Source: Komagataeibacter nataicola
GTDB taxonomy: Bacteria > Pseudomonadota > Alphaproteobacteria > Acetobacterales > Acetobacteraceae
Direction: 5' to 3'
Length of the DNA: 64,000 bases
Assembly (NCBI RefSeq): GCF_003207795.1
Contig: NZ_NIRT01000006.1
Location: 62,001 to 126,000, forward strand
Part shown: positions 1-64,000 of the stretch, in pieces
How positions within the stretch are numbered: the first letter of the stretch is position 1
Layout of the letters: each line of letters starts with the position of its first letter
Translations under genes and position numbers: made by a program
Notes under the pieces: model-generated
What the model was told of the DNA's origin: nothing
The model's database searches: none
What the model saw: the letters and a program-made list of their open reading frames with translations, nothing else

Positions 1-657
1 ACGGCCCCTGCGGCAACGCAGGTCGCCCCCGTGTTTGACCTCGCTCCGCTGCCTGTCACGAGCGGGCAGCTCGTGCAGTACATCCTCAGCCCGGCAGGGC
101 AGATCGCGGGGCTGCTGCTGGCTGATGGCACGCAGGTTTTCTGCCCGCAGGATCTTGGCGAGAACCTGCCCGCCATCGTCCGGCCGGGCGAGCAGGTTTC
201 TGTCAACGGGCTCAAGGGCATTGGCCGCCCCATCGTGCGCGCCTATGCCATAACCGGCCCGCGCGGGCAGCGTATTGCCGATGTGCGCCCCGCAAATGCG
301 CCCGCACCCTATGATTCGCCCTCCATCGGCCCCGACGTGCCGGTGGATGGCACCGTGCTCGCCCCGCTCTATGACATGCAGGGCAGGGTGCAGGGCGCCA
401 TCATGCGCGATCATAGCGTCGTGTATGTGGGCGAGACCAACGCCACCCGGCTTGCTGCCTGGCTCAAACCGGGTGCCAGCCTGCACGCCATTGGCATTGG
501 CGTGAGCGGGGAGCGCGGCACCGCCATCAACGCGCGTGAGATCGGGCCGGACGTGAACCAGGCCATTCACATCGAGCCCGCCGATGCGCCGCCGCCGGGG
601 GCTTTTCCCGGCAGCGCGGGTTATGACGTGATTCCAGGCAGTGCCACGGCGCAATAA
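1..657 (+). CDS. Hypothetical secreted-type protein with a duplicated domain (5' end outside window)
   Basis: The reading frame is open from the first base, so the true start lies upstream; a GTG at 31 is only an internal possibility. I do not recognise a named family. Two segments of about 65 residues resemble each other. Counted from the GTG, they are roughly residues 10-75 and 105-168, each with the pattern GQ(I/V)-G-hydrophobic, then a (R/K)PG turn and a run ending in an A-I-T or A-R-E-I strand. This looks like a tandem beta-rich fold, perhaps OB-like. The C-terminus is rich in Pro, Gly and Ala. A terminator follows, so the gene is separate from the atp operon. No function can be assigned. 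Confidence 0.6.
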   Translation, partial: TAPAATQVAPVFDLAPLPVTSGQLVQYILSPAGQIAGLLLADGTQVFCPQDLGENLPAIVRPGEQVSVNGLKGIGRPIVRAYAITGPRGQRIADVRPANAPAPYDSPSIGPDVPVDGTVLAPLYDMQGRVQGAIMRDHSVVYVGETNATRLAAWLKPGASLHAIGIGVSGERGTAINAREIGPDVNQAIHIEPADAPPPGAFPGSAGYDVIPGSATAQ

Positions 658-691
658 GGGTGCGGCAAACGCACAGCCGATAAAAAAGATG

Positions 692-720
692 CGGGGGGAA
701 ACGCTTTGTTTGCCCCCCTT
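692..720 (+). terminator. Rho-independent-like hairpin after the first gene
   Basis: A run of G followed by AAAC pairs with GTTT(G) followed by a run of C, with a short loop and a weak T-rich tail. It lies between the stop at 657 and the atp promoter. Confidence 0.5.
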
Positions 721-723
721 TGC

Positions 724-752
724 TTGACAGGTTATTGCAGCCCCGTTAGCTA
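724..752 (+). promoter_or_regulatory. Candidate sigma-70 promoter for the F0 operon
   Basis: A perfect -35 hexamer TTGACA (724-729) is followed after 17 bases by TAGCTA (747-752), a weak -10. It sits 30 bases before the GTG start of atpI and just after a terminator-like hairpin. Confidence 0.45.
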
Positions 753-781
753 CCGCCTGCACCCTCAAGGAGGTGCGAGAA

Positions 782-1123
782 GTGGATAAGGATAACGATC
801 CTTCCGGCGAGTCCTTCAACCGGCGACTGGAAGCGGCCCGCGAGCGCATGAAGCCCCGCGTCACCGCTGAACGCGATACGGGGGGGACAATGTCCGACCT
901 GGGCCTGGTCATCCGGTCTGGAACGGAACTGGTGTCGGCTCTTGTGGTCGGGGTTGGCATTGGCTGGGGTCTTGACCACTGGCTGGGCACAAAGCCCTGG
1001 TTCCTCATCGTCTTTTCGCTTCTTGGCGGTGTGGCAGGTGTACTTAATGTCTGGCGTCTTGTCAGGCCCGATGCCATAAGCACTAAGGCAGACGGGCCGG
1101 ATGGCGGCTCCGGACGGTTATAG
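782..1123 (+). CDS. atpI: ATP synthase accessory protein I (AtpI/AtpZ type)
   Basis: This is a small membrane protein of about 113 residues, first in the F0 cluster. AtpI helps assemble the c-ring and may act in Mg2+ supply. The N-terminal third is charged and cytoplasmic. Two hydrophobic helices follow (around V-S-A-L-V-V-G-V-G and F-L-I-V-F-S-L-L-G-G), separated by the G-W-G-L-D-H-W motif typical of the family. I chose the GTG at 782 because AAGGAGG (767-773) is 8 bases upstream; the GTG at 773 would overlap that site. It is followed by atpB after 12 bases. Confidence 0.85.
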   Translation: MDKDNDPSGESFNRRLEAARERMKPRVTAERDTGGTMSDLGLVIRSGTELVSALVVGVGIGWGLDHWLGTKPWFLIVFSLLGGVAGVLNVWRLVRPDAISTKADGPDGGSGRL

Positions 1124-1135
1124 GGAAGAACGAAG

Positions 1136-1885
1136 TTGGCGGCCGGATCATCTATCGACGCGCTCGGTCAGTTCGAGCTCCATCCAGTTCTGGGTGCATT
1201 GGGCGAATCCCTGCGGTTCAGCCAGTCCCCCATGATGATGATTGTCGCCGCCTTGCTGGTTCTGGCGTTCCTGTACGTGGGCATGCGGCCTGCTGCAGTG
1301 GTGCCGGGTCGCCTGCAGGCCGCAGCCGAGATGTGCTACGATTTCATCTACAACATGGCGGTCGATACGATCGGCGTAGAGGGCAAGGCCTTCTTCCCCT
1401 TCGTGTTTACGCTGTTCTTCTTCATTCTGGCCGGTAACTACCTTGGCCTGCTGCCTTTCTCCTTCGCCTTCACCAGCCATATCGCCGTGACCCTGGCGCT
1501 GGCGCTGATGGTGTTCTGTCTCTCGATCATCGTATCGCTCAAGGTGCAGGGGGCGAAGTTCTTCGCCCACTTCATGCCCGCGGGCGCGCCCAAGGCGCTG
1601 GCCCCGCTGCTGATCCCGATCGAGATCCTTTCTTTTCTTTCGCGTCCCGTGAGCCTGTCGATCCGTCTGTTCGCCAACATGGTGGCTGGTCACGTGATGT
1701 TCGATATGTTTGCCGCCTTCACGATCATGCTGGCCGGTCTGGGCTTCTTCGGTGATATCATCGCCGTTGGTCCCGTGGTCATCAATATCGCGCTGATGGC
1801 ACTCGAATTGCTGGTTGGTGCCTTGCAGGCCTATGTGTTTGCAATCCTGACCTGCATCTATCTGAGGGAGGCGGTGGCCCACTAA
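1136..1885 (+). CDS. atpB: F0F1 ATP synthase subunit a
   Basis: Subunit a forms the two proton half-channels next to the c-ring in the inner membrane. The 249 residues contain five to six transmembrane helices. The essential arginine is visible as R177 in SLSIRLFANMVAGH, and the C-terminal ELLVGALQAYVFAIL helix is characteristic. The start is an unusual TTG, preceded by AGGGAAG about 8 bases upstream; no in-frame ATG occurs before the conserved N-terminus. It lies between atpI and atpE. Confidence 0.95.
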   Translation: MAAGSSIDALGQFELHPVLGALGESLRFSQSPMMMIVAALLVLAFLYVGMRPAAVVPGRLQAAAEMCYDFIYNMAVDTIGVEGKAFFPFVFTLFFFILAGNYLGLLPFSFAFTSHIAVTLALALMVFCLSIIVSLKVQGAKFFAHFMPAGAPKALAPLLIPIEILSFLSRPVSLSIRLFANMVAGHVMFDMFAAFTIMLAGLGFFGDIIAVGPVVINIALMALELLVGALQAYVFAILTCIYLREAVAH

Positions 1886-1945
1886 CAGGCCGCATCCGCT
1901 TCCATCTATTTCAATCCAGAACGTCTGAAACAAGGAAAACAAGAC

Positions 1946-2170
1946 ATGGATATCGCAGCAGCCCGTGAAATTGGTGCCGGTATCGCCGTTATCGCCCTCG
2001 CTGGCGTTGGCATTGGCCTGGGTAACATCTTCTCTACGCTGGTCAGCAGCATCGCGCGCAACCCGTCCGCACGCCCGCACGTGTTCGGCCTTGGCATGCT
2101 GGGCTTCGCCCTGACGGAAGCCGTGGCCCTGTATGCGCTGCTGATCGCGTTCCTGATCCTGTTCGTCTGA
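1946..2170 (+). CDS. atpE: F0F1 ATP synthase subunit c
   Basis: This 74-residue hairpin of two transmembrane helices forms the rotor ring. Helix 1 carries the glycine-rich pattern [17 protein letters not shown]. The loop has the conserved RNP motif (R38-N39-P40). Helix 2 carries the proton-binding carboxylate at E58 (ALTEAVALY). AAGGAA lies about 10 bases before the ATG. The residues around E58 look like a proton-type, not a Na+-type, c subunit; that is inference from the motif. Confidence 0.96.
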
Positions 2171-2186
2171 TACGCTGGAGGCGAAC

Positions 2187-2801
2187 ATGGCGCGCGCCGT
2201 GATGTATAACAACATCCGAAGGGCGAAGTCTTTTCTGGCTTCGTCCGCGCTGGCTCTGCCGCTGATGGCCATGGCAGCTCCTGGCGCGCGCGCCGAGGGC
2301 ATGCCCCAGCTTGATTTTGGCAATCCTTATGTCATCGGTCAGGTGATATGGGGCGCTGGCATTTTTCTGGTTCTCTACCTGCTGCTGAGCCGTTCGGCCC
2401 TGCCCAAGGTGGAGAAGGTTCTCTCGCTGCGTCGTCAGACCATCGAGACCGACCTTGGCATCGCGCACAAGGCCAAGACCCGCGCTGATGAAGCCGTGGC
2501 CGACCTGCATGCCGCACGCCGCAAGGCGCTGGCTGATGCACAGGCCAATGTGGACAAGGTTGTCGAGGAGGCCCGTCTGGCCGCCGCCCGGCAGACCGAG
2601 GAAATGAACGCACGCCTTGCCGCCGAGATCAGTGACGCCGAGACCCGCATCGCGCAGGCCCGGACACAGGCACTGGCATCCGTTCGCGAGATTTCCACAA
2701 ACACGGCGGAAACGCTGATCAATCAGTTATCTGGCATTGCCGCCCCGGCCGATTTCGTGACGGCAAAGGTCGGTTCTGCTGCGGCAGCACGTGGTCTCTG
2801 A
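2187..2801 (+). CDS. atpF': F0F1 ATP synthase subunit b'
   Basis: This is one of two non-identical b-type stator subunits, as usual in alphaproteobacteria. It has 204 residues: a signal-like hydrophobic stretch (about 17-36) ending in ARA, a second hydrophobic membrane anchor (about 50-66), then a long charged coiled coil rich in A, R and E that reaches up to F1. GGAGG lies 6-7 bases before the ATG. The long N-terminal extension before the anchor suggests an N-out precursor or a cleaved leader; which of these cannot be told from sequence alone. Confidence 0.9.
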   Translation: MARAVMYNNIRRAKSFLASSALALPLMAMAAPGARAEGMPQLDFGNPYVIGQVIWGAGIFLVLYLLLSRSALPKVEKVLSLRRQTIETDLGIAHKAKTRADEAVADLHAARRKALADAQANVDKVVEEARLAAARQTEEMNARLAAEISDAETRIAQARTQALASVREISTNTAETLINQLSGIAAPADFVTAKVGSAAAARGL

Positions 2802-2831
2802 CCCGCTGCCCAAGACAGACAGGTCATAATC

Positions 2832-3326
2832 ATGTTTCATGATCCCCGTTTCTGGTCGGCTGTTGCCTTTGTCCTGTTTTTCGTCCTGTTCGGGCGTTCA
2901 CTGTGGAAGCCCCTGGTGAGCGCGCTGGACGGGCGGGCAGAGCGCATCCGTGCCGAGCTTGATGAGGCCGCGCGCCTGCGCCGCGAGGCCGAGCAGATGC
3001 TGGAGGACGCAACGCGCGACCGCGAGGCGGCACTGGCCGAAGCCAAGGAACTGGTCGAGCACTCCCTGCGTGAAGCCGCGAACATTGCGGAAAAAGCCCG
3101 CAAGGATGCCGAGGATATTGCCGCACGGCGTGAGCAGATGGCCAAGGACCGCATTGCCTCGGCCGAGCGTTCCGCCCTGCGCGAAGTGCGCGAGACGGCG
3201 GTTGACATCGCCATCCAGGCTGCCCGCGAGACGCTGGCTGCAAGCCTGCCTGCGGATGCCGATGGCAAGATCATCGACAGGGCGATCGGTGATCTGCCGA
3301 CGGCCCTTTCCCAGCGCGCTGCCTGA
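2832..3326 (+). CDS. atpF: F0F1 ATP synthase subunit b
   Basis: This is the second stator subunit, 164 residues. An N-terminal helix (about 6-24, FWSAVAFVLFFVLFG) anchors it in the membrane. The rest is a continuous charged coiled coil with many Ala/Glu/Arg heptads (DEAARLRREAEQMLEDATRD). It follows b' after 30 bases. The F1 genes do not follow; they are expected elsewhere, as in other Alphaproteobacteria. Confidence 0.93.
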   Translation: MFHDPRFWSAVAFVLFFVLFGRSLWKPLVSALDGRAERIRAELDEAARLRREAEQMLEDATRDREAALAEAKELVEHSLREAANIAEKARKDAEDIAARREQMAKDRIASAERSALREVRETAVDIAIQAARETLAASLPADADGKIIDRAIGDLPTALSQRAA

Positions 3327-3347
3327 TTGCCTTTGCAGCCGCCTGTC

Positions 3348-4103
3348 ATGCAGGACAGCGATAACGGGGCGTCTTCACGCCCCGTTTTGTCCATTATTGC
3401 CGCCGTGCTGAACGAGAGCGGCAACCTCCGCCCGTTATGCCAGGAAATCGCGGCCGTACTCGACCGCCTGCCCCCGGCTGAAATCATCTTTGTCGATGAT
3501 GGCAGCACGGATGGCACAGTGGCGGAGCTTGAAGCGGTCAGACGCGATGGCATCCTGCCGCAACTGCGGATTCTCAGCCATGAAGCCGTTTACGGCAAAT
3601 CCGCCGGACTGCGTACGGGCATTGAAGCCGCGCGGGGGGAATGGGTCATTCTGCTTGATGGCGATGGGCAGGATAACCCCATCGATTTCATCAACATGAT
3701 GGCGCTGTGCCAGCAGGCCAGCGGGCGCGCGCCCCTGGTGGTGGGCGTGCGCACCAAGCGGCGTGATACCCTGTCACGCAGGCTGGCGTCGCGTTTTGCC
3801 AATGGCCTGCGTCGTCACCTGCTTGATGATGGCTGCCCCGATACGGGGGCCTCGCTCAAGGCGTTCCGGCGGGAAGATTTCCTGCCATTGCCGCAATTCG
3901 AGGGGCTGCACCGTTTTCTGCCTGCCCTGATGGGGCAGCGCGGCGTACCGCTGGTGTGCATGCCGGTACATCATCGCAACCGGCTGCATGGTTCCTCCAA
4001 ATACACCAATTTCAACCGGGCGATTGTTGGCATCCGCGATATACTGGGTGTCATGTGGCTCAATAACCGCGCCAGGATACCGAAACGCGTTATCGAACGC
4101 TGA
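3348..4103 (+). CDS. Family 2 glycosyltransferase (ArnC/DPM1-like)
   Basis: The protein resembles enzymes that transfer a nucleotide sugar to a polyprenyl phosphate. With an ATG start at 3348, the acceptor-loop motif DDGSTDGT is at 50-57 and the metal-binding LDGDGQD is at 103-109. It has about 250 residues and no C-terminal membrane helices, unlike GtrB/ArnC proper, so it may be peripheral. A TTG directly after the atpF stop (3327) is another possible start; neither has a clear ribosome site. The next gene encodes an ArnT-like membrane transferase, so the two probably make and use a lipid-linked sugar to modify lipid A or another surface glycan. The sugar is not known. Confidence 0.82.
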   Translation: MQDSDNGASSRPVLSIIAAVLNESGNLRPLCQEIAAVLDRLPPAEIIFVDDGSTDGTVAELEAVRRDGILPQLRILSHEAVYGKSAGLRTGIEAARGEWVILLDGDGQDNPIDFINMMALCQQASGRAPLVVGVRTKRRDTLSRRLASRFANGLRRHLLDDGCPDTGASLKAFRREDFLPLPQFEGLHRFLPALMGQRGVPLVCMPVHHRNRLHGSSKYTNFNRAIVGIRDILGVMWLNNRARIPKRVIER

Positions 4104-4115
4104 AGGGACCGTGCC

Positions 4116-5786
4116 ATGACGCGCCTGACACTGCGCCATTATGTTTTTGTGGCGCTGTCCGTGTTTGTCCTGTTCCTGCCCGGGCGGGCCTCGCTGCCGC
4201 CGCTGGACCGTGATGAACCCCGCTACATGGAAGCTACGGCCCAGATGCTGCATAGCGGCAATTATGTCGACGTGCGGTTTCTTGATCAGCCCCGCTATCT
4301 TCAGCCCGCGGGCATTTACTGGCTGGAGGCCGCTGCCGTAAGGCTGACTGGCATGGAGGGCCGCCACGCCACCTGGCCCTACCGGATTCCCTCGCTACTG
4401 GCCGTAACGGCTGCCGCTGTGCTGACTGCATGGATCGGCGCTGCCCTGTTTGGCCCGCAATGTGGCCTGCTGGCGGCAGCGCTGCTGGCGGTCTCGGTGC
4501 TGATGACAGCCGAAGGCCGCATGGCCACCATTGACACCACCCTGCTTCTGTTCGTGCTGCTGGCGCAATGCGGACTGTTGCGCGCCTATCTTGACCGCGA
4601 ACGCGATCTGGCAACACCGCTGGCGGCGGCCCTGTTGTATTGGGTCGCGCTGGGTTGTGGGCTCATGCTCAAGGGGCCGGTGGTGCTGATTCCCGGCTTT
4701 GGCACGCTGCTGGCCCTGGCGGTGGTGGAGCGGCGCATTGACTGGTGGCGCCGCCTGCGCCCGGCCTGGGGCTGGCTGCTCATGCTGGCCATCGTGCTGC
4801 CGTGGTGCATTGCCATCGGGGTTGTCAGCCACGGTGATTTCTTCTCGCGCTCGGTAGGACGCAATTTTCTGGGCAAGGTCGCGAGCGGGCAGGAAACGCA
4901 TGGTCTGCCGCCGGGCTATCATCTGGCCGTGTTTGCCCTTGCCTTCTGGCCCGGCTCGCTTTTTGCCGCCATGAGCCTACCCTTTGTGTGGGCGCAGCGT
5001 TTTCAGCCGCATGTGCGCTACCTGCTGTGCTGGATCGTGCCGCACTGGCTGGTGTTCGAGGCCATTGCGACCAAACTGCCGCATTATGTGCTGCCGACCT
5101 ATCCGGCTATTGCGATCCTGACGGCTGCCGCCGTGGTCTCTTTTCCCACGGAGTGGGCATGGCCACGCGCCTTGTGGGCACGCGGCCTGCTCGCAGCCTA
5201 TGCGCTGATCTGGTTTACGGTCGGTTCCATACTGGCCTTTGCCGGGCCGGTGCTGCTGTGGCGCATGGAAGGCACGCTGTCACCCGCCGCCATGCTGATT
5301 CCGGTGGGCGCGCTACCGGTGCTGGGGCTGTCGGCCTATCTCATTTTGCATCGCGAGGTGCTGCGGGCGGTCATGGCGGCGGTTGCCACGGCGGTCATCA
5401 TCCATGTCGGGCTGTTTACAACCGTCATTCCGCGCCTGCAGACCATATGGCTCAGCCCGCGCCTGGCCGCCATGGTGGATACCCACCGCCGCTGCGGAAG
5501 CGAGAGCATTATCGCCTCGACATCGGATTCCGAGCCCAGCCTTGTCTTTCTGTTGGGTGAAAATACCCGGTTGATCAGCCCCACGGCGGCGGCTGATTTC
5601 CTGCAGCAGAACCAGAAATGCGGCATGGTTCTGGTGGGCGCGCGTGAACTTGCGGCCTTCAGTACCCGCGCGCTGCAAGATGGCCTGGACCTGCATGAAC
5701 TCGGGCAGCAGACGGGGCTGAATTATTCAACTGGCAAACATCTGGAAATCGGGCTGTATGTGGTGATGCCGCCTACGGCACCGTAA
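4116..5786 (+). CDS. ArnT-like membrane glycosyltransferase (GT83 family)
   Basis: The product has 556 residues with about a dozen hydrophobic helices and a periplasmic C-terminal part. The motif LDRDEPRY (30-37) in the first periplasmic loop matches the catalytic DE-containing loop of ArnT and related GT-C enzymes, which move a sugar from undecaprenyl phosphate to lipid A. It begins 12 bases after the family 2 transferase stop. The whole run from atpI may be one transcript, ended by the strong palindrome at 5792-5841. The acceptor and sugar are inference. Confidence 0.82.
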   Translation: MTRLTLRHYVFVALSVFVLFLPGRASLPPLDRDEPRYMEATAQMLHSGNYVDVRFLDQPRYLQPAGIYWLEAAAVRLTGMEGRHATWPYRIPSLLAVTAAAVLTAWIGAALFGPQCGLLAAALLAVSVLMTAEGRMATIDTTLLLFVLLAQCGLLRAYLDRERDLATPLAAALLYWVALGCGLMLKGPVVLIPGFGTLLALAVVERRIDWWRRLRPAWGWLLMLAIVLPWCIAIGVVSHGDFFSRSVGRNFLGKVASGQETHGLPPGYHLAVFALAFWPGSLFAAMSLPFVWAQRFQPHVRYLLCWIVPHWLVFEAIATKLPHYVLPTYPAIAILTAAAVVSFPTEWAWPRALWARGLLAAYALIWFTVGSILAFAGPVLLWRMEGTLSPAAMLIPVGALPVLGLSAYLILHREVLRAVMAAVATAVIIHVGLFTTVIPRLQTIWLSPRLAAMVDTHRRCGSESIIASTSDSEPSLVFLLGENTRLISPTAAADFLQQNQKCGMVLVGARELAAFSTRALQDGLDLHELGQQTGLNYSTGKHLEIGLYVVMPPTAP

Positions 5787-5791
5787 TAAAT

Positions 5792-5841
5792 AAAAGTTTT
5801 GGGTGCTGCCTTTTTCAAAAAAGATAGCACCCAAAACTTTT
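5792..5841 (+). terminator. Bidirectional terminator; short member of the dispersed repeat family
   Basis: A perfect 16-base inverted repeat (AAAAGTTTTGGGTGCT at 5792-5807 with its complement at 5826-5841) encloses a CTTTTT/AAAAAG hairpin. It ends in T and lies between two convergent genes. The outer arms share the AAAAGTTTT(T)GGGTGC core of the dispersed repeat but lack the second internal hairpin. Confidence 0.8.
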
Positions 5842-5934
5842 TACACTTCAGAACTTTTTGCTTCAGGCATCATTACAAAAAAGGCGCTGCGCGGGATCTG
5901 CCCGGCAGTGCCTTCTGTTCTGTAAGCTCCCTGC

Positions 5935-7707
5935 TCAGAACAGCAGGATCATACCGCCCGAGGCGCTGTTGTCGCTTTCCTTGTAGGGGCCGTGGGCTGC
6001 GGAACTGGTATGGGCGTATTCGGCCACCAGGTTCAGCCAGTCGGTCATCTTGTAGTAGGCGGCACCCACTTCGGATTCATTGCGGCGCACGAGATCGGGG
6101 TCTTTCTCGCCCGGTGCCAGATACAGGTTACTGACACCATAGCTGCCTACGAGTTTGAACTTCTTGGTGAAGTTATACATCATCTGGACATAGTAGCCTT
6201 CCGATGCGCGCTTGCGGCCGTTACTGGCCACGCCATCAAAGAACAGGCCGGTCGTGCCAAGGCCGCTGCCGCGATAGTAGTAGCCCACAAACTGCGCCGG
6301 GCCATAGGTCAGCTTCGTGCCGATTTCGCCCGCTTCCGCCGTGACACCATGCTTCTGGCCCGGAATGACGGAAACATCCGCAGTACTGGTAGTAGAGTAG
6401 GGAAATGCCGTTACGCCATCTGCTTCAAGCAATTGGGTGGTGACCGTTGTCGTCTTGCTGACCGTCAGGTCCTGCTGGTGCTGCGTCAGGAAGCTGGCCC
6501 AGATGCGGGCACTCAGGCCGCCAATCTTGAAGTCATATGTCACCTTGCCCTGGATCATGGGCGAGCTGTGCTGCGTGGAGGCTGCCGAATAGGCATTGCC
6601 ATTGCCATCCGCGCCCGAGAAATCGAACTCATCAAGCGGCTGCAGGATGCCGATCGTGCCCTGGAAGCCCTTGATGGTGGGCGACTGGTAGGAAATCTGC
6701 GGAATCCAGTCGGCATAGACATAACCAACGCCAATACGGCCAAGCGAGGTGTTGCCCGGCGCCGAGTTGCTGCCGGTCGAGCCCACGCTGAGCAGCGTGG
6801 CGTCATCAAGGATGGCGTCGCCACCAAAGATGCCAAGGTCACGACCAATCTTGAACGTGCCCCATTTCTTGTTGCCCGCCGTCACGTAAACCTGACGAAA
6901 ATCGATGCCGGCCGTGCCAAGGCCCACCGGGCTGCCGCCGGTATTGGCGTTGAAGGCGCCGTTCTTGGCATTGTTGATGCCGGGATACATGCCCATCACG
7001 GCGGCAAGGTCGATGCCGTTCTGCGTGGTCGAAAGCTTGAGAATCAGGCCTGCGGGCAGCAGGCCGTTACGCAGCGCCGAGGAATCGAACCCGCTCGACC
7101 CCGTCGAGACACCACCAGCCACCGGCATGCCGCCAGCAGGGCTGTTATAGGTATAGAAACCGTTGATGAAGCCCGACAGGTTGATGTCGATCGGCCCGGC
7201 CTTGAAGGTCAGGCCCTTGCCGGGCACGTATTTTTCCATCCGCACAAGCGACATGCCGCCGCCAAGGCCCATGGAATGCTGGGCGGCAAGCCAGGTGGAC
7301 TCGGCCGAGGCCGCACTGGCCTGCGCACTGGCCGCCGCCTGCTGCGCCTGGGCGAGCACATAGTCGGGGTCCATGCCGTTGCCGCCAATCTCGATCTGGC
7401 CGGGGGGTTGAACCGCCTGGCCCATTGCGGTGCGCATGGGCGCATGGGCGGCTGTCGTGCCCATGTGGCGCGCGGCGGGCACGTATTGCTGCGTGCGGGC
7501 GGCACTGGTCGCGGCCTCGTGCACATGTTGCAGGTGATGGGCGAGCAGGCCACGATATTCACCCTGCGTCAGGCTGCCCTTCGCCTTCAGGATATCGAGA
7601 AGTTCACTATAATCGTCAGCCCATGCCTCATCGACGCAGGCAAGCGACGCCCCCCCGCTTGCCATAACAACCACCGCGCCAATACGCGCCAATTTTCCTG
7701 CCGACAT
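5935..7707 (-). CDS. Outer membrane porin, DcaP-like
   Basis: The 590-residue product has a signal peptide (MSAGKLARIGAVVVMASGG..., cleaved near A-W-A-D) and a helical, Gln/Ala-rich N-terminal region that may form a periplasmic coiled coil. A beta-barrel follows, beginning near IDINLSGFINGFYTY and ending in the terminal Phe (GGMILLF) expected of outer membrane proteins. The pattern FRQVYVTAGNKKWGTFKIGR is typical of DcaP/OprP-type trimeric porins. I chose the ATG at 7707 because AGGGAG lies about 9 bases upstream and it starts the signal peptide; a longer frame to 7908 has no support. The substrate is unknown. A related porin lies at 32169-34013. Confidence 0.82.
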   Translation of the reverse strand: MSAGKLARIGAVVVMASGGASLACVDEAWADDYSELLDILKAKGSLTQGEYRGLLAHHLQHVHEAATSAARTQQYVPAARHMGTTAAHAPMRTAMGQAVQPPGQIEIGGNGMDPDYVLAQAQQAAASAQASAASAESTWLAAQHSMGLGGGMSLVRMEKYVPGKGLTFKAGPIDINLSGFINGFYTYNSPAGGMPVAGGVSTGSSGFDSSALRNGLLPAGLILKLSTTQNGIDLAAVMGMYPGINNAKNGAFNANTGGSPVGLGTAGIDFRQVYVTAGNKKWGTFKIGRDLGIFGGDAILDDATLLSVGSTGSNSAPGNTSLGRIGVGYVYADWIPQISYQSPTIKGFQGTIGILQPLDEFDFSGADGNGNAYSAASTQHSSPMIQGKVTYDFKIGGLSARIWASFLTQHQQDLTVSKTTTVTTQLLEADGVTAFPYSTTSTADVSVIPGQKHGVTAEAGEIGTKLTYGPAQFVGYYYRGSGLGTTGLFFDGVASNGRKRASEGYYVQMMYNFTKKFKLVGSYGVSNLYLAPGEKDPDLVRRNESEVGAAYYKMTDWLNLVAEYAHTSSAAHGPYKESDNSASGGMILLF

Positions 7708-8187
7708 AGTATTAAACTCCCTATGCGCATTCCTGTTGTATAAAACCCGGCGGGTCAATGGCCCCCCCTGGCTGTGGCAGGGGGCAGGGCAGGCGTGGCA
7801 GGGCGCAGGAGCGTGCAGGGATTTCTCCCCCCATGGTGGGAGGAAGGGCGCGCGCAGGACAGGTTCCGTTATGGATTCGTTGGTTAATCTTCCTTTTTTT
7901 TCATGCAATGTTCAAAAAATGGTCATAACGGAACACATGTGCGTTTTGGGTCTTGTGGTGTGCGACAAGGCAGTACGTCATGATGCCCGGTGGACTGGAA
8001 CAGTCCGGTTTCGCAAGGAGCGCAAAGATCCATCAAACAATCGTGTGCGGCTCAATTCGTGGTTTATGTTCAATAAAACGGCATGAGCAAGCCTGTTGCC
8101 ACCGCAGGAATACACAGTAGAGCCTCACAAAGCTGTGTTTGTATTTTATTAACTTAGTTCTTGACCGTATCTTCCATGCCCGCCGGT
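7708..8187. other. Intergenic region upstream of the DcaP-like porin
   Basis: No convincing gene was found in these 480 bases. Part of the stretch is AT-rich. It holds an exact 11-base inverted repeat (GTTCCGTTATG at 7863-7873, CATAACGGAAC at 7924-7934) and a small GGACTG/CAGTCC hairpin near 7991-8005. Both could be regulatory sites or untranslated RNA structure. Confidence 0.4.
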
Positions 8188-8427
8188 TCAGGCCAGCAGG
8201 GTGCGGGCCTGCCGCCAGGCCTGCTCCAGCGCCTCGACCATGGTGGGCGCGGGCGCGGTCCAGTCCTGCGGGGGCTGTCCGGGCACGTCGAGGCGCGCGT
8301 GCCAGCATTCGGTATCAGGTGCTCCGGGCAGGCGCTCGATGCTGATCCCCCAGGGGGCGGGAATGCGCGACAGCACGCGGGCCAGCCTTTTCTCGGGCGT
8401 AAGCGGCGTTGCATAATTATGGGACAT
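8188..8427 (-). CDS. Small hypothetical protein, 79 residues
   Basis: This is a soluble protein with no signal peptide or membrane helix, and I recognise no family. It has an N-terminal basic stretch, a central IPAPWGISIERLPG segment and a C-terminal amphipathic helix (MVEALEQAWRQARTLLA). AAGGAGG about 9 bases upstream of the ATG at 8427 supports the start. That ribosome site lies in a fragment of the dispersed repeat. It may be expressed alone; the neighbours are divergent or unrelated. Confidence 0.6.
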   Translation of the reverse strand: MSHNYATPLTPEKRLARVLSRIPAPWGISIERLPGAPDTECWHARLDVPGQPPQDWTAPAPTMVEALEQAWRQARTLLA

Positions 8428-8450
8428 GGGTGCCTCCTTTTTTCAAAAAG
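8424..8450 (+). repeat. Fragment of the dispersed repeat at a gene start
   Basis: The stretch reads GGGTGCC-TCC-TTTTTTCAAAAAG-CGTTC, matching the left half of the 39691-39777 copy. It covers the start codon region and ribosome site of the minus-strand gene ending at 8188. Confidence 0.55.
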
Positions 8451-8596
8451 CGTTCCCCCCAAACGTCCTTATTTGTGCAGGATGTTTGGAGAGCGGGCTT
8501 TTCAAACAGCCTTCAGGGCGCAAGTCTGCCCCTTGACGGGGCCGCGGATAACCCCAAAAAACGCACGGTTGCCCGCAGCCAAGGATATGCCTGCCC

Positions 8597-9103
8597 GTGT
8601 CCCCTTTTCCCGGCCTTGTGCCTGATGAATCTGTTGATGGCGTTGCCCACCTGATCCAGACGGCGCTGACGCCGGTGTTCATGCTCTCGGGCATCGGCAC
8701 GTTGCTCAACATGTTCAATACAAGGCTCGCACGGGTCAGCGACCATATCGAGACCGTGCGCGACAAGCTGGAAAATGCCGATGACAAGGGTAGCGACAGT
8801 TCTGTCGTGCTGCTGCGCCGGCTGACCCACCTGCATTACCGCACCCTGCTGCTTGATGCCGCCATCCTGTTTGGTGGCGTAGGCGGAGCTTCGGCCTGTG
8901 GGTCGGCATTTGCGCTTTTTCTGGGCAGCGTGCGTGATTCCGCCATTGCGTGGTGGCTGGTGCTCATGTTTGGCAATGCGCTGGTGTGCACGGTCATTGC
9001 GCTGGCCATGTTTTTAGGTGACAGCATCGTTGCATGGCATGGCCTGCGCGTGACCACCTTTCTGCCGCACAAGCAGGAAATGCTTGAAAGCCAGGTGGAC
9101 TGA
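8597..9103 (+). CDS. DUF2721 family membrane protein
   Basis: The 168-residue product has a hydrophobic N-terminal segment (ALTPVFMLSGIGTLLNMFNTR) followed by the RVSDHIETVR motif typical of DUF2721. A charged helix and two more hydrophobic helices follow (about 80-105 and 112-135). Function is unknown in this family. The start is a GTG with an AAGGA about 11 bases upstream; no in-frame ATG precedes the conserved part. A repeat copy follows the stop. Confidence 0.75.
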   Translation: MSPFPGLVPDESVDGVAHLIQTALTPVFMLSGIGTLLNMFNTRLARVSDHIETVRDKLENADDKGSDSSVVLLRRLTHLHYRTLLLDAAILFGGVGGASACGSAFALFLGSVRDSAIAWWLVLMFGNALVCTVIALAMFLGDSIVAWHGLRVTTFLPHKQEMLESQVD

Positions 9104-9111
9104 AAACCAAG

Positions 9112-9190
9112 ACGTTTTTGGTGAAGCTTTTTTCAAATGGCTTGGAAGAACGCCGCCTTTTTTCAAAAAGGCGGCGCCCGAAAACTTTTA
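9112..9190 (-). repeat. Dispersed three-way-junction repeat, copy in reverse orientation
   Basis: The outer arms GTTTTTGG and CCGAAAAC enclose a degenerate GAAGCTT hairpin and a perfect 12-base stem (CGCCGCCTTTTT at 9151-9162 with AAAAAGGCGGCG at 9165-9176). The linker GAAGAAC separates them. It lies between two convergent genes and could terminate both. Confidence 0.7.
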
Positions 9191-9196
9191 TTATTA

Positions 9197-10159
9197 TCAG
9201 GGCGCGGCAGGACTGAACGGATCCAGCGCGTACTGCCCCAGCGCAATGTCATGCGTCATCAGGCCATGCGCGTGCAAAAAGGCGGCAAAGGCCTCGTAGC
9301 GCGGGCGGTTCAGCAGGGCGGGCTGCTTGCACAGGCGCGGTAGCGTGGCCTGCCAGGCGGCGCGATTGAGCGGGGTGTCAAGTTCCGGATGGTCATGAAT
9401 GGCCTGGGCCAGAATGGCGTCGGGGTGGTTGATCAGCGTGTTCGTGCCCTCGGCCAGCGCCTCCATGAAGGCTTTGACCCACGCATCATGCCCATGGGCG
9501 CGGGCGGCGAGAAAGATCAGTTCATCAGAGATCGGCACTCCATGTTCCTCGGGGTAGAAGGCGGAAACCTTGATCCCCTTCTGCTGCAGGTCGAGCAGTT
9601 CATAGGTGCGTACCGCACCGATCACGCCATCCACCGCATGGCTGATAAGGGCCTGCTCAAGCTGGAAGTTGACATTCACCTGCCTGACATCACCCACCCC
9701 AAGACCTGCCGAATGCAGCATGGCGTCGAGGGAGGCATCATCCACGCCCGGCATGGAAATGCCGATGGTCCTGCCCTTCAGTTCCGCAAGGCCGTGAATG
9801 TCCGGGCTGGTAATCAGCACGTTCAGCGGCGTGTCGATCAGCGTGCCCACGCGCACCAGCGGAATGTTCTGGTCAGCCAGCATGCCAAGCTGCGCCTGAT
9901 AGGACACGGCAAGATCGGCTTGCCCCGCCGCCACCAGGCGCGGGGGCGAGCCGGGATCGGCGGGGGCGATGAGTTTGACATCCAGCCCGTGGCGGGCAAA
10001 CGCCCCGCTGTACTGCGCGGCCAGAAGGCTGGCATGGTCGGCATTGAGAAACCAGTCCAGCACGACCGTGACCGGCTGCCCCGCCGCCAGGGCGGGCCGG
10101 GCCATGAGCGTACAGGCCACAATAGCCATCATGCCCAGCGCGTGCCTGAAAATGTGCAT
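9197..10159 (-). CDS. thiY: Thiamine-precursor (HMP-type) ABC transporter substrate-binding protein
   Basis: This periplasmic protein of the NMT1/THI5-like family should bind a pyrimidine precursor of thiamine. The signal peptide covers residues 1-26 (cleavage after ALA). The family pattern TVVLDWFLNADHASLLAAQ follows directly, with GVDDASLDAML and FYPEEHGVPISDELIFLA further on. Its start is about 90 bases from a TPP riboswitch, which ties it to thiamine supply. No permease or ATPase gene is next to it, so it must work with components encoded elsewhere. AGGGAG lies about 10 bases before the ATG. Confidence 0.85.
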   Translation of the reverse strand: MHIFRHALGMMAIVACTLMARPALAAGQPVTVVLDWFLNADHASLLAAQYSGAFARHGLDVKLIAPADPGSPPRLVAAGQADLAVSYQAQLGMLADQNIPLVRVGTLIDTPLNVLITSPDIHGLAELKGRTIGISMPGVDDASLDAMLHSAGLGVGDVRQVNVNFQLEQALISHAVDGVIGAVRTYELLDLQQKGIKVSAFYPEEHGVPISDELIFLAARAHGHDAWVKAFMEALAEGTNTLINHPDAILAQAIHDHPELDTPLNRAAWQATLPRLCKQPALLNRPRYEAFAAFLHAHGLMTHDIALGQYALDPFSPAAP

Positions 10160-10245
10160 GGTAGGAAAGCTCCCTTTGCCAGCATGAACTGTGGAGCACG
10201 CGGCAGGCAGGGAGCGGTATCATGGCCCGTGGCGGGGCCGTGCTG

Positions 10246-10320
10246 TCTCCCTTCGCTGGCATGACCCAGATCAGGTTCAACGGGTGTGATCTCAGCCCAT
10301 CAGTTATGGGCACCCCGGTC
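10246..10320 (-). promoter_or_regulatory. TPP riboswitch (THI box)
   Basis: Read on the minus strand, the segment contains GGGGTGCCC, then GGCTGAGATCACACCC, then GAACCTGATCTGGGTCATGC and CAGCGAAGG. These are the conserved blocks of the TPP aptamer, in the right order and spacing. It precedes the thiamine-precursor binding protein gene. Confidence 0.95.
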
Positions 10321-10386
10321 AGGCGGCACAGTGTGGGCACGCGGTCGCTGCGTCAAGTCACGGATGCAGGACCGCGCGGGCAGGCC

Positions 10387-11598
10387 TCAGTCGGCGGGCT
10401 GGCGCATTTCACGCCGCGCGCACAGCGGCAGCAGCACAAGGAAATAGCCGAAGTAGTAAAGGGCCGCGATCCGTCCCGCGATCATCCAGCCCCCTTCGGC
10501 ATGGTGGCGGCCGACCAGCCCCATCAGCACGAAGGCGATGACCAGCCCCGCCATGCCCATGCGGCAGGCCGGGCGTTCGCGCGCCGAGCGGATGGGTGAG
10601 CGGTCAAGCCACGGCACCACGAACAGGATGAGGATGGAGCCCGCCGCCGCCAGCAGCCCGCCGAATTTGGAGGGCACGGATTGCAGCAGCCCGTAAAACG
10701 GCAGGAAATACCATTCCGGCTCGATATCGGCTGGGGTATGCATGGGGTTGGCGGGGCGGTAGTTTTCCGGTTCGCTCAGCAGGTCGGGCCACAGGAAGGC
10801 AAGGGCCACGAACACCAGCGCGAACAGCACAAGCCCGCTCAGATCCTTGGTGGTGTAATAGGGGTGGAAGGGCACGCTCTCCTTTGCGGGCACCGGCCTG
10901 CCGCCAGGGTTGTTCGGTCCGCTGACATGCAGTGCAAGCACATGTAATGCCACTACCGCCACGATCGCGAACGCCATGAGGAAGTGCAGCACGAAGAAGC
11001 GGTGGATGAAGATATCCCCCAGCGTGTCGCTGCCTTCCATGATGTGCTCAAGCGTGGGGCCAATGCCCGGCACGGCGCCCACCGCCTTGCCCGCCACATC
11101 AGCACCCCAGTACGACATCTGCCCCCACGGCAGCACATAGCCTGCAAAGGCCGTGACCATGACCATGAGCAGAAGCCCCAGCCCGCTGAGCCACAGAATT
11201 TCGCGCGGCTGCTTGTAGGAGCCGTAATACAGCCCCCGGAACAGGTGGATATAAAGCGCTGCCATGAACAGGCTGGCCCCTGTCATGTGCATCGCGCGCA
11301 GCATCCACCCGCCGGGGAGCTGGCGCTCGATCATCTCGACCGACGCGAACGCCCCGCTGGCCGTGGGCGTGTAGTTCATGGCCAGGAAAATGCCGGTGGC
11401 CAGCATGAGCACCAGCACCGCGGTCAGGATCGCTCCGAAATTCCACAGCGCGTTGAGGTTCGCGGGCATGAGGAAATCGATATATTCCTTGCGAAACCCG
11501 CTGATGACGGGAAGCCTGCGGTCAATCCATGAAAGGACGCCGCCTGATGCAGGCTGCACAGGCGTGGGGCTATGTTCGGGGAGGCTGGGCCCGCTCAT
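10387..11598 (-). CDS. petB: Ubiquinol-cytochrome c reductase, cytochrome b subunit
   Basis: This is the quinol-oxidising core of a bc1-type complex in the inner membrane. The haem-binding histidines are visible at the canonical 14-residue spacing: H104/H118 in the first pair and H205/H219 in the second. The Qo motif PEWY is at 294-297. The 403 residues form eight or nine helices, about the usual length. The Rieske (petA) and cytochrome c1 (petC) genes, normally on either side, are absent: upstream is a small secreted protein and downstream the TPP riboswitch. So it may be an isolated paralogue or a split operon. Confidence 0.9.
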   Translation of the reverse strand: MSGPSLPEHSPTPVQPASGGVLSWIDRRLPVISGFRKEYIDFLMPANLNALWNFGAILTAVLVLMLATGIFLAMNYTPTASGAFASVEMIERQLPGGWMLRAMHMTGASLFMAALYIHLFRGLYYGSYKQPREILWLSGLGLLLMVMVTAFAGYVLPWGQMSYWGADVAGKAVGAVPGIGPTLEHIMEGSDTLGDIFIHRFFVLHFLMAFAIVAVVALHVLALHVSGPNNPGGRPVPAKESVPFHPYYTTKDLSGLVLFALVFVALAFLWPDLLSEPENYRPANPMHTPADIEPEWYFLPFYGLLQSVPSKFGGLLAAAGSILILFVVPWLDRSPIRSARERPACRMGMAGLVIAFVLMGLVGRHHAEGGWMIAGRIAALYYFGYFLVLLPLCARREMRQPAD

Positions 11599-11721
11599 TC
11601 TCGGTTCCTGAATCAGACAACGGAAAGATCAGCCCCGAGTGTAGCAGCCCGGCGGGGGGCGGGCACGCTCTCTTTTTCATCAGGTGGGGGCGGGCTGCAT
11701 GATGTTACGGCCGGCGGGTCA

Positions 11722-12117
11722 TTACGCGCCCATACCGGCTTTCCGCACGGCCTGCGTGCACAGGTCGCGGCGCTGGGGTATGTCGAGATCCGTCAGCCGC
11801 GCCCGCTCGGGCGTGCCGGGGTGCAGCACGCCCGCCGTGCCATAGGCGTAATCCATGTTGCCTTTTTCATCGGGCGGCACGGCGTTGTTTTTTTCAATCA
11901 GCGCGACCAGCAGGGGTGTGGCTTCATCATGTTGCGCAAGCCCGTTGCCAATGCAGAAATTGAGGTAACCCGCCAGCCGCGCGCCGGGCGTTGCCGCCAG
12001 GATCGCCTGCGGGCCGGGTGCGGGGGTATTCTGCGCCATGGCGACAGGCAGGCCCCCCATCAGGCCAAAACCGGTAACCGCGCCCATCATGACTGAACGG
12101 TAGCCCATTGCCTTCAT
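11722..12117 (-). CDS. Small secreted protein, probably DUF2501 (YjjA-like)
   Basis: The 131 residues begin with a signal peptide (hydrophobic GAVTGFGLMGGLPVAMA, cleaved before QNTP). The mature part has two cysteines, in GYLNFCIGNGLA and RRDLCTQAV, at the positions where DUF2501 proteins such as YjjA have theirs. It also has a G-T-A-G-V-L-x-P-G-T segment like that family. Function is unknown. ATG codons at 12117 and 12108 are both possible starts. It is on the same strand as cytochrome b, 123 bases upstream, but no link in function is apparent. Confidence 0.6.
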   Translation of the reverse strand: MKAMGYRSVMMGAVTGFGLMGGLPVAMAQNTPAPGPQAILAATPGARLAGYLNFCIGNGLAQHDEATPLLVALIEKNNAVPPDEKGNMDYAYGTAGVLHPGTPERARLTDLDIPQRRDLCTQAVRKAGMGA

Positions 12118-12301
12118 CCTTCATGCCACGGCACGGGCATGACCGCCCCGCGCCACGCCGTAGAACCGCGCGCGGCGGGTGAAGTTGCATTGGGGGAAAG
12201 GCATGCGACAGCCCATCCGGCCATGGCCGGAAAAAAGGGGGCGCGAACAGCCATCTGCCTGAGATGCCACGTTCAGCCTGAACCAGATTTTCAAGGAAAA
12301 G

Positions 12302-12378
12302 TGGCGCACCCGAAAGGACTCGAACCTCTAACCCCCAGATTCGTAGTCTGGTGCTCTATCCAGTTGAGCTACGGGTGC
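12302..12378 (-). tRNA. tRNA-Arg (anticodon ACG)
   Basis: On the minus strand the acceptor GCACCCG pairs with CGGGTGC, followed by discriminator G and an encoded CCA. The D arm contains GCTCAACTGGATAGAGC. The anticodon stem CCAGA/TCTGG encloses CTACGAA, giving anticodon ACG. The T arm contains GTTCGAGTC. The length is 77 bases. Confidence 0.96.
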
Positions 12379-12449
12379 GCTGTGAGGCGGTTTCTAGCCG
12401 AGGTGATCGTACCCCGCAAGCCCCTTTTTTCGCTTTGGGAAATTTTTTT

Positions 12450-15400
12450 TTAGCGCCCCATCCGCGCACGCACGCGCTGGCCCAGCCGCCGCGTTCCCAC
12501 ACGGATGCGCTCCATGTAAAGATAGATGACCGGCGTGGTGTAGAGCGTAAGCAACTGGCTCATCATCAGGCCGCCCACCACCGTAATGCCCAGCGGGCGG
12601 CGCATTTCCATGCCGTAGCCGCTATTGGTAATCAGCGGCACGGCCCCAAGGGCTGCCGCAAGCGAGGTCATGAGGATGGGGCGGAAGCGCTGGATGCACG
12701 CCTCGCGTATGGCGTGTGCGGGGTCCATGCCCCGGTCGCGCTCGGCATGCAGCGCGAAATCCACGATCAGGATGGCGTTTTTCTTCACGATGCCCACCAG
12801 CAGGATCATCCCGATCATGGTGATGAGCGAGAATTCCTGCCCCAGCGCCCATAATGCGAGCACCGCCCCCACCCCCGCCGAGGGCAGGGTGGACATGATG
12901 GTCAGCGGGTGGATGTAGCTTTCATACAATATGCCCAGGGTCACATAGATCGTAACAAGGGCTGCGATGAAGATCAGCACCTCGTTGATGATGGCGGACC
13001 TGAACTGCGCCGCCTGCCCGCTGAAGCCGCCATGGATCGAGGGTGGCACATGCAGGCGGATCATGGTGTCCGCAATGGCGGACGAGGCATCGCTCAGCGC
13101 CATGCCGGGTGCGAGGTCGAAGGAAATGGCCGCCGAGACGAACCCGTCCTGATGCGAGACGGTGATGGGAGTGACGCGCGGCACGAGGCGCGCCACATCG
13201 GAGAGCGGGATCATGGTCTCGGTGCTTGATGAGACAGCCGACCCGTTCGAGGCCCCGCTCCCGCCTGCCAGCCGGTTGGCGATCTGGTTGCGAAAGGACT
13301 GCTGGCTGAGCTGCGTGCTGCGGCTGGCCTGCGTGGTGGTGGTGGCGCGCGCGCGCACCGTGTTTGACACCGTGCCCCCGCCAGCACTCCCGCCGGAGGT
13401 GGAAATGCGCATGGAATTGAGAATCTCGGGGCTGGTGCGGTACGCATCCGCCACCTCCATCACTACATGATAGGTGGTGAGCGAGGTGGAGATGTTCGAG
13501 GCCGTGCGCTGGCCAAAGGCGTCATACAGCGTGTTGCTGACCAGTTGTGGCGTAATCAGGTAACGCGCGGCGAGGTCGCGGATGATGTCGGCATGGATCG
13601 CCGCGCCATTGTTCATGACATCGGTGGTGACATCACGCAGCACCGGGTTCGTGCGCAGCGCCGCGGTCAGGATCGGGGCCCATCTATACAGGTCATCGGC
13701 ACTGTCGCTGGTCAGCTGGTAGCGGTAGGCGCCCTCCTTCTGCCGCCCGCCGCCGCCGCTGATGTCCCCTGCCGAGAACAGCGATATGTCCAGCCCCGGT
13801 ATGGCGGCGAGGCGCGTGTGCACGCGCGCGATCATGTCGTCTATGGTGTCATGGCGCGCCGCGCGGTCGTGCAGCTGCGCGAAGGCCTGCCCCTCGATGT
13901 TGGTATCGCCTGAAAAGGCCACGACTTCCTCCGTGTCGGGGTCGGTCGAGAGCGCGTTGCTGATGGCGCGGATCTTCTCCTTCATGGCGGGGAACGAGGT
14001 GGTCTGGTCAGCGCGGAAGAAGCTCATGACCATGGCCACGTCCTCCTTGGGCAGGATGCCCTTGGGCATGAGCACGATCACGCCGATCATCACAGCCAGG
14101 CTTGCTGGCAGGGTCAGGGCGGTGAGCACATGGTGGCGCAGCGCCACGTCAAGCGTGCGCTCGTAGGCGCGCAGCAGGTGCCCGTAGCCCACCTCCAGCA
14201 TATCGCCCGCCTGCCGCGGCCACCTGCGCCACCACGGCGCCGTAGGCGGCAGGGGGGCAATTTCGCCCACTTCAAGGAACAGGCTGCACATCATGGGGGT
14301 GAGGCTGAGGGCGAGCAGCAGCGACACCGTGACCGTGATGGCCAGCGTCATGGAAAACTCGAAGAACACCTTGCCCGGCGTGCCCGCCAGCAGAAGCAGC
14401 GGCAGGAATACCGCGACGAGCGAGATGGTGATGGACAGCACCGTGAACCCGATCTCGCGCGAGCCCTTCAGCGCCGCCTCGCGCCGGTCCAGCCCGGCCT
14501 CCATGTGGCGGGCGATGTTCTCCAGCACCACGATGGCGTCATCCACCACGAAGCCCGTAGCGATGGTCAGCGCCATGAGCGAGAGGATATCGAGCGAGAA
14601 GCCGAACACCGCCATCAGCGCCAGTGTGCCCGCCAGCGAGATGGGTACGGTAATGGCCGGGATCAGCGTCGAGCGCATCGTGCGCAGGAAGGCCAGCACT
14701 ACGCCCACCACCAGCACGACCGAGGCCAGCAGCGTCCATTTGGTATCGGCCAGGGATGCGCGGATGGTGATCGAGCGGTCCATGACCGGGCTCAGCGTCA
14801 CCCCGCGCGGCAGGGCCGCGCGCAATGCCGGGATGCGGGCCTTGATGTCATCGGTCACGCGGATGACATTGGCGCCCGCGCGCGGGCGGATGATGGCCAT
14901 GACCGCAGTATGCCCGTTAAGGTAGCCGATCTCGCGTTCGTTCTCCACGCCGTTGCGCACGGTGGCGACATCGCTCAGCCGCACGGGGCGGGTGTCGCGA
15001 TAGCCGATCACGAGGTCGCGGTACTGTGCTGCGGTGCGGGCCTGGTCGTTGGTGGCCAGCATGGTGCGCGTGGTGTCGTTTTCGATGATGCCCTTGGGCG
15101 TGTTGGCATTGGCCGAGGCCAGCGCCGAGCGGATATCCTCGAACCCCAGCCCGTATTTGAACAGGGGCCACGGGTTGATGTCCACCCGCACGGCAGGCGC
15201 GGAACTGCCCGCGATCTCGACCCACCCCACCCCCTGCACCTGCGAAAGCAGGGGCTGCAGGCGTGTCTTGGCAATATCGTACAGCTCCGACATCGGCTGC
15301 GTGTCCGAGGTGAGGGCCAGGATCAGGATCGGGTTGTCGGAGGGGTTGGCTTTCCAGTACTGCGGCTGGGACTGCAAGGTGGCGGGCATGTCGGCGCGGG

Positions 15401-15743
15401 CGGCGCGCAGGGCGGCCTCCACGTCATTGGCGGCGGCGTCGATATTGGTCGATTCATCGAAGACGAGCAGGATGAAGGCGCTGTCCTGGCTTGAATCCGA
15501 TTCAATCGAACTCACCCCCGCCACCTGTCCCAGCCTGCGCTCGAGCGGGGTGGTGACGGAACTGGCCATCTGCTGCGGCGAAGCGCCAGGCTGTGTGGCC
15601 ATGACATAGATGACCGGCACCGCAATGCTGGGCAGGTCGCCCACCGGCAGCAGCCGGTAGGCGAACACGCCCGAAAGCAGGATGGCCAGCGCCATGAGCG
15701 TGGTCGCCACCGGGCGCAGGATGAAAATGCGGCACAGGTTCAC
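12450..15743 (-). CDS. RND efflux pump inner membrane permease (MdtB/MdtC-like)
   Basis: The 1097 residues match the HAE-1 family of AcrB-like proton-driven drug exporters. There is an N-terminal helix (FILRPVATTLMALAILLSGV), a large periplasmic porter domain, the helix-4 proton-relay segment FVVDDAIVVLEN, a second porter domain with low-complexity Gly/Ser/Thr-rich stretches (around GGSAGGGTVSN and GGSGASNGSAV), and a C-terminal set of helices. It ends in a basic tail. Neither a membrane-fusion protein nor an outer membrane factor is adjacent. The gene upstream on the same strand is a short-chain dehydrogenase, 49 bases away. A partner adaptor must be encoded elsewhere. Confidence 0.9.
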   Translation of the reverse strand: MNLCRIFILRPVATTLMALAILLSGVFAYRLLPVGDLPSIAVPVIYVMATQPGASPQQMASSVTTPLERRLGQVAGVSSIESDSSQDSAFILLVFDESTNIDAAANDVEAALRAARADMPATLQSQPQYWKANPSDNPILILALTSDTQPMSELYDIAKTRLQPLLSQVQGVGWVEIAGSSAPAVRVDINPWPLFKYGLGFEDIRSALASANANTPKGIIENDTTRTMLATNDQARTAAQYRDLVIGYRDTRPVRLSDVATVRNGVENEREIGYLNGHTAVMAIIRPRAGANVIRVTDDIKARIPALRAALPRGVTLSPVMDRSITIRASLADTKWTLLASVVLVVGVVLAFLRTMRSTLIPAITVPISLAGTLALMAVFGFSLDILSLMALTIATGFVVDDAIVVLENIARHMEAGLDRREAALKGSREIGFTVLSITISLVAVFLPLLLLAGTPGKVFFEFSMTLAITVTVSLLLALSLTPMMCSLFLEVGEIAPLPPTAPWWRRWPRQAGDMLEVGYGHLLRAYERTLDVALRHHVLTALTLPASLAVMIGVIVLMPKGILPKEDVAMVMSFFRADQTTSFPAMKEKIRAISNALSTDPDTEEVVAFSGDTNIEGQAFAQLHDRAARHDTIDDMIARVHTRLAAIPGLDISLFSAGDISGGGGRQKEGAYRYQLTSDSADDLYRWAPILTAALRTNPVLRDVTTDVMNNGAAIHADIIRDLAARYLITPQLVSNTLYDAFGQRTASNISTSLTTYHVVMEVADAYRTSPEILNSMRISTSGGSAGGGTVSNTVRARATTTTQASRSTQLSQQSFRNQIANRLAGGSGASNGSAVSSSTETMIPLSDVARLVPRVTPITVSHQDGFVSAAISFDLAPGMALSDASSAIADTMIRLHVPPSIHGGFSGQAAQFRSAIINEVLIFIAALVTIYVTLGILYESYIHPLTIMSTLPSAGVGAVLALWALGQEFSLITMIGMILLVGIVKKNAILIVDFALHAERDRGMDPAHAIREACIQRFRPILMTSLAAALGAVPLITNSGYGMEMRRPLGITVVGGLMMSQLLTLYTTPVIYLYMERIRVGTRRLGQRVRARMGR

Positions 15744-15792
15744 GGCAGGCTTCCATTGCCCGTGGCCGTTCTGCGGTTTCGGGGAGTGGCAG

Positions 15793-16623
15793 TCATGAAG
15801 ATGGGGCGGCGTCCGGTGTCAGCCCGGTTTCGGGCATGGTGCCCGCCTGTCCCGCGGGCTGGCGGAAGTAGTAATGCTCGGCAATCGAGATGGGCAGCAG
15901 GTCCATGAAGCGCGAGCCCGCGGCCAGCCACCACGGGAACGCGATGCGCCGCCTGCCGCGCGCAATGCCGGACAGGATGGCCTGCACGGCATCATTCGTC
16001 TGGGTCAGGCCTGGCATGTGAAAGCTGTTCTGCGCCGTCATGGGGGTGGCCACGAACCCGCAGCTGACACTGGTCATGACAATGCCCGCGCGTTTCATGT
16101 TCGCTCCCGTCGCCACCATGAAGCGGTCTACCGCCGCCTTGGAGGCACAGTATGACGGCGTGCCGGGAAACGAGACCAGCCCCGCCACCGAGGCCATGGC
16201 GCAGATGCGCCCGCGCACCCCGTCAACCCCGCGAGGTTGGCCGCGCATGACCTGTAGCGCGGGCAGCACCGTGTTCAGCACGCCATCGACATTGGTGTCG
16301 AACATGCGGCGGATCTGGGCATCGGGCTCATAAGGCGCGTCTGCCCCGCCCCGGGTCGAGGCGGTAATGCCGGCACCCGCGAATACGAGGTCGAGCGTGC
16401 CTGCGTTTGTAATCCACTCCTCCATGCCGGCCGTATCGCGCACGTCCTGCACTTTCATGCGGGCATCCGCTCCGCGCGCAATGCAGGCGGTGGCCACGGC
16501 CTCGAGGTTGCCGGCATTGCGCCCGCCAAGATGCAGCGTGCGGCCAGGACGTGCGAGGGCGAGGGCGAGACCGCGCCCGATTCCGGACGAGGCACCTGTG
16601 ATGAGTATCGAATCCTGTTTCAT
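15793..16623 (-). CDS. Short-chain dehydrogenase/reductase
   Basis: This NAD(P)-dependent oxidoreductase of the classical SDR type has 276 residues. The cofactor motif TGASSGIG is near residues 8-15. The catalytic serine is in AMASVAGLVSF and the YxxxK motif is SYCASKAAV. An N-terminal M-K-Q-D-S start at 16623 gives the usual length. A longer frame upstream overlaps gmk on the other strand and is not supported. A hydrophobic C-terminal stretch (WWLAAGSRFMDLLPISI) suggests membrane contact. Substrate unknown. It is divergent from gmk and may be read together with the downstream RND gene. Confidence 0.8.
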   Translation of the reverse strand: MKQDSILITGASSGIGRGLALALARPGRTLHLGGRNAGNLEAVATACIARGADARMKVQDVRDTAGMEEWITNAGTLDLVFAGAGITASTRGGADAPYEPDAQIRRMFDTNVDGVLNTVLPALQVMRGQPRGVDGVRGRICAMASVAGLVSFPGTPSYCASKAAVDRFMVATGANMKRAGIVMTSVSCGFVATPMTAQNSFHMPGLTQTNDAVQAILSGIARGRRRIAFPWWLAAGSRFMDLLPISIAEHYYFRQPAGQAGTMPETGLTPDAAPSS

Positions 16624-16716
16624 ATTCGCAGAATACATACACCCTGTTAGAACTGCGCTACCCCGTTTGCCTACCCGGCCTGCATTCGCACAGGACCACC
16701 GACCAAGGAGAGCCGC

Positions 16717-17379
16717 ATGAGCCAGTCCGCCACCCCCTCCCGCCCAACTTCCGTGGCGCCGGTCAGGCGCAGGGGGGTCTGCCTGGTCATTTCCGCTCCG
16801 TCGGGTGCGGGCAAGTCCACCATTGCCAATGCCCTGCGCGCCTCCGAGCCGCAACTGCTGCACTCGGTCTCGGTTACCACGCGCCAGCCTCGCCCCGGCG
16901 AGAGTGATGGCGTGCATTACCATTTTCGCAGCATGGATGAATTCAACCGTATGGCCGAGACTGGCGAGATGCTGGAATGGGCCACCGTGTTCGGCCGTGG
17001 CTACGGCACGCCACGCGCCCCGGTCGAGCAGGCGCTTGCCGATGGGCGCGACATGGTGTTCGACATTGACTGGCAGGGCCACCGCCAGATCCGCGAAGCG
17101 CTGCCTGATGACGTGATCAGCCTGTTCGTGCTGCCCCCCTCGATCGAGGAACTCGAGCGCCGCCTCAATGGCCGCGCCTCCGATGAGGCCGACGAGATCG
17201 CGCGCCGCATGCAGGCCGCGCGCGACGAGATCTCGCACTGGAATGAATTCGATCACGTTATCATCAATTCCGACCTCGACCAGGCCATTGCCGAGGCCCG
17301 CGCCGTGCTGGTTGCGGCCCGCCTCGAGCGCCACCGTCAGGTGGGGCTGATTGACCTCGTGGCCAGTTTTGGCGTGTGA
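16717..17379 (+). CDS. gmk: Guanylate kinase
   Basis: The enzyme converts GMP to GDP with ATP. The P-loop APSGAGKST is at residues 27-35. The GMP-binding segment VTTRQPRPGESDGVHYHF and the FDIDWQGHRQI motif follow. 220 residues is close to the family length, with an extra 15-20 residues at the N-terminus. AAGGAGAG sits about 7 bases before the ATG. A repeat copy follows the stop, separating it from the transporter gene. Confidence 0.95.
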   Translation: MSQSATPSRPTSVAPVRRRGVCLVISAPSGAGKSTIANALRASEPQLLHSVSVTTRQPRPGESDGVHYHFRSMDEFNRMAETGEMLEWATVFGRGYGTPRAPVEQALADGRDMVFDIDWQGHRQIREALPDDVISLFVLPPSIEELERRLNGRASDEADEIARRMQAARDEISHWNEFDHVIINSDLDQAIAEARAVLVAARLERHRQVGLIDLVASFGV

Positions 17380-17407
17380 ACCCGTGCTTCACTGCGGGAA
17401 GTGAGGA

Positions 17408-17490
17408 GTAAAGGTTCGGCGCGTCGTCTTTTTCAGGAGAGGCGGCGTTATCGAAGCTTTTTGAAAAAAGCTTCATCAAAAACTTTTTCA
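17408..17490 (+). repeat. Dispersed three-way-junction repeat
   Basis: A perfect hairpin GAAGCTTTTT/AAAAAGCTTC (17453-17474) is followed by TCAAAAACTTTTT. The left outer arm and first hairpin are degenerate (AGTAAAGG, GTCTTTTTCAG, GGCGGCG). It lies between gmk and the MFS gene. Confidence 0.65.
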
Positions 17491-17603
17491 TCACTCAACG
17501 CATGTGTTGCATGCAGCGATCCCGCATGGACAACCTGCCTGAAATACGGGGATATGCACCGGCGCCCTCGCGCGCCGTTGTGTTTCTTCCACCATGGATT
17601 CCC

Positions 17604-18842
17604 ATGCCTGCCCGTAGCCGTCCCGCCCCCGTCATGCCGTTCTGGATGATTGCCCTGCTCGGGCTGCTCACGGCCATCGGGCCGCTGGCCACGGATATGT
17701 ACCTGCCTGCCTTTCCGGTCATGGATCGTGAACTCGTGGGCGGCCATGCGGGCAGCAGCCAGGTCACGCTGGCCGCGTGGTTTGCGGGGCTGGCGCTGGG
17801 GCAGTTCAGCATGGGCCCCATTTCCGACCGGCTGGGCCGCAGGGCGCCGCTGCTTGGCGGGCTTGTGTTCTTCATCATCGGCTCGGCGGGGTGCGCGCTG
17901 GCCGGGGGCTTCGGGCTGTTCTGCCTGTGCCGGTTCATCGCGGCCCTTGGCGGGGCGGCGTGCGCGGTCATTCCGCGCGCCATCGTGCGTGACGTGGCCA
18001 CGGGGGCTGTGGGCGCGCGCATCATGTCGCAGCTCATGCTCGTGTTTGGCGTCATGCCCATCCTTGCGCCCTCGCTGGGCAGCCTCGTGCTCTCGTTCGG
18101 GCACTGGCGCTGGATTTTCTGGATTGCGGTGGGCTATGGCGCGCTGGGTCTGGTCACGGTCATCGCGAGCCTGCCCGACACCATGCCGCCCGAGCGGCGG
18201 ATCGCGTTCTCGCCCACCGGCATGATCAGCCGCTACGCCGGGCTGGTGCGCGAGCCGGTGTTCATGTCGAGCGCGCTGATCAACAGTTTTTCCTCCTTTG
18301 TCATGTTCGCCTACATTACCTCGGCGCCCATGGTGTTCGAGCACCTGCTGGGGTTCACGCCGGGGCAGTTTGGCGTGTTCTTCGGGCTCAATGCCGGGGT
18401 GTTCATCGCCTGCGCGCAGGTCAACGGGCGGCTGGTGCACCATATCGACCTGTCCCGCCTGCTTGATTATGGCATCGGGGCCATCATCATCGCCGCTTCC
18501 GCCTGCCTTGCCCTGTCGCTGGCAGGTGTGGCGGGGCCTGCGCACCCGCTGCTGGTCTGCGTGCTGGTGGGCTGCATTACCGGCAGCCTCGGCTTTATCG
18601 GGCCGAACGCCACGGTGCTGGCCTTTACCCATCATGGCCACCAGGCGGGCAGTGCCTCGGCGCTGATGGGCACCATCCAGTTCTCGCTCGCCGCAGGCAG
18701 CGGCTTCATTCTCGGTCATGTCGCCTTCCGCAGTCCCACGCCGCTGGCGGTGGTGGTGATGGGGGGCGTGTGCTGCACGGTGGCGTGCAATATCTGGCGG
18801 CATGTCAGCGCGCGCCGGGCGGCTGTCGCCCAACGGGCCTGA
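17604..18842 (+). CDS. MFS transporter of the Bcr/CflA drug-resistance family
   Basis: This proton-driven exporter has twelve helices. The first is PVMPFWMIALLGLLTAIGPL, followed by the family signature ATDMYLPAFP. The loop 2-3 motif GPISDRLGRRAPLLGG is the MFS signature. The ATG at 17604 starts about ten residues before helix 1. In-frame ATGs at 17526 and 17502 would add a 26- or 34-residue tail of no clear kind, and none of the starts has a good ribosome site. Substrate unknown; Bcr/CflA members export drugs, sulfonamides or dipeptides. Confidence 0.85.
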   Translation: MPARSRPAPVMPFWMIALLGLLTAIGPLATDMYLPAFPVMDRELVGGHAGSSQVTLAAWFAGLALGQFSMGPISDRLGRRAPLLGGLVFFIIGSAGCALAGGFGLFCLCRFIAALGGAACAVIPRAIVRDVATGAVGARIMSQLMLVFGVMPILAPSLGSLVLSFGHWRWIFWIAVGYGALGLVTVIASLPDTMPPERRIAFSPTGMISRYAGLVREPVFMSSALINSFSSFVMFAYITSAPMVFEHLLGFTPGQFGVFFGLNAGVFIACAQVNGRLVHHIDLSRLLDYGIGAIIIAASACLALSLAGVAGPAHPLLVCVLVGCITGSLGFIGPNATVLAFTHHGHQAGSASALMGTIQFSLAAGSGFILGHVAFRSPTPLAVVVMGGVCCTVACNIWRHVSARRAAVAQRA

Positions 18843-18960
18843 TGCGGCCCGGCGTGGTCATGCGCTTTCGCTTTGACGTGGGTGGCCTGCCGCGCTACGG
18901 CAGGGACAGGCCCGCCCTGCCTGCTGTGGGGTCGGGCTGTTATCCTTATGCGCGGGAGGC

Positions 18961-19749
18961 ATGGTGAACGGCATTCTCGATTTTGTTGCCGGACTGGGCA
19001 GGGCCGTTCTGGACATGGTGCGCATGGCCGGAAAGGTGGCGCTGTTCGGGGCCGTGGCGCTGTCGCATGTCGTCCGCCCGCCTTTTTACTGGCGCACGCT
19101 GTGGGGCTCGCTGGTCGAGATCGGGTATTTCTCGCTGCCCGTGGTGGCGCTGACCGCCCTGTTCTCGGGCGGGGTGATCGCGCTGCAATCCTATACCGGC
19201 TTTGCCCAGTACCATGCCCAGAACGCCATTGCGGGCATCGTGATCCTTGCGGTCACGCGCGAGCTTGGGCCGGTGCTGGCGGGGCTGATGGTGGCGGGCC
19301 GCGTGGGGGCGGCCATGTCGGCCGAGATCGGCACCATGCGCGTGACCGACCAGATCGACGCGCTGACCACGCTCTCCACCAACCCCATGAAATATCTCGT
19401 CACGCCACGGCTGGTGGCGGGCACGCTGGCGCTGCCCTTCCTGGTACTGGTTGCCGACATACTGGGCGTGCTGGGCGGGTTTACCGTATGCGTGATGAAG
19501 CTGGACTTCTCGGCTTCGGCCTATATCGCGGCCACCATTGCCTCGCTCAAGGTGATGGATGTGACGGTGGGGCTGGTCAAGGCGGCCATCTTCGGCTTCC
19601 TCATCACGCTCATGGGCTGCTACCACGGCTATCATAGCCGCGGCGGGGCCGAAGGCGTGGGGGCTGCTACCACGGCGGCCGTGGTGGCGGCGTCGATCCT
19701 GCTGCTGACCTTCGATTACCTGCTGACGGATGTGTTCTTCTCGCAATGA
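18961..19749 (+). CDS. mlaE: ABC transporter permease of the MlaE family
   Basis: MlaE is the inner membrane permease of lipid transport systems that keep outer membrane lipid asymmetry. The 262 residues contain the family helices, including VVALTALFSGGVIALQSYTG, the LAVTRELGPVLAGLMVAGRVG core and GAAMSAEIGTMRVTDQIDAL. GGGAGG (18954-18959) is one base from the ATG and four from an in-frame GTG at 18964, so the GTG may be the true start. The last bases overlap mlaF by four. The substrate-binding mlaD gene is not in this window. Confidence 0.88.
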   Translation: MVNGILDFVAGLGRAVLDMVRMAGKVALFGAVALSHVVRPPFYWRTLWGSLVEIGYFSLPVVALTALFSGGVIALQSYTGFAQYHAQNAIAGIVILAVTRELGPVLAGLMVAGRVGAAMSAEIGTMRVTDQIDALTTLSTNPMKYLVTPRLVAGTLALPFLVLVADILGVLGGFTVCVMKLDFSASAYIAATIASLKVMDVTVGLVKAAIFGFLITLMGCYHGYHSRGGAEGVGAATTAAVVAASILLLTFDYLLTDVFFSQ

Positions 19750-20540
19750 CCGAACCGACCCCCAAGATCCGCATTCGCGGCCTGAAAAAGGCGTTTGGCC
19801 CCAAGGTGGTGCTCGATGGGGTGGACCTTGATGTCATGGGCGGCACGTCGTTCGTGGTCATTGGTGGCTCGGGCACGGGCAAGTCGGTGCTGCTGCGCTG
19901 CATCCTCGGCCTGATCACGCCCGATGCAGGCTCCATCGAGATTGATGGCGTGGACGTGACCACGCTCACGCCGCGGCAGCGCGAGCCCTACATGGCCCGG
20001 ATCGGCATGCTGTTCCAGAACGGTGCGCTGTTTGACAGCCTGAGCGTGTGGGAAAACGTGACCTTCGGCCTCACCGCCGCGGCCCGCATGGGCCATGGCC
20101 CGCGCCTGACCCGCGCCCAGTCCCGTGCGCGGGCGGGTGAACTGCTCGAGCAGGTGGGCATGGACCCGGCCGTGGGCGCGCTTTCGCCCTCCGAACTGTC
20201 CGGCGGCATGCAAAAGCGCGTGGGGCTGGCCCGCGCCATCGCCGCCCGCCCCGAGATCCTGTTCTTTGATGAACCTACCACCGGCCTCGATCCCATCATG
20301 GGGGCGGTGATTGACGGGCTGATTGCCGATTGCGTGCGCAAGCTTGGCTCCACCGCCATTGCCATTACGCACGACATGGCCTCCGCCCAGCGCATCGGTG
20401 ACAGGGTGGGCATGCTGTATGAAGGCAGGCTGATCTGGCAGGGCGCGCCCGATACGCTGTTCGACAGCGGCAACCCGGTGGTGGACCAGTTCACTCATGG
20501 CCGCCGCGAGGGGCCGATCAAGGTGGACGTGCGTACCTGA
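19746..20540 (+). CDS. mlaF: ABC transporter ATP-binding protein of the MlaF type
   Basis: This is the ATPase partner of the MlaE-like permease. Walker A GGSGTGKS lies at 40-47, the signature LSGGMQKR and Walker B ILFFDEPTTGLDP follow, and the switch histidine is in ITHDM. The length of 264 residues is normal. Its ATG overlaps the mlaE stop by four bases, which indicates translational coupling. The repeat element after the stop probably ends transcription. Confidence 0.9.
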   Translation: MTEPTPKIRIRGLKKAFGPKVVLDGVDLDVMGGTSFVVIGGSGTGKSVLLRCILGLITPDAGSIEIDGVDVTTLTPRQREPYMARIGMLFQNGALFDSLSVWENVTFGLTAAARMGHGPRLTRAQSRARAGELLEQVGMDPAVGALSPSELSGGMQKRVGLARAIAARPEILFFDEPTTGLDPIMGAVIDGLIADCVRKLGSTAIAITHDMASAQRIGDRVGMLYEGRLIWQGAPDTLFDSGNPVVDQFTHGRREGPIKVDVRT

Positions 20541-20553
20541 TTGATAAAGAAGC

Positions 20554-20636
20554 AGAAGTTTTTGAGTGCCGCCTTTTTTCAAAAAGGCCGCGTTCTTCTG
20601 AAGCTTTTTGAAAAAAGCTTCACCAAAAACTTTTTG
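20554..20636 (+). repeat. Dispersed three-way-junction repeat
   Basis: Outer arms GAAGTTTTTG and CCAAAAACTTTTT enclose hairpin 1 (GCCGCCTTTTTTCAAAAAGGCCGC), the linker GTTCTTC, and hairpin 2 (GAAGCTTTTTGAAAAAAGCTTC cut at its centre, 20600-20621). It lies downstream of mlaF and before radA. Confidence 0.8.
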
Positions 20637-20721
20637 TCGTTTGGGCAGGGGCTTCCCTGACTTTCGCGGCCGGTCGTTCCATATATGATATACACGATCT
20701 GTTCTTGCCCAAGGAGCCATC

Positions 20722-22122
20722 ATGGCGCGTCGGCCCGCTAACCGTTTTGTCTGCCAGTCCTGCGGGGCGGTCTTTCCCAAATGGTCAGGCCGGTGCGATG
20801 CCTGCGGCGCGTGGAACAGCATTGTCGAGGAAACGGTCGAACCCACCGCCACCGGCGGCACCAACGCGCGCAGGCGCACCGGTGCGCGCATCAACCTCGT
20901 GGGCCTTGCGGGCGATACGCCGCCGCCGCCGCGTATCGAGACGCATATCGGCGAGCTTGACCGCGTGCTTGGCGGCGGGCTGGTGCCGGCCTCGGTGGTG
21001 CTGGTGGGCGGTGACCCCGGCATTGGCAAGTCCACGCTCCTGCTGCAGGGGGCGTGCGCGCTGGCGCGCGCGGGCCGCAAGGTGATGTACATATCGGGTG
21101 AGGAGGCGGTGGACCAGATCCGCATGCGCGCGCGCAGGCTGGGGCTGGAAGCGCCCACGCTGGAACTCGCCGCCGCCATCAACGTGGCCGATATCGTGGC
21201 AACGCTTGAGGCGGAAAAGGATCTGGCGCTGGTCGTGATCGACTCGATCCAGACCATGTGGATGGAAACGGTGGAGAGCGCGCCCGGCACGGTCAGCCAG
21301 GTGCGGGCCTGCGCGTTTGAACTCATCCGGCTTGCCAAGCAGCGCGGCTTCAGCCTGATCCTCGTGGGGCATGTGACCAAGGAGGGCGCGCTGGCAGGCC
21401 CGCGCGTGCTCGAGCACATGGTTGATGCGGTGATGTATTTCGAGGGTGATCGCGGCCACCAGTTCCGCATCCTGCGCGCGGCCAAGAACCGCTTTGGCGC
21501 GACCGACGAAATCGGTGTGTTCGCCATGACCGACCAGGGGCTGGAGGAAGTGCCCAATCCTTCCGCCCTGTTCCTGGCCGAGCGGCGTGGCCACATTGCG
21601 GGCTCCGCCGTGTTCGCGGGCATGGAGGGCACGCGCCCCGTGCTGCTCGAGGTGCAGGCGCTGCTTTCCCCCAAGGCGGGTGATGGCGGCGCGCGCCGTG
21701 CTGTGGTGGGGTGGGAGACGGGGCGGCTGAACATGCTGCTTGCCGTGCTTGAAGCGCGTTGCGGCATCAAGCTCAACGCCATGGATGTGCATCTCAACAT
21801 TGCGGGCGGGTTGCGTGTGGGCGAGCCTGCTGCCGACATGGCGGTGGCCGCAGCCCTCGTTTCCGCCGCGACCGGCCAGCCGACCAGCGCGGGTTCGGTC
21901 TATTTTGGCGAGGTCGGGCTTTCAGGCGAGGTCCGTCAGGTGTCGCAGCCCGATACGCGGCTCAAGGAGGCGCACAAGCTGGGCTTCGAGCAGGCGTTCC
22001 TGCCGCGCCGGATTGCGCGTGGCAACCGCAAGCCTTCCGCACCCGACGGGCTGGGTCTGCATGAAATCGGGCATCTGGGCGATCTGGTCAGTCTGTTCAC
22101 GGGGGCGATGGAGGAGGCGTGA
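20722..22122 (+). CDS. radA: DNA repair protein RadA
   Basis: RadA (Sms) is a RecA-like helicase that processes recombination intermediates. A four-cysteine zinc finger (C11, C14, C25, C28) opens the protein. Walker A GDPGIGKST is at 97-105, and the RadA-specific KNRFG motif is at 255-259. A C-terminal Lon-protease-like domain without catalytic residues fills the last 150 residues. Total length 466 is typical. AAGGAG lies about 8 bases before the ATG. The stop overlaps the start of yigZ. Confidence 0.96.
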   Translation: MARRPANRFVCQSCGAVFPKWSGRCDACGAWNSIVEETVEPTATGGTNARRRTGARINLVGLAGDTPPPPRIETHIGELDRVLGGGLVPASVVLVGGDPGIGKSTLLLQGACALARAGRKVMYISGEEAVDQIRMRARRLGLEAPTLELAAAINVADIVATLEAEKDLALVVIDSIQTMWMETVESAPGTVSQVRACAFELIRLAKQRGFSLILVGHVTKEGALAGPRVLEHMVDAVMYFEGDRGHQFRILRAAKNRFGATDEIGVFAMTDQGLEEVPNPSALFLAERRGHIAGSAVFAGMEGTRPVLLEVQALLSPKAGDGGARRAVVGWETGRLNMLLAVLEARCGIKLNAMDVHLNIAGGLRVGEPAADMAVAAALVSAATGQPTSAGSVYFGEVGLSGEVRQVSQPDTRLKEAHKLGFEQAFLPRRIARGNRKPSAPDGLGLHEIGHLGDLVSLFTGAMEEA

Positions 22123-22742
22123 GCGCCGAACGCTTCATGCTCAGCGCGCCCGCCATGCTGGAGCGCGAGGTGAAAAAAAGCATCTTCCTCGCTCAGGCAG
22201 CACCTGTCGCCACCCCGGCCGAAGCCATGGAATTCATTGCCTCCGTCAGCGATCCCGACGCTACGCATAACTGCTGGGCCTACCTGATTGGCCAGACCTA
22301 TCGCAGCGATGACGCGGGCGAGCCGGGCGGCACGGCGGGCCGCCCCATATTGCAGGTGATCGAGGGGCAGGGCTTTGACCGCACCGTGGTTGTGGTTACG
22401 CGCTGGTTTGGCGGCACCAAGCTGGGCGCGGGCGGGCTTGTGCGCGCTTATGGTGGCACGGCGGCGGAATGCCTGCGCACTGCGCCGCGCGTACCGATTG
22501 TAGAGATGGCGGAGCTGACCTTTGGCTGCGGTTTTTCCGAGCACGCGCTGCTGCGCGCGCGCCTTGAGGCCATGGACTGCCAGATCGTGGCCGAGGAATT
22601 CGGCGCCGATAGCGTTGGTCTGCACATAACCGTGCCCGCGGCGCGTGAGGCGGAGGTGCGCACGCGCATTACCGACATCACGCGCGGGCAGGCCACCATC
22701 CGAGCGGTGGAGGAAGATGGCGCACAGGGTGTTGGAGCGTAA
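22119..22742 (+). CDS. yigZ: YigZ/IMPACT family protein (UPF0029)
   Basis: The 207 residues contain the UPF0029 signature TRWFGGTKLGAGGLVRAYGG after a conserved DDAGEPGGTAGRP segment. A second, smaller ferredoxin-like domain is at the C-terminus. IMPACT proteins in eukaryotes affect translational control; the bacterial role is unclear. The GTG start overlaps the radA stop by four bases, so the two are translationally coupled. Confidence 0.88.
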   Translation: MSAERFMLSAPAMLEREVKKSIFLAQAAPVATPAEAMEFIASVSDPDATHNCWAYLIGQTYRSDDAGEPGGTAGRPILQVIEGQGFDRTVVVVTRWFGGTKLGAGGLVRAYGGTAAECLRTAPRVPIVEMAELTFGCGFSEHALLRARLEAMDCQIVAEEFGADSVGLHITVPAAREAEVRTRITDITRGQATIRAVEEDGAQGVGA

Positions 22743-22801
22743 CGGCATTGGCGCTATGTCAGACAGCGTTTCACGTTCAGCATACGGAAAAAAGACCAGC
22801 C

Positions 22802-23038
22802 ATGACCGATACCCCTCCCGATCGCCTGTCCGTCAATCCGACCAGCCCCTTTTATGACGAAGCCCTGCTCGAGCGCGGCATTGGCGTGCGCTTCAAGGGC
22901 ATCGAGAAGAACAATGTCGAGGAATACTGCATCAGCGAAGGCTGGGTGCGCCTGGCCGTGGGCCGTGGCACCGACCGCTTTGGCAACCCCATGACCATGA
23001 AGGTCACCGGTCCGGTCGAGGTCTGGTTCAAATCCTGA
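22802..23038 (+). CDS. DUF3297 family protein
   Basis: This small soluble protein of 78 residues matches DUF3297 across nearly its whole length (RLSVNPTSPFYDEALLERGI, FKGIEKNNVEEYCISEGW, GTDRFGNPMTMK). Function is unknown. I chose the ATG at 22802, where the conserved M-T-D-T-P-P begins; a frame from 22748 adds unrelated residues. It is followed by a repeat copy and a strong terminator. Confidence 0.85.
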   Translation: MTDTPPDRLSVNPTSPFYDEALLERGIGVRFKGIEKNNVEEYCISEGWVRLAVGRGTDRFGNPMTMKVTGPVEVWFKS

Positions 23039-23052
23039 TCATTCGACAAAAA

Positions 23053-23135
23053 GATAAAAGTTTTTGGTGAAGCTTTTTGCAAAAAGCTTCAAAAGAACGC
23101 CCTTTTTTTAAAAAGTGGCCCTCAAAAACTTTTAT
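23053..23135 (-). repeat. Dispersed three-way-junction repeat, reverse orientation
   Basis: Outer arms GATAAAAGTTTTTGG and CTCAAAAACTTTTAT enclose a perfect GAAGCTTTTTGCAAAAAGCTTC hairpin (23069-23090), the linker AAGAAC, and a decayed second hairpin (CGCCC, T-run, AAAAAGTGG). Confidence 0.78.
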
Positions 23136-23139
23136 AATA

Positions 23140-23173
23140 AAAAAGGCCGCACCCCGAAGGATGCGGCCTTTTT
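23140..23173. terminator. Strong bidirectional rho-independent terminator
   Basis: A 12-base perfect stem AAAAAGGCCGCA/TGCGGCCTTTTT with a 10-base loop lies between the convergent DUF3297 and hpnN genes. It has A and T runs on both sides, so it can act on either strand. Confidence 0.9.
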
Positions 23174-23191
23174 GCTGTGCCCCCTGCAGGG

Positions 23192-25786
23192 TCATTCCTC
23201 ATCAATCGCGCGCTTGGGCAGCAGGGCGGGCACAAAAATCAGGGTCGCAATCAGCGTGCAGGCCAGCGAAAGCAGCAGCAGGCGACCCATGCTGGCCGTG
23301 CCCGGATGGTGCGAGGCCGCGAGCGAGCCGAACGCCGTGCCCGTGGTCAGCGCCGAGAACAGCACCGCACGCGCCGTGGGGCTGGATAGCGGCGACCTGA
23401 TGCCTGCCCGCCAGTTCATGACAAAATAGATGTTGAACGATACGCCCACGCCCAGCAGCAGGGGCAGGGCGATGATGTTGGCGAAGTTGAGCTGCTCGGG
23501 CACCACGATAATCAGGATGACCGTCATCAGCGCCGAGAGCAGCAGCGGGGCGAGCACCAGCGCCGTATCAAGCAGCTTGCGCAGGGCCACGGCCAGGATG
23601 ATGGCGATCATGACAATGGCCGCAGCGGCGGCGGTGACAAAGGCATGCACCATGGTGGCGGCACTCTGCACGATGTCGATGGCCGAACCCGCCGCCGTGG
23701 GGGCGATCTTCTGGATCTCGCCTACATACTGGTGCAGCGCGCGGTTGCCCTGCATGTCGTGGCTGGGATGGACCTCGACGAGGGCCCGCCCGTCAGGCAG
23801 CAGGTAGTCACGTGCCAGCTGCTTGGGCACGTCGGCAATGCCCACTTCCTTAACCTGCAGCATGTCGCGCAGCATGTTCAGCTGCATGGGCAGGAAGCGC
23901 ACCAGCGCCTCGTTGGTGGCCATCACGCGCGCATCATCGGCCTTTGCCAGCTGCGCCAGCGCCGACTGGATGCGGCGCAGCGGGTCATTGGCGGGCAGCT
24001 TGTCCAGCACGCCGCCGAGATCGCCCGCCGTCTTGGCGGCGGCGGCGCGCAGGGCGGCGGCATCGGGCGCGGGCTTGGGGTCGGGCACGATCAGGGTGGG
24101 CAGCAGGATGTTGGCGGCATCCTGAATCAGCGGCAGCTTGGTCTTCTGGTCGGCAGGCACCATCGAGCCGAGCCAAAGCGCGTCATGCACCAGCGGCAGG
24201 CCCGAAAGTTTGTCCGACATGGCGGCGGCCTGCTTGAGGTCCGGCATCAGCACATCGACCGTATAGGGTGAATATTGCGGCTCGGACATGAGCATGCCCA
24301 GCGTGACCATGCCCTCGGATTTGGGGTTCTTGGTATGCAGTGGGTCGGCATCGAAGGTCAGGCGCGGCACCAGTGCCAGCCCCACCAGCGCCACTACCAC
24401 AAAGGCTGCAAGGATGGGCTTGCGATGGTGGCGGATGGCGGTGTCGATGGGCCGTGCGAAGGCAAAGCCGATCGTGCCATGCCCCGCCGTGGGGCGGAAC
24501 AGCCGCAGCAGTGCGGGCAGCAGCGTAAGCGTGCAGACGAAGGCGAACACCATGCCAAAACCGGCAATCAGCCCCAGCTGCGCAACACCTACGAAGGCGG
24601 TGGGCGTAAAGGCCAGGAACCCCGCCGAGGTGGCCATGGCGGCAACAAGGATCTGGTGGCCGGTCTCGTTGCCGGTCTGCTCAAGGGCTGCGGGCAGGCT
24701 CAGCGCGGACCCATCGGGGTTGGCCTGCGCGCGGAAGCGGACCGAGAACTGGATGGCGAAGTCCACCGCAATGCCGACGAACAGGATGGCGAACGCCACC
24801 GAGATCAGGTTGAGCTTGCCCACCACGATGGCGGCAAACCCGGTGGTGAGCAGCAGCCCCGACACCAGCGTGATGATGATCGGCACGATGATGCGCCACG
24901 TATGCACCGCCAGAATCAGCCACAGCGTGACCAGCACCAGCGAGCCGAGCAGGCCCGCCACCATGCCTTCGGCCACGGTGGCGAATTCCTCATCCGCGAT
25001 CTGGGTATCACCCGTGATATGTACATGCGCCCGCCCGCTTTTGACAAAAGGCAGGTCGTTGGCAGCCGCACGGATGGCGTCGGATGCCGCACCACCGGGC
25101 TGGAAGGAATCATAATCCAGCTTGGGCTGGGTCACGACAAACTGGAACTTGCCGCCAAGGTCGGCCAGGTCACCCGCCAGCAGCCGCTCCCATGACAGGG
25201 GCTCGGGCGTGCCATCGACCGAATGCTGCAACGTGGTGGCGAAGCCATCAAGGGCGGCATGGAAGTTGCCAAGGTTGGCCTGCCCCTGCGCCACGCCAAG
25301 TGCAATGAGGTTGAGCGCGCTGAACAGCCCGCGCCCCGAAGGGTCGGCCGCAAGTTCGCTTAGGAAGGGCTGGGCGGTGATGGTGGTGTTGAGCACGCGC
25401 TCGAGCGCCTTGGGGTCAAGGAACATCAGCCCGTTGCGCACCAGATACGGATCGGTTTGCGGCGTGGTGACGTAATTGAAGTGCTCATGGTCGCCGCGCA
25501 GTCTGGCCGCAAGGCCGAGGGCTGTCTGCTGTGCTTCCTCGGGCAGGGCGGCGTCGATCACGGCCACGAGCTGGTCCTGCTTTTGCGGGAACAGGCGGCC
25601 CATTTCATCCGAGCGCTTCTTCCAGTCCAGCGAGGACGAGAACATCTGGTCCGTATCGGTGGTGACGCCGAGCAGCGCGTAGCTGGCATAGGTCGCGCCA
25701 GCAATCAGCACGGCAAACGCCAGCACGACAGCAATGGCATGGCGGGAACACAAAGCGACAAGACGCCCAAGCGGTACCGATAGCAT
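23192..25786 (-). CDS. hpnN: Hopanoid transporter HpnN (RND/MMPL superfamily)
   Basis: HpnN moves hopanoids from the inner to the outer membrane. The 864 residues show the two-fold RND plan: a helix at residues 18-36, a periplasmic domain of about 250 residues, six helices including GKLNLISVAFAILFVGIAVDFA, then a second copy of the same arrangement. The D-F-A-I-Q-F-S-V-R-F end of the first helix bundle is typical. The N-terminal LGRLVALCSRHAIAVVL and DTDQMFSSSLDWKKR match HpnN rather than drug exporters. It is minus-strand, downstream of an hpnL-like gene but separated by 336 bases and a repeat. The main hpn operon is 16 kb away. Confidence 0.85.
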   Translation of the reverse strand: MLSVPLGRLVALCSRHAIAVVLAFAVLIAGATYASYALLGVTTDTDQMFSSSLDWKKRSDEMGRLFPQKQDQLVAVIDAALPEEAQQTALGLAARLRGDHEHFNYVTTPQTDPYLVRNGLMFLDPKALERVLNTTITAQPFLSELAADPSGRGLFSALNLIALGVAQGQANLGNFHAALDGFATTLQHSVDGTPEPLSWERLLAGDLADLGGKFQFVVTQPKLDYDSFQPGGAASDAIRAAANDLPFVKSGRAHVHITGDTQIADEEFATVAEGMVAGLLGSLVLVTLWLILAVHTWRIIVPIIITLVSGLLLTTGFAAIVVGKLNLISVAFAILFVGIAVDFAIQFSVRFRAQANPDGSALSLPAALEQTGNETGHQILVAAMATSAGFLAFTPTAFVGVAQLGLIAGFGMVFAFVCTLTLLPALLRLFRPTAGHGTIGFAFARPIDTAIRHHRKPILAAFVVVALVGLALVPRLTFDADPLHTKNPKSEGMVTLGMLMSEPQYSPYTVDVLMPDLKQAAAMSDKLSGLPLVHDALWLGSMVPADQKTKLPLIQDAANILLPTLIVPDPKPAPDAAALRAAAAKTAGDLGGVLDKLPANDPLRRIQSALAQLAKADDARVMATNEALVRFLPMQLNMLRDMLQVKEVGIADVPKQLARDYLLPDGRALVEVHPSHDMQGNRALHQYVGEIQKIAPTAAGSAIDIVQSAATMVHAFVTAAAAAIVMIAIILAVALRKLLDTALVLAPLLLSALMTVILIIVVPEQLNFANIIALPLLLGVGVSFNIYFVMNWRAGIRSPLSSPTARAVLFSALTTGTAFGSLAASHHPGTASMGRLLLLSLACTLIATLIFVPALLPKRAIDEE

Positions 25787-26122
25787 GACGAGTATTCAGC
25801 CCTTCAGAAACCTGACCCCATGCCGCATGAACGCGGCAGTCGGTGAAGAAGTACGGTTTGGCCCATGATGCGGTGCCGATGCAAGGTGGTTCTTTCCCGC
25901 CATGGGCTGATGCCGGTGGCGCCGGTGCCAGCGGGGCTTATGGCACCCGAAAGGGCTACCCACGAAAAAACTGGCAAATCATAAAGAAGTTTTTGGCAAA
26001 GCTTTTTTCAAAAAGCTTTGCAAGACGCCGCCGTGGTGAAAAAAGGCGGCAGCCGGGGCCTTGTTTTTTTCATCAATTATTTGCTGGGTAACACTCTTTT
26101 ACAAAAAACGGCCCCCGCCCGG
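25787..26122. other. Intergenic region between hpnN and the hpnL-like gene
   Basis: No gene was found in these 336 bases. The stretch contains one copy of the dispersed repeat (25983-26070). A promoter for hpnN is expected here, but no clear -35/-10 pair was seen. Confidence 0.4.
25983..26070 (-). repeat. Dispersed three-way-junction repeat, reverse orientation, partly decayed
   Basis: The left arm AAGAAGTTTTTGG leads into a perfect CAAAGCTTTTT/AAAAAGCTTTG hairpin (25997-26020). The second hairpin (CGCCGCCGTGGTGAAAAAAGGCGGC) is distorted and the closing arm is nearly lost. Confidence 0.65.
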
Positions 26123-27127
26123 TCAGGACTGGTGGGGCAGGCGCATGTCCTTGGCGGGATTGGGGCGGACCCAGCGCATTTCCATCACCTGCCACGCCAC
26201 AAGCGAGGGCAGGCCCCAGGCGATCTCGCGCAGGCGTTTGATGAGCGAGAGCGCGATCCCCTCCTGCGGGGAAAGGCCAAGCAGACCGCCAATCAGGATA
26301 TATCCTCCCTCCGACACGCCAAGCGCGCCCGGCACGGCAAACCCCGCCGATTTCGCGGCCTGCCCGACACTTTCGATCACGAAACTGTCAGCCAGTGAAA
26401 GCGGGTGGCCCATCGCCGCAAGCACCACAAAAACCTCGAACATGCCAAGCGACCAGCCCAGCAGTTGCAGCGCCCCCGCGCGCAGCGAGTTCTCACGCGT
26501 GCGGTACAGGGTCAGGATCTGGGCATGCAGGCCACGGATGTCGTCTATCCCGTCCCACCCCAGATGGGCGGCGATGCGCACCAGCAGCTTTTCCACCAGT
26601 GCAATGGCGCCGAGGTACTGGCTGCCAAAGAATATGGCGCCAAGCAGCAGGGCAGCCCCCGCACTTTCCATGAGTTCGTCAGTCACATGCGAGCGGTTGA
26701 CGAGGCAGAACAGCACCCCCAGCCCGATGAGCGTGAAGGTGACCTGGCTGAGCAGTTCGATGGTCAGGTCGCATATGGTCGAGGCGGCGGCCTGCTTGAT
26801 GCCGGTGTCATCCCGCCGGGCCAGCAGGCGGGTGGTGATGACCTCGCCGCCCACCTGGGCTACGGGCAGCAGGTTGTTGATGCCCTCACGCGCGCAGCGC
26901 AGGGCAAAGAAATCGGCAAAGGCCAGCTTGGGCCGCCCGGTCTGGGCCAGCAGGCGCCATGCCTGCGCCGAGGCGCAGACCTGGGTGACATGGAAAATGA
27001 TGATGGCAGGAATGCTCCATCCCCCGGCCGCGATCAGCCCGAGGATGTCATGCAGGCCGAAACGCCCCAGCATCCAGACCGTAAGGCCGACACCGAATGC
27101 TCCGGCGAGGAAGGTAAGCTGCCGCAT
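26123..27127 (-). CDS. hpnL: HpnL-like membrane protein (flippase-like / LPG synthase transmembrane domain)
   Basis: The 334 residues form about eight helices of the PF03706-type flippase-like family. The conserved NNLLPVAQVGGEVITTRLL and GQAAKSAGFAVPGALGVSEGG segments are visible. HpnL proteins of this kind accompany hopanoid clusters and have an unclear role. It starts 71 bases after ribH on the same strand and lies upstream of hpnN. A second member is at 40743-41804, next to hpnA. The assignment to HpnL rather than a general flippase-like protein rests on the neighbourhood. Confidence 0.75.
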   Translation of the reverse strand: MRQLTFLAGAFGVGLTVWMLGRFGLHDILGLIAAGGWSIPAIIIFHVTQVCASAQAWRLLAQTGRPKLAFADFFALRCAREGINNLLPVAQVGGEVITTRLLARRDDTGIKQAAASTICDLTIELLSQVTFTLIGLGVLFCLVNRSHVTDELMESAGAALLLGAIFFGSQYLGAIALVEKLLVRIAAHLGWDGIDDIRGLHAQILTLYRTRENSLRAGALQLLGWSLGMFEVFVVLAAMGHPLSLADSFVIESVGQAAKSAGFAVPGALGVSEGGYILIGGLLGLSPQEGIALSLIKRLREIAWGLPSLVAWQVMEMRWVRPNPAKDMRLPHQS

Positions 27128-27198
27128 CCGCCATCCCTGTCACCCAAAACAGGACCGCAGAAAGGCTGTTTTCAGCCATTCATTGGCCCGGTTTTACT

Positions 27199-27684
27199 TT
27201 AGCAGCCTCTGATTTTCTGAAGCAATGCGAGACTTTCAACACAGGCGGCCACGGCTTCGCGGCCCTTGTTGTGCACGTCATCACGCGAGCGGACGATGGC
27301 CTGCTCATCGGTGTAGGTGGTCAGCACGCCAAAGGCGATCGGCACATCCGTGTTCAGCGCTGCCTGTTGCAGGCCAACCGCCGCCCCAAGGCTGATGAAC
27401 TCGAAATGGGCGGTATCCCCCTTCACCACGCAGCCGAGGCACACCACGCCATCATAACGGCCGGTTTTGGCCAGGGTCTGCGCGATCAGCGGCAGTTCGT
27501 ATGCGCCAGGTGCATACATCACATCTTCATCACGCATGGAAATGGCGTGTTCCTTCAGCCATGCCAGCGCGCCGTCACGCAGGCCGTGGGTCACCTCTTC
27601 ATTGAAGCGGCTGACCACGATGGCAAGGCGTGGCGGATGGGCGAAGTCGAGCTCGACCGTGGTGGAAGGGATGTTGGTGCTCAT
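27199..27684 (-). CDS. ribH: 6,7-dimethyl-8-ribityllumazine synthase
   Basis: This enzyme joins the ribityl-aminouracil and dihydroxybutanone phosphate to form the lumazine precursor of riboflavin. It has 161 residues with conserved VVSRFNEEVTHGL, YAPGAYELPL, CLGCVVKGDTAHFEF and the FGVLTTYTDEQA segment (catalytic region). It is the last gene of the riboflavin operon, separated from ribBA by a repeat copy. Confidence 0.95.
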   Translation of the reverse strand: MSTNIPSTTVELDFAHPPRLAIVVSRFNEEVTHGLRDGALAWLKEHAISMRDEDVMYAPGAYELPLIAQTLAKTGRYDGVVCLGCVVKGDTAHFEFISLGAAVGLQQAALNTDVPIAFGVLTTYTDEQAIVRSRDDVHNKGREAVAACVESLALLQKIRGC

Positions 27685-27725
27685 ATCCGACGTTGTCCGT
27701 TGTGAATTGTTAGATTTGAAAAAAG

Positions 27726-27782
27726 GATAAAAGTTTTTGGGTGCCGCCTTTTTTCAAAAAGACGGCGTCTTCGAAGCTTTTA

Positions 27783-27784
<2 letters not shown>
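27726..27784 (+). repeat. Dispersed repeat inside the riboflavin operon (second hairpin truncated)
   Basis: The outer pair GATAAAAG/CTTTTATC and hairpin 1 (GCCGCC, T-run, AAAAAGACGGC) are present. Hairpin 2 is reduced to CGAAGCTTTTATC. The last two bases fall in the ribBA stop codon. It lies between ribBA and ribH on the same strand. Confidence 0.75.
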
Positions 27785-29032
<1,248 letters not shown>

Positions 29033-29048
<16 letters not shown>

Positions 29049-29650
29049 ACGCTCTCCACATATTTAGCAATGACATCGACTTCGATGTTCACGGCGTCGC
29101 CTGGCTTCAGGCCGCCAAGGGTGGTGTGTTCCCATGTGTGGGGGATAATCATCAGGGCAATGCGGAATTCATCCGCATTGCAGCCATCCTCGCCCGGTGC
29201 GCCCACGGCGTTCAGGGTAAGGCTGATGCCATCAATGGTGATGGAGCCTTTCTCGACCAGGTAGCGGCGCAGCCGGGCGGGAATGGTGAAGGTGATGTGC
29301 CGCGCCTCGCCTTCCTCGCGCACTGCGAGCAGGCGGCCCGTGCCATCGACATGCCCCTGCACGATATGGCCCGAAAGCCGTGTTGCGGGGGTGACCGCGC
29401 GTTCGAGGTTGACGGTATGCCCGGCCTCAATGCGGCCAAGCGCCGTGCGGTCCAGCGTCTCGGAACTGATGAAGAAGGTGGCCGTGCCCGCGGCATCGAA
29501 GGAGGTCACGGTCAGGCACACGCCATTGACGGCGATGCTCTCGCCAAGAGCAAGGTCGGTGATGCCCGTCTGCACCGTTATGTCCAGATCGCGGTCAAGC
29601 CGCCGCGCGGCGCTGACCTGTCCCTGGTGCTCGATAATGCCAGAAAACAT
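29033..29650 (-). CDS. ribE: Riboflavin synthase, alpha subunit
   Basis: The enzyme converts two lumazine molecules to riboflavin. Two lumazine-binding repeats of about 95 residues are visible, each with a V-N-G-V-C-L-T-V or I-D-G-I-S-L-T-L strand. The N-terminus MFSGIIEHQG is the family signature. The length of 205 residues is normal. It follows ribD after nine bases. Confidence 0.94.
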
Positions 29651-29659
29651 GCTTACTCC

Positions 29660-30790
29660 TTATGCGGCGGCAAGTTCGGGGAACAGGCGCAGCGGCGTTA
29701 CGTCGCCTTCGCGCACGCGCACGTCGTACCGGTCCGTGCCATCGGGGCCTGCGGTAATGCTCAGCCAGTCGTGCCACAGCCCGCGGGCCTCGATTTCGGC
29801 CAGCAGTTTCGGGCCGGCCTCCACCAGCGCCCATGTAACACCCGCCTCGCCGAGCATGTCGGGCAGGGCGGCGATGTCGGTGCAGACCCGTATCTCGAAG
29901 CCCCGGTTGCGCGCGGCGGTGAGGTAGGCTTCATCCACCTCGCCCGCGCGGGTGCAGATGGCGAGGATGCGCGGCGCGCGGCCCGGATGGTCGGGCACAT
30001 GGCGCACGTCAAGGCCGGGGCGGTCGGCGTTTATGGTGCCGGTGGCGGTAATCACCGCATCACTCGCCCGGCGCAGGCGGTGCGCAAGCGTGAGCGAGGC
30101 TGTGGTGGTGAAGGTGGTCTGGCCCGCGGGCGGCACCATGGAACCATGGGCGTCAAGCGCCTGCTTGACCGTGATCCACGGCTGGCCGGTACGCATGAAG
30201 TGGGTGAAGGGGGCAAGCAGGCTGCGGCACAGCGCCTGCATGGGCCCCTGGGGGCCTGCGGGCTGAAGCACATGCACCGTGCAGCCGCGCTGGCGCAGCG
30301 TGTCTGCTCCGCCGCCTTCCACATGCGGGTTGGGGTCGCGCACGCCAATCCATACGGTGCGGATGGGGGTTGCGAGCAGTGCGAGCGAGCACGGCCCGGT
30401 GCGCCCGGTGTGGTTGCATGGCTCGAGGGTGACGACCGCCGTATGCGCGCGCGCCAGCAGACCACGCTCGCGGCACTGGTTTATGGCCTGCACCTCGGCA
30501 TGGGGCGTGCCCGCGCGGTGGTGGCCGCCGGTGGCGAGAATGGTGCCTTCGGCATCAAGGATGGCGCAGCCCACGGGCGGGTTGGGCGTGGTGGCGCCCA
30601 CATGGCGCGCGGCTTCATCCACCGCCGCGCGAAAGGCGTGGGCGATGGCGGGCGGCAGGGCGGGGGCCTGCGTGGTGCTGGCGTGGGAACCCTGTGGCAA
30701 CGCGTCCAAAACACAGTACTCCATCCATCTGGACGGACCCAGGGCGCGTAAAACCACATGCCTGCCTTCCGTGCGGGAAAGCAGGGCCAT
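29660..30790 (-). CDS. ribD: Bifunctional pyrimidine deaminase / reductase RibD
   Basis: RibD carries out the deaminase and reductase steps after GTP cyclohydrolase. The deaminase zinc motif is visible as TPHAEVQAI and CNHTGRTGPCS (about residues 94-134). The reductase domain fills the C-terminal 200 residues (WITVKQALDAHG, then a Rossmann-like region). The ATG at 30790 is six bases from the end of the FMN aptamer. An in-frame ATG at 30724 would remove 22 residues of no clear function and is an alternative. It is the first gene of the operon. Confidence 0.92.
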   Translation of the reverse strand: MALLSRTEGRHVVLRALGPSRWMEYCVLDALPQGSHASTTQAPALPPAIAHAFRAAVDEAARHVGATTPNPPVGCAILDAEGTILATGGHHRAGTPHAEVQAINQCRERGLLARAHTAVVTLEPCNHTGRTGPCSLALLATPIRTVWIGVRDPNPHVEGGGADTLRQRGCTVHVLQPAGPQGPMQALCRSLLAPFTHFMRTGQPWITVKQALDAHGSMVPPAGQTTFTTTASLTLAHRLRRASDAVITATGTINADRPGLDVRHVPDHPGRAPRILAICTRAGEVDEAYLTAARNRGFEIRVCTDIAALPDMLGEAGVTWALVEAGPKLLAEIEARGLWHDWLSITAGPDGTDRYDVRVREGDVTPLRLFPELAAA

Positions 30791-30796
30791 AGTTTC

Positions 30797-30950
30797 CGTT
30801 CTCTCTCATCCGGACTGTAACCGTCGGTTCCGGAATTGCACCGGATCTGCTTGACCCCGCCCGCTTTCGCGGTCGGGCGCTCGCGGACTTATGGCCCTGC
30901 ATGCAGGACCAATTACCGCCGGTGGGGAATTTCGCCCCGCCCTGAGAACG
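30797..30950 (-). promoter_or_regulatory. FMN riboswitch (RFN element)
   Basis: On the minus strand CGTTCTCAGGGCGGGGCGAA, the following TTCCCCACCGGCGGTAA, the AAGTCCGCGAGCGCCC block, GGTGCAATTCCGGAACCGAC and GTCCGGATGAGAGAGAACG occur in order. The terminal stem pairs CGTTCTC with GAGAACG. All RFN blocks are present. It controls ribD-ribE-ribBA-ribH. Confidence 0.97.
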
Positions 30951-31043
30951 TCTGTAAACCGGGGCGGCGCCCCGATTCGTATTCAGTGGCACTGATAGTG
31001 GGAACAATTCGCGCTGATTGCAAGCCGTGCCCTGTGCAGGGAA

Positions 31044-31940
31044 CTATAATGTGTCCTGTTCACGTTCCTGCCTGTGGCGGCCGGGATGGAGCAGCGAGGG
31101 GATGCGGCCATGATGGCCGAAATTGACCAGCCGTGCCTCCTCGACCTCGATGCGGCCGAGCAGGCGCGAGCGGATGATGGCAATGGCCAGCGCCGCCCCC
31201 ATGAACGGGCCGAGCGCATAGATCCAGAAAGACTGCCACTGCCCTGCAATCAGCGCCGGGCCAAAGCTGCGCGCAAGGTTGGAGCTGTTGCCCGACAGCC
31301 ATGCCGAGATGGGGTTGCACGCCAGGAAAAACAGCCCGCCCGCCCATGGCGTGAGCCATTTGAGCACCGGGTGGGCGGCAAGGTAGCAGATCATCAGCAC
31401 AAGCAGCACGGTCAGCACCAGTTCCGTCACCAGTGGCCACAGCACGGATACATGCGCGAACGGAATGGTGGCGGCATAGGCCGAGGCCTGCGCCATCTGC
31501 CCCCATACCGGCAGGACATGGCCCAGCCCCGCCAGCAGTATTGTGGCCAGGCAGGCGCCAGTCATCTGTGCGGCCACGTAGCCGCACAGATCGATCACGC
31601 CCAGCCTGCCCGCAAGGCTGAACGCCAGCGAGACCGAAGGGCTGACATGCGCCCCGCTGACCTGCCCGAACGGCGTGAACGCCGCCACCGTGCCCGACAG
31701 GCCAAAGAACAGCCCGCACAGCGCGGTCTGCACCAGCGGGTGTGGCGCGAGCGCGCGGCCAATGGGGGTATAGGGCGTGGTCAGCACCGCAACCGACACG
31801 ATCCCGCACAGCATGAGCACCATTGTGGCCACCATTTCGCACGCATACAGCTTCCAGTGCAGCGGATGGTCGGGGTGGGCTGCGCCGGCAAGGGGCCGGT
31901 CCTCCTGGGGTGGGGAGCCGGTCTGCCGGGGTGCGGTCAT
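31044..31940 (-). CDS. MIP-family channel (aquaporin/glycerol facilitator-like) with altered NPA boxes
   Basis: The 298 residues form six helices arranged as in aquaporins, with charged tails at both ends. The first half-helix reads SGAHVSPSVSLAF, so the usual NPA is S-P-S at 100-102. The second reads GNSSNLARSFGPAL, so NPA is N-L-A at 221-223, with the selectivity-filter arginine retained. The helix AAQMTGACLATILL and ELVLTVLLVLM match the family. Substituted NPA boxes are known in some MIP proteins with changed selectivity, so the substrate may be neither water nor glycerol. It stands alone. Confidence 0.82.
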   Translation of the reverse strand: MTAPRQTGSPPQEDRPLAGAAHPDHPLHWKLYACEMVATMVLMLCGIVSVAVLTTPYTPIGRALAPHPLVQTALCGLFFGLSGTVAAFTPFGQVSGAHVSPSVSLAFSLAGRLGVIDLCGYVAAQMTGACLATILLAGLGHVLPVWGQMAQASAYAATIPFAHVSVLWPLVTELVLTVLLVLMICYLAAHPVLKWLTPWAGGLFFLACNPISAWLSGNSSNLARSFGPALIAGQWQSFWIYALGPFMGAALAIAIIRSRLLGRIEVEEARLVNFGHHGRIPSLLHPGRHRQEREQDTL

Positions 31941-32168
31941 GTCGTGTTACTCCCTTCCTGACACATGTAGAGGCCTTGAATTAAAGCAGGGAATGGTGTG
32001 GAATAAAGGAAATGATGCGAATATAAGCCGTGCATGAGAATAGTTAATGCATAGCAGCTGAATGTTTTTTCTATAATAGGATGCGCCATCCCTCCTGTAT
32101 CCCGTCAGGCATCGGGTGTGGGTGAGGGTTTTATCAATCATGTGTTCAGGGGCAGACGCGCCAGGCTG

Positions 32169-34013
32169 ATGGATTGCTGTTGGAAAGAAGGCCGCTGTTC
32201 CTGTCGGGCCGAAAGGGCGGGCAGGCCCCGCATGATGCTTGGCGGCCTGATGGTCGTGCTTGGCGGCATGGCGGCGCCCGCCGCCGCCCAGGCCGATGAC
32301 ATGGCCGAGATCCGCGCCCTCCATGCCGAGATGCAGCGGCTCGAGGCCAAGGTGCAGCAGCTCGAGGCCCGTCACGGCATGACAGGTGGTGGCTCGCATG
32401 TGCTTGCGGGGCGCACGCTGCGCTCGGGTCCGCGCCCGAATGCAAGCAGCACGTCAGTCACCAACCCGTCGGGCCAGATTACGGCCATGCCCGACCTGTC
32501 ACGGCTGACCATCGGCGGCCCCGCCCTGTCGGATGACGCACAGGCGGCGGCAGCGGCCGAAAACACCATGACCGAGTCCATCGTGCCCAGCCAGCCCAAG
32601 CTGGACCTTGATTCCTCCAGCCCGCTGGCCATTACCCAGACCGGGGTGGACAGCCTGCCGCCCATTTTCCGCATTGGCGGCGTGTCGGTCAGGCTCGGTG
32701 GCTTTATTGATTTCTCGAACATCTATCGCAGCAAGAATCTGACCAGCGGCCCGGCCACGAGCTGGGGCAGCTTTCCCTATGCCAACAGCCCCAACGCCCA
32801 TACCGGTGAGTACCGTCCCTCCGCCCAGCTCACCCGCCTGAGCGTGCTGCTGCAGGGCTCGCCTACCAAGGACGAGACGCTGTCAGGCTATATCGAGACC
32901 GATTTCGGCGGTGCGGCCGGCACCGCCAACAGCTACCAGACCAACAGCTACACGCCGCGCATCCGCCAGGCGTACATGACCTACAGCAACACCAAGTGGG
33001 GCTTCCATGTGCTGGCAGGCCAGGCATGGAGCCTGACCACGGGCTATACGCAGGGCCTGCTGTCGCGCCATGAGCAGCTGCCGCCGGTCGTCGATAACAA
33101 CCAGATCCCCGGCATCGTGTTCACCCGCGTGCCGCAGATCCGCTTCATCAAGGATTTCGGGCGTAAATGGTGGCTCGGGCTTTCGCTTGAGGCGCCGCAG
33201 GTGGCCTATGCCGCCAACGGGGGCAGTCACGCCATGCTGACGGGAGCCAGCGATGATACCATCGCATCTTCCAACACGACCCTGCTCTACAGCAATGCAG
33301 GCTCGGGCATGCTCAACCCCAATGCCAAATACAGCATGGACGTAGCCCCCGACATCGTGCTCAAGGGCGCGCTCGACACCAAGCCTGCCCATTACGAGGT
33401 CTATGGCCTGGCGCGCTGGTTCAAGGCCATGGCGCAGGCGCCGGGCGGGCCGATCCGCGAGCACGTATCCTTTGCCGGTGGCGTGGGCGGCGACGTGACG
33501 GTGCATGTCATTCCGCGCTACCTGCAGTTTACCGGCAACGTGCTGGCAGGTGAGGGGATTGGCCGTTATGGCCCCGCCATGCTGCCCGATGCCACCTTCA
33601 GGGCCAATGGCACGCCTGCCCCCATTCCCGAGATCATCGGCAGCATGGGGCTGATCGGTCACCCGACCTCCAACCTGCTGGTCTATCTGTATGGTGGCGT
33701 GGAGAGCGCGGGCAGGCGCACCTATACCGGCACGGATGGCTACCAGTACGGTTATGGCGTGAACGATCTTGCACTGGCCAGCTGTGATGTCGAACAGATC
33801 AGCGGCGGCAGTTGTGACGCCCAGACCCACACCATTGCCGACCTGACCGTGGGGGGGTGGTGGCATGTGCTGCAGGGCGGCTATGGCGCGGTGATGACGG
33901 GCGTGCAGTACACCTATCTGCGCAAATTCGCCTACAAGGGCGGCGATGGCGCCAGCCCCACTACCGGGGGCAACACCATCTACGTCACGTTCCGCTATTT
34001 GCCGTTCCAGTAG
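32169..34013 (+). CDS. Outer membrane porin, DcaP-like
   Basis: This is a second porin of the same type as that at 5935-7707. A hydrophobic signal (MMLGGLMVVLGGMAAPAAAQA) is followed by a short coiled coil (DDMAEIRALHAEMQRLEAKV) and then a beta-barrel that ends in the terminal aromatic residue (FRYLPFQ, ending P-F-Q). The segments VRLGGFIDFSNIY and YIETDFGGAAGT are typical of DcaP. Starts at 32118 (GTG), 32169 (ATG) and 32232 (ATG) are in frame. I chose 32169 because it gives a basic N-region before the hydrophobic core. The 3' end overlaps the convergent gene by 29 bases. Confidence 0.8.
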   Translation: MDCCWKEGRCSCRAERAGRPRMMLGGLMVVLGGMAAPAAAQADDMAEIRALHAEMQRLEAKVQQLEARHGMTGGGSHVLAGRTLRSGPRPNASSTSVTNPSGQITAMPDLSRLTIGGPALSDDAQAAAAAENTMTESIVPSQPKLDLDSSSPLAITQTGVDSLPPIFRIGGVSVRLGGFIDFSNIYRSKNLTSGPATSWGSFPYANSPNAHTGEYRPSAQLTRLSVLLQGSPTKDETLSGYIETDFGGAAGTANSYQTNSYTPRIRQAYMTYSNTKWGFHVLAGQAWSLTTGYTQGLLSRHEQLPPVVDNNQIPGIVFTRVPQIRFIKDFGRKWWLGLSLEAPQVAYAANGGSHAMLTGASDDTIASSNTTLLYSNAGSGMLNPNAKYSMDVAPDIVLKGALDTKPAHYEVYGLARWFKAMAQAPGGPIREHVSFAGGVGGDVTVHVIPRYLQFTGNVLAGEGIGRYGPAMLPDATFRANGTPAPIPEIIGSMGLIGHPTSNLLVYLYGGVESAGRRTYTGTDGYQYGYGVNDLALASCDVEQISGGSCDAQTHTIADLTVGGWWHVLQGGYGAVMTGVQYTYLRKFAYKGGDGASPTTGGNTIYVTFRYLPFQ

Positions 34014-34542
34014 CCGCGCTGCTGGCTGCAAGGGCGGCCTGGCAGTCAGCGGCCGGGTGGGCGAGGTGGATGTCATGCACGTCGCTTACGGCGCGGATGC
34101 TGGTCGTGCGCCAGTGCGCGGTCATGCCATGGGGCGTGCACAGGGCGCCCGCGCCGAGCAGCGGCCCGTTGCCCGGATCAACCACCGCCAGCACGGCACG
34201 CGGGTTGCGCGGCAGGGCAAGGCGCAGCGCGGTGCGCAGGCGGCTGGCTGTCTGGTCATCGGCATGGTTGATCAGTTCAGGCACCAGCTCGATCCAGCCT
34301 GACCAGCCAGCGGCCACGGCGCGGCGCAGCTGTGGCCAGGCCTTGTGCTCGTCAAGCGCCTTGATGGTGGCTTCGGCCCCCTCTTCATGAAGCTGGCGGG
34401 CAAGAGCGCGCGCGCTCAGGCCCATGCCGGCCTCGGTGGGCGCACCCGCAGGGGGCAGGCTTGCGGCAAGTGCAGTCAGCCCGATGGTGGGAGCGAGCAG
34501 GGCTGCAAGCAGCATCAGCCGGGGAAAAGCGCTTGGGCGCAT
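33985..34542 (-). CDS. Secreted hypothetical protein, 185 residues
   Basis: A signal peptide (LMLLAALLAPTIGLTALA, cleaved near AAS) precedes a mature part with helical segments (LSARALARQLHEEGAEATIK, WPQLRRAVAAGWSGWIEL). I recognise no family. Two cysteines (in GALCTPHG and AADCQAAL) could pair. AGGGAG lies about 11 bases before the ATG. The gene is convergent with, and overlaps by 29 bases, the porin gene. Confidence 0.7.
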   Translation of the reverse strand: MRPSAFPRLMLLAALLAPTIGLTALAASLPPAGAPTEAGMGLSARALARQLHEEGAEATIKALDEHKAWPQLRRAVAAGWSGWIELVPELINHADDQTASRLRTALRLALPRNPRAVLAVVDPGNGPLLGAGALCTPHGMTAHWRTTSIRAVSDVHDIHLAHPAADCQAALAASSAATGTANSGT

Positions 34543-34809
34543 CGTCTTTGTTCTCCCTTCTTACTGGTGTTGCGTTATGGTGAGGAAACACCGCAATCGT
34601 GGCGCGGGCAGGGCATGGATGGGGAAAATCATGGGCACGCCGGTTGCAGGGGTGGGCACATGTGCTTATAGCCTGCGGCCATGCCCGCATGTGTCACGGG
34701 GCAGCCGCGCGATCCTGACCGGACCTGCCACGCGCGTTGATCGGGGGGCGGACAAGGCCCTGAATTGTTGTTTCTGGCGGGTCTCGCCATTGTGGAGAAC
34801 AGACGTTTC

Positions 34810-35037
34810 ATGGGTGCCATGTCCTCTTCCGAAATTTCGCGTCTTCAGGTCTGCCTGCGCCGTCTGCTGGGCTCGCCGGGGCTTACCGTCAATGCGCCGC
34901 CGCGTGCCGGGCTGTCGGTTGAACTCGCGGTCAATGGTGAAGTGGTGGGCACCGTCCATCGCGATGAAGACGAGGGCGAAGTGTCCTACGCCATCCACAT
35001 GACCGTTCTCGAAGAAGACCTGCCCCCCGCGAAGTAA
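34810..35037 (+). CDS. DUF3126 family protein
   Basis: This small soluble protein of 75 residues matches DUF3126 (EISRLQVCLRRLLG, then RAGLSVELAVNGEVVGTVHR and DEDEGEVSYAI). Function is unknown; it is widespread in Alphaproteobacteria. ATG codons at 34810 and 34819 are both possible starts. I preferred 34810 because GGAG is within reach upstream; a frame from 34765 adds unrelated residues. A repeat copy follows. Confidence 0.8.
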   Translation: MGAMSSSEISRLQVCLRRLLGSPGLTVNAPPRAGLSVELAVNGEVVGTVHRDEDEGEVSYAIHMTVLEEDLPPAK

Positions 35038-35063
35038 GGCGGCCTCCATAACGCCCGGAAATG

Positions 35064-35140
35064 GAAAGAAGTTTCTGGAGAAGCTTCTTTCAAAAAGCTT
35101 CAGCAGACGCTGCTTTTGGAAAAAGGTGGCCCCGGAGGCT
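35064..35140 (-). repeat. Dispersed three-way-junction repeat, reverse orientation, diverged
   Basis: AAAGAAGTTTCTGG leads into GAAGCTTCTTTCAAAAAGCTTC, then a degenerate second hairpin (CGCTGC, TTTTGGAAAAAG, GTGGC) and a weak closing arm. Confidence 0.62.
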
Positions 35141-35178
35141 GCGATGGTTTTCCAGTCCCCTCACGGGGTCTGGTCAGC

Positions 35179-35805
35179 CTAGGGCTGCGTCAGCGGCTGG
35201 GGCACGGGGCCTGCCGAGGCCTCGACAAGGGGCTGCTGGGGGTGCGCGGGCAGGTCGATTCGGTGAATCTTCCACTGGAAGGCGTGGATGCGCATCTGCA
35301 GCCGCAGTGGGGTCTCGTTCTCATGGCCGGGCATGATTACGCTTGCCTCGAACACGCCGGGATGGGTGAAATGCGCATGCACGCGCCACAGCATGCCCAG
35401 CATCATGGCCGCCGTGGCGGGCTTGTGTTCATGCGGCATCAGGTGATCGACCAGCATGCCCAGCTTGTCGGGGCGCACTTCCTCGTCAATCGCGTTGGAT
35501 GCGGCGGATGAGGCGAAGGATGACCCGAAAGCGGGCAGCTCATCGTCAGCCACGGGCGGGCCGATCAGGTCATCGACCACCTGCGTCTTGAGCCCGTTGC
35601 GCACCGATTCCCATTTGAGGCAGGTGTTGAGGCTGCCCATGTCATGTGTGCGGATGGCCGACGTGATGGACCACAGCGTGCAGAAGGGCGAGGCCGCATA
35701 CAGTGTGGTGGCGGCGGCCAGCGTGCCCGCGCATACCCACCGCGCCTGCTGGCGGCGCAGGGTGAACAGGTTGGCGGGAATTTCCATGCGGGAAAGATAT
35801 GACAT
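35179..35805 (-). CDS. DUF2939 family protein
   Basis: The 208-residue product has one N-terminal hydrophobic helix (CAGTLAAATTLYAASPF) that leads into the DUF2939 pattern W-S-I-T-S-A-I-R-x-H-D-x-x-S-L with K-W-E-S-V-R-N-G-L-K-T. The family is mostly membrane-anchored with unknown role. The ATG at 35805 has GGGGGAG about 10 bases upstream; a TTG at 35823 is less likely. It is divergent from the moeB-like gene, with an operator-like inverted repeat between them. Confidence 0.72.
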   Translation of the reverse strand: MSYLSRMEIPANLFTLRRQQARWVCAGTLAAATTLYAASPFCTLWSITSAIRTHDMGSLNTCLKWESVRNGLKTQVVDDLIGPPVADDELPAFGSSFASSAASNAIDEEVRPDKLGMLVDHLMPHEHKPATAAMMLGMLWRVHAHFTHPGVFEASVIMPGHENETPLRLQMRIHAFQWKIHRIDLPAHPQQPLVEASAGPVPQPLTQP

Positions 35806-35884
35806 TGATTTATACTCCCCCAAAATGGTTTCACCTTGCCCTTGAGCTTATACTGGAAACATATCGGGCATGCATTGGTTTCAT

Positions 35885-35912
35885 GATTGCGTGACATAAT
35901 TTTCACGTAATC
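35885..35912. promoter_or_regulatory. Operator-like inverted repeat between divergent genes
   Basis: GATTGCGTGA (35885-35894) faces TCACGTAATC (35903-35912) across an 8-base gap, with 9 of 10 positions complementary. It lies about 80-90 bases from both starts. Confidence 0.4.
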
Positions 35913-36002
35913 GTGATCGAAAGCCTGTTTCTCCCGGCTGCGCCAGCGGGGGGCAGGGTGTATCCGCCATGGGTGCGGCAACGGGCGGGGCAGGAGAGAG
36001 GA

Positions 36003-36827
36003 ATGAATTTTTCCGACGAAGAGATCCAGCGATACGCGCGCCACATCCTCCTGCCTGAGGTGGGTGGCACGGGGCAGGAAGCGTTGAAAAACGCCAGCGT
36101 TCTGGTCATTGGCGCAGGCGGCCTGGGCTCGCCCGTGGCGCTTTACCTCGCGGCCGCCGGGGTGGGCCGCATCGGGCTGGTCGATGATGACGTGGTGGAC
36201 CTGTCCAACCTGCAACGCCAGATCGCGCATGTGACCGCGCGCGTAGGCCAGCCCAAGGTCGAGTCGGCAGCGACCGCCATGCGCGCGATCAATCCGGGAA
36301 CACGGGTCGATTGTCATAACGTGCGGCTTGCAGCTGACAATGCCCGCGCGCTGGTGCGCGGATATGACCTGGTGTGCGATGGCAGCGACAATTTCGCCAC
36401 CCGCTACCTCGTGGCCGATGCCTGCGCGCTGGAAGGGCGCACCCTCATCTCCGCCGCCGTGCTGCGTTTTGAGGGGCAGCTTTCCACCTTCCGCCCCGGC
36501 GGCCCGTGCTATCGCTGCCTCTACCCCGAGGCCCCGCCCGCGGGCACCGTGCCGTCATGCGCCGAGGCGGGCGTGTTCGGCGCCGTGACAGGCGTGATGG
36601 GCACGCTCCAGGCCACCGAGGCGCTGAAGGAAATACTGGGCATAGGCGAGAGCCTGTCCGGCCGCCTGCTGGTATGGGATGCGCTGGCCATGCGCTTTCA
36701 CACCATTACCCTGCCAGCCGATCCTGACTGCGCCCTGTGCGGCGCGCATCCTGCCATCCATGACCTGTCGGCCCATCACGGCCCGGCCCCCGCCCTGTGC
36801 GGCGTGCCCGAAAGCGCTGCGCCATGA
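36003..36827 (+). CDS. moeB: HesA/MoeB/ThiF family adenylyltransferase
   Basis: The enzyme adenylates the C-terminus of a ubiquitin-like sulfur carrier (MoaD or ThiS type). The nucleotide motif VIGAGGLGSPVALYLAAAG is near residues 36-54, followed by D-D-x-V-x-x-S-N-L-Q-R-Q (adenylation) and CDGSDNFATRY. Two Cys pairs (C-Y-R-C and C-A-L-C) bind zinc. There is no rhodanese domain. AGGAGAG supports the ATG at 36003. Its stop overlaps the DsrE-like gene start. Which carrier it serves cannot be told; moaD and thiS are not in the window. Confidence 0.85.
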   Translation: MNFSDEEIQRYARHILLPEVGGTGQEALKNASVLVIGAGGLGSPVALYLAAAGVGRIGLVDDDVVDLSNLQRQIAHVTARVGQPKVESAATAMRAINPGTRVDCHNVRLAADNARALVRGYDLVCDGSDNFATRYLVADACALEGRTLISAAVLRFEGQLSTFRPGGPCYRCLYPEAPPAGTVPSCAEAGVFGAVTGVMGTLQATEALKEILGIGESLSGRLLVWDALAMRFHTITLPADPDCALCGAHPAIHDLSAHHGPAPALCGVPESAAP

Positions 36828-37210
36828 TGCGTGATGACGGGGCGCTGGCCATCTTGTTGTATGATGGCGCGTATGCCCGCGCGCATTATGCCTTTGTGGT
36901 GGCTGCGGGCGCGCTGGCCATTGGCCGCCCGGTCATCATGTTCGCGGCGGGGCGGGGCGTGCACGCGCTGGCGCGCGACTGGCGTGGCCTGCATGATGCG
37001 GAGGATGATGCAGGCGTGCGTGCGCGTGGCGTTGCGGGCATCGACACGCTGCGTGAAGCCACGATTGAACTGGAGGCGACGCTCATGGTGTGCGAGGCCG
37101 CGCTGAAACTGTGCGATCTTGCGCCCGGGCAGTTGCTTGATGGCGTACAGGTGGCCGGTATTCCCACTTTTCTCGAAGCCGCCCGGGGGCGGCAGATCAT
37201 AACCCTTTAA
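36824..37210 (+). CDS. DsrE-like family protein
   Basis: The 128-residue protein has the alpha/beta fold pattern of the DsrE/DsrF group: an early strand LAILLYDGAY, then GALAIGRPVIMFAAGRG and a cysteine in MVCEAALKLC that matches the position of the sulfur-carrying cysteine in family members. Its ATG overlaps the stop of the MoeB-like gene (ATGA), so the two are coupled. The pair suggests a sulfur-relay step, but the acceptor is unknown. Confidence 0.65.
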   Translation: MMRDDGALAILLYDGAYARAHYAFVVAAGALAIGRPVIMFAAGRGVHALARDWRGLHDAEDDAGVRARGVAGIDTLREATIELEATLMVCEAALKLCDLAPGQLLDGVQVAGIPTFLEAARGRQIITL

Positions 37211-37225
37211 GGATTGAAGAACACG

Positions 37226-38215
37226 ATGGCGCAGTGCGTGCGGCATGAATTCCTTGCGCGGGCGGCCAGCAGGCCCTCGCGTGTCACCCGGCGGTGGGGG
37301 TATCTGGCGGCCTGCGCTGCGGTGCTGGCCATGGGGGCAGGGCCAGTACGGGCCGCGACGGTGGCGGCCCACCATCATGCCCATGCGGCCGCGACCAAGG
37401 CAGCGACCAGTCTTGGCCACGCCCATGTGCATGGGGCCGCCAGGACCGCAAAAACGGCGGAAAAAAAGGCTGAAAAGACCACGCATGAGGCAGGCCGTCA
37501 CCACCATGCGGCAGCGGTTGCCGCCGGTGCTGGCGCAGGCGCCGTGGCGGGTGTGGGGGTTGCTGCGGCTGGCACGGCCCATCCGGCCCCCGCCACGCCA
37601 CCACCTGCCCCCCCGGCCGATGCCGCGGCACTCGCGCCCGTTGATAACACCAAGGGCAGCGTGACCGGCCTGCCCCTGCCGCGCTTTGCCGCCTTCCGCG
37701 CCGATGAGGTCAACCTGCGCACCGGGCCGGGGCAGCGTTACCCCATTGACTGGGTGTACCACCGCCGGGGCCTGCCGGTGAAAATCGAGCGAGAATTCGA
37801 TGTGTGGCGCCTCGTTGAGGATTCGGACGGGCAGAAGGGCTGGGTCCATCAGGCAACCCTGGTGGGAACCCGCACGTTTGTCATACCGGGACTGCCCCCC
37901 CAGGGTGATGCCCAGCAGGCGGGCCAGCCCACCGCCAAGGAGACTGACGTGATTGGCCGGGCCGATACCCGCATCGTAGGCCACGTGACGGATGTGGCCG
38001 ATGCGGCGGATATCAAGGGCGCGGTCATGCTGCATGCGGATGCCAGCACCACATCGGCCGTGGTGGCCGTGCTGCGGCCCGGCGTGGTGGGCACGCTGCG
38101 CCAGTGCCAGGCGGGCACGCCGTGGTGCAAGGTTTCGGTCAAGCAGTACAGTGGCTGGATCGAGCGCAGCGCCATGTGGGGGCTTTTGCCGCAGGAGGTC
38201 ATAGCGCCCTCCTGA
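37226..38215 (+). CDS. Secreted SH3-domain protein with His/Ala-rich region
   Basis: The product has a signal peptide (about residues 24-44, ending VRA-A), then a low-complexity region of about 90 residues with many His, Ala and Lys, then a Pro-rich linker. Two SH3-like modules follow (around residues 160-205, DEVNLRTGPGQRYPIDWVY, and 245-325). Such SH3 domains usually bind peptidoglycan. It starts 15 bases after the DsrE-like stop and lies before pyk. I chose the ATG at 37226 over a TTG at 37214. The histidine clusters (HHHAH, HAHVH, HHH) could bind metal; that is speculation. Confidence 0.72.
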   Translation: MAQCVRHEFLARAASRPSRVTRRWGYLAACAAVLAMGAGPVRAATVAAHHHAHAAATKAATSLGHAHVHGAARTAKTAEKKAEKTTHEAGRHHHAAAVAAGAGAGAVAGVGVAAAGTAHPAPATPPPAPPADAAALAPVDNTKGSVTGLPLPRFAAFRADEVNLRTGPGQRYPIDWVYHRRGLPVKIEREFDVWRLVEDSDGQKGWVHQATLVGTRTFVIPGLPPQGDAQQAGQPTAKETDVIGRADTRIVGHVTDVADAADIKGAVMLHADASTTSAVVAVLRPGVVGTLRQCQAGTPWCKVSVKQYSGWIERSAMWGLLPQEVIAPS

Positions 38216-38242
38216 GGATGACGTGAACAGGCGGAGAAAGAA

Positions 38243-39682
38243 ATGCCGGATACACCCTATCGTGCCATGCGCCGGACCAAGATTGTCTCGACCCTTGGCC
38301 CGGCCACGACCGACCATGCCACCATCCGCGCGCTGGCCGTGGCGGGGGTGGATGTTTTCCGGCTCAATTTCTCCCACGGCACTCATGCCGACCACGCCGC
38401 CCGCCATGCGGTCATTCGCGATGTGGAGGCCGAACTTGGCCGCCCCATCGGCATCCTTGCCGATGTGCAGGGCCCCAAGCTGCGGGTGGGCAATTTCGCC
38501 AATGGCCGGGTGCAGCTGACGCCGGGCGCGCCCTTCCGGCTCGATCTTGACGGGGCACCGGGCAACGAAAAGCGCGTGAACCTGCCCCACCCCGAAATCA
38601 TTGCGGCAGCGCAGGTGGACAGCACGCTGCTGCTTGATGATGGCAAGCTTGCGCTGCGCGTGTGTGAACGCGGCCCGGACTTCCTGCTGACCGAGGTGGT
38701 GGTGGGCGGCCCGCTATCGGACCACAAGGGCGTGAACGTGCCTGATGTGGTCCTGCCCATTCCCGCCCTGACCGACAAGGACCGCGCGGACATGGCGTTC
38801 GCGCTTGATCTGGGCATTGAATATGTCGGCCTGTCTTTCGTGCAGCGCGCCGAGGACGTGCGCGAGGCGCGCACGCTGGCCAATGGCCGTGCGTGGATCA
38901 TGACCAAGCTTGAAAAGCCGCAGGCGATGGACAACCTGCACGAGATCATCGCCCTGTCGGATGCGGTGATGGTGGCGCGTGGCGACCTCGGCGTTGAGCT
39001 GCCACCCGAGCAGGTGCCGCTGGCGCAAAAGCGCATCATCCGCCTCGCCCGCCAGCTTGGCCGCCCCGTTGTGGTGGCGACGCAGATGCTCGAGAGCATG
39101 ATTCACGCCCCGACTCCCACCCGCGCCGAGGCCTCCGATGTGGCGACGGCAGTGTTTGATGGCGCGGATGCGGTCATGCTCTCGGCCGAGACGGCGGTAG
39201 GCTCCTACCCGCGTGAAGCGGTGGCGATCATGGACCGTATCGTGCGTCGTGTTGAGGAAGATGAAGTCTGGCGCCGCCAGATGGAGACCTCCAGCCCCGA
39301 GCCGGACCATGCCGTTGCGGGCGCGATTGCCGCGGCAACCCGGCAGGTGGCCGCCACGGTCGATGCCGCCGCCATCGTGGCCTTTACCCTGTCGGGGCGG
39401 ACGGCGCTGCGCATTGCGCGCGAGCGGCCTTCATGCCCCATTCTTGGCCTGACCCCCAATGATGAGATTGCCCGCAGGCTGGCGGTGGCCTGGGGTGTGC
39501 AGGCTGTTTCGGTCGGGCAGGAAGCCCCGGTCCATACCGTGGAGAGCGTGGTGGACCAGGCGCTGGCCGTGGCCCGGGGCGATGGTTATGGCGTTGCGGG
39601 CGATACGGTGGTGATCGCGGCGGGCCTGCCTTTCGGGGTGGCGGGCAGCACCAACACGCTGCGGGTCGCCACGCTGACCTGA
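38243..39682 (+). CDS. pyk: Pyruvate kinase
   Basis: The enzyme makes pyruvate and ATP from phosphoenolpyruvate and ADP. The N-terminal strand RTKIVSTLGPAT, the substrate loop VDVFRLNFSHGTH, the catalytic KLEKPQAMDNL and the active-site segment ARGDLGVELP (with VATQMLESM after it) are all present. The 479 residues include the C-terminal allosteric domain. It is the last gene of its run and is followed by the best-preserved repeat copy. Confidence 0.95.
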   Translation: MPDTPYRAMRRTKIVSTLGPATTDHATIRALAVAGVDVFRLNFSHGTHADHAARHAVIRDVEAELGRPIGILADVQGPKLRVGNFANGRVQLTPGAPFRLDLDGAPGNEKRVNLPHPEIIAAAQVDSTLLLDDGKLALRVCERGPDFLLTEVVVGGPLSDHKGVNVPDVVLPIPALTDKDRADMAFALDLGIEYVGLSFVQRAEDVREARTLANGRAWIMTKLEKPQAMDNLHEIIALSDAVMVARGDLGVELPPEQVPLAQKRIIRLARQLGRPVVVATQMLESMIHAPTPTRAEASDVATAVFDGADAVMLSAETAVGSYPREAVAIMDRIVRRVEEDEVWRRQMETSSPEPDHAVAGAIAAATRQVAATVDAAAIVAFTLSGRTALRIARERPSCPILGLTPNDEIARRLAVAWGVQAVSVGQEAPVHTVESVVDQALAVARGDGYGVAGDTVVIAAGLPFGVAGSTNTLRVATLT

Positions 39683-39690
39683 AGAGAAAT

Positions 39691-39777
39691 GATAAAAGTT
39701 TTTGGGTGCTGCCTTTTTTCAAAAAGGCGGCGTTCTTCTGAAGCTTTTTGAAAAAAGCTTCACCAAAAACTTTTATC
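39691..39777 (+). repeat. Dispersed three-way-junction repeat: best-preserved copy
   Basis: A perfect 15-base outer stem (GATAAAAGTTTTTGG at 39691-39705 with its complement at 39763-39777) encloses hairpin 1 (GCTGCCTTTTT/AAAAAGGCGGC, 39708-39731), the linker GTTCTTC and hairpin 2 (GAAGCTTTTT/AAAAAGCTTC, 39740-39761). It separates pyk from the convergent tyrA and could terminate both. Confidence 0.9.
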
Positions 39778-39789
39778 TGTCTGTTTTCT

Positions 39790-40692
39790 TCAGGCCTGCC
39801 GGTTCTCGATCAGGCTGCGGCGGATGGCGCGCCCGCGCTTGATGCGGCTTACGATCACATCCTCGTTGCCGGTGCGGATGGCGTTGCCCATGGCCTGCGC
39901 ATCGGCAATGAAGCGGTCGAGCATGTCGAGCAGCGCCTCGCGGTTGTTGAGGAAGATGTCACGCCACATCGTCGGGTCGGACGCCGCAATGCGGGTGAAG
40001 TCACGGAAGCCCGAGGCTGCGAAATCCAGCACTTCCGAGCGCGTTTCATCCGCAAGGTCATCGGCCGTGCCGCATATGGTAAAGGCCAGCAGGTGCGGCA
40101 GGTGGCTGACAATGGCGCACACCCGGTCATGGTGTTCCACCGTCATGTCGCGCACGCGGGCACCCATCATCTCCCACAGGGTTGTGACGCGGGCGAGGGC
40201 GGTGGCCGGCGTGCCCGCAGGGGGCGTGAGCAGGCACCACCGGTCCTCGAACAGGGTGGCGAAACCGGCATCGGGGCCGGAGAACTCCGTACCCGCCATC
40301 GGGTGCGCGGGCACGAAGGCAATGTCGGGGTAGGCGGCCAGCAGCGGCGCCATGGCCTCCATCACCGTCACCTTGACCGAGCCGACCTCGCTCAGGATCG
40401 CACCCTTCTTCATGGCAGGCAGGATCTGGGCGGCGACCATGGCAATCGCGCCGACCGGCACGCAGATGATCACGCAGTCCGCATCGCGCACGGCCCGTGC
40501 CGGGTCGGCCGCGACTTCATCGGCAATGCCCAGTTCAGCCACGCGCGCGCGCACTTCGGGGCTTATGTCGCATGCGATCAGCCTGCGCGCGATGCGCCGG
40601 TCCTCATGCGCGCGGCGCAGGATGGAGGAACCGATCAGGCCGGGGCCGATAATGACCAGCGTATCGAACAGGGGGGCGGGCTTGTCCGTCAT
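39790..40692 (-). CDS. tyrA: Prephenate/arogenate dehydrogenase
   Basis: This enzyme performs the oxidative step to tyrosine. The NAD motif GPGLIGSSI is near residues 16-24. The family segments CVPVGAIAMVAAQ, SEVGSVKVTV, PAHPMAGTEFSGPDAG and CAIVSHLPHLLAF follow. 300 residues fits the stand-alone form, without a chorismate mutase domain. I chose the ATG at 40692; a longer frame runs into the upstream gene. It is 50 bases after the hpnL-like gene on the same strand. Confidence 0.92.
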   Translation of the reverse strand: MTDKPAPLFDTLVIIGPGLIGSSILRRAHEDRRIARRLIACDISPEVRARVAELGIADEVAADPARAVRDADCVIICVPVGAIAMVAAQILPAMKKGAILSEVGSVKVTVMEAMAPLLAAYPDIAFVPAHPMAGTEFSGPDAGFATLFEDRWCLLTPPAGTPATALARVTTLWEMMGARVRDMTVEHHDRVCAIVSHLPHLLAFTICGTADDLADETRSEVLDFAASGFRDFTRIAASDPTMWRDIFLNNREALLDMLDRFIADAQAMGNAIRTGNEDVIVSRIKRGRAIRRSLIENRQA

Positions 40693-40742
40693 GGGGCGGT
40701 CTTGTCTGGCTATGGGGTGTGACAAAGGAGTGGGTGGTGCAA

Positions 40743-41804
40743 TCAGTCCTGCGGCGGGCTTGCGGGCTTGCGGGCGGGCGCTTCTTCCGGCTGTGCGGGG
40801 GCGGCCTTCTTGTGGCGCAGGGCCCGCATTTCCATGGCCTGCCACAACAGCAGCATGGGAATGCCGATGACCAGTTCCCGCCCGCGCCGCAGCAGCGACA
40901 GCCCCAGCGAGATGGAAGGCGCAATGCCAAAGGCCGAGCCAAGGGTGATATAGGCCGCTTCCTGCACGCCAAGGCCTGCGGGCACGAGGAACGAGACGGA
41001 CATGATGCCGCACGCCACGCCCTCGATCGCAACCGCTCCGCCAAAGCTGAGATGCGCTCCCAGGAAATAATAGGCCACCCAGATCGTGGCGGCACTGCCC
41101 AGCCAGCCCACGTAATGCAGCAGCGCGCCCTCCACGATGCGGCGCGGATGCGACCAGATGGCGTCAAAACGCTCCTGTATGCTGTCAGCGCTGCTCAGCA
41201 TCGCATCCTGCCACTGGGCGGCCATGTTGTGGCCCAGCATCCTGCCCGCGCGCTTGAGCAGGTCACCACCCCGGCGCTGGGTATAGATAAAGCCCGCGAT
41301 GCCCATGGTCAGCAGCACGAGCCCGATGATGACCGGGCGCGCGAACGGGCTGGACTGCTGGTGGGCCACAAGGCACAGCACGGCGGTCAGGATGAACAGG
41401 ATCTGGCCCATCACCTCGGTGGTGATATCGACAAGGTTGGCGCAGGCCGCCTCGCTGCCATTGACCGGGCGCCCCTTGCCACGGGGGGCGAACAGGTCGC
41501 TCGAGCAGGTGGCGCGGATGCCCAGCACCATGCCGCCAAGCTGCGAGAAGGGCAGGCACGACGCGGCAGCGTCACGGATCATGCGTGACACCACAAGCTG
41601 CACGAAGGGAATGTCCCGGCAAGCCGCGTGCCAGGCAAGACCCAGTATTGCATCGACTGCAAGCTGTGCCACCACGGTCGCCATGAATCCGACCACCCCG
41701 ATGGAGACGATGGCCTTCATCACCGATCCGGCACCGAACCAGGCGGTGCAGCCTGTCAGCAGGGCCAGGCCGAGGAGGGCCAGCAGGATTGTGAGCTTTC
41801 TCAA
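40743..41804 (-). CDS. HpnL-like membrane protein, second copy
   Basis: This is another PF03706-type flippase-like membrane protein, of 353 residues and about eight helices. The SCLPFSQLGGMVLGIRATC segment and VSFLVPAGLGVQEAAYITLG correspond to blocks in the copy at 26123-27127. It ends in a Pro/Ala/Lys-rich tail. It is divergent from hpnA with about 190 bases between, which supports a hopanoid link. The start is a TTG at 41804, with no clear ribosome site; the next in-frame ATG would remove the first helix. Confidence 0.72.
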   Translation of the reverse strand: MRKLTILLALLGLALLTGCTAWFGAGSVMKAIVSIGVVGFMATVVAQLAVDAILGLAWHAACRDIPFVQLVVSRMIRDAAASCLPFSQLGGMVLGIRATCSSDLFAPRGKGRPVNGSEAACANLVDITTEVMGQILFILTAVLCLVAHQQSSPFARPVIIGLVLLTMGIAGFIYTQRRGGDLLKRAGRMLGHNMAAQWQDAMLSSADSIQERFDAIWSHPRRIVEGALLHYVGWLGSAATIWVAYYFLGAHLSFGGAVAIEGVACGIMSVSFLVPAGLGVQEAAYITLGSAFGIAPSISLGLSLLRRGRELVIGIPMLLLWQAMEMRALRHKKAAPAQPEEAPARKPASPPQD

Positions 41805-41997
41805 AAAAGATCCGTCTTGGTCTGTTGGCGTCAGGACACCGGGGAAAATTGATGCCGCCGTGGCTGGTTTTGCCTGACTTACACTACAGCAGGGTCTGGC
41901 GCCACTGGGAGGTGTCGGGATAAATGGAACGCCCGCTGGTTGCGAGTCCGTATCGCAATCGTGAATTCTGTCCCCTGACGGAGTGATCGTTCAGACC

Positions 41998-42993
41998 ATG
42001 ACTGCCCCAACCCTTGTAACCGGTGCGACCGGTTTTGTCGGCTCGGCCGTCGCCCGCAATCTGGTGGAGCGTGGCCATACGCTCAGGCTCATGGTGCGCA
42101 AAGGCAGCGACCTGACCAACCTGCGTGATCTGCCAGCCGAGCTGGTGGAAGGCGATCTCTCCACCCCCGAAAGCTTTGATGCAGCCGTGAAAGGCTGCCG
42201 CTACGTGTTTCATGTCGCGGCGGATTACCGGCTGTGGGTGCCCGACCCGGTGCCGATGATGGTGGCCAATGTGGAAGGCACGCGCAGCCTGATGCTGGCG
42301 GCGCAGAAGGCGGGGGTCGAGCGGATCGTGTACTGCTCCTCGGTCGCGGCGCTGGGGCTGATTGGCGATGGCACCATCTCCGATGAGGAAACGCCGGTGC
42401 ATGAACATGGCGTGATCGGCATCTACAAGCGCTCCAAATACCGCGCCGAGCAGGAAGTGCTGCGCCTGGTGCACGAGCGCGCGCTGCCTGCCGTGATCGT
42501 GAACCCCTCCACCCCCGTTGGCCCGCGCGACATCAAGCCCACGCCCACAGGCCAGATGATTCTCGACTGCGCCGCAGGCCGCATGCCCGCTTATGTCGAT
42601 ACCGGCGTGAACATCGTGCATGTCGATGACGTGGCCGAGGGCCATGCCCTGGCGCTCGAGCGCGGGCGCATTGGCGAGAAATACATCCTGGGCGGCCAGA
42701 ACTACCTGCTGCGCGACCTGTTCGCCATGACCGCCGAGATCGCGGGCGTGGCCCCGCCGCGCATCAGCCTGCCGCAGGCGGTGATCTGGCCGGTGGCGGT
42801 GGCGAGCGAATGGCTGTCCCGCGCTTTTGGCATTGCGCCGCGCGTCACGCGCGAGATGCTGGCCATGTCTCACAAGAAAATGTTCTTTTCATCGGACAAG
42901 GCGATTCGTGAACTCGGTTACGCCCCGCGCCCCGCGCGTGAGGCGGTGACGGACGCGATCGACTGGTTCCGCCAGCACGGCATGCTGGATTGA
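41998..42993 (+). CDS. hpnA: Hopanoid-associated sugar epimerase HpnA
   Basis: This extended-SDR nucleotide-sugar epimerase/dehydratase has 331 residues. The cofactor motif TGATGFVGS is at 8-16, and YxxxK is at Y143-K147. It is first in the hpnA-B-C-D-E-G run and has a probable role in tailoring the hopanoid side chain, as in other HpnA proteins. The ATG at 41998 is preferred to the GTG at 41983; GGAG precedes both. Confidence 0.9.
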   Translation: MTAPTLVTGATGFVGSAVARNLVERGHTLRLMVRKGSDLTNLRDLPAELVEGDLSTPESFDAAVKGCRYVFHVAADYRLWVPDPVPMMVANVEGTRSLMLAAQKAGVERIVYCSSVAALGLIGDGTISDEETPVHEHGVIGIYKRSKYRAEQEVLRLVHERALPAVIVNPSTPVGPRDIKPTPTGQMILDCAAGRMPAYVDTGVNIVHVDDVAEGHALALERGRIGEKYILGGQNYLLRDLFAMTAEIAGVAPPRISLPQAVIWPVAVASEWLSRAFGIAPRVTREMLAMSHKKMFFSSDKAIRELGYAPRPAREAVTDAIDWFRQHGMLD

Positions 42994-43003
42994 GCAGCCT
43001 GTC

Positions 43004-44236
43004 ATGTTGCTGCTTTCCCTTTCCATTCTGACAGTCGTCATCTGGCTCGGGCTTATTTTCTGTCATGGCCGCTTCTGGCAGGCGGGGCCGGTGCTTGCCC
43101 CCGTGTCAGGCCAGCAGCTTGACGGGGCAACCTGCCCCGATGTGTGCGTGGTGGTGCCAGCGCGTGATGAGGCGCCATCGGTCGCGGCGTGCATTGGCTC
43201 GCTGCTCACGCAGGATTATCCCGGCGCGCTGCATGTCGTGCTTGTGGATGACAACAGCACCGATGGCACGGGGCGGCTGGCGCGCGCGGTGCCCGACCCG
43301 CAGCGGCGGCTGACCGTGGTTACGGGCAAGGCGCGCCCGCCGGGGTGGAGCGGCAAGCTGTGGGCCGTGGCGCAGGGCGTGGCCCGCGCGCGTGAACTCG
43401 CCCCCGATTCCAGCGGTTTCGTGCTGCTGACCGATGCTGACATCACCCACGACCCGCGCCATGTCTCGACCCTGGTGGCCAAGGCGCAGGCGGGCGGGCT
43501 CGATCAGGTCTCGGAGATGGTGGAGCTGAACTGCACCAGCCCCGCCGAGCGCATGCTGGTGCCGGCCTTCGTTTTCTTTTTTGCCCTGCTCTATCCGTTT
43601 GCCAGCGTCAACAACCCGCGCAGCAGGGTGGCGGGAGCGGCAGGCGGCACGGTGCTGGTGCGCTGGAGCGCGCTTGCGCGCATTGGCGGGATCGAGAGCC
43701 TGCGCGGCGCGCTGATCGATGACTGCACGCTGGCCGCCCACGTCAAGCATAGCGGGGGGCGGATCTATCTAGGCCATAGCGGGCTGGCCAGATCCATCCG
43801 GCCCTATCCGCACCCCTCCGACATCTGGCGCATGGTGGCGCGCACGGCCTATGTGCAGCTTGGCTATTCGCCCTTCCTGCTTGTGGGCACGGTCATCGGC
43901 ATGGTGCTGGTGTGGATGCTGCCGATGCAGCTTGCGCTGCTCGCACACGGGCTGCCCTGCCTTCTGGGGGCCGGGGCATGGGTGCTGTCCATGGCGTCCT
44001 ACACGCCCACGCTGCGCCGGTTTGGCCAGTCGCCGGCCTGGGCGCTGTTGCTGCCGGTCATTGCGGGGTTCTATACGCTGGCCACCATCGGCTCGGCGCT
44101 CGATCACCATCGGGGGCGGGGCGTGGTCTGGAAAAGTCGCGCCTATACCGAGCCGGATGGCGCGATCTCGACACATATGCGCAGCGAGGGTGCTGCAACG
44201 GTAATGAACCGCACCATGGGGGATGACGTAGGGTGA
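43004..44236 (+). CDS. hpnB: Hopanoid-associated glycosyltransferase HpnB
   Basis: A family 2 glycosyltransferase, 410 residues, with an N-terminal membrane helix (1-22) and C-terminal helices (about 285-365). The nucleotide motif VPARDEAPS, VDDNSTDGTG and the metal-binding LLTDADITHD follow in order. The later LIDDCTLAAHV is typical of processive-type enzymes. It probably adds a sugar to extended hopanoids. The stop overlaps the hpnC start by four bases. Confidence 0.9.
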   Translation: MLLLSLSILTVVIWLGLIFCHGRFWQAGPVLAPVSGQQLDGATCPDVCVVVPARDEAPSVAACIGSLLTQDYPGALHVVLVDDNSTDGTGRLARAVPDPQRRLTVVTGKARPPGWSGKLWAVAQGVARARELAPDSSGFVLLTDADITHDPRHVSTLVAKAQAGGLDQVSEMVELNCTSPAERMLVPAFVFFFALLYPFASVNNPRSRVAGAAGGTVLVRWSALARIGGIESLRGALIDDCTLAAHVKHSGGRIYLGHSGLARSIRPYPHPSDIWRMVARTAYVQLGYSPFLLVGTVIGMVLVWMLPMQLALLAHGLPCLLGAGAWVLSMASYTPTLRRFGQSPAWALLLPVIAGFYTLATIGSALDHHRGRGVVWKSRAYTEPDGAISTHMRSEGAATVMNRTMGDDVG

Positions 44237-45096
44237 ACACGGATGAGCAGGACGTATGGGGCAGCGCGGATGTCTCGTCGGGCAAGGATGCCGGGGATGA
44301 AAACTTTCCCGTAGGCTCCCTGCTGATCAGCCGCAGGCTGCGCCCGCATGTGCATGCCTATTATGATTTCGCCCGGGTGATCGATGATATCGTCGATACC
44401 GACCAGCTTGATGCCCCCGCCAAGATCGCCCGCCTCAACGCGATGGAAGAGGTGGTGCTTGGCACGCGCCTCGCCCCCCACCGCGCCGATGCCCAGACGG
44501 CGGTGCGCGTGGGCCAGACGTTGCGCGAGACGGGCGTGCCCACCACCACGGCGACCGACCTGATCGTGGCCTTCAGGCAGGATGCGGTGAAGAACCGCTA
44601 CGATTCGTGGGAGGAACTGGAGGAATACTGCCGCTATTCCGCCAACCCCGTGGGCCGCTTCCTGCTCGAACTGCATGGCGAGGATGCAGGCACGTTCGGC
44701 TCGTCGGATGCGCTGTGCACGGCGTTGCAGGTGCTCAACCACCTGCAGGACTGCGCCGATGACCTGCGCAATCTTGACCGCTGCTATCTGCCGCGCCCGT
44801 GGCTTGCGCAGGCGGGTGCCAGCATTGATGACCTGCGTGGCCGCCACGCCAGCCCCGGCCTGCGCCGGGTGTTCAACCAGCTGCTTGACCGCGTGGATGA
44901 ACTCAACCGCCGTGCCTCGCTGCTGCCCGGCCTGATCCGTGACCGGCGCATGCGCATGGAGGCGGCCGTGATCGTGGGGCTGTCAAAGCGGCTGGCCACG
45001 CGGCTGCGTAGCGAGGACCCGGTGGCAGGCCGCGTCAAGCTTTCACGCGGGGATGTGCTTGCAGCCCTTGCGGGGGCGGTGCGAACGCTGGTCTGA
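44233..45096 (+). CDS. hpnC: Squalene synthase HpnC (hydroxysqualene-forming)
   Basis: This trans-isoprenyl diphosphate synthase-like enzyme has 287 residues. The first aspartate-rich motif is DDIVD at 51-55 and the second is in DCADDLRNLD. HpnC converts presqualene diphosphate to hydroxysqualene. The GTG start overlaps the hpnB stop by four bases. hpnD follows after 84 bases. Confidence 0.92.
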   Translation: MNTDEQDVWGSADVSSGKDAGDENFPVGSLLISRRLRPHVHAYYDFARVIDDIVDTDQLDAPAKIARLNAMEEVVLGTRLAPHRADAQTAVRVGQTLRETGVPTTTATDLIVAFRQDAVKNRYDSWEELEEYCRYSANPVGRFLLELHGEDAGTFGSSDALCTALQVLNHLQDCADDLRNLDRCYLPRPWLAQAGASIDDLRGRHASPGLRRVFNQLLDRVDELNRRASLLPGLIRDRRMRMEAAVIVGLSKRLATRLRSEDPVAGRVKLSRGDVLAALAGAVRTLV

Positions 45097-45180
45097 TAGG
45101 GCCTGATTTTGTTCTTGGAGGTGATTGCCGCTAAGAACAGGCGCAACTGTTAATTCGTAAAGTGAACGGAACACGCGGGA

Positions 45181-46062
45181 ATGGGTTTTTTGCGCGCGCG
45201 GCATGATGAGGCGCCGGTATTGGGCTGCGATGCTGCCGACCTGGCCGAGGTCGAGCAGATCGTGGTGCGGTCGGGCACGTCCTTTGGCAAGGGCATGCGT
45301 ATCCTGCCGCCTGACCGGCGATATGGCATGTATGCCGTCTATGCTTTCTGCCGCCTTGTCGATGACGTGGCCGATGACGAGGGCGAGGCGGAGGACAAGA
45401 GCCGCAGGCTCGAGGAATGGCGTGCCCGCATTACCCGGCTCTATGCCGGTGAGGCGCACGATGGCATTGACCGCGTGCTCATGGCCACCATCCGCCGCTT
45501 CGATCTGCGCCAAGATGATTTCAATGCCGTGATCGACGGTATGGAAATGGATGCGCGCGGCCCCATCGTGGCCCCCGATGAAGCGACGTTCGACCTGTAT
45601 TGCGACCGCGTGGCCTCGGCCGTGGGGCGGCTTTCGGTGCGGGTGTTTGGCGATTCCTCGCCTGCGGCCGATCAGGTGGCCTATCATCTGGGCCGCGCGC
45701 TGCAGATCACAAACATCCTGCGCGACGTGGCCGAGGATGCCCGGCTTGGCCGTCTTTACCTGCCGCGTGACCTGCTTGAGCGCTTCGGCATTACGCCCAG
45801 GCCTTCCGCCGTGGTGCATGCGCCGCAACTGGAGCAGGTAGGGCGCATTCTGGCGGCGCGGGCGCATGATCATTTCCGCGCCGCAGCCGCAGCCATGGCG
45901 CAGTGCGACCGCACGGCCATGCGGCCCGCGCGGCTGATGGGGGCGACCTATGCCGCCATTCTCAGCGCGCAGGAGCGGCAGGGCTGGGGCACGCCTGAAA
46001 AGCGCGTGTCGCTCTCGCGCCCGCGCAAGGTGCTGATCGCGCTGCGCGCGCTGGCGGGCTGA
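45181..46062 (+). CDS. hpnD: Presqualene diphosphate synthase HpnD
   Basis: It condenses two farnesyl diphosphates to presqualene diphosphate. The 293 residues contain motif DDVAD at 61-65 and the second aspartate motif NILRDVAEDARLGRLYLP, both typical of phytoene/squalene synthases. It sits between hpnC and hpnE, with hpnE starting four bases after its stop. Confidence 0.93.
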   Translation: MGFLRARHDEAPVLGCDAADLAEVEQIVVRSGTSFGKGMRILPPDRRYGMYAVYAFCRLVDDVADDEGEAEDKSRRLEEWRARITRLYAGEAHDGIDRVLMATIRRFDLRQDDFNAVIDGMEMDARGPIVAPDEATFDLYCDRVASAVGRLSVRVFGDSSPAADQVAYHLGRALQITNILRDVAEDARLGRLYLPRDLLERFGITPRPSAVVHAPQLEQVGRILAARAHDHFRAAAAAMAQCDRTAMRPARLMGATYAAILSAQERQGWGTPEKRVSLSRPRKVLIALRALAG

Positions 46063-46066
46063 GGCC

Positions 46067-47380
46067 ATGGCGGGGCATGTCCATATCATTGGCGGGGGCC
46101 TTGCGGGCCTGTCCGCCGCGGTCGAGCTGGCGGGTGGCAGCGAACAGGTTACGCTTTACGAGGCCGGGCCCGCCTGTGGTGGTCGCGCGCGCTCGTATCA
46201 TGACCGGCATCTTGACTGCCGCATCGACAATGGCAACCACCTGCTGCTGTCGGGCAACCCGGCGGTGTACCGCTACCTGGGCCTGATCGGGGCGCAGGAT
46301 ACGCTGGTGGGGCCGAAGCGCCCGGTCTTTCCGTTCATTGATCTGGCCGACCGGCTGCGCTGGACGCTCGACCTCTCGCGCGGGCGGGTGCCGCTATGGG
46401 TGCTCTCAAAGCGCAGGCGCGTGCCGGGCATGCGGCTGGCCGAGCTGCGTGGCCTGCTGGCGCTGATGGAGGCCACGCCCGATATGGTGGTGGCGGACTG
46501 CCTGCCTTCTGGCAGCCTCTCGCGCCGCCTGCTTGAGCCGTTTGCCATATCGGTGCTCAACACCATGCCCGATACCGGCAGCGCCGCCCTGCTCGGTGCC
46601 GTAGTGAAGGAAAGCCTGGCCCGGGGCGGGCGCAACTGCCTGCCGCGCTTCCCCGCCATCGGGCTTTCTGAAAGTTTTGTTGACCCCGCCCTTGCCCATC
46701 TGGACGTGCTCAGGGCGCAGGTGCGTACGGGCAGCCGGGTGAGCGCTGTGGAATTCACCCGTGGCGGCCCGGTCACGGCGTTGCTGCTGGGCGCGGAACG
46801 CATTGAAATCGGCCCGGAGGATACGGTCATCATGGCCGTGCCCGCCCCCGTGGCCTCGGGCCTGCTGGCCGAACTGCCCGGCTTCAGCGCGCCCGATGCG
46901 TTCGAGGCGATCCTGAACGTGCATTTCCTGCTGCCTTCCGCCCCGGTGCTGACCGGCGGGCTGGCGCAGGCGCGCTTTATCGGGGTGGTGGGTGGCATCA
47001 GTGAATGGGTGTTCGCCAAGGACCGCATCCTGTCGGTCACGGTCAGCGCCGCCAACCGCTATGCCGGGCGTGATCTGGATGAACTCGCCCCTCTGATCTG
47101 GAACGAGGTGCGCGCCGCCATCGACCCGGCAGCCACCGCGCCGCTGCCGGTAGAAGTGCCGCCGCTGCGCATCGTGCGTGAAAAGCGCGCCACCTTTGCC
47201 GCCACCCCCGCGCAGGACCGCCTGCGCCCCGGCACGCAGACCATGGTGCCCAACCTTCTGCTGGCAGGGGACTGGACGGCCACGGGCCTGCCCGCCACCA
47301 TCGAGGGCGCAATCCGCTCGGGTGCGGCGGCGGCGCGCGCGGTGCATGCCCGCAAGGGCACGCCAGGCCGACCGGGATGA
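46067..47380 (+). CDS. hpnE: Hydroxysqualene reductase HpnE
   Basis: An FAD-dependent amine-oxidase-like enzyme that reduces hydroxysqualene to squalene. The dinucleotide motif IIGGGLAGLSAAVELAG begins at residue 7. The C-terminal FAD contact appears as NLLLAGDWTATGLPATIEGA. The 437 residues are normal. The expected squalene-hopene cyclase gene does not follow; there is a 305-base gap before hpnG. Confidence 0.92.
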   Translation: MAGHVHIIGGGLAGLSAAVELAGGSEQVTLYEAGPACGGRARSYHDRHLDCRIDNGNHLLLSGNPAVYRYLGLIGAQDTLVGPKRPVFPFIDLADRLRWTLDLSRGRVPLWVLSKRRRVPGMRLAELRGLLALMEATPDMVVADCLPSGSLSRRLLEPFAISVLNTMPDTGSAALLGAVVKESLARGGRNCLPRFPAIGLSESFVDPALAHLDVLRAQVRTGSRVSAVEFTRGGPVTALLLGAERIEIGPEDTVIMAVPAPVASGLLAELPGFSAPDAFEAILNVHFLLPSAPVLTGGLAQARFIGVVGGISEWVFAKDRILSVTVSAANRYAGRDLDELAPLIWNEVRAAIDPAATAPLPVEVPPLRIVREKRATFAATPAQDRLRPGTQTMVPNLLLAGDWTATGLPATIEGAIRSGAAAARAVHARKGTPGRPG

Positions 47381-47685
47381 GGCGGGGCGCACGGATAACG
47401 GGCCTGCATCAGCACGCGGGCCACAACACATAATGGTCATGACGGTTGGCATGGGCGTTGCCTCTGGTTTCCGTAAGGCATCCCCGTTTCTTCGGGTCGC
47501 GTGTCGTGTGGGTGGTGGCAAAAAGCTTCGGTACCATAAGGCGCGGCAGGCTTCCGCCCGGTGTTTGGCCGGTGTGGCCGGAGGGCATGGTCGTGTTGCG
47601 CGCGGCCAGGGCCTGCGCGTGAGCGCCACGCGCTTGCAGGCCGGTCCGGCTATGGCTTGTGATAATGGCAGGGAGATCAATCAAC
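47381..47685. other. Gap between hpnE and hpnG where shc/hpnF might be expected
   Basis: This 305-base stretch holds no supported gene and no recognisable remnant of a squalene-hopene cyclase. It is GC-rich with short open frames only. It may carry a promoter for hpnG. Confidence 0.4.
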
Positions 47686-48366
47686 ATGTCGGCTAGCACA
47701 GCAGTCTCTCCATTTTCCCGGTTGGGCATCGTGGTGGGGATGGAGGCGGAAGCGGCTCTCATCCGTCCCTTCCTGCCCCATGCCCGTTTCGGGCTGAGTG
47801 GCGCGACCCTGTCCGGCGCGCGGCAGGCGGTGCTTGATCTGCTTGAAGGCGGCGTGGACGCGCTGCTCTCCTTCGGGCTGGCGGCGGGGCTTGACCCGGT
47901 GCTTCAGCCGGGTGCTGTGGTCGTGCCGCATAATGTGCTGGTCAATGGCGAGCGCCTGCCCGCTGCCCCCGCGCTGCTGGCATGGCTGGGGGCCGACCGG
48001 GCGGATGTGGTGGGCGGCGACCTGCTGCATAGCGATGTGATCGTAACCGCCGCCACCCGCAAGATGGCGCTGTACCGCGAGACGGGATGCGTGGCGCTGG
48101 ACATGGAAAGCGGCGTGGTGGCGGAAATGGCTGCTGCCCGCAAGGTGCCCTTCGCCGTGCTGCGCGTGGTGTGCGACCCCGCAGACCGCACCCTGCCGCC
48201 CGCCGCCGTGGTGGCGCTGCGGCCTGATGGCAGCCTTGCAGTGGGCGCACTGGCGCGCAGCATCGTGTGCAATCCGTTCCAGATTCCGGCCCTGATCCGT
48301 GTGGGGCGTGATGCCGGTCTGGCGCGGACGGCGGCAAAGGCCGTTCTGGCCCGGCGTTTTGGCTGA
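47686..48366 (+). CDS. hpnG: Hopanoid-associated phosphorylase HpnG
   Basis: HpnG is a nucleoside-phosphorylase-like enzyme that releases adenine from adenosylhopane. The 226 residues show the MTAN/PNP-like pattern: SFGLAAGLDPVLQPGAVVVP and the substrate segment ALDMESGVVAEMAAARKVPF. I chose the ATG at 47686, which has CAGGGAG about 10 bases upstream; a GTG at 47659 is less likely. hpnH, whose product makes the substrate, is not in the window. Confidence 0.85.
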   Translation: MSASTAVSPFSRLGIVVGMEAEAALIRPFLPHARFGLSGATLSGARQAVLDLLEGGVDALLSFGLAAGLDPVLQPGAVVVPHNVLVNGERLPAAPALLAWLGADRADVVGGDLLHSDVIVTAATRKMALYRETGCVALDMESGVVAEMAAARKVPFAVLRVVCDPADRTLPPAAVVALRPDGSLAVGALARSIVCNPFQIPALIRVGRDAGLARTAAKAVLARRFG

Positions 48367-48379
48367 CGCGGCCTGGCGG

Positions 48380-48461
48380 GAAAAATTTCTGGTGAAGCTT
48401 TTTTCAAAAAGTCCTGAAGCATGCGGCCTTTTTGAAGAAAGACCTCGCCCGGAAACTTTTC
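48380..48461 (-). repeat. Dispersed three-way-junction repeat, reverse orientation, diverged
   Basis: AAAATTTCTGG with GAAGCTTTTTTCAAAAAG begins the copy. A CGGCCTTTTTGAAGAAAGACC hairpin cut at its centre and the closing CCGGAAACTTTTC complete it. A second half-arm, AAAAAACTTTTATC, lies at about 48508-48521. Confidence 0.6.
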
Positions 48462-48614
48462 TGGTCCTTTGGACTGCATCTCTCCCTTAATTCTGCCCCG
48501 GTCGGAAAAAACTTTTATCTTCTCCAGCCATTGGGCCTCCTGCGTGGCGCGCAGGCGCCATGTGGCGCGATGGCTGTTCTCCTGCCCGCTTTGGGTTAGG
48601 CTGGGCGCGGCCAA

Positions 48615-48628
48615 TTGATTCGCATCAA
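48615..48628. promoter_or_regulatory. FNR/Anr-type box upstream of ackA-xfp
   Basis: TTGAT-TCGC-ATCAA (48615-48628) is a perfect match to the FNR-family consensus (TTGAT-N4-ATCAA). Its centre is about 70 bases before the acetate kinase start. Placed at -41.5 it would put a transcription start near 48663. Confidence 0.7.
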
Positions 48629-48691
48629 TGTCAGGCCCGGCAGATAGGCGTGACATGCTGCCGGTTCTTGGCAAGCAGCACGGAGAGAGGC

Positions 48692-49912
48692 ATGACACGG
48701 GCGGTGCTCGCACTCAACGCAGGTTCATCGAGCCTGAAATTTGCCCTCTTCGCCATTGAAAAGGGTGAGACGGCGGCCTCTCCAAGCCATCGCATCGCCT
48801 CGGGCGAGCTTGAGGGAATTGGCAGCCACCCCCATTTTGTCGCCCATGACGCCAATGGCCGCGTGCTGGTGGATGAAACATGGGCCCCCACCGCCGATGA
48901 TGGTGGTACGAATCTCGACAAGGCCCATCTCGGCCCCATGGCCACCCTCATGACCTGGGTGGGCAGGCAGCTTGGCAGCGTCGACCTCATGGCCGTGGGG
49001 CACCGGGTGGTGCATGGCGGGCCTGATTTCATCGCTCCCGTGCGGATTACGCCCGATGTGCTGGCGCGGCTTGCAGCCCTCACGCCGTTTGCCCCCCTGC
49101 ACCAGCCCGGCAGCCTTGCCCCCATCCGCGCGCTGCTTGCGCAGTATCCCGACCTGCCGCAGGTGGCGTGTTTCGATACCGGCTTTCACCACACCCTGCC
49201 GCCCGTGGCGCAGGCGCAGGCCCTGCCGCGTGACTATGCGGCGCGTGGCGTGCGGCGCTACGGGTTTCATGGCCTGTCGTATGAATATATCGCCTCCGCC
49301 CTGCGTGCGCGGGCGCCGCACCTGGCCAATGGGCGCACGCTTGTCGCCCATATCGGCAGCGGAGGCAGCCTGTGCGCGCTCAACGCCGGGCGCAGCATCG
49401 ACACCACCATGGGCTTTTCGGTGCTGGACGGGCTGGTCATGGGCACGCGGTGCGGGCATCTCGACCCCGGCGTGATCCTGTACATGCTCAAGGAAGAGGG
49501 GCTCGGTGCGGCCGAGATCGAGAACATCCTCTATCACCGCTCCGGCCTGCTGGGCATGTCCGGCGTTTCGGCCGATATGCGCGACCTGCACGCCAAGGCG
49601 GGCATCAGCGCCGAGGTGACACAGGCACTGGACCTGTTTGTCTACCGCTTCGCCCAGCAGGCGGGTGGCATGATGGCGGCCCTGCAGGGGCTGGACGGGC
49701 TGGTGTTCACCGCAGGTATTGGCGAGCATGACGCCATCATCCGTGCCGCCGTGTGCGCGCGGCTGGGCTGGGCGGGAATCCGCCTTGATGCGGCGGCCAA
49801 CGCCGCGCACCACGAAATCATCAGCACGCCGGAAAGCGCCGTGGAGGTGCGGGTGATCCCCACCGACGAGGAAACGACGATCCGCCGCCACGTGCTGATA
49901 TGTCTGGGCTGA
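48692..49912 (+). CDS. ackA: Acetate kinase
   Basis: The enzyme interconverts acetyl phosphate and acetate with ATP. The N-terminal [36 protein letters not shown] and the phosphate-binding [17 protein letters not shown] motifs are all in place. The 406 residues are normal. GGAGAGAGG precedes the ATG at 48692. It is followed by xfp after 37 bases; acetyl phosphate from phosphoketolase is its substrate. Confidence 0.95.
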
Positions 49913-49949
49913 GGCCGGGCAGGAATGGACCATTCTGGAAGGAACGGAA

Positions 49950-52319
49950 ATGAGTGAAACCCCCTCCGCAACCCCGCTTGCCACGGCGGATGTCGCGCTG
50001 TTCAACAAATGGTGGCACGCAGCCAACTACCTGTCGATTGCCCAGATCTACCTGCTGGCCAATCCGCTGCTGCGTGAGCCGCTCAAGCTCGAGCACACCA
50101 AGCCGCGCCTGCTGGGGCACTGGGGCACCACGCCGGGGCTGAACTTCCTGTATCTGCACCTCAACCGCATCATCCGCGAGCAGGACCGCAGCATCCTGTT
50201 CGTGGCGGGCCCCGGCCACGGGGCGCCGGGTATTGTGGCCAGCACCTATCTTGAAGGCACGTATACCGAATACTTCCCCGAAGTGACGCAGGATGCGGAC
50301 GGGCTGGCCAGGCTGGTCAAGCAGTTCTCCTTCCCCGGCGGCATTCCCAGCCACGCGGCCCCCACTACGCCGGGTTCGATCAACGAAGGTGGTGAACTGG
50401 GTTACTCGCTCTCGCACGCCTATGGCGCGGCGTTCGACAATCCTGATCTGGTCGTGGCCTGCGTTGTGGGCGATGGCGAGGCCGAGACCGGGCCGATGGC
50501 CACGTCATGGCACAGCAACAAGTTCCTCGACCCCAAAACCGATGGCGCGGTGCTGCCGATCCTGCACCTCAATGGCTACAAGATCGCCAACCCTACGGTG
50601 CTGGCCCGCATCTCGCCCGATGAACTGGTGAGCCTGTTCAGGGGTTACGGCTATGACCCGATCGTGGTGGAAGGCCACGATCCGGACATCATGCACCAGA
50701 AGATGGCCGTGGCGATGGACACGGCCTTTGCGAAGATTGCGGAAATCCAGAAAGCCGCGCGTGAGAAGAACGACACCACGCGCCCGGCCTGGCCCATGAT
50801 CATCATGCGCACGCCCAAGGGCTGGACCTGCCCCAAGACGGTGGACGGCCTGCGCACGGAAGGGTACTGGCGCGCCCATCAGGTGCCCATTACCGACATG
50901 ACCAACCCCGAACACCTCAAGCTGCTCGATGAATGGCTGCACAGCTATAAGCCTGAGGAACTGTTTGACGAAAACGGCGCCCTGATGCCCGAAATCGCGG
51001 CCCTTGCCCCCAGGGGCGACCGCCGCATGAGCGCAAACCCGCACGCCAATGGTGGCCTGCTGCGCCGCGACCTGCGCCTGCCGGATGTAACGGAGTATGC
51101 CGTGACCGTGGAATCGCCGGGTCATGCGCTTGGCGAGGGCACGCGCGTGCTGGGCACGTGGCTGCGCGATGTGATGAAGGAAAACCTGCCTGCGCGTAAC
51201 TTCCGCGTGCTGGCGCCGGATGAAAACAACTCCAACCGCCTCAACGCGGTGCTGGATGTGACCAACCGCGCGTGGAACGCCGAGACCTTTGATTACGATG
51301 ACCATCTGGCTGTCGATGGCCATGTGATGGAGATCCTGAGCGAGCATACCTGCCAGGGCTGGCTGGAAGGCTACCTGCTGACCGGGCGGCATGGCTTCCT
51401 GTCGTGTTATGAAGCGTTCATCCACATTGTCGATTCCATGGTCAACCAGCATGCCAAGTGGATCAAGCAGGCGGATGAGGTGCCCTGGCGCGCGCCGATC
51501 GCATCGCTGAACTATTTGCTGACCTCGCATGTGTGGCGGCAGGACCATAATGGCTTCAGCCATCAGGACCCCGGCTTCATTGACCATGTGCTGAACAAGA
51601 AGGCCAAGACGGTGCGGGTGTTCCTGCCGCCCGATGCCAACACCCTGCTGTGCACGGCAAAAGCCTGCCTTGAAAGCCGCGACCGGGTGAACGTGATCGT
51701 GGCGGGCAAGCAGCCCGAGCCGCAATGGCTGGATATGGACTCCGCCATCGCCCACTGCGCCAAGGGCATTGGCATCTGGGAATGGGCCAGCAACGACAAA
51801 GGTGGCGAGCCCGATGTGGTCATGGCCTGCGCGGGTGATGTGCCGACCATCGAAACGCTGGCCGCCGTGCAGTTGCTGAACAAACACCTTCCGGAGCTGA
51901 AGATCCGCGTGATTAACGTGGTGGACCTGCTCACGCTTGAATCGCGCAGCCAGCACCCTGACGGGCTGGAGGATTATGTATTCGACAGCCTGTTCACCAC
52001 CGACAAGCCGGTCATCTTCGCTTTCCACGGTTATCCGGCGCTGATCCACAAGCTGATCTACAAGCGCACCAACTGCCGCAACTTCCATGTGCATGGCTAC
52101 CGCGAGGAAGGATCCACCACCACGCCGTTCGACATGACGGTGCGCAACAACCTCGACCGTTTCCACCTGGTGCAGAACGTGATCCGTCGCGTGCCCGGCC
52201 TGTCGGAAAAGGCGGCCTATGCCAACGAGGCGATCAGCGACAAGCTGGTCGAGCACACGCGCTATGTGGCGCAGTACGGGCAGGACCTGCCTGAAATCAG
52301 GAACTGGCGCTGGTCATAA
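49950..52319 (+). CDS. xfp: Xylulose-5-phosphate/fructose-6-phosphate phosphoketolase
   Basis: This ThDP-dependent enzyme splits xylulose 5-phosphate (and often fructose 6-phosphate) to acetyl phosphate. It has 789 residues. The N-terminal [37 protein letters not shown] and the cofactor segment [19 protein letters not shown] are typical. The C-terminal domain has [13 protein letters not shown]. With ackA it forms an ATP-yielding bypass of glycolysis, as is common in acetic acid bacteria. AAGGAACG precedes the ATG. A terminator follows. Confidence 0.95.
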
Positions 52320-52350
52320 CCAGAACAGGCCAGTCCGCAATCATGGGAAA

Positions 52351-52373
52351 GGGAGCCGCAAGGCTCCTTTTTT
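52351..52373 (+). terminator. Rho-independent terminator after xfp
   Basis: GGAGCC pairs with GGCTCC across a GCAA tetraloop and is followed by TTTTTT. It lies 32 bases after the xfp stop. Confidence 0.9.
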
Positions 52374-52713
52374 CATGGGGGACATGAAAAGCCGGTTCGG
52401 GAAAAATTCTGGACAGATAAAAGTTTGAGGCTGGCAGCCGGGAAAAGATGCAGGTCTGGCCGAGGGGGGGCCATTGTATCGCCGTGGATGCCGTTGATCT
52501 GGTTACGCCCTTCACTGAGAAGCGCCGGGCGTGGTTGATCCTTTCTATGGCGGAACCTGGAGACGTCGAGAGTCCGGCAGCGCGTCCCGCCCCCTTTGGC
52601 CTTTCCAATCATGGGTAAAACCAGCCTCGAAAACACCATGCGGTGTGCTAATTCCATGACATGAAAAAGACCTTGTTGGCTGGAACGGGCACCGGCAGGA
52701 AGAGGCCTGCCTG
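52374..52713. other. Intergenic region between xfp and pglX
   Basis: These 340 bases hold no supported gene. A weak half-copy of the dispersed repeat (GATAAAAGTTTGAGG) is at about 52415-52429. I looked for brxC, pglZ or transposase remnants by eye and found none I could name. A promoter for pglX should be here. Confidence 0.4.
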
Positions 52714-55700
52714 ATGGATATCAACGCGCTGAAACGATTTGCCCAGACCTCACGCATCTGGATGATCGATCAGGTCACGGCCCGGCTCAACAGGATGCTT
52801 GCCGAGGAAACCCGGTCCGTCCCTGCCGGGACACTCACAGCGCTGAAGGCGGCCATTGAAAGGAACCGCGAGGACGTCATCGAGCAGGTAGCCTGCACCT
52901 GGTTCAACCGCTTTACGGCGCTACGATTCATGGATGTGATGGGCCTGACCACCCCGCATGTCCTATCATTCGTCTCTCGGGCCATGCCGGGGAGCCAGGC
53001 CCCGCCCGTTATCGCCGCCTATCCCGACAGCGCCCGCACCGACCATGACGGACAGGAAGAAGCCTGCCGGCTGCGCGTGCTCCAGGCCTGCCATGACTGG
53101 CATGGCCGCATGCCCTTCCTGTTTGCAAAGGCCGGGGATTACACCGATCTTCTCATGCCAGCCGATCTTTTGGCACCTGATGGCTTTCTCGCCCGTCTGC
53201 GCGCGGTGATGACCGAGGCGGCGTGCCAGCATGTCGAGCTCATCGGGTGGTTGTACCAGTTCTATATTTCGGCAAAAAAGGACACGGTCTTTGCCGGGCT
53301 GAAACGGAACATCAGGATCACGCCCGCGAATATTCCTGCAGCGACACAGCTTTTCACGCCGCACTGGATCGTGCGTTACCTCGTGGAGAATTCGCTGGGG
53401 CGGCTGTGGCTGCGCAACCGCCCGCAATCAGAGCTGGCGGCGAAGATGGCGTATTACATCGCCCCCCAGAAGCCCGAAGCAGACTTCGTGCCTCTAGGCC
53501 GCCCTGAGGATCTGCGCATCTGCGATCCCGCCTGTGGCGCGGGCCATATGCTGACCTACAGCTTTGACCTGCTATATGAAATCTATGCCGAGGCAGGCCA
53601 CGCTCCCCACAAAATCCCAGGCCTGATCCTGACGCATAACCTGACAGGCATCGAGATCGACGCGCCCGCGGCCGCACTCGCGGCCTTCGCCCTGTTGATG
53701 AAGGCGGCCACACGGCTGGGGCGGCGGCAGTTCCTGCGCCTGCAGGTACGGCCCAATATTGTCGTCATGCGCAACGTTACCTTCACTGCGGCCGAAATGG
53801 CAGGGATCGCCGCCGTGGTCGGGCGCGACCTGTTCACACCCGGCCTGCGCGCGATGCTGGGGCAGTTCGAACAGGCACAGAATCTGGGCGCGCTGATCGT
53901 GCCCGTACAATGCAACGTGCCTGACGTGCGGCGCCGTATTACGGCCTGCGATAGCGGCGCGGACCTGCGGCTGAAGGATGTGCTGGCCCGTGCCCTGACC
54001 GTGCTGCGCATGGCCGAAGCGCTTGCCCCCCGCTACCACGTAGCCGTGACCAATCCACCCTATATGGGGGCGAAAGGCATGAACACGGCGCTGGCCGCTT
54101 TCATCAAGGCCGATTACCCGCACAGCAGGTCCGATCTGTTTGCCGTATTCATGGAGCGCGCACTGGGGCTGACCGTGCGGCACGGGCTGATGGCCATGAT
54201 AACCATGCAGTCATGGATGTTCCTTGCCTCCTATGAAAAACTGCGTGCCCGCCTGCTGGCCGAGACCATGATCCTGTCCATGGCCCATCTGGGTGAGCGG
54301 GCGTTTGACAGTATCGGCGGCGCGGTTGTTTCCACTACGGCATTTGTCATCGGCAATGCGCGCGATACGCGGCAGCGGGGCACCTTCATTCGCCTTGTCG
54401 ATGGCGGATCGGAGGCTGAAAAGAAAACCCGGTTGCAAGAGGCCATCCATCATCCGGATAGCGGGTGGCGCCATCAGGCTTCAGCGGAAGATTTTGAACA
54501 TGTGCCGGGCCAGCCGATTGCGTACTGGCTGTCGGAAAATTTCAGGCAGTGCTTTGCCCGCTTTCCCCTGATCGGGGCATCGGCCGCCGCCGTATGCGGC
54601 ATGACCACGGGCGAGAATGCACGCTTTGTCAGGGCATGGCATGAAGTTGACCTGAACCGGCTCATGACGGATGCCGCCTGCCCCGCGCAGGCCCGGCAGT
54701 CGGGCTGCAAATGGTTCCCCTATGCCAAGGGCGGTGAATTCCGCAAATGGTATGGCAACGCGGATTACGTGGTGAACTGGCAGGACGATGGCCGCGACAT
54801 CCTGGCCTCGGGGCGGGCCTATCCCCGCGCAAGGCAACGGTATTTCAGCCCCTCGGTCAGCTGGTCTTTCCTGTCATCAGCCTATTTTGGCGTGCGCCAG
54901 CAGCCGCGGGGCTTCATCTTTGATATGGCTGGCTGCTCCCTTTTCCCCCATGAGCCTGACCAGATCAGCCTTCATACGGGCGCCCTATGTGCAAAAACGG
55001 CCGGCCTTTTCCTTCAGGTCCTGAATCCGACGCTGAATTTTCAGGTCAATAACGTCGCTTCCATCCCGCTGCCCCCTTTCATCGACACGGCTTCCGTCCA
55101 GGCTATCGTGCAGGCGGCCATACGGATCAGCAAATGCGACTGGGACGACCACGAAGCCTCATGGGATTTCACCACGCTGCCGCTGCTTTCAGTTGCCTGT
55201 CAGGGCGATACGCTCGCGCAGGCCTATGCCCGCCTGCGCGCACGCTGGCAGGACATGACCGACAGCCTGCAGCGCCTGGAGGAAGAGAATAACCGCCTTT
55301 TCATCAACGCCTATGGATTACAGGGCGAGCTGACCCCCGAGGTGCCGGTCAGGGACATTACGCTCACCTGCAATCCTGCCTATCGCCATGGCATGGGAGC
55401 TGGCGATGGCGAAGCCCGCCTGTGTGCGGATACGATGGCCGAACTCCTGCATTATGCCGTGGGCTGTCTGTTCGGGCGCTACAGCCTGGATGCTCCCGGC
55501 CTCATCCTTGCCCATCAGGGTGCGGGGCTTGAAGCCTATCTGGCCCGCGTGCCCCAACCCCGCCTTGTCCCCGTGCGTGACAATGTTATCCCCGTGCTGG
55601 CGGTCGACTGGTTTGCCGATGATATTGTAACGCGCACCTGCGAATTCCTGCGCGTGACCTTTGGCGCGGCGCAGTTTCCTGAAAACCTTGCCTTCATTGA

Positions 55701-56148
55701 ACGCGTGCTCGGCAAGAACCTGCGCCGGTGGTTCCACAGGGATTTCTTTGATGACCATGTAAAACGCTACGGAAAGCGGCCTGTTTACTGGATGTTTTCC
55801 AGCCCTGGCGGGAGCTTCCGTGCGCTGGTCTACATGCACCGCTACCAGCCTGATACCGTCTCCACCGTGCTGGCCGCCTTAGGCCAGTTCATCGCACGGC
55901 TGGAGAAGGAACGAACCCGGCTGCACAAGCGGGCCAATGAAACAGGCACTTTGCCCGATCAGCGCAGAAGGGCGCAAAAGAGCGAAGGAATGCTGACCTT
56001 GCAGATTGAGGAACTGACCGCATGGGCGAATGACGTGCTCCATCCGCTGGCGCAGCGGAAGATCACCCTTGATCTTGATGAAGGTGTGAGGCGCAACTAC
56101 CAGCTTTTTGCCGGGGCCCTAAAACCGGTCAGGGGCATGCAGGACTGA
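52714..56148 (+). CDS. pglX: BREX-type adenine-specific DNA methyltransferase PglX (orphan)
   Basis: PglX methylates adenine in a short non-palindromic site and is the marker enzyme of BREX phage defence. The 1144 residues match the BREX-1 type throughout: N-terminal KLRIDQV-like helix and TWFNRFTALRFMDV (62-74), WLYQFYISAKKD (179-190), TQLFTPHWIVRYLVENSLGR (211-230), SAM motif DPACGAG (271-277) and catalytic NPPY (447-450). The length is normal. None of the usual partners (brxA, brxB, brxC, pglZ, brxL) is nearby: xfp is upstream and an aldolase gene downstream. GC content is close to that of the neighbours. Confidence 0.9.
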   Translation: MDINALKRFAQTSRIWMIDQVTARLNRMLAEETRSVPAGTLTALKAAIERNREDVIEQVACTWFNRFTALRFMDVMGLTTPHVLSFVSRAMPGSQAPPVIAAYPDSARTDHDGQEEACRLRVLQACHDWHGRMPFLFAKAGDYTDLLMPADLLAPDGFLARLRAVMTEAACQHVELIGWLYQFYISAKKDTVFAGLKRNIRITPANIPAATQLFTPHWIVRYLVENSLGRLWLRNRPQSELAAKMAYYIAPQKPEADFVPLGRPEDLRICDPACGAGHMLTYSFDLLYEIYAEAGHAPHKIPGLILTHNLTGIEIDAPAAALAAFALLMKAATRLGRRQFLRLQVRPNIVVMRNVTFTAAEMAGIAAVVGRDLFTPGLRAMLGQFEQAQNLGALIVPVQCNVPDVRRRITACDSGADLRLKDVLARALTVLRMAEALAPRYHVAVTNPPYMGAKGMNTALAAFIKADYPHSRSDLFAVFMERALGLTVRHGLMAMITMQSWMFLASYEKLRARLLAETMILSMAHLGERAFDSIGGAVVSTTAFVIGNARDTRQRGTFIRLVDGGSEAEKKTRLQEAIHHPDSGWRHQASAEDFEHVPGQPIAYWLSENFRQCFARFPLIGASAAAVCGMTTGENARFVRAWHEVDLNRLMTDAACPAQARQSGCKWFPYAKGGEFRKWYGNADYVVNWQDDGRDILASGRAYPRARQRYFSPSVSWSFLSSAYFGVRQQPRGFIFDMAGCSLFPHEPDQISLHTGALCAKTAGLFLQVLNPTLNFQVNNVASIPLPPFIDTASVQAIVQAAIRISKCDWDDHEASWDFTTLPLLSVACQGDTLAQAYARLRARWQDMTDSLQRLEEENNRLFINAYGLQGELTPEVPVRDITLTCNPAYRHGMGAGDGEARLCADTMAELLHYAVGCLFGRYSLDAPGLILAHQGAGLEAYLARVPQPRLVPVRDNVIPVLAVDWFADDIVTRTCEFLRVTFGAAQFPENLAFIERVLGKNLRRWFHRDFFDDHVKRYGKRPVYWMFSSPGGSFRALVYMHRYQPDTVSTVLAALGQFIARLEKERTRLHKRANETGTLPDQRRRAQKSEGMLTLQIEELTAWANDVLHPLAQRKITLDLDEGVRRNYQLFAGALKPVRGMQD

Positions 56149-56152
56149 ATGA

Positions 56153-56195
56153 TACACGTTTGCAGGTGCCCCCATTTTTTAAACCGGCACATCCT
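56153..56195 (+). repeat. Diverged fragment of the dispersed repeat after pglX
   Basis: GATACACGTTTGCAGGTGCC with CCCATTTTTTAAACCGGCAC follows the left half of the 39691-39777 copy with several changes. It lies between two convergent genes. Confidence 0.5.
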
Positions 56196-56204
56196 TTATG
56201 GGGC

Positions 56205-56963
56205 TCAGTCGCGGTAATCGGGCTGTTCGCGGTCAAGCTTGCGCCGCAGCGCCTGCCAGATCAGTCGGCCTTCATCGGGGTCATCCTCAAACTGCTTTCT
56301 GGCACGCAGGATCTGCGCCTCGGAAGGGGTATGCAGGGGCACGCCCGTGGACTGCGCCGCGATCTGGATCCGGCAGGACTGCTCAAGGTAATACATGCGG
56401 TAGAAGGCTTGCGCGATGGTGGCGCCTACGGTGAGCAATCCATGGTTTTGCAAAATGAGCGCATTGCGCGCGCCAAGGTCGCGCACGAGGCGCTCGCGTT
56501 CGCTCAGATTGTCATCGGCGGCAATCCCCTCATAGGGGTGGAAGCCAACCCTGCCGTAGAATTCCATGTTGATCTGGTTAAGCGGCAGGATGTTCTGCTC
56601 CTGCGCCGCCACCACCATGCCCGCAAGCGTGTGCGTATGCATGACGCATGCGGCATCGGGCCTGCTGCGGTGGATGGCGGAATGAATGACAAACCCCGCC
56701 GGGTTGATCGGCCACGAGGTTTCCTGCCGGGGCAGGCCATCGGCATCGACCACCACCAGCGAACTCGCGGTAATCTCCTCGAACAGAAAGCCAAAGGGAT
56801 TGACCAGATAGGCATGCTCACGCCCCGGCAGCCTGACCGAAAGATGGGTATAGACAAGGTCGGTCATGCCAAAAAGCGCCATGAGCCGGTAAGCGGCGGC
56901 AAGATCCTCACGCACGGCCCTTTCGGTGGGGGCGGTTGAGGGCGCGGGCGAAAGGGAAGACAT
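56205..56963 (-). CDS. Class II aldolase/adducin family protein
   Basis: The 252-residue enzyme belongs to the metal-dependent class II aldolase/adducin family. The segments YTHLSVRLPG, VNPFGFLFEEIT, ACVMHTHTLAGM (metal-binding histidines) and LILQNHGLLTVG are present. The substrate is not evident; members include sugar-phosphate aldolases and dehydratases. I chose the ATG at 56963, where the conserved helix begins; a frame from 57035 adds unrelated residues. It is divergent from the LysR gene. Confidence 0.82.
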   Translation of the reverse strand: MSSLSPAPSTAPTERAVREDLAAAYRLMALFGMTDLVYTHLSVRLPGREHAYLVNPFGFLFEEITASSLVVVDADGLPRQETSWPINPAGFVIHSAIHRSRPDAACVMHTHTLAGMVVAAQEQNILPLNQINMEFYGRVGFHPYEGIAADDNLSERERLVRDLGARNALILQNHGLLTVGATIAQAFYRMYYLEQSCRIQIAAQSTGVPLHTPSEAQILRARKQFEDDPDEGRLIWQALRRKLDREQPDYRD

Positions 56964-57150
56964 GATCCGTGAATATTCCTTCCTGTGGCAGGCAAGTCGG
57001 CTCTTATGGGGCTGGGGCACAGCAGCCGGACCCATGCGGCACGGCGCGACGATTACCTACCATCGGCCGCGCGTAAACAGGAATTTTTCAAAGTAAGCTT
57101 CAGTCAGAAGCCTGAAGACATATTTTGTAATATACAGTCAATAAAAAACA

Positions 57151-57237
57151 ATAAAAGTTTTAGCCCGCCACATTTTTTTAAAACCCGGCGTTCTTCCGAA
57201 TATCCTTAAAAATATTCATCACTAAATTTCTTATTAT
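57151..57237 (+). repeat. Dispersed three-way-junction repeat: diverged copy with compensatory changes
   Basis: The copy keeps the overall order: ATAAAAGTTTTAG, a CCCGCC/GGCG-type first hairpin around a T-run, the linker GTTCTTC, then hairpin 2 as GAATAT...ATATTC instead of GAAGCT...AGCTTC, and a closing CACTAAATTTCTTATTATT. The second hairpin still pairs after the change. It lies between divergent genes. Confidence 0.6.
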
Positions 57238-57240
57238 TGT

Positions 57241-57253
57241 CCATGTTTCATGG
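57241..57253. promoter_or_regulatory. Perfect palindrome upstream of the LysR gene
   Basis: CCATG-TTT-CATGG is a perfect inverted repeat about 200 bases before the LysR start and about 280 from the aldolase start. It could be a regulator-binding site. Confidence 0.35.
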
Positions 57254-57449
57254 ATATACTATTTGAGAATGATCGCCTTTGTGACAGCCAGAAATGCTTT
57301 CCTCCCCTATCATTACGGTTTATGGATAATAGCGGTAACGAACCGGCCTGGACCGACAGCGCGCCCTCCGCGCCTGTTCCTTCGGCGCAGTAACGCCCCC
57401 CACGGGAGAGCAGTGCATTCATGCCCTATATCTGGTGGATCGGTTTTGC

Positions 57450-58430
57450 ATGATACGACAGCCCGCACCCTTACCCCGCAAGGCCGCCGCCCCGCGCGGC
57501 ACTGGCACGCGCCGCAAGGCGGATGGTTTTCATGGGCAGGTGGCCGAGGTTGACCTGCGGCAGTTGCGCGTGTTCCGCACCGTGGCCGAACATGGCGGTT
57601 TTGCCGCAGCCGAAGTTGCGCTGGGCAAGAGCAAATCCTCCATCAGCATCGACATCGCCGCTCTTGAAAACCGACTGGGCCTGCGGCTGTGCACGCGCGG
57701 GCGCAGCGGTTTTGCCCTGACGGCGCAAGGCCGCCTGGTGCTCGAGGCAACCGAGGCCCTGTTCTCGGATATCGCGCAGTTCCAGCAGCGCATAAACGAG
57801 GCCACCGGTACATTGACGGGGCGCTTTTGCCTGTACGTGCCCGACAATATCCAGATTCATGGCGAAACAGCGCTGGTGCGCGCCATTGAAACCTTTACCA
57901 CCCGCTACCCGGCGGTATTCATGGATATCCGCTCCACCTCCGCGCGTGAGGTGGAGTTTGCCGTGCTCAACGGGCAGGCCTGCGCCGGAATCACCCTGAA
58001 CCCGCGCCACGCACCCGATGTCCAGACCACGGCCCTGTTTCATGAGCAACTGCACCTGTTCTGTGGCAGGCGCCACCCCCTGTTCAGCATGCCTGAAAGC
58101 GAGATCACTCCCGCCATTCTGGCCGAGCAGCGCATGATTACGGTCTCGGGTGCCGCCACCTCGCCCATGTGGGACAGGCTGCGCCCGCACCTGACCTTTG
58201 CCGCGGCGGCGGAAAATGTCGATTCACGCGCGCTGCTGATCCTGTCAGGCAATTACCTTGGGTTTCTGCCCGAACCCTTTGCCCGGCCCCTGGTGCATAA
58301 CGGGCTGCTGCGCCGCATTGTGCTCGACGGCCTGCAACTTGAAACCAGCTTCTATTTTCTGGCCCGCCCCAACCCCGAGACGGGCCTTATGCACGATACG
58401 TTCCGCGCCATTCTGGAGGCGGCCTGCTGA
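57450..58430 (+). CDS. LysR-family transcriptional regulator
   Basis: The N-terminal winged helix-turn-helix spans about residues 34-95 (DLRQLRVFRTVAEHGGFAAA, then KSKSSISIDIAALENRLG). The C-terminal co-inducer domain follows. A basic tail of about 30 residues precedes the HTH. The GTG at 57540 would remove it and is an alternative start. It lies upstream of an amino-acid-type ABC transporter and opposite an aldolase gene, and may control either. The inducer is unknown. Confidence 0.85.
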   Translation: MIRQPAPLPRKAAAPRGTGTRRKADGFHGQVAEVDLRQLRVFRTVAEHGGFAAAEVALGKSKSSISIDIAALENRLGLRLCTRGRSGFALTAQGRLVLEATEALFSDIAQFQQRINEATGTLTGRFCLYVPDNIQIHGETALVRAIETFTTRYPAVFMDIRSTSAREVEFAVLNGQACAGITLNPRHAPDVQTTALFHEQLHLFCGRRHPLFSMPESEITPAILAEQRMITVSGAATSPMWDRLRPHLTFAAAAENVDSRALLILSGNYLGFLPEPFARPLVHNGLLRRIVLDGLQLETSFYFLARPNPETGLMHDTFRAILEAAC

Positions 58431-58455
58431 ATCCGGCACCCGCGAGGAGCACCGC

Positions 58456-60021
58456 ATGACCCCTGTGATGGCATGGTTCAGGCGCCCGCATGCTACCTGC
58501 GTTATGGTGGGTATTCTTGCCGCCATGCTGGCGGGCGCAGGCACGGCGCGGGCGGATACGCCACCCCCTTTGCCCGGATTCATCCATGATGGCGCGCTGA
58601 CGGTGTGCACCAACCCGACCCTGCCCCCCATGACATTCGTAAACGGCACCGACGTGAAGGCGGTGGACGGAATCGACATGGACATCGCCCGCACGCTGGC
58701 GGCCTACTGGCACGTGAAGCTGACAGTCACGACCATGGATTTTACCGGCCTGTTCCCCAGCCTTGCAGCAGGGCGCTGCGGGCTGGTGGCGAGTGGCATC
58801 ATCAGGCTGCCGCAGCGTGAACGCAACTTTGATGCCGTAGCCTATCAGGATACGGCGCTGGTCATCGTGGCGCGCGCGGGCACCCACCCGCTGGGCGGCA
58901 TGGCGGAACTGTCGGGCCGGAAGGTGGCCGTGCAGGCCGGCACAAGCTACAGCGCGCGCATGGCGCGGGAGAACGAGGCGCTGGCGGCGGCAGGCCATGC
59001 GCCGATGATCATCACGGCATACCCCACCGAGGAACAGGTGGTGCAGCAGGTGCTGCTCGGGCGCGCTTTCGCACTGGCCAGCCAGGATGTGGAACTGGCC
59101 TACCGGCGCGAACAGCTGCACGGCAGGGTGAGGGTGATTTTTACGCCTCCTTATCCCGAATACCGGCATTTCGCGCTTTATATCCGCAAGGACGCCCATG
59201 ACAGGGCATTGCTGGAACAGGCCGTTGCCACCCTGCGCGATAACGGGCAGATGGCTGCGATCGCGCAGAAATGGGCCATAACCCCCGATACCACGCAGGC
59301 GCTGGGCGCAACTGCGCCGGCCTTTCACTGGGGCACGTTTTTTGGTGCCCTGACATCAGCCGCTTTCATGCGCGGGGCATTCATTACGCTGGCCGTGGCC
59401 GTGCTGTCGCATCTGACCGCCATTGCCATCTCGCTGCCCATGGCGCTGGTGCTGAACGGGCGCGATTGCGTGCTCAAGACCGGGCTTACGGCCTATGTCG
59501 CCCTCTTCCGTGGTGCGCCGACGCTGCTGCAACTGCTGTTCATCTGGAACGCCCTGCCGCAGTTCCTGCCCTTTTTCCGCGAGGCCTGGTTCACGCCTTT
59601 CCTGGCGACATGGCTGTCGCTGTCGATCAATGAATCCGCCTATCAGGTAGAAATCAACCGCGCGGCCCTGTTGGCAGTCGATCCGGCCCAGGCGGTGGCG
59701 GGGCATGCGCTGGGCCTGTCGCGCGGGCAGGTCTATCGTCATGTCATCTTTCCGCAGGCCCTGCGCATAGCCCTGCCGCCTACCATCAACGCGTTCATAA
59801 GCCTGCTCAAGACCACCTCGCTGGCGTCGGTCATCTCGGTGCAGGAATTGCTGGCGGTTACCCAGATTCAGGTTGCACGCACGTTTGAGTTTACTGAATA
59901 TTATGCCGCAGCGCTGGTTTACTATCTGGCCATGGTCTTCTTTTTTCTGCTGGTGCAGAAACGCGTCGAGCGCCGTTTTTCATGGGCTGACCAGTACAGG
60001 GCGGGCACGCATGCATCCTGA
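58456..60021 (+). CDS. ABC transporter: fused substrate-binding and permease protein (polar amino acid type)
   Basis: The 521 residues join two functions in one chain. After a signal peptide (about 12-34) comes a family 3 solute-binding domain (about 45-275, DGALTVCTNPTLPPMTFVNG and IDMDIARTLAAYW). A permease domain of the HisM/GlnP type follows (about 295-505). It carries the EAA loop EINRAALLAVDPAQAVAGHA. Fused SBP-permease proteins occur in polar amino acid importers. GAGGAG precedes the ATG at 58456. The stop overlaps the ATPase start by 11 bases. Specificity cannot be read from sequence. Confidence 0.87.
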   Translation: MTPVMAWFRRPHATCVMVGILAAMLAGAGTARADTPPPLPGFIHDGALTVCTNPTLPPMTFVNGTDVKAVDGIDMDIARTLAAYWHVKLTVTTMDFTGLFPSLAAGRCGLVASGIIRLPQRERNFDAVAYQDTALVIVARAGTHPLGGMAELSGRKVAVQAGTSYSARMARENEALAAAGHAPMIITAYPTEEQVVQQVLLGRAFALASQDVELAYRREQLHGRVRVIFTPPYPEYRHFALYIRKDAHDRALLEQAVATLRDNGQMAAIAQKWAITPDTTQALGATAPAFHWGTFFGALTSAAFMRGAFITLAVAVLSHLTAIAISLPMALVLNGRDCVLKTGLTAYVALFRGAPTLLQLLFIWNALPQFLPFFREAWFTPFLATWLSLSINESAYQVEINRAALLAVDPAQAVAGHALGLSRGQVYRHVIFPQALRIALPPTINAFISLLKTTSLASVISVQELLAVTQIQVARTFEFTEYYAAALVYYLAMVFFFLLVQKRVERRFSWADQYRAGTHAS

Positions 60022-60754
60022 ACCCGGCGCCGTGCTGTCGATACGCAACCTGAGCAAGCTGTACAAGGACTTCACCGCCCTTGACCGCATCAGTCTTGAC
60101 GTGCGGCGCGGCGAGAAGGTCGTAGTGCTCGGGCCATCCGGCTCGGGCAAGTCAACGCTGATCCGCTGCCTCAACCGCATCGAACCCCATGACAGCGGCT
60201 CACTGCACATCAATGGCCAGACCATTACTGCAAGGACCGACCTGATCCGCCTGCGCGCACTCGTGGGGCTGGTGTTCCAGAACTACAACCTGTTCCCGCA
60301 TCTGAATGTGCTCGACAACTGTGCGCTGGCACCCCGTTTGGTGCGCAAGATGCCGCGTGCGCAGGCCGAGGCGCTGGCCATGCGCTTTTTGCAGCAGGTC
60401 AATATTGCCGGGCAGGCACGCAAATATCCCATCCAGCTTTCTGGCGGGCAGCAGCAGCGCGTGGCCATTGCGCGCGCGTTGTGCATGCAGCCCGAAATCA
60501 TGCTGTTTGACGAACCGACGGCCGCTCTTGACCCCGAGGCCGTATCTGGCGTGGCCACGATCATGAACGACCTCGCAGCTCAGGGCATCACCATACTCTG
60601 CGTTACGCATGAAATGCGCTTTGCGCGCCATATTGCCGATCGTATCGTCTTCATGGATCAGGGGCGCATCATGGAAATCACGCCACCCGGGCAGTTTTTC
60701 ACCAACCCGCAGACCCGCCGGGCACAGGATTTCCTGAACCAGATGATCGCATGA
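60011..60754 (+). CDS. ABC transporter ATP-binding protein (polar amino acid type)
   Basis: The 247 residues contain Walker [10 protein letters not shown] (41-49), the signature LSGGQQQR, Walker [14 protein letters not shown] and the switch histidine CVTHEM. It is the GlnQ/HisP type and partners the fused protein upstream. Its ATG lies 11 bases before the end of that gene, which indicates coupling. A half-copy of the dispersed repeat, cut by the IS element, follows. Confidence 0.92.
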
Positions 60755-60757
60755 AAA

Positions 60758-60797
60758 GATAAAAGTTGCTGGTGAAGCTTTTTTTCAAAAAGCTTTA
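60758..60797 (-). repeat. Dispersed repeat cut by the IS element
   Basis: GATAAAAGTTGCTGG and the GAAGCTTTTTTTCAAAAAGCTT hairpin (cut at its centre) remain. The copy ends at TA, directly at the IS left end, and the remaining half is not found on the other side of the IS. Confidence 0.72.
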
Positions 60798-61627
60798 AGC
60801 TCAGGACTCATAACCAGAAGATGACGGTTGCAGCGAGGCAGATGGCTGAGAAGAAGACACTCGGGCATCTGTCATAACGTGTTGCGACCCGTCTCCAGTC
60901 CTTGATTCTTCCGAACATGATCTTGATACGGCTGCGGCGTTTGTATTTCCGCCTGTCGTATCTGACCGGTTTTCCGCGAAATTTCCTGCCAGGAATGCAG
61001 GGTTTTATCCCTTTCTTCTTCAGGGCATCCCGGAACCAATCTGCGCCATGCCCGCGATCGGCCAGCATCCATCGGGCTATGGGAATACTGTCGAGAAAGG
61101 CTGCTGCACCTGTATAATTACTGATCTGCCCCGCCGTTATGAAGAAGCTCAGCGGTCGTCAGTTCTGATCGGTGATGGCATACAACTTCGTATTCATACC
61201 GCCTTTTGTGCGACCGATCAGGCGACCTGGATCCCCTTTTTTGAATCGCAGGTTCGAAGCCGTACGATGTGCCTTGAGACAGGTCGGATCAATCATGATG
61301 GTCTGGGGCTCTTCCTGTCCAGCCGCCAGGCCATCCATCATTCTGATGAAGATCCCCATGACACTCCAGCACTTCCAGCGGTTGTAGAGTGTCTTGTGTG
61401 GACCGTATTCCCGGGGCGCATCGCGCCAGCGCAGAGCGTTCCGATTAACGAAGATGATGGCGCTCAGCACGCGACGGTTATCAACACGAGGCCTGCCGTG
61501 GCTCTTGGGAAAGAAAGGCCGAAGACGCTCCATCTGCTCGTCCGTCAGCCAATACAGATCACTCATCTTCAGTCTCCTCACAGAGCCTGAATCAGATTTC
61601 TCATCTCAAATTGATGGGCCCTGAGTC
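60798..61627 (-). mobile_element. IS5-family insertion sequence (about 830 bp), defective
   Basis: Imperfect terminal inverted repeats are seen: AGCTCAGGACTCATAAC at 60798-60814 and, inward from the right, GACTCAGGGCCCATCAA at 61627-61611. Both ends are flanked by TA (60796-60797 and 61628-61629), the target duplication of this group. It carries one transposase gene on the minus strand. It resembles IS5-type elements of acetic acid bacteria; a named IS cannot be assigned without a search. Confidence 0.8.
60808..61566 (-). pseudogene. IS5-family transposase, inactivated
   Basis: The frame reads as one protein of about 250 residues interrupted by an in-frame TGA at 61159-61161, where related transposases usually have glycine (GGA). 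DDE motifs are partly present: D in TIMIDPTCLKAHRT and D in ARWMLADRGHGADW. The third catalytic residue, usually E in RIEIMFGR, is K (RIKIMFGR). Both changes would inactivate it. GGAG precedes the ATG at 61566. Confidence 0.85.
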
Positions 61628-61831
61628 TAAAGCGTCAGGTTCCGAGAGGGCCAGATGGGCCTGAGAGAATAATTCTGTGGTTCTGGCATGAAGCAAAGAA
61701 GCGCGTTTGCGGGCTTCATTCTGGTCGCCTGTTTTTAAAGAAACCCAGATTTCCCGCCGATTTAAGGCTGTTCGCAGGGTAGGGGGAACAATACGGCGGA
61801 AGTGATAGGTGGTGCCTCGGACACGGAGCAT
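61628..61831 (-). pseudogene. Tyrosine recombinase (phage-type integrase), N-terminal fragment
   Basis: About 68 residues remain: the start MLRVRGTTYHFRRIVPPTL and the RREIWVSLKTGDQNEARKRA segment match the N-terminal part of integrases with a DUF6538-like domain. The frame runs into the right end of the IS and stops after a few IS-coded residues. The catalytic domain is absent on the other side of the IS. GAGGGAAG precedes the ATG at 61831. Confidence 0.75.
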
Positions 61832-61920
61832 AAAATCTTCCCTCGGTGGGGAAGGACGACGGAGCAAAGGCTGCCTTTGCTCCTCATTCAGCCGAAAAAT
61901 CGTGCTATTTCAGGTGTCTG

Positions 61921-61948
61921 TGGTGCGAACTGCGGGACTCGAACCCGC
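61921..61948 (-). other. tRNA 3'-end fragment, probable attachment site remnant
   Basis: On the minus strand the stretch reads GCGGGTTCGAGTCCCGC (a perfect T arm), then AGTTCGC, discriminator A and CCA. The upstream sequence does not form the rest of a tRNA. Such fragments mark integration of elements at tRNA genes. It lies about 90 bases from the integrase start. Confidence 0.7.
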
Positions 61949-62106
61949 TCTCTTTAATCGCAACCAGTCAGACAACCCATTGAAATGGAACGATAATTTC
62001 AGACGAAATCATCCTTCGCATGGTGACTGCGGGTTTACTCTGAGGGCAAACCCGTGGGGCAGTCAAGGTTTGGAATTTACAATGGAAGGGAGGCCATACT
62101 GTAAAT

Positions 62107-62751
62107 CTATTTAAGTAATTTACGTAATTCTTCGATGCTTAAGATATCTTTGCCACGATGCAGCATTGAGTGGCAGTTGGGACAAACTGGTCTTAAGTCA
62201 CGCACTGGGTCGACGTTATATTCTTCTGATTGTTCAGCTATGGGATGAATGTGATGAACATGAATAAATCCCTGACCATGTTCACCATATTTTTCTTCAA
62301 AATTAAAATTACACACGGAACAATTTAAACCGTAATGTTGTAAGCAAGCTTGTCTAGCGGCTGTATTGCGCTCATAATGGTTTACTACTACAGTTTGTTT
62401 TGCGCCTTCTGGATACAATTCAGGATTTTGTAAAACATCCGGGTAGTCTATTTCATCAATGCGAGACCAATACATTATAACTGGTGAACCGAACCCTTCT
62501 GGAGAAGGCTGGTAGCCTATCTTTAGTATTGCTCCTTCTCGAGCTAAACGGCTTAGTTGCTGCGCCACGAAGGATACAGCAGTGTAATGGTTTCCATTTC
62601 CAGCACCACCTATGCCATATTGATTTGATATATGGTTATACAAAATCGGGTTTTGAGTATTTAAAGCATTCATTACGTCCATAGTATGGAAGATTCTATG
62701 TCGCATCGTAATAACGATTTCTTTGAGAGCTAAAAATAAATCTTGTTTCAT
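62107..62751 (-). CDS. HNH endonuclease
   Basis: The 214-residue protein has a C-terminal HNH domain: CSVCNFNFEEKYG, HVHHIHPIAEQ and DLRPVCPNCHSMLHRG (metal-binding cysteines and the catalytic His). The N-terminal 110 residues (LFLALKEIVITMRHR...) resemble no domain I can name and could sense modified DNA or bind it. It is AT-richer than the host, which fits recent transfer. Role in restriction of foreign DNA is plausible but not shown. Confidence 0.82.
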   Translation of the reverse strand: MKQDLFLALKEIVITMRHRIFHTMDVMNALNTQNPILYNHISNQYGIGGAGNGNHYTAVSFVAQQLSRLAREGAILKIGYQPSPEGFGSPVIMYWSRIDEIDYPDVLQNPELYPEGAKQTVVVNHYERNTAARQACLQHYGLNCSVCNFNFEEKYGEHGQGFIHVHHIHPIAEQSEEYNVDPVRDLRPVCPNCHSMLHRGKDILSIEELRKLLK

Positions 62752-63029
62752 ACTAAATCTTTCACGGTTGAAATGATGTTTATATAAACTTAGAGAGTTT
62801 ATGTAGAAGGTGGAAATTTGTATAGAAAGAATTAAAGTAAAGCCAGCCGTGCAAACCAGCGGACACGTTGTGTCGCGGTAGTTTGCAAACTGGTCTGGGG
62901 GCGAGCAAAGCTCTCCCCCGTGAACCCCCTCTTGATGTCAGATTTGGGGGGCAGGCTGAATGTCGGTTATTGGGAAGGGATGACCGGAATCAGCCATTCG
63001 TAGCACTTGTTGAATCCGCGACTTTCCGC
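62752..63029. other. Intergenic region in the mobile tail
   Basis: No gene is supported in these 278 bases. A GC-richer block (about 62850-62960) sits between AT-rich stretches and holds a GTTTGCAAAC palindrome near 62880-62889. It may be a remnant of another element. Confidence 0.35.
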
Positions 63030-64000
63030 TCACTTGATCCAAATACTGAGGTCTGGACTTCCGAAAGAGGGGATTTGCGTCAATCTAGCATGACCAATCG
63101 CTTGACCGATTGTAGTGAGCTCAAGCGACTTCAACGGCGATGAATTCCACTTGTCGATGACTTCCTCAATTCGAGGGCATTGCGGCTTCAACTTCTGCAC
63201 GATAGCAGCGTCGTCAGCTAGATCGGCGATGGCCTGGGCCCATATGTGTTGAACGTGTTCCACGCTAACTGATGGCGGCCGTTGCATACTCAATAAGACT
63301 TCCAAGGACATCGCCCGAGGTTGGTAGCATGCTGGGTTGAATACAGATGGAATCAGCAGCGACTTAACATCTGGCGATGTCTCCCCAACGATTTTATCGA
63401 CCTTTTCAGCACTAAAACCCTTCATGAAGAGGGCTGGATAAACTTTCCTCCAAATCTCGATAAGACGAATTTCCCCCATGGATATCGTGGCACACCTTTG
63501 TGCCACCAAATATTCGTAGGACTGTCGATCAGTCTCTAAATCATCCAACAATTCATCTATAAATGTATTCAAATGCGCGCAGAATGCGGTTAGATTATTG
63601 ACAGTAAAATTCTGCGTAAACCTCGAAAAAAAGGCGAACGCAAGTTCGCTTATTTCATTTCTAGTAAGTCGCGATATAGTTGTAATCGCTTCGTTTATTG
63701 CAAAAGCGCGGCGTGACCCGGTGCCCTCACTCGACCTCTTGGCGATAAGATCAACCAAGGTTCCGTGCGTTTCCGTATCGCCCGTTCGGGCATAGGCGCG
63801 CTGTGCCTCAATGACAACGTACTGGAAGTCAGGATCAGAAAAGGCATCTCTCTTGGCCGCAGCATCCTCGTCGAAACGCTTCATTATGCTTTCTTCGAAT
63901 GCTTTAAGTCTGACCTCCATCACGGCTGCAGCGGTTGCAGCTAACTTGGGCATCTGGTCGGCCAACGACTCCACAATGGTCCGCACATCTTCGGAACTAA
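63030..64000 (-). CDS. LPO_1073/Vpar_1526-like protein (5' end outside window)
   Basis: The frame is open to the edge of the window; a GTG at 63986 is the first possible start inside it, so the N-terminus may be missing. At least 318 residues are present. The segment DPDFQYVVIEAQRAYARTGD followed by TLVDLIAKRSSE, and later FAFFSRFTQNFTVNN, resembles the LPO_1073/Vpar_1526 family as I recall it. Function is unknown. It is soluble and mostly helical. Its position next to an HNH nuclease and an integrase remnant is typical of defence islands. Confidence 0.6.
   Translation of the reverse strand, partial: SSEDVRTIVESLADQMPKLAATAAAVMEVRLKAFEESIMKRFDEDAAAKRDAFSDPDFQYVVIEAQRAYARTGDTETHGTLVDLIAKRSSEGTGSRRAFAINEAITTISRLTRNEISELAFAFFSRFTQNFTVNNLTAFCAHLNTFIDELLDDLETDRQSYEYLVAQRCATISMGEIRLIEIWRKVYPALFMKGFSAEKVDKIVGETSPDVKSLLIPSVFNPACYQPRAMSLEVLLSMQRPPSVSVEHVQHIWAQAIADLADDAAIVQKLKPQCPRIEEVIDKWNSSPLKSLELTTIGQAIGHARLTQIPSFGSPDLSIWIK

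Follow-up and report, generated by a model that had tools for sequence, protein, structure and literature searches.

A solitary BREX-1-type PglX in Komagataeibacter as a candidate stand-alone DNA-adenine methyltransferase

The pglX locus and its product

The window, a 64-kb stretch of DNA from Komagataeibacter nataicola, comes from a genus of vinegar and cellulose bacteria and carries a pglX gene flanked by xfp (49950-52319, forward strand) and a convergent gene for a class II aldolase. The features on which the discussion below draws are the following.

52609-52713, forward strand: conserved upstream stretch, 95-105 bp in the five copies at the same locus (from alignments)
52714-56148, forward strand: orphan pglX, assigned by family to the BREX-1-type adenine DNA methyltransferases (profile scores, AlphaFold, Foldseek)
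52714-53247, forward strand: PglX N-terminal domain, residues 1-178 (mapped from E. coli BrxX)
53248-54498, forward strand: PglX methyltransferase domain, residues 179-595, with motif I at 53524-53547 and the motif IV NPPY at 54052-54063
54499-55092, forward strand: PglX target-recognition domain, residues 596-793 (identity between orphan pairs, base-contact residues)
55093-56145, forward strand: PglX C-terminal domain, residues 794-1144 (alignment)
56205-57035, reverse strand: gene for a class II aldolase, in convergent orientation to pglX (profile matches, locus comparison)
61921-61948, forward strand: 28 bp duplicating the 3' end of the tRNA-Leu(taa) gene, a probable attachment-site repeat (sequence match)

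The window gene is an intact BREX-1-type pglX. Its reading frame of 1144 amino acids is uninterrupted by stops, and the product matches the BREX_1_MTaseX model (NF033452) along its whole length with 1235 bits, as against a curated cut-off of 500; the PADLOC PglX model likewise covers residues 1-1141 (1247 bits), and Pfam recovers the Eco57I and N6_Mtase domains. We take the DPACGAGH signature at residues 271-278 to be motif I and NPPY at 447-450 to be motif IV. The same motif names are also used in the available text of PMC11842806. The AlphaFold model of the protein (mean pLDDT 88.9) has as its best PDB matches in Foldseek the Salmonella PglX (8q56/8c45) and E. coli HS BrxX (9ewz), with TM-scores by query of 0.79-0.86 and 33-34% identity. 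With these type 1 proteins it has in common whole-length homology, a four-domain fold, and an identical catalytic pocket. The domain boundaries, placed by eye from E. coli BrxX, delimit four domains that are all present, and the insert in the methyltransferase domain is of ordinary length (89 aa). The composition of the gene resembles that of the chromosome (GC, 0.612; GC3, 0.731). A Shine-Dalgarno-like element, AGGAAGA, lies 10 bases 5' of the ATG, inside the conserved upstream stretch; the conservation of this stretch is suggestive of a dedicated pglX promoter.

The placement of the gene between metabolic genes in a preliminary description of this DNA is correct as regards the flanks but partly accidental. 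Among the loci examined, pglX is in contact with xfp in the window only, where the block bounded by pglX and the ABC transporter genes is inverted relative to the Komagataeibacter genome G018; on this comparison of loci, the xfp neighbour is a local rearrangement. What recurs around pglX is the aldolase gene, which also adjoins it in G018 and lies beyond pnkp in G003 and G014, together with a tRNA-Leu attachment region bearing defence-type genes. The tRNA-Leu(taa) gene itself is located about 4.3 kb past the 28-bp repeat, beyond the window, with pglX outside the stretch between the two, and this adjoining integration hotspot also features an integrase gene and att-like repeats. The copy in G008 adjoins a tRNA-Ser and a weakly integrase-like ORF. 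We rejected a functional connection with pnkp, the RNA-repair gene found 3' of pglX, as it is convergent and not adjacent in G000 and G018. A 517-aa ORF next to the Pnkp gene is probably an antisense frame; it has no Pfam match, and an identity as Hen1 was dropped on this count.

Missing partners and the origin of the orphan clade

A tblastn search with Ochrobactrum BREX queries (E <= 1e-3) recovered no homologue of BrxA, BrxB, BrxC, PglZ, or BrxL in the window. Extending the survey to 19 Komagataeibacter genomes, the present one included, we found PglZ (PF08665), BrxC (NF033441), BrxB (PF08747), and BrxL (Ochrobactrum BrxL query) in none; brxA is missing from the window and, in a locus-level search, from the pglX loci of the genus. 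Thus, the preliminary description of a lone, full-length, and motif-complete PglX is borne out, as is its report of absent partners, for pglZ, brxC, brxB, and brxL across this genome and for brxA in the window and the genus loci. Its further suggestion, that the remaining parts of a split BREX system are encoded elsewhere in the genome, is contradicted for PglZ, BrxC, BrxB, and BrxL by the same zeros; we dropped this explanation and regard it as extremely improbable. Assembly gaps are unlikely to account for the missing partners, because G018 is assembled in about 5 contigs and G008 in about 8. The genome under study (3.67 Mb, 105 contigs, completeness computed at 100%) has a single full-length PglX, the other match to the family model being a 25-bit partial one on a different contig. 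Nor does the zero for PglZ stem from a blind search, since in the family outside the genus all three genomes with a PglX over the cut-off have a PglZ at most 1.5 kb away from it; the Ochrobactrum BrxL query, too, matches loci of family genomes outside the genus (L145-L147). Relatives of this PglX elsewhere are found in BREX clusters at 75 of 77 loci, and the three other family genomes over the cut-off are no exception. We also dropped an assignment to the DISARM methyltransferase DrmMI, whose model scores 680 bits against 1247 for PglX; PF09369, presumably the DrmB-type partner of DISARM, occurs in 0 of the 19 genomes.

Near-full-length pglX genes are present in 6 of the 19 Komagataeibacter genomes, five open and one with an in-frame stop; the other 13 lack such a copy, one of them retaining only a remnant. 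This patchy presence, along with the two decayed copies, argues against an essential role: pglX is dispensable. The six orphan proteins form one clade (SH-aLRT 100) nested among alphaproteobacterial BREX PglX proteins, with those of Brucella and Nitratireductor as its tree neighbours. The nearest sequences outside the clade, from Brucella grignonensis (L067) and Nitratireductor (L125), are 62-63% identical to the window protein; unlike the orphan, they sit in BREX clusters, and their recognition domains are 0.42-0.43 identical to that of the window. Five of the six copies occupy a common site by the aldolase gene, share about 100 bp of upstream sequence, and have no BREX partner at any of the loci. 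The simplest history is hence that BREX was lost before these copies split, so that, by parsimony, their common ancestor would most simply have been an orphan already. As many BREX clusters have other genes between brxC and pglX, the shared upstream sequence still allows for a fuller ancestral cluster.

Selection on the catalytic and recognition domains

Judging from codon comparisons, purifying selection maintains the DNA-recognition and methyltransferase parts of the orphan PglX. The dN/dS values are 0.23-0.32 among the six orphans and 0.235-0.323 among the five syntenic copies; in the four of the ten syntenic pairs that were bootstrapped by codon, the 95% intervals lie within 0.195-0.339, and the recognition domain on its own gives 0.118-0.234. 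Four BREX comparison pairs have lower values (0.09-0.20). Between the window and G018, pglX stands at 0.24, as compared to 0.06-0.18 for xfp, LysR, and aldolase and 0.23 for the ABC permease. Being above the BREX pairs and most neighbours, these values denote a moderate constraint.

In each of the 15 orphan pairs, the target-recognition domains are 72% or more identical, whereas just 10 of 626 BREX pairs with an overall identity of 0.60-0.90 have recognition domains at least 0.70 identical. What stands from this is that no exchange of the domain took place within the orphan clade. Its better conservation relative to the ends of the protein is weakened as a mark of orphan life, since BREX pairs with shared specificity (L071/L072 and L081/L082) also have recognition domains more conserved than their N- and C-terminal domains; the contrast alone is no sign of that state.

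The pocket for the flipped adenine (T211, L213, N447, Y450, I496, F531, I534, and V538) is intact in all six orphans, each residue being identical in at least 69 of 72 BREX rows of the alignment. The mapped base-contact residues R705, C628, M738, and N775 are common to the six and variable among the BREX rows. Loop length was uninformative as a guide to a purine at position 6 of the site, given that it is the same in 70 of the 72 BREX rows. All six orphans show S276A in motif I, a serine in at least 95% of BREX rows. Of 239 near-universal positions, 24 are altered in the window protein, whereas the BREX rows have a median of 3 such changes (range, 0-24); these departures affect 9 of 42 such positions in the N-terminal domain, 7 of 118 in the methyltransferase domain, and 8 of 70 in the C-terminal domain. 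The G008 copy has fewer N-terminal departures (2 of 42 universal positions).

A possible stand-alone methyltransferase and its alternatives

Taking these observations together, we propose, with about even confidence, that an orphaned BREX-1 PglX has been retained as a DNA-adenine methyltransferase that works on its own, is SAM-dependent and site-specific, and has a fixed specificity, or at the least as a DNA-recognizing protein of such specificity. Purifying selection and the fixed recognition domain fit a solitary methyltransferase role. The BREX partners would, most simply, have been lost no later than in the common ancestor of the five syntenic copies; the protein is predicted to bind a non-palindromic G-N-N-A-A-N site, the second A of which might be flipped and methylated without BrxB, BrxC, and PglZ if the orphan is now free of the auto-inhibition that has been proposed for canonical PglX. 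The resulting mark could serve as a lineage-specific epigenetic label or shield the DNA from a restriction system. We hold somewhat more tentatively to the stronger form of this proposal, in which changes in the N- and C-terminal domains freed an autonomous adenine methyltransferase from BrxB, BrxC, and PglZ and thereby turned a BREX specificity subunit into a stand-alone epigenetic marker. In favour of the proposal as a whole, Streptomyces PglX, a protein devoid of the N- and C-terminal subdomains, is active in vitro according to the available part of the review PMC12707154, and these are the domains most changed in the orphan. Counting against it, the orphan keeps all four domains and the ordinary 89-aa insert, so that none of the parts proposed to be inhibitory is missing. 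The higher dN/dS, the patchy presence, and the few N-terminal departures in G008 also weigh against the proposal, as do the canonical proteins: in the accessible text of PMC11842806, E. coli BrxX alone shows no methylation either in vitro or in vivo, requiring BrxB, BrxC, and BrxZ, and in that of PMC11341690, Salmonella PglX shows no in vitro methylation whether or not PglZ and BrxB are added. The orphan's genome lacks PglZ, BrxC, BrxB, and BrxL.

E. coli BrxX on its own does bind its site (PMC11842806, as far as its text is available), which suggests an alternative that we consider rather unlikely: the orphan might be a SAM-dependent site-specific DNA binder that does not methylate alone, its role being that of a sensor or roadblock or one played jointly with some non-BREX protein of the adjacent defence region. 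Nuclease-type genes do occur nearby, namely an HNH gene in G018 and, in G003 and G007, a gene with a below-cut-off PDDEXK_4 match and weak PDC-S26 matches; however, no nuclease recurs among the flanking ORFs scanned, nor does any other scanned neighbour. The upstream PDC-S26-like gene, present in only 2 of the 19 genomes, was rejected on that ground as the other half of a two-gene system. The conserved upstream stretch, pointing to a promoter of pglX's own, and the catalytic pocket, retained whole, further disfavour this alternative. Slightly less probable again is that pglX is what is left of a lost BREX cluster, functionless and in slow decay. With pglX missing or broken in 14 of the 19 genomes, one copy containing a stop and another reduced to a remnant, and with dN/dS above that of four BREX pairs and departures from near-universal positions above the BREX median, such decay would be in keeping with the data; yet drift without selection is expected to give a dN/dS of about 1, whereas the syntenic copies, whose orphan state by parsimony predates the five-lineage split, remain far below this (upper bounds of at most 0.339 in the four pairs bootstrapped), and the mapped base-contact residues are invariant. 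The adjoining integration hotspot and the surroundings of the G008 copy raise another idea, that the protein methylates host or plasmid DNA so as to shield it from a BREX or restriction system that has the same specificity and is carried by incoming elements. We judge this improbable: the four tested BREX partners are absent from all 19 genus genomes, and when the recognition domains of the window protein and the G008 copy are compared with those of four near BREX relatives, identity is a mere 0.39-0.45, so that no BREX of matching specificity is seen among these. The need for such an antidote is also weakened by the finding, in the available part of PMC11842806, that brxX deletion is non-toxic.

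Lone PglX genes would tend to be missed by surveys of this kind, as one BREX survey anchors on BrxC and drops matches with incomplete neighbourhoods (PMC12839542) and another begins from PglZ (PMC11341690), going by the accessible text of both. We found no report of an orphan PglX from Komagataeibacter in the literature searched on PglX, BREX, and the Komagataeibacter methylome and defence; as subscription papers were mostly outside this coverage, this is no proof of its being unreported. The question on which the orphan bears is why canonical PglX depends on BrxB, BrxC, and PglZ for methylation. Since the E. coli and Salmonella proteins are described in the available portions of their reports as inactive alone, a natural PglX that evolved without BREX partners across several Komagataeibacter species constitutes a test case of this dependence. 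If it methylates alone, comparison with BREX PglX would indicate the residues that impose partner dependence; if it does not, something other than methylation would be preserving the active site.

Dam and CcrM are orphan adenine methyltransferases. CamA, the best non-BREX fold match of the orphan, is 12-13% identical to it and differs in ancestry and architecture; if active, PglX would share with CamA-like orphan enzymes a fixed specificity without a restriction partner, though its patchy presence (near full length in 6 of 19 genomes) sets it apart from CamA, Dam, and CcrM. The Type IIL/IIG enzymes (MmeI, BpuSI) have a related methyltransferase and recognition fold, and the PADLOC REase_MTase_IIG model also matches the orphan (1118 bits, against 1247 for PglX). 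We rejected a bifunctional Type IIG enzyme because Pfam detects methyltransferase domains only, and no nuclease domain, in the window protein; its N-terminus aligns with the N-terminal domain of BrxX.

A complete PglX without the BREX partners tested

The gene at positions 52714-56148 of the window (plus strand) is a stop-free frame of 1144 residues, whose product scores 1235 bits against the curated BREX-1 PglX model (cut-off, 500) and is spanned entirely by the PADLOC PglX match, bearing out the preliminary description of a lone PglX. The AlphaFold model of the protein (46-row alignment A3; mean pLDDT of 88.9, pTM of 0.80) matches Salmonella PglX (8q56) and Escherichia coli BrxX (9ewz) with TM-scores by query of 0.86 and 0.79, respectively. 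The composition of the gene is chromosome-like (GC, 0.612; GC3, 0.731), differing from that of a nearby HNH gene at 62107-62751 (GC, 0.384).

A BREX system encoded elsewhere in the genome, which the same description had envisaged, was not recovered by any partner tested. PglZ, BrxC, BrxB, and BrxL had no match in any of 19 Komagataeibacter genomes, sampled at one per species and including that of K. nataicola itself (3.67 Mb in 105 contigs), and BrxA was absent from the window and from the genus loci around pglX, to which its search was directed. The genus search for BrxL ran without a control of its own; the same query does match loci of three family genomes. In a family-wide sample of 347 Acetobacteraceae genomes, PglX exceeded the cut-off in eight: PglZ lies no more than 1.5 kb from the PglX match in all three of those outside the genus, and the five from Komagataeibacter have no PglZ. 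As PglZ was found in all three non-genus genomes, its model does detect its target in Acetobacteraceae. Judged by any partner tested, the window pglX is not a BREX system.

Two short peptide patterns, run over 84,980 species at one genome per species, gave 254 confirmed relatives, of which the best 80 were kept. Among these, 77 are from outside Komagataeibacter, and for 75 of the 77 the fetched stretch includes one or more BREX partner matches, with L099 counted on a weak BrxC match at a contig edge alone; the other two loci are contigs of just 6.2 and 3.5 kb. In the best two of the 307 plasmid records, at 55% identity, the annotation places the match next to brxC. Seven family genomes outside the genus (G171, G401, G141, G294, G396, G032, and G319) carry split PglX-like genes, with the methyltransferase and recognition halves in separate frames, and PglZ in the same genomes.

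Descent, constraint, and domain conservation

Near-full-length pglX genes are present in 6 of the 19 genus genomes, namely, that of K. nataicola (G000), those of K. xylinus CGMCC 21569, K2G30, and NBRC 15237 (G003, G007, and G014), G008, and G018, while G015 retains only a C-terminal remnant. The orphan state is wider than the window shows and is probably older too. In a tree of 78 rows, built with IQ-TREE (LG+G4, quick search), a single clade unites the six orphans (SH-aLRT, 100; stem, 0.32 changes per column) within BREX-borne alphaproteobacterial PglX; its exact sister is not secure because of the quick search and because the orphans were flagged for unusual letter make-up. The five orphans at the aldolase-gene site, i.e., all but that of G008, have in common an upstream stretch of 95 to 105 bp, which shows no homology to brxC, and BREX partners are lacking near all five. 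Since many BREX clusters have other genes between brxC and pglX, this short stretch is no proof by itself; however, parsimony most simply suggests that the common ancestor of these five was already an orphan, in which case their later substitutions would record selection without BREX. The G008 gene may represent an independent loss of BREX.

The dN/dS values (NG86) of all 15 orphan pairs fall between 0.23 and 0.32, compared with 0.09 to 0.20 for four BREX pairs; for 4 of the 10 pairs among the syntenic five, 95% bootstrap intervals lie within 0.195 to 0.339. In these four pairs, the values are 0.118 to 0.234 for the recognition domain, 0.295 to 0.401 for the N-terminal domain, and 0.308 to 0.359 for the C-terminal domain, with boundaries transferred by eye from E. 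coli BrxX as delimited in PMC11842806 via the alignment. Between the window and G018 (L026), pglX gives 0.24, against 0.06 for xfp, 0.08 for the LysR gene, 0.18 for the aldolase gene, and 0.23 for the ABC permease gene. Thus, pglX is under constraint, yet no tighter than the loosest of four neighbors. Its dS (0.39) exceeds theirs (0.18 to 0.28), which could reflect recombination or a different codon constraint. A single in-frame TAG interrupts the G014 copy (L029, 8183-11548) at codon 619, close to the hinge that joins the methyltransferase and recognition domains; both halves stay open (618 and 500 aa), and other strains carry intact copies.

In BREX-borne PglX, the recognition domain often changes: the Brucella and Nitratireductor proteins are 92 to 96% identical in the N-terminal, two main methyltransferase, and C-terminal segments versus 41% in the recognition domain, and among 626 BREX pairs of 60 to 90% overall identity, only 10 have recognition domains at least 70% identical. 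All 15 orphan pairs, which belong to a single clade and so are not independent, have recognition domains at least 72% identical at overall identities down to 64%. For 239 alignment columns, conservation among BREX rows reaches 95% or higher; the window protein departs at 24 of them (BREX median, 3; range, 0 to 24). Of these departures, 17 are in the terminal domains (N-terminal, 9 of 42 columns; C-terminal, 8 of 70), the other 7 fall in the three methyltransferase segments (118 columns), and the recognition domain has none in its 9 columns. G008 departs less (14 of 239; N-terminal, 2 of 42; C-terminal, 6 of 70). Counted from the longest start, the N-terminal domain spans 155 to 181 aa in the syntenic five and 193 to 231 aa in the 21 alphaproteobacterial BREX rows compared.

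A predicted site and possible activity

PMC11842806 (section 9) names the BrxX residues responsible for holding the flipped adenine and for reading the bases, which we mapped by eye onto the alignment. The counterparts T211, L213, N447, Y450, I496, F531, I534, and V538 are invariant among the six orphans and recur in no fewer than 69 of the 72 BREX rows. All six orphans also share C628, R705, M738, and N775 at base-reading positions; the BREX rows differ from one another there, with arginine at 705 in 16 rows and asparagine at 775 in 37. D684 maps to a gap. R705 aligns with the arginine reading G1 in E. coli BrxX, a position where Salmonella PglX (site GATCAG) also has arginine, and N775 aligns with the asparagine reading A4. 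From these two residues, we predict a G-N-N-A-A-N site whose second A would be methylated.

On its own, E. coli BrxX is described as having no activity, whether in vitro or in vivo (PMC11842806), and Salmonella PglX as having none in vitro (PMC11341690). According to PMC11842806, the N-terminal domain, the C-terminal domain, or the methyltransferase insert might restrain BrxX until partners bind, and a review (PMC12707154) describes Streptomyces PglX, in which the terminal subdomains are missing, as active in vitro. Unlike the latter, the orphan retains its terminal domains and, like its relatives, the insert (89 aa in both). The most economical reading of the sequence comparisons is that the orphan PglX has been freed from partner contacts and would still read, and probably methylate, one fixed site. 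Alternatively, it may bind DNA without methylating it, or it may be in slow decay. The orphan thereby makes partner-free PglX activity a directly testable question.

Gene neighborhood and probable integration sites

In the window, pglX lies between the phosphoketolase gene xfp upstream and a convergent class II aldolase gene downstream. The order in G018 is xfp, ABC genes, LysR, aldolase, and pglX (ABC and LysR genes identified by eye from translations); relative to this, the window has the pglX-to-ABC block in the opposite orientation, which is why pglX adjoins xfp there. In G003, G007, and G014, pglX is followed by a Pnkp-type RNA ligase gene in convergent orientation, the PNKP ligase domain scoring 564 bits in the G003 locus (L028); no such gene stands beside pglX in G000 and G018. 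The variable region past pglX holds defense-type genes, including PDC-S26-like genes in G003 and G007 and an HNH gene in G018.

Features around pglX in the fetched loci
L028 5584-8124, L027 1693-4233, L029 11567-14107, and L031 9046-11586, convergent: Pnkp-type RNA repair gene adjoining pglX or its remnant (four genomes)
L028 13136-19961: SoFic-like, MzaE-like, and MzaC-like genes (PADLOC) in the variable region of G003
Window 61921-61948, L028 12802-12826, L029 7571-7593, and L031 6928-6955: 23- to 28-bp copies of the tRNA-Leu(taa) 3' end
L030 8437-16671, same strand: pglX and bcsAB-type gene of G008
L030 8097-8186: tRNA-Ser, downstream of the G008 pglX
L030 7430-8026: weakly integrase-like ORF, downstream of the G008 pglX

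Past these genes lie an integrase gene (in L033, from the K. nataicola genome, with a homologue in L031) and a tRNA-Leu(taa) gene. The latter is present in G018, G007, G015, and K. nataicola, whereas the sequence retrieved for G003 and G014 does not contain it. In K. nataicola, pglX is outside the stretch from repeat to tRNA, as is likely in G003 and G014, provided that the tRNA sits past the end of the retrieved sequence. An empty site is seen in G009 and G011: these genomes have no pglX, and their aldolase, tRNA-Leu, and efflux genes adjoin. The G008 gene occupies a different site: its frame follows, in the same orientation, a bcsAB-type gene for a 1545-aa cellulose synthase, with 33 bp between them (84 bp if counted to the start used in the alignment).

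Window positions 61921-64000, together with L033 1-2268, probably form a small integrative element bounded by the 28-bp tRNA-Leu repeat (61921-61948) and the tRNA about 4.3 kb on. It contains the AT-rich HNH gene (62107-62751), an unknown 318-aa ORF (63030-63986), and the integrase gene, and just outside it are an IS-type transposase ORF (61159-61581) and a DUF6538 fragment (61601-61867).
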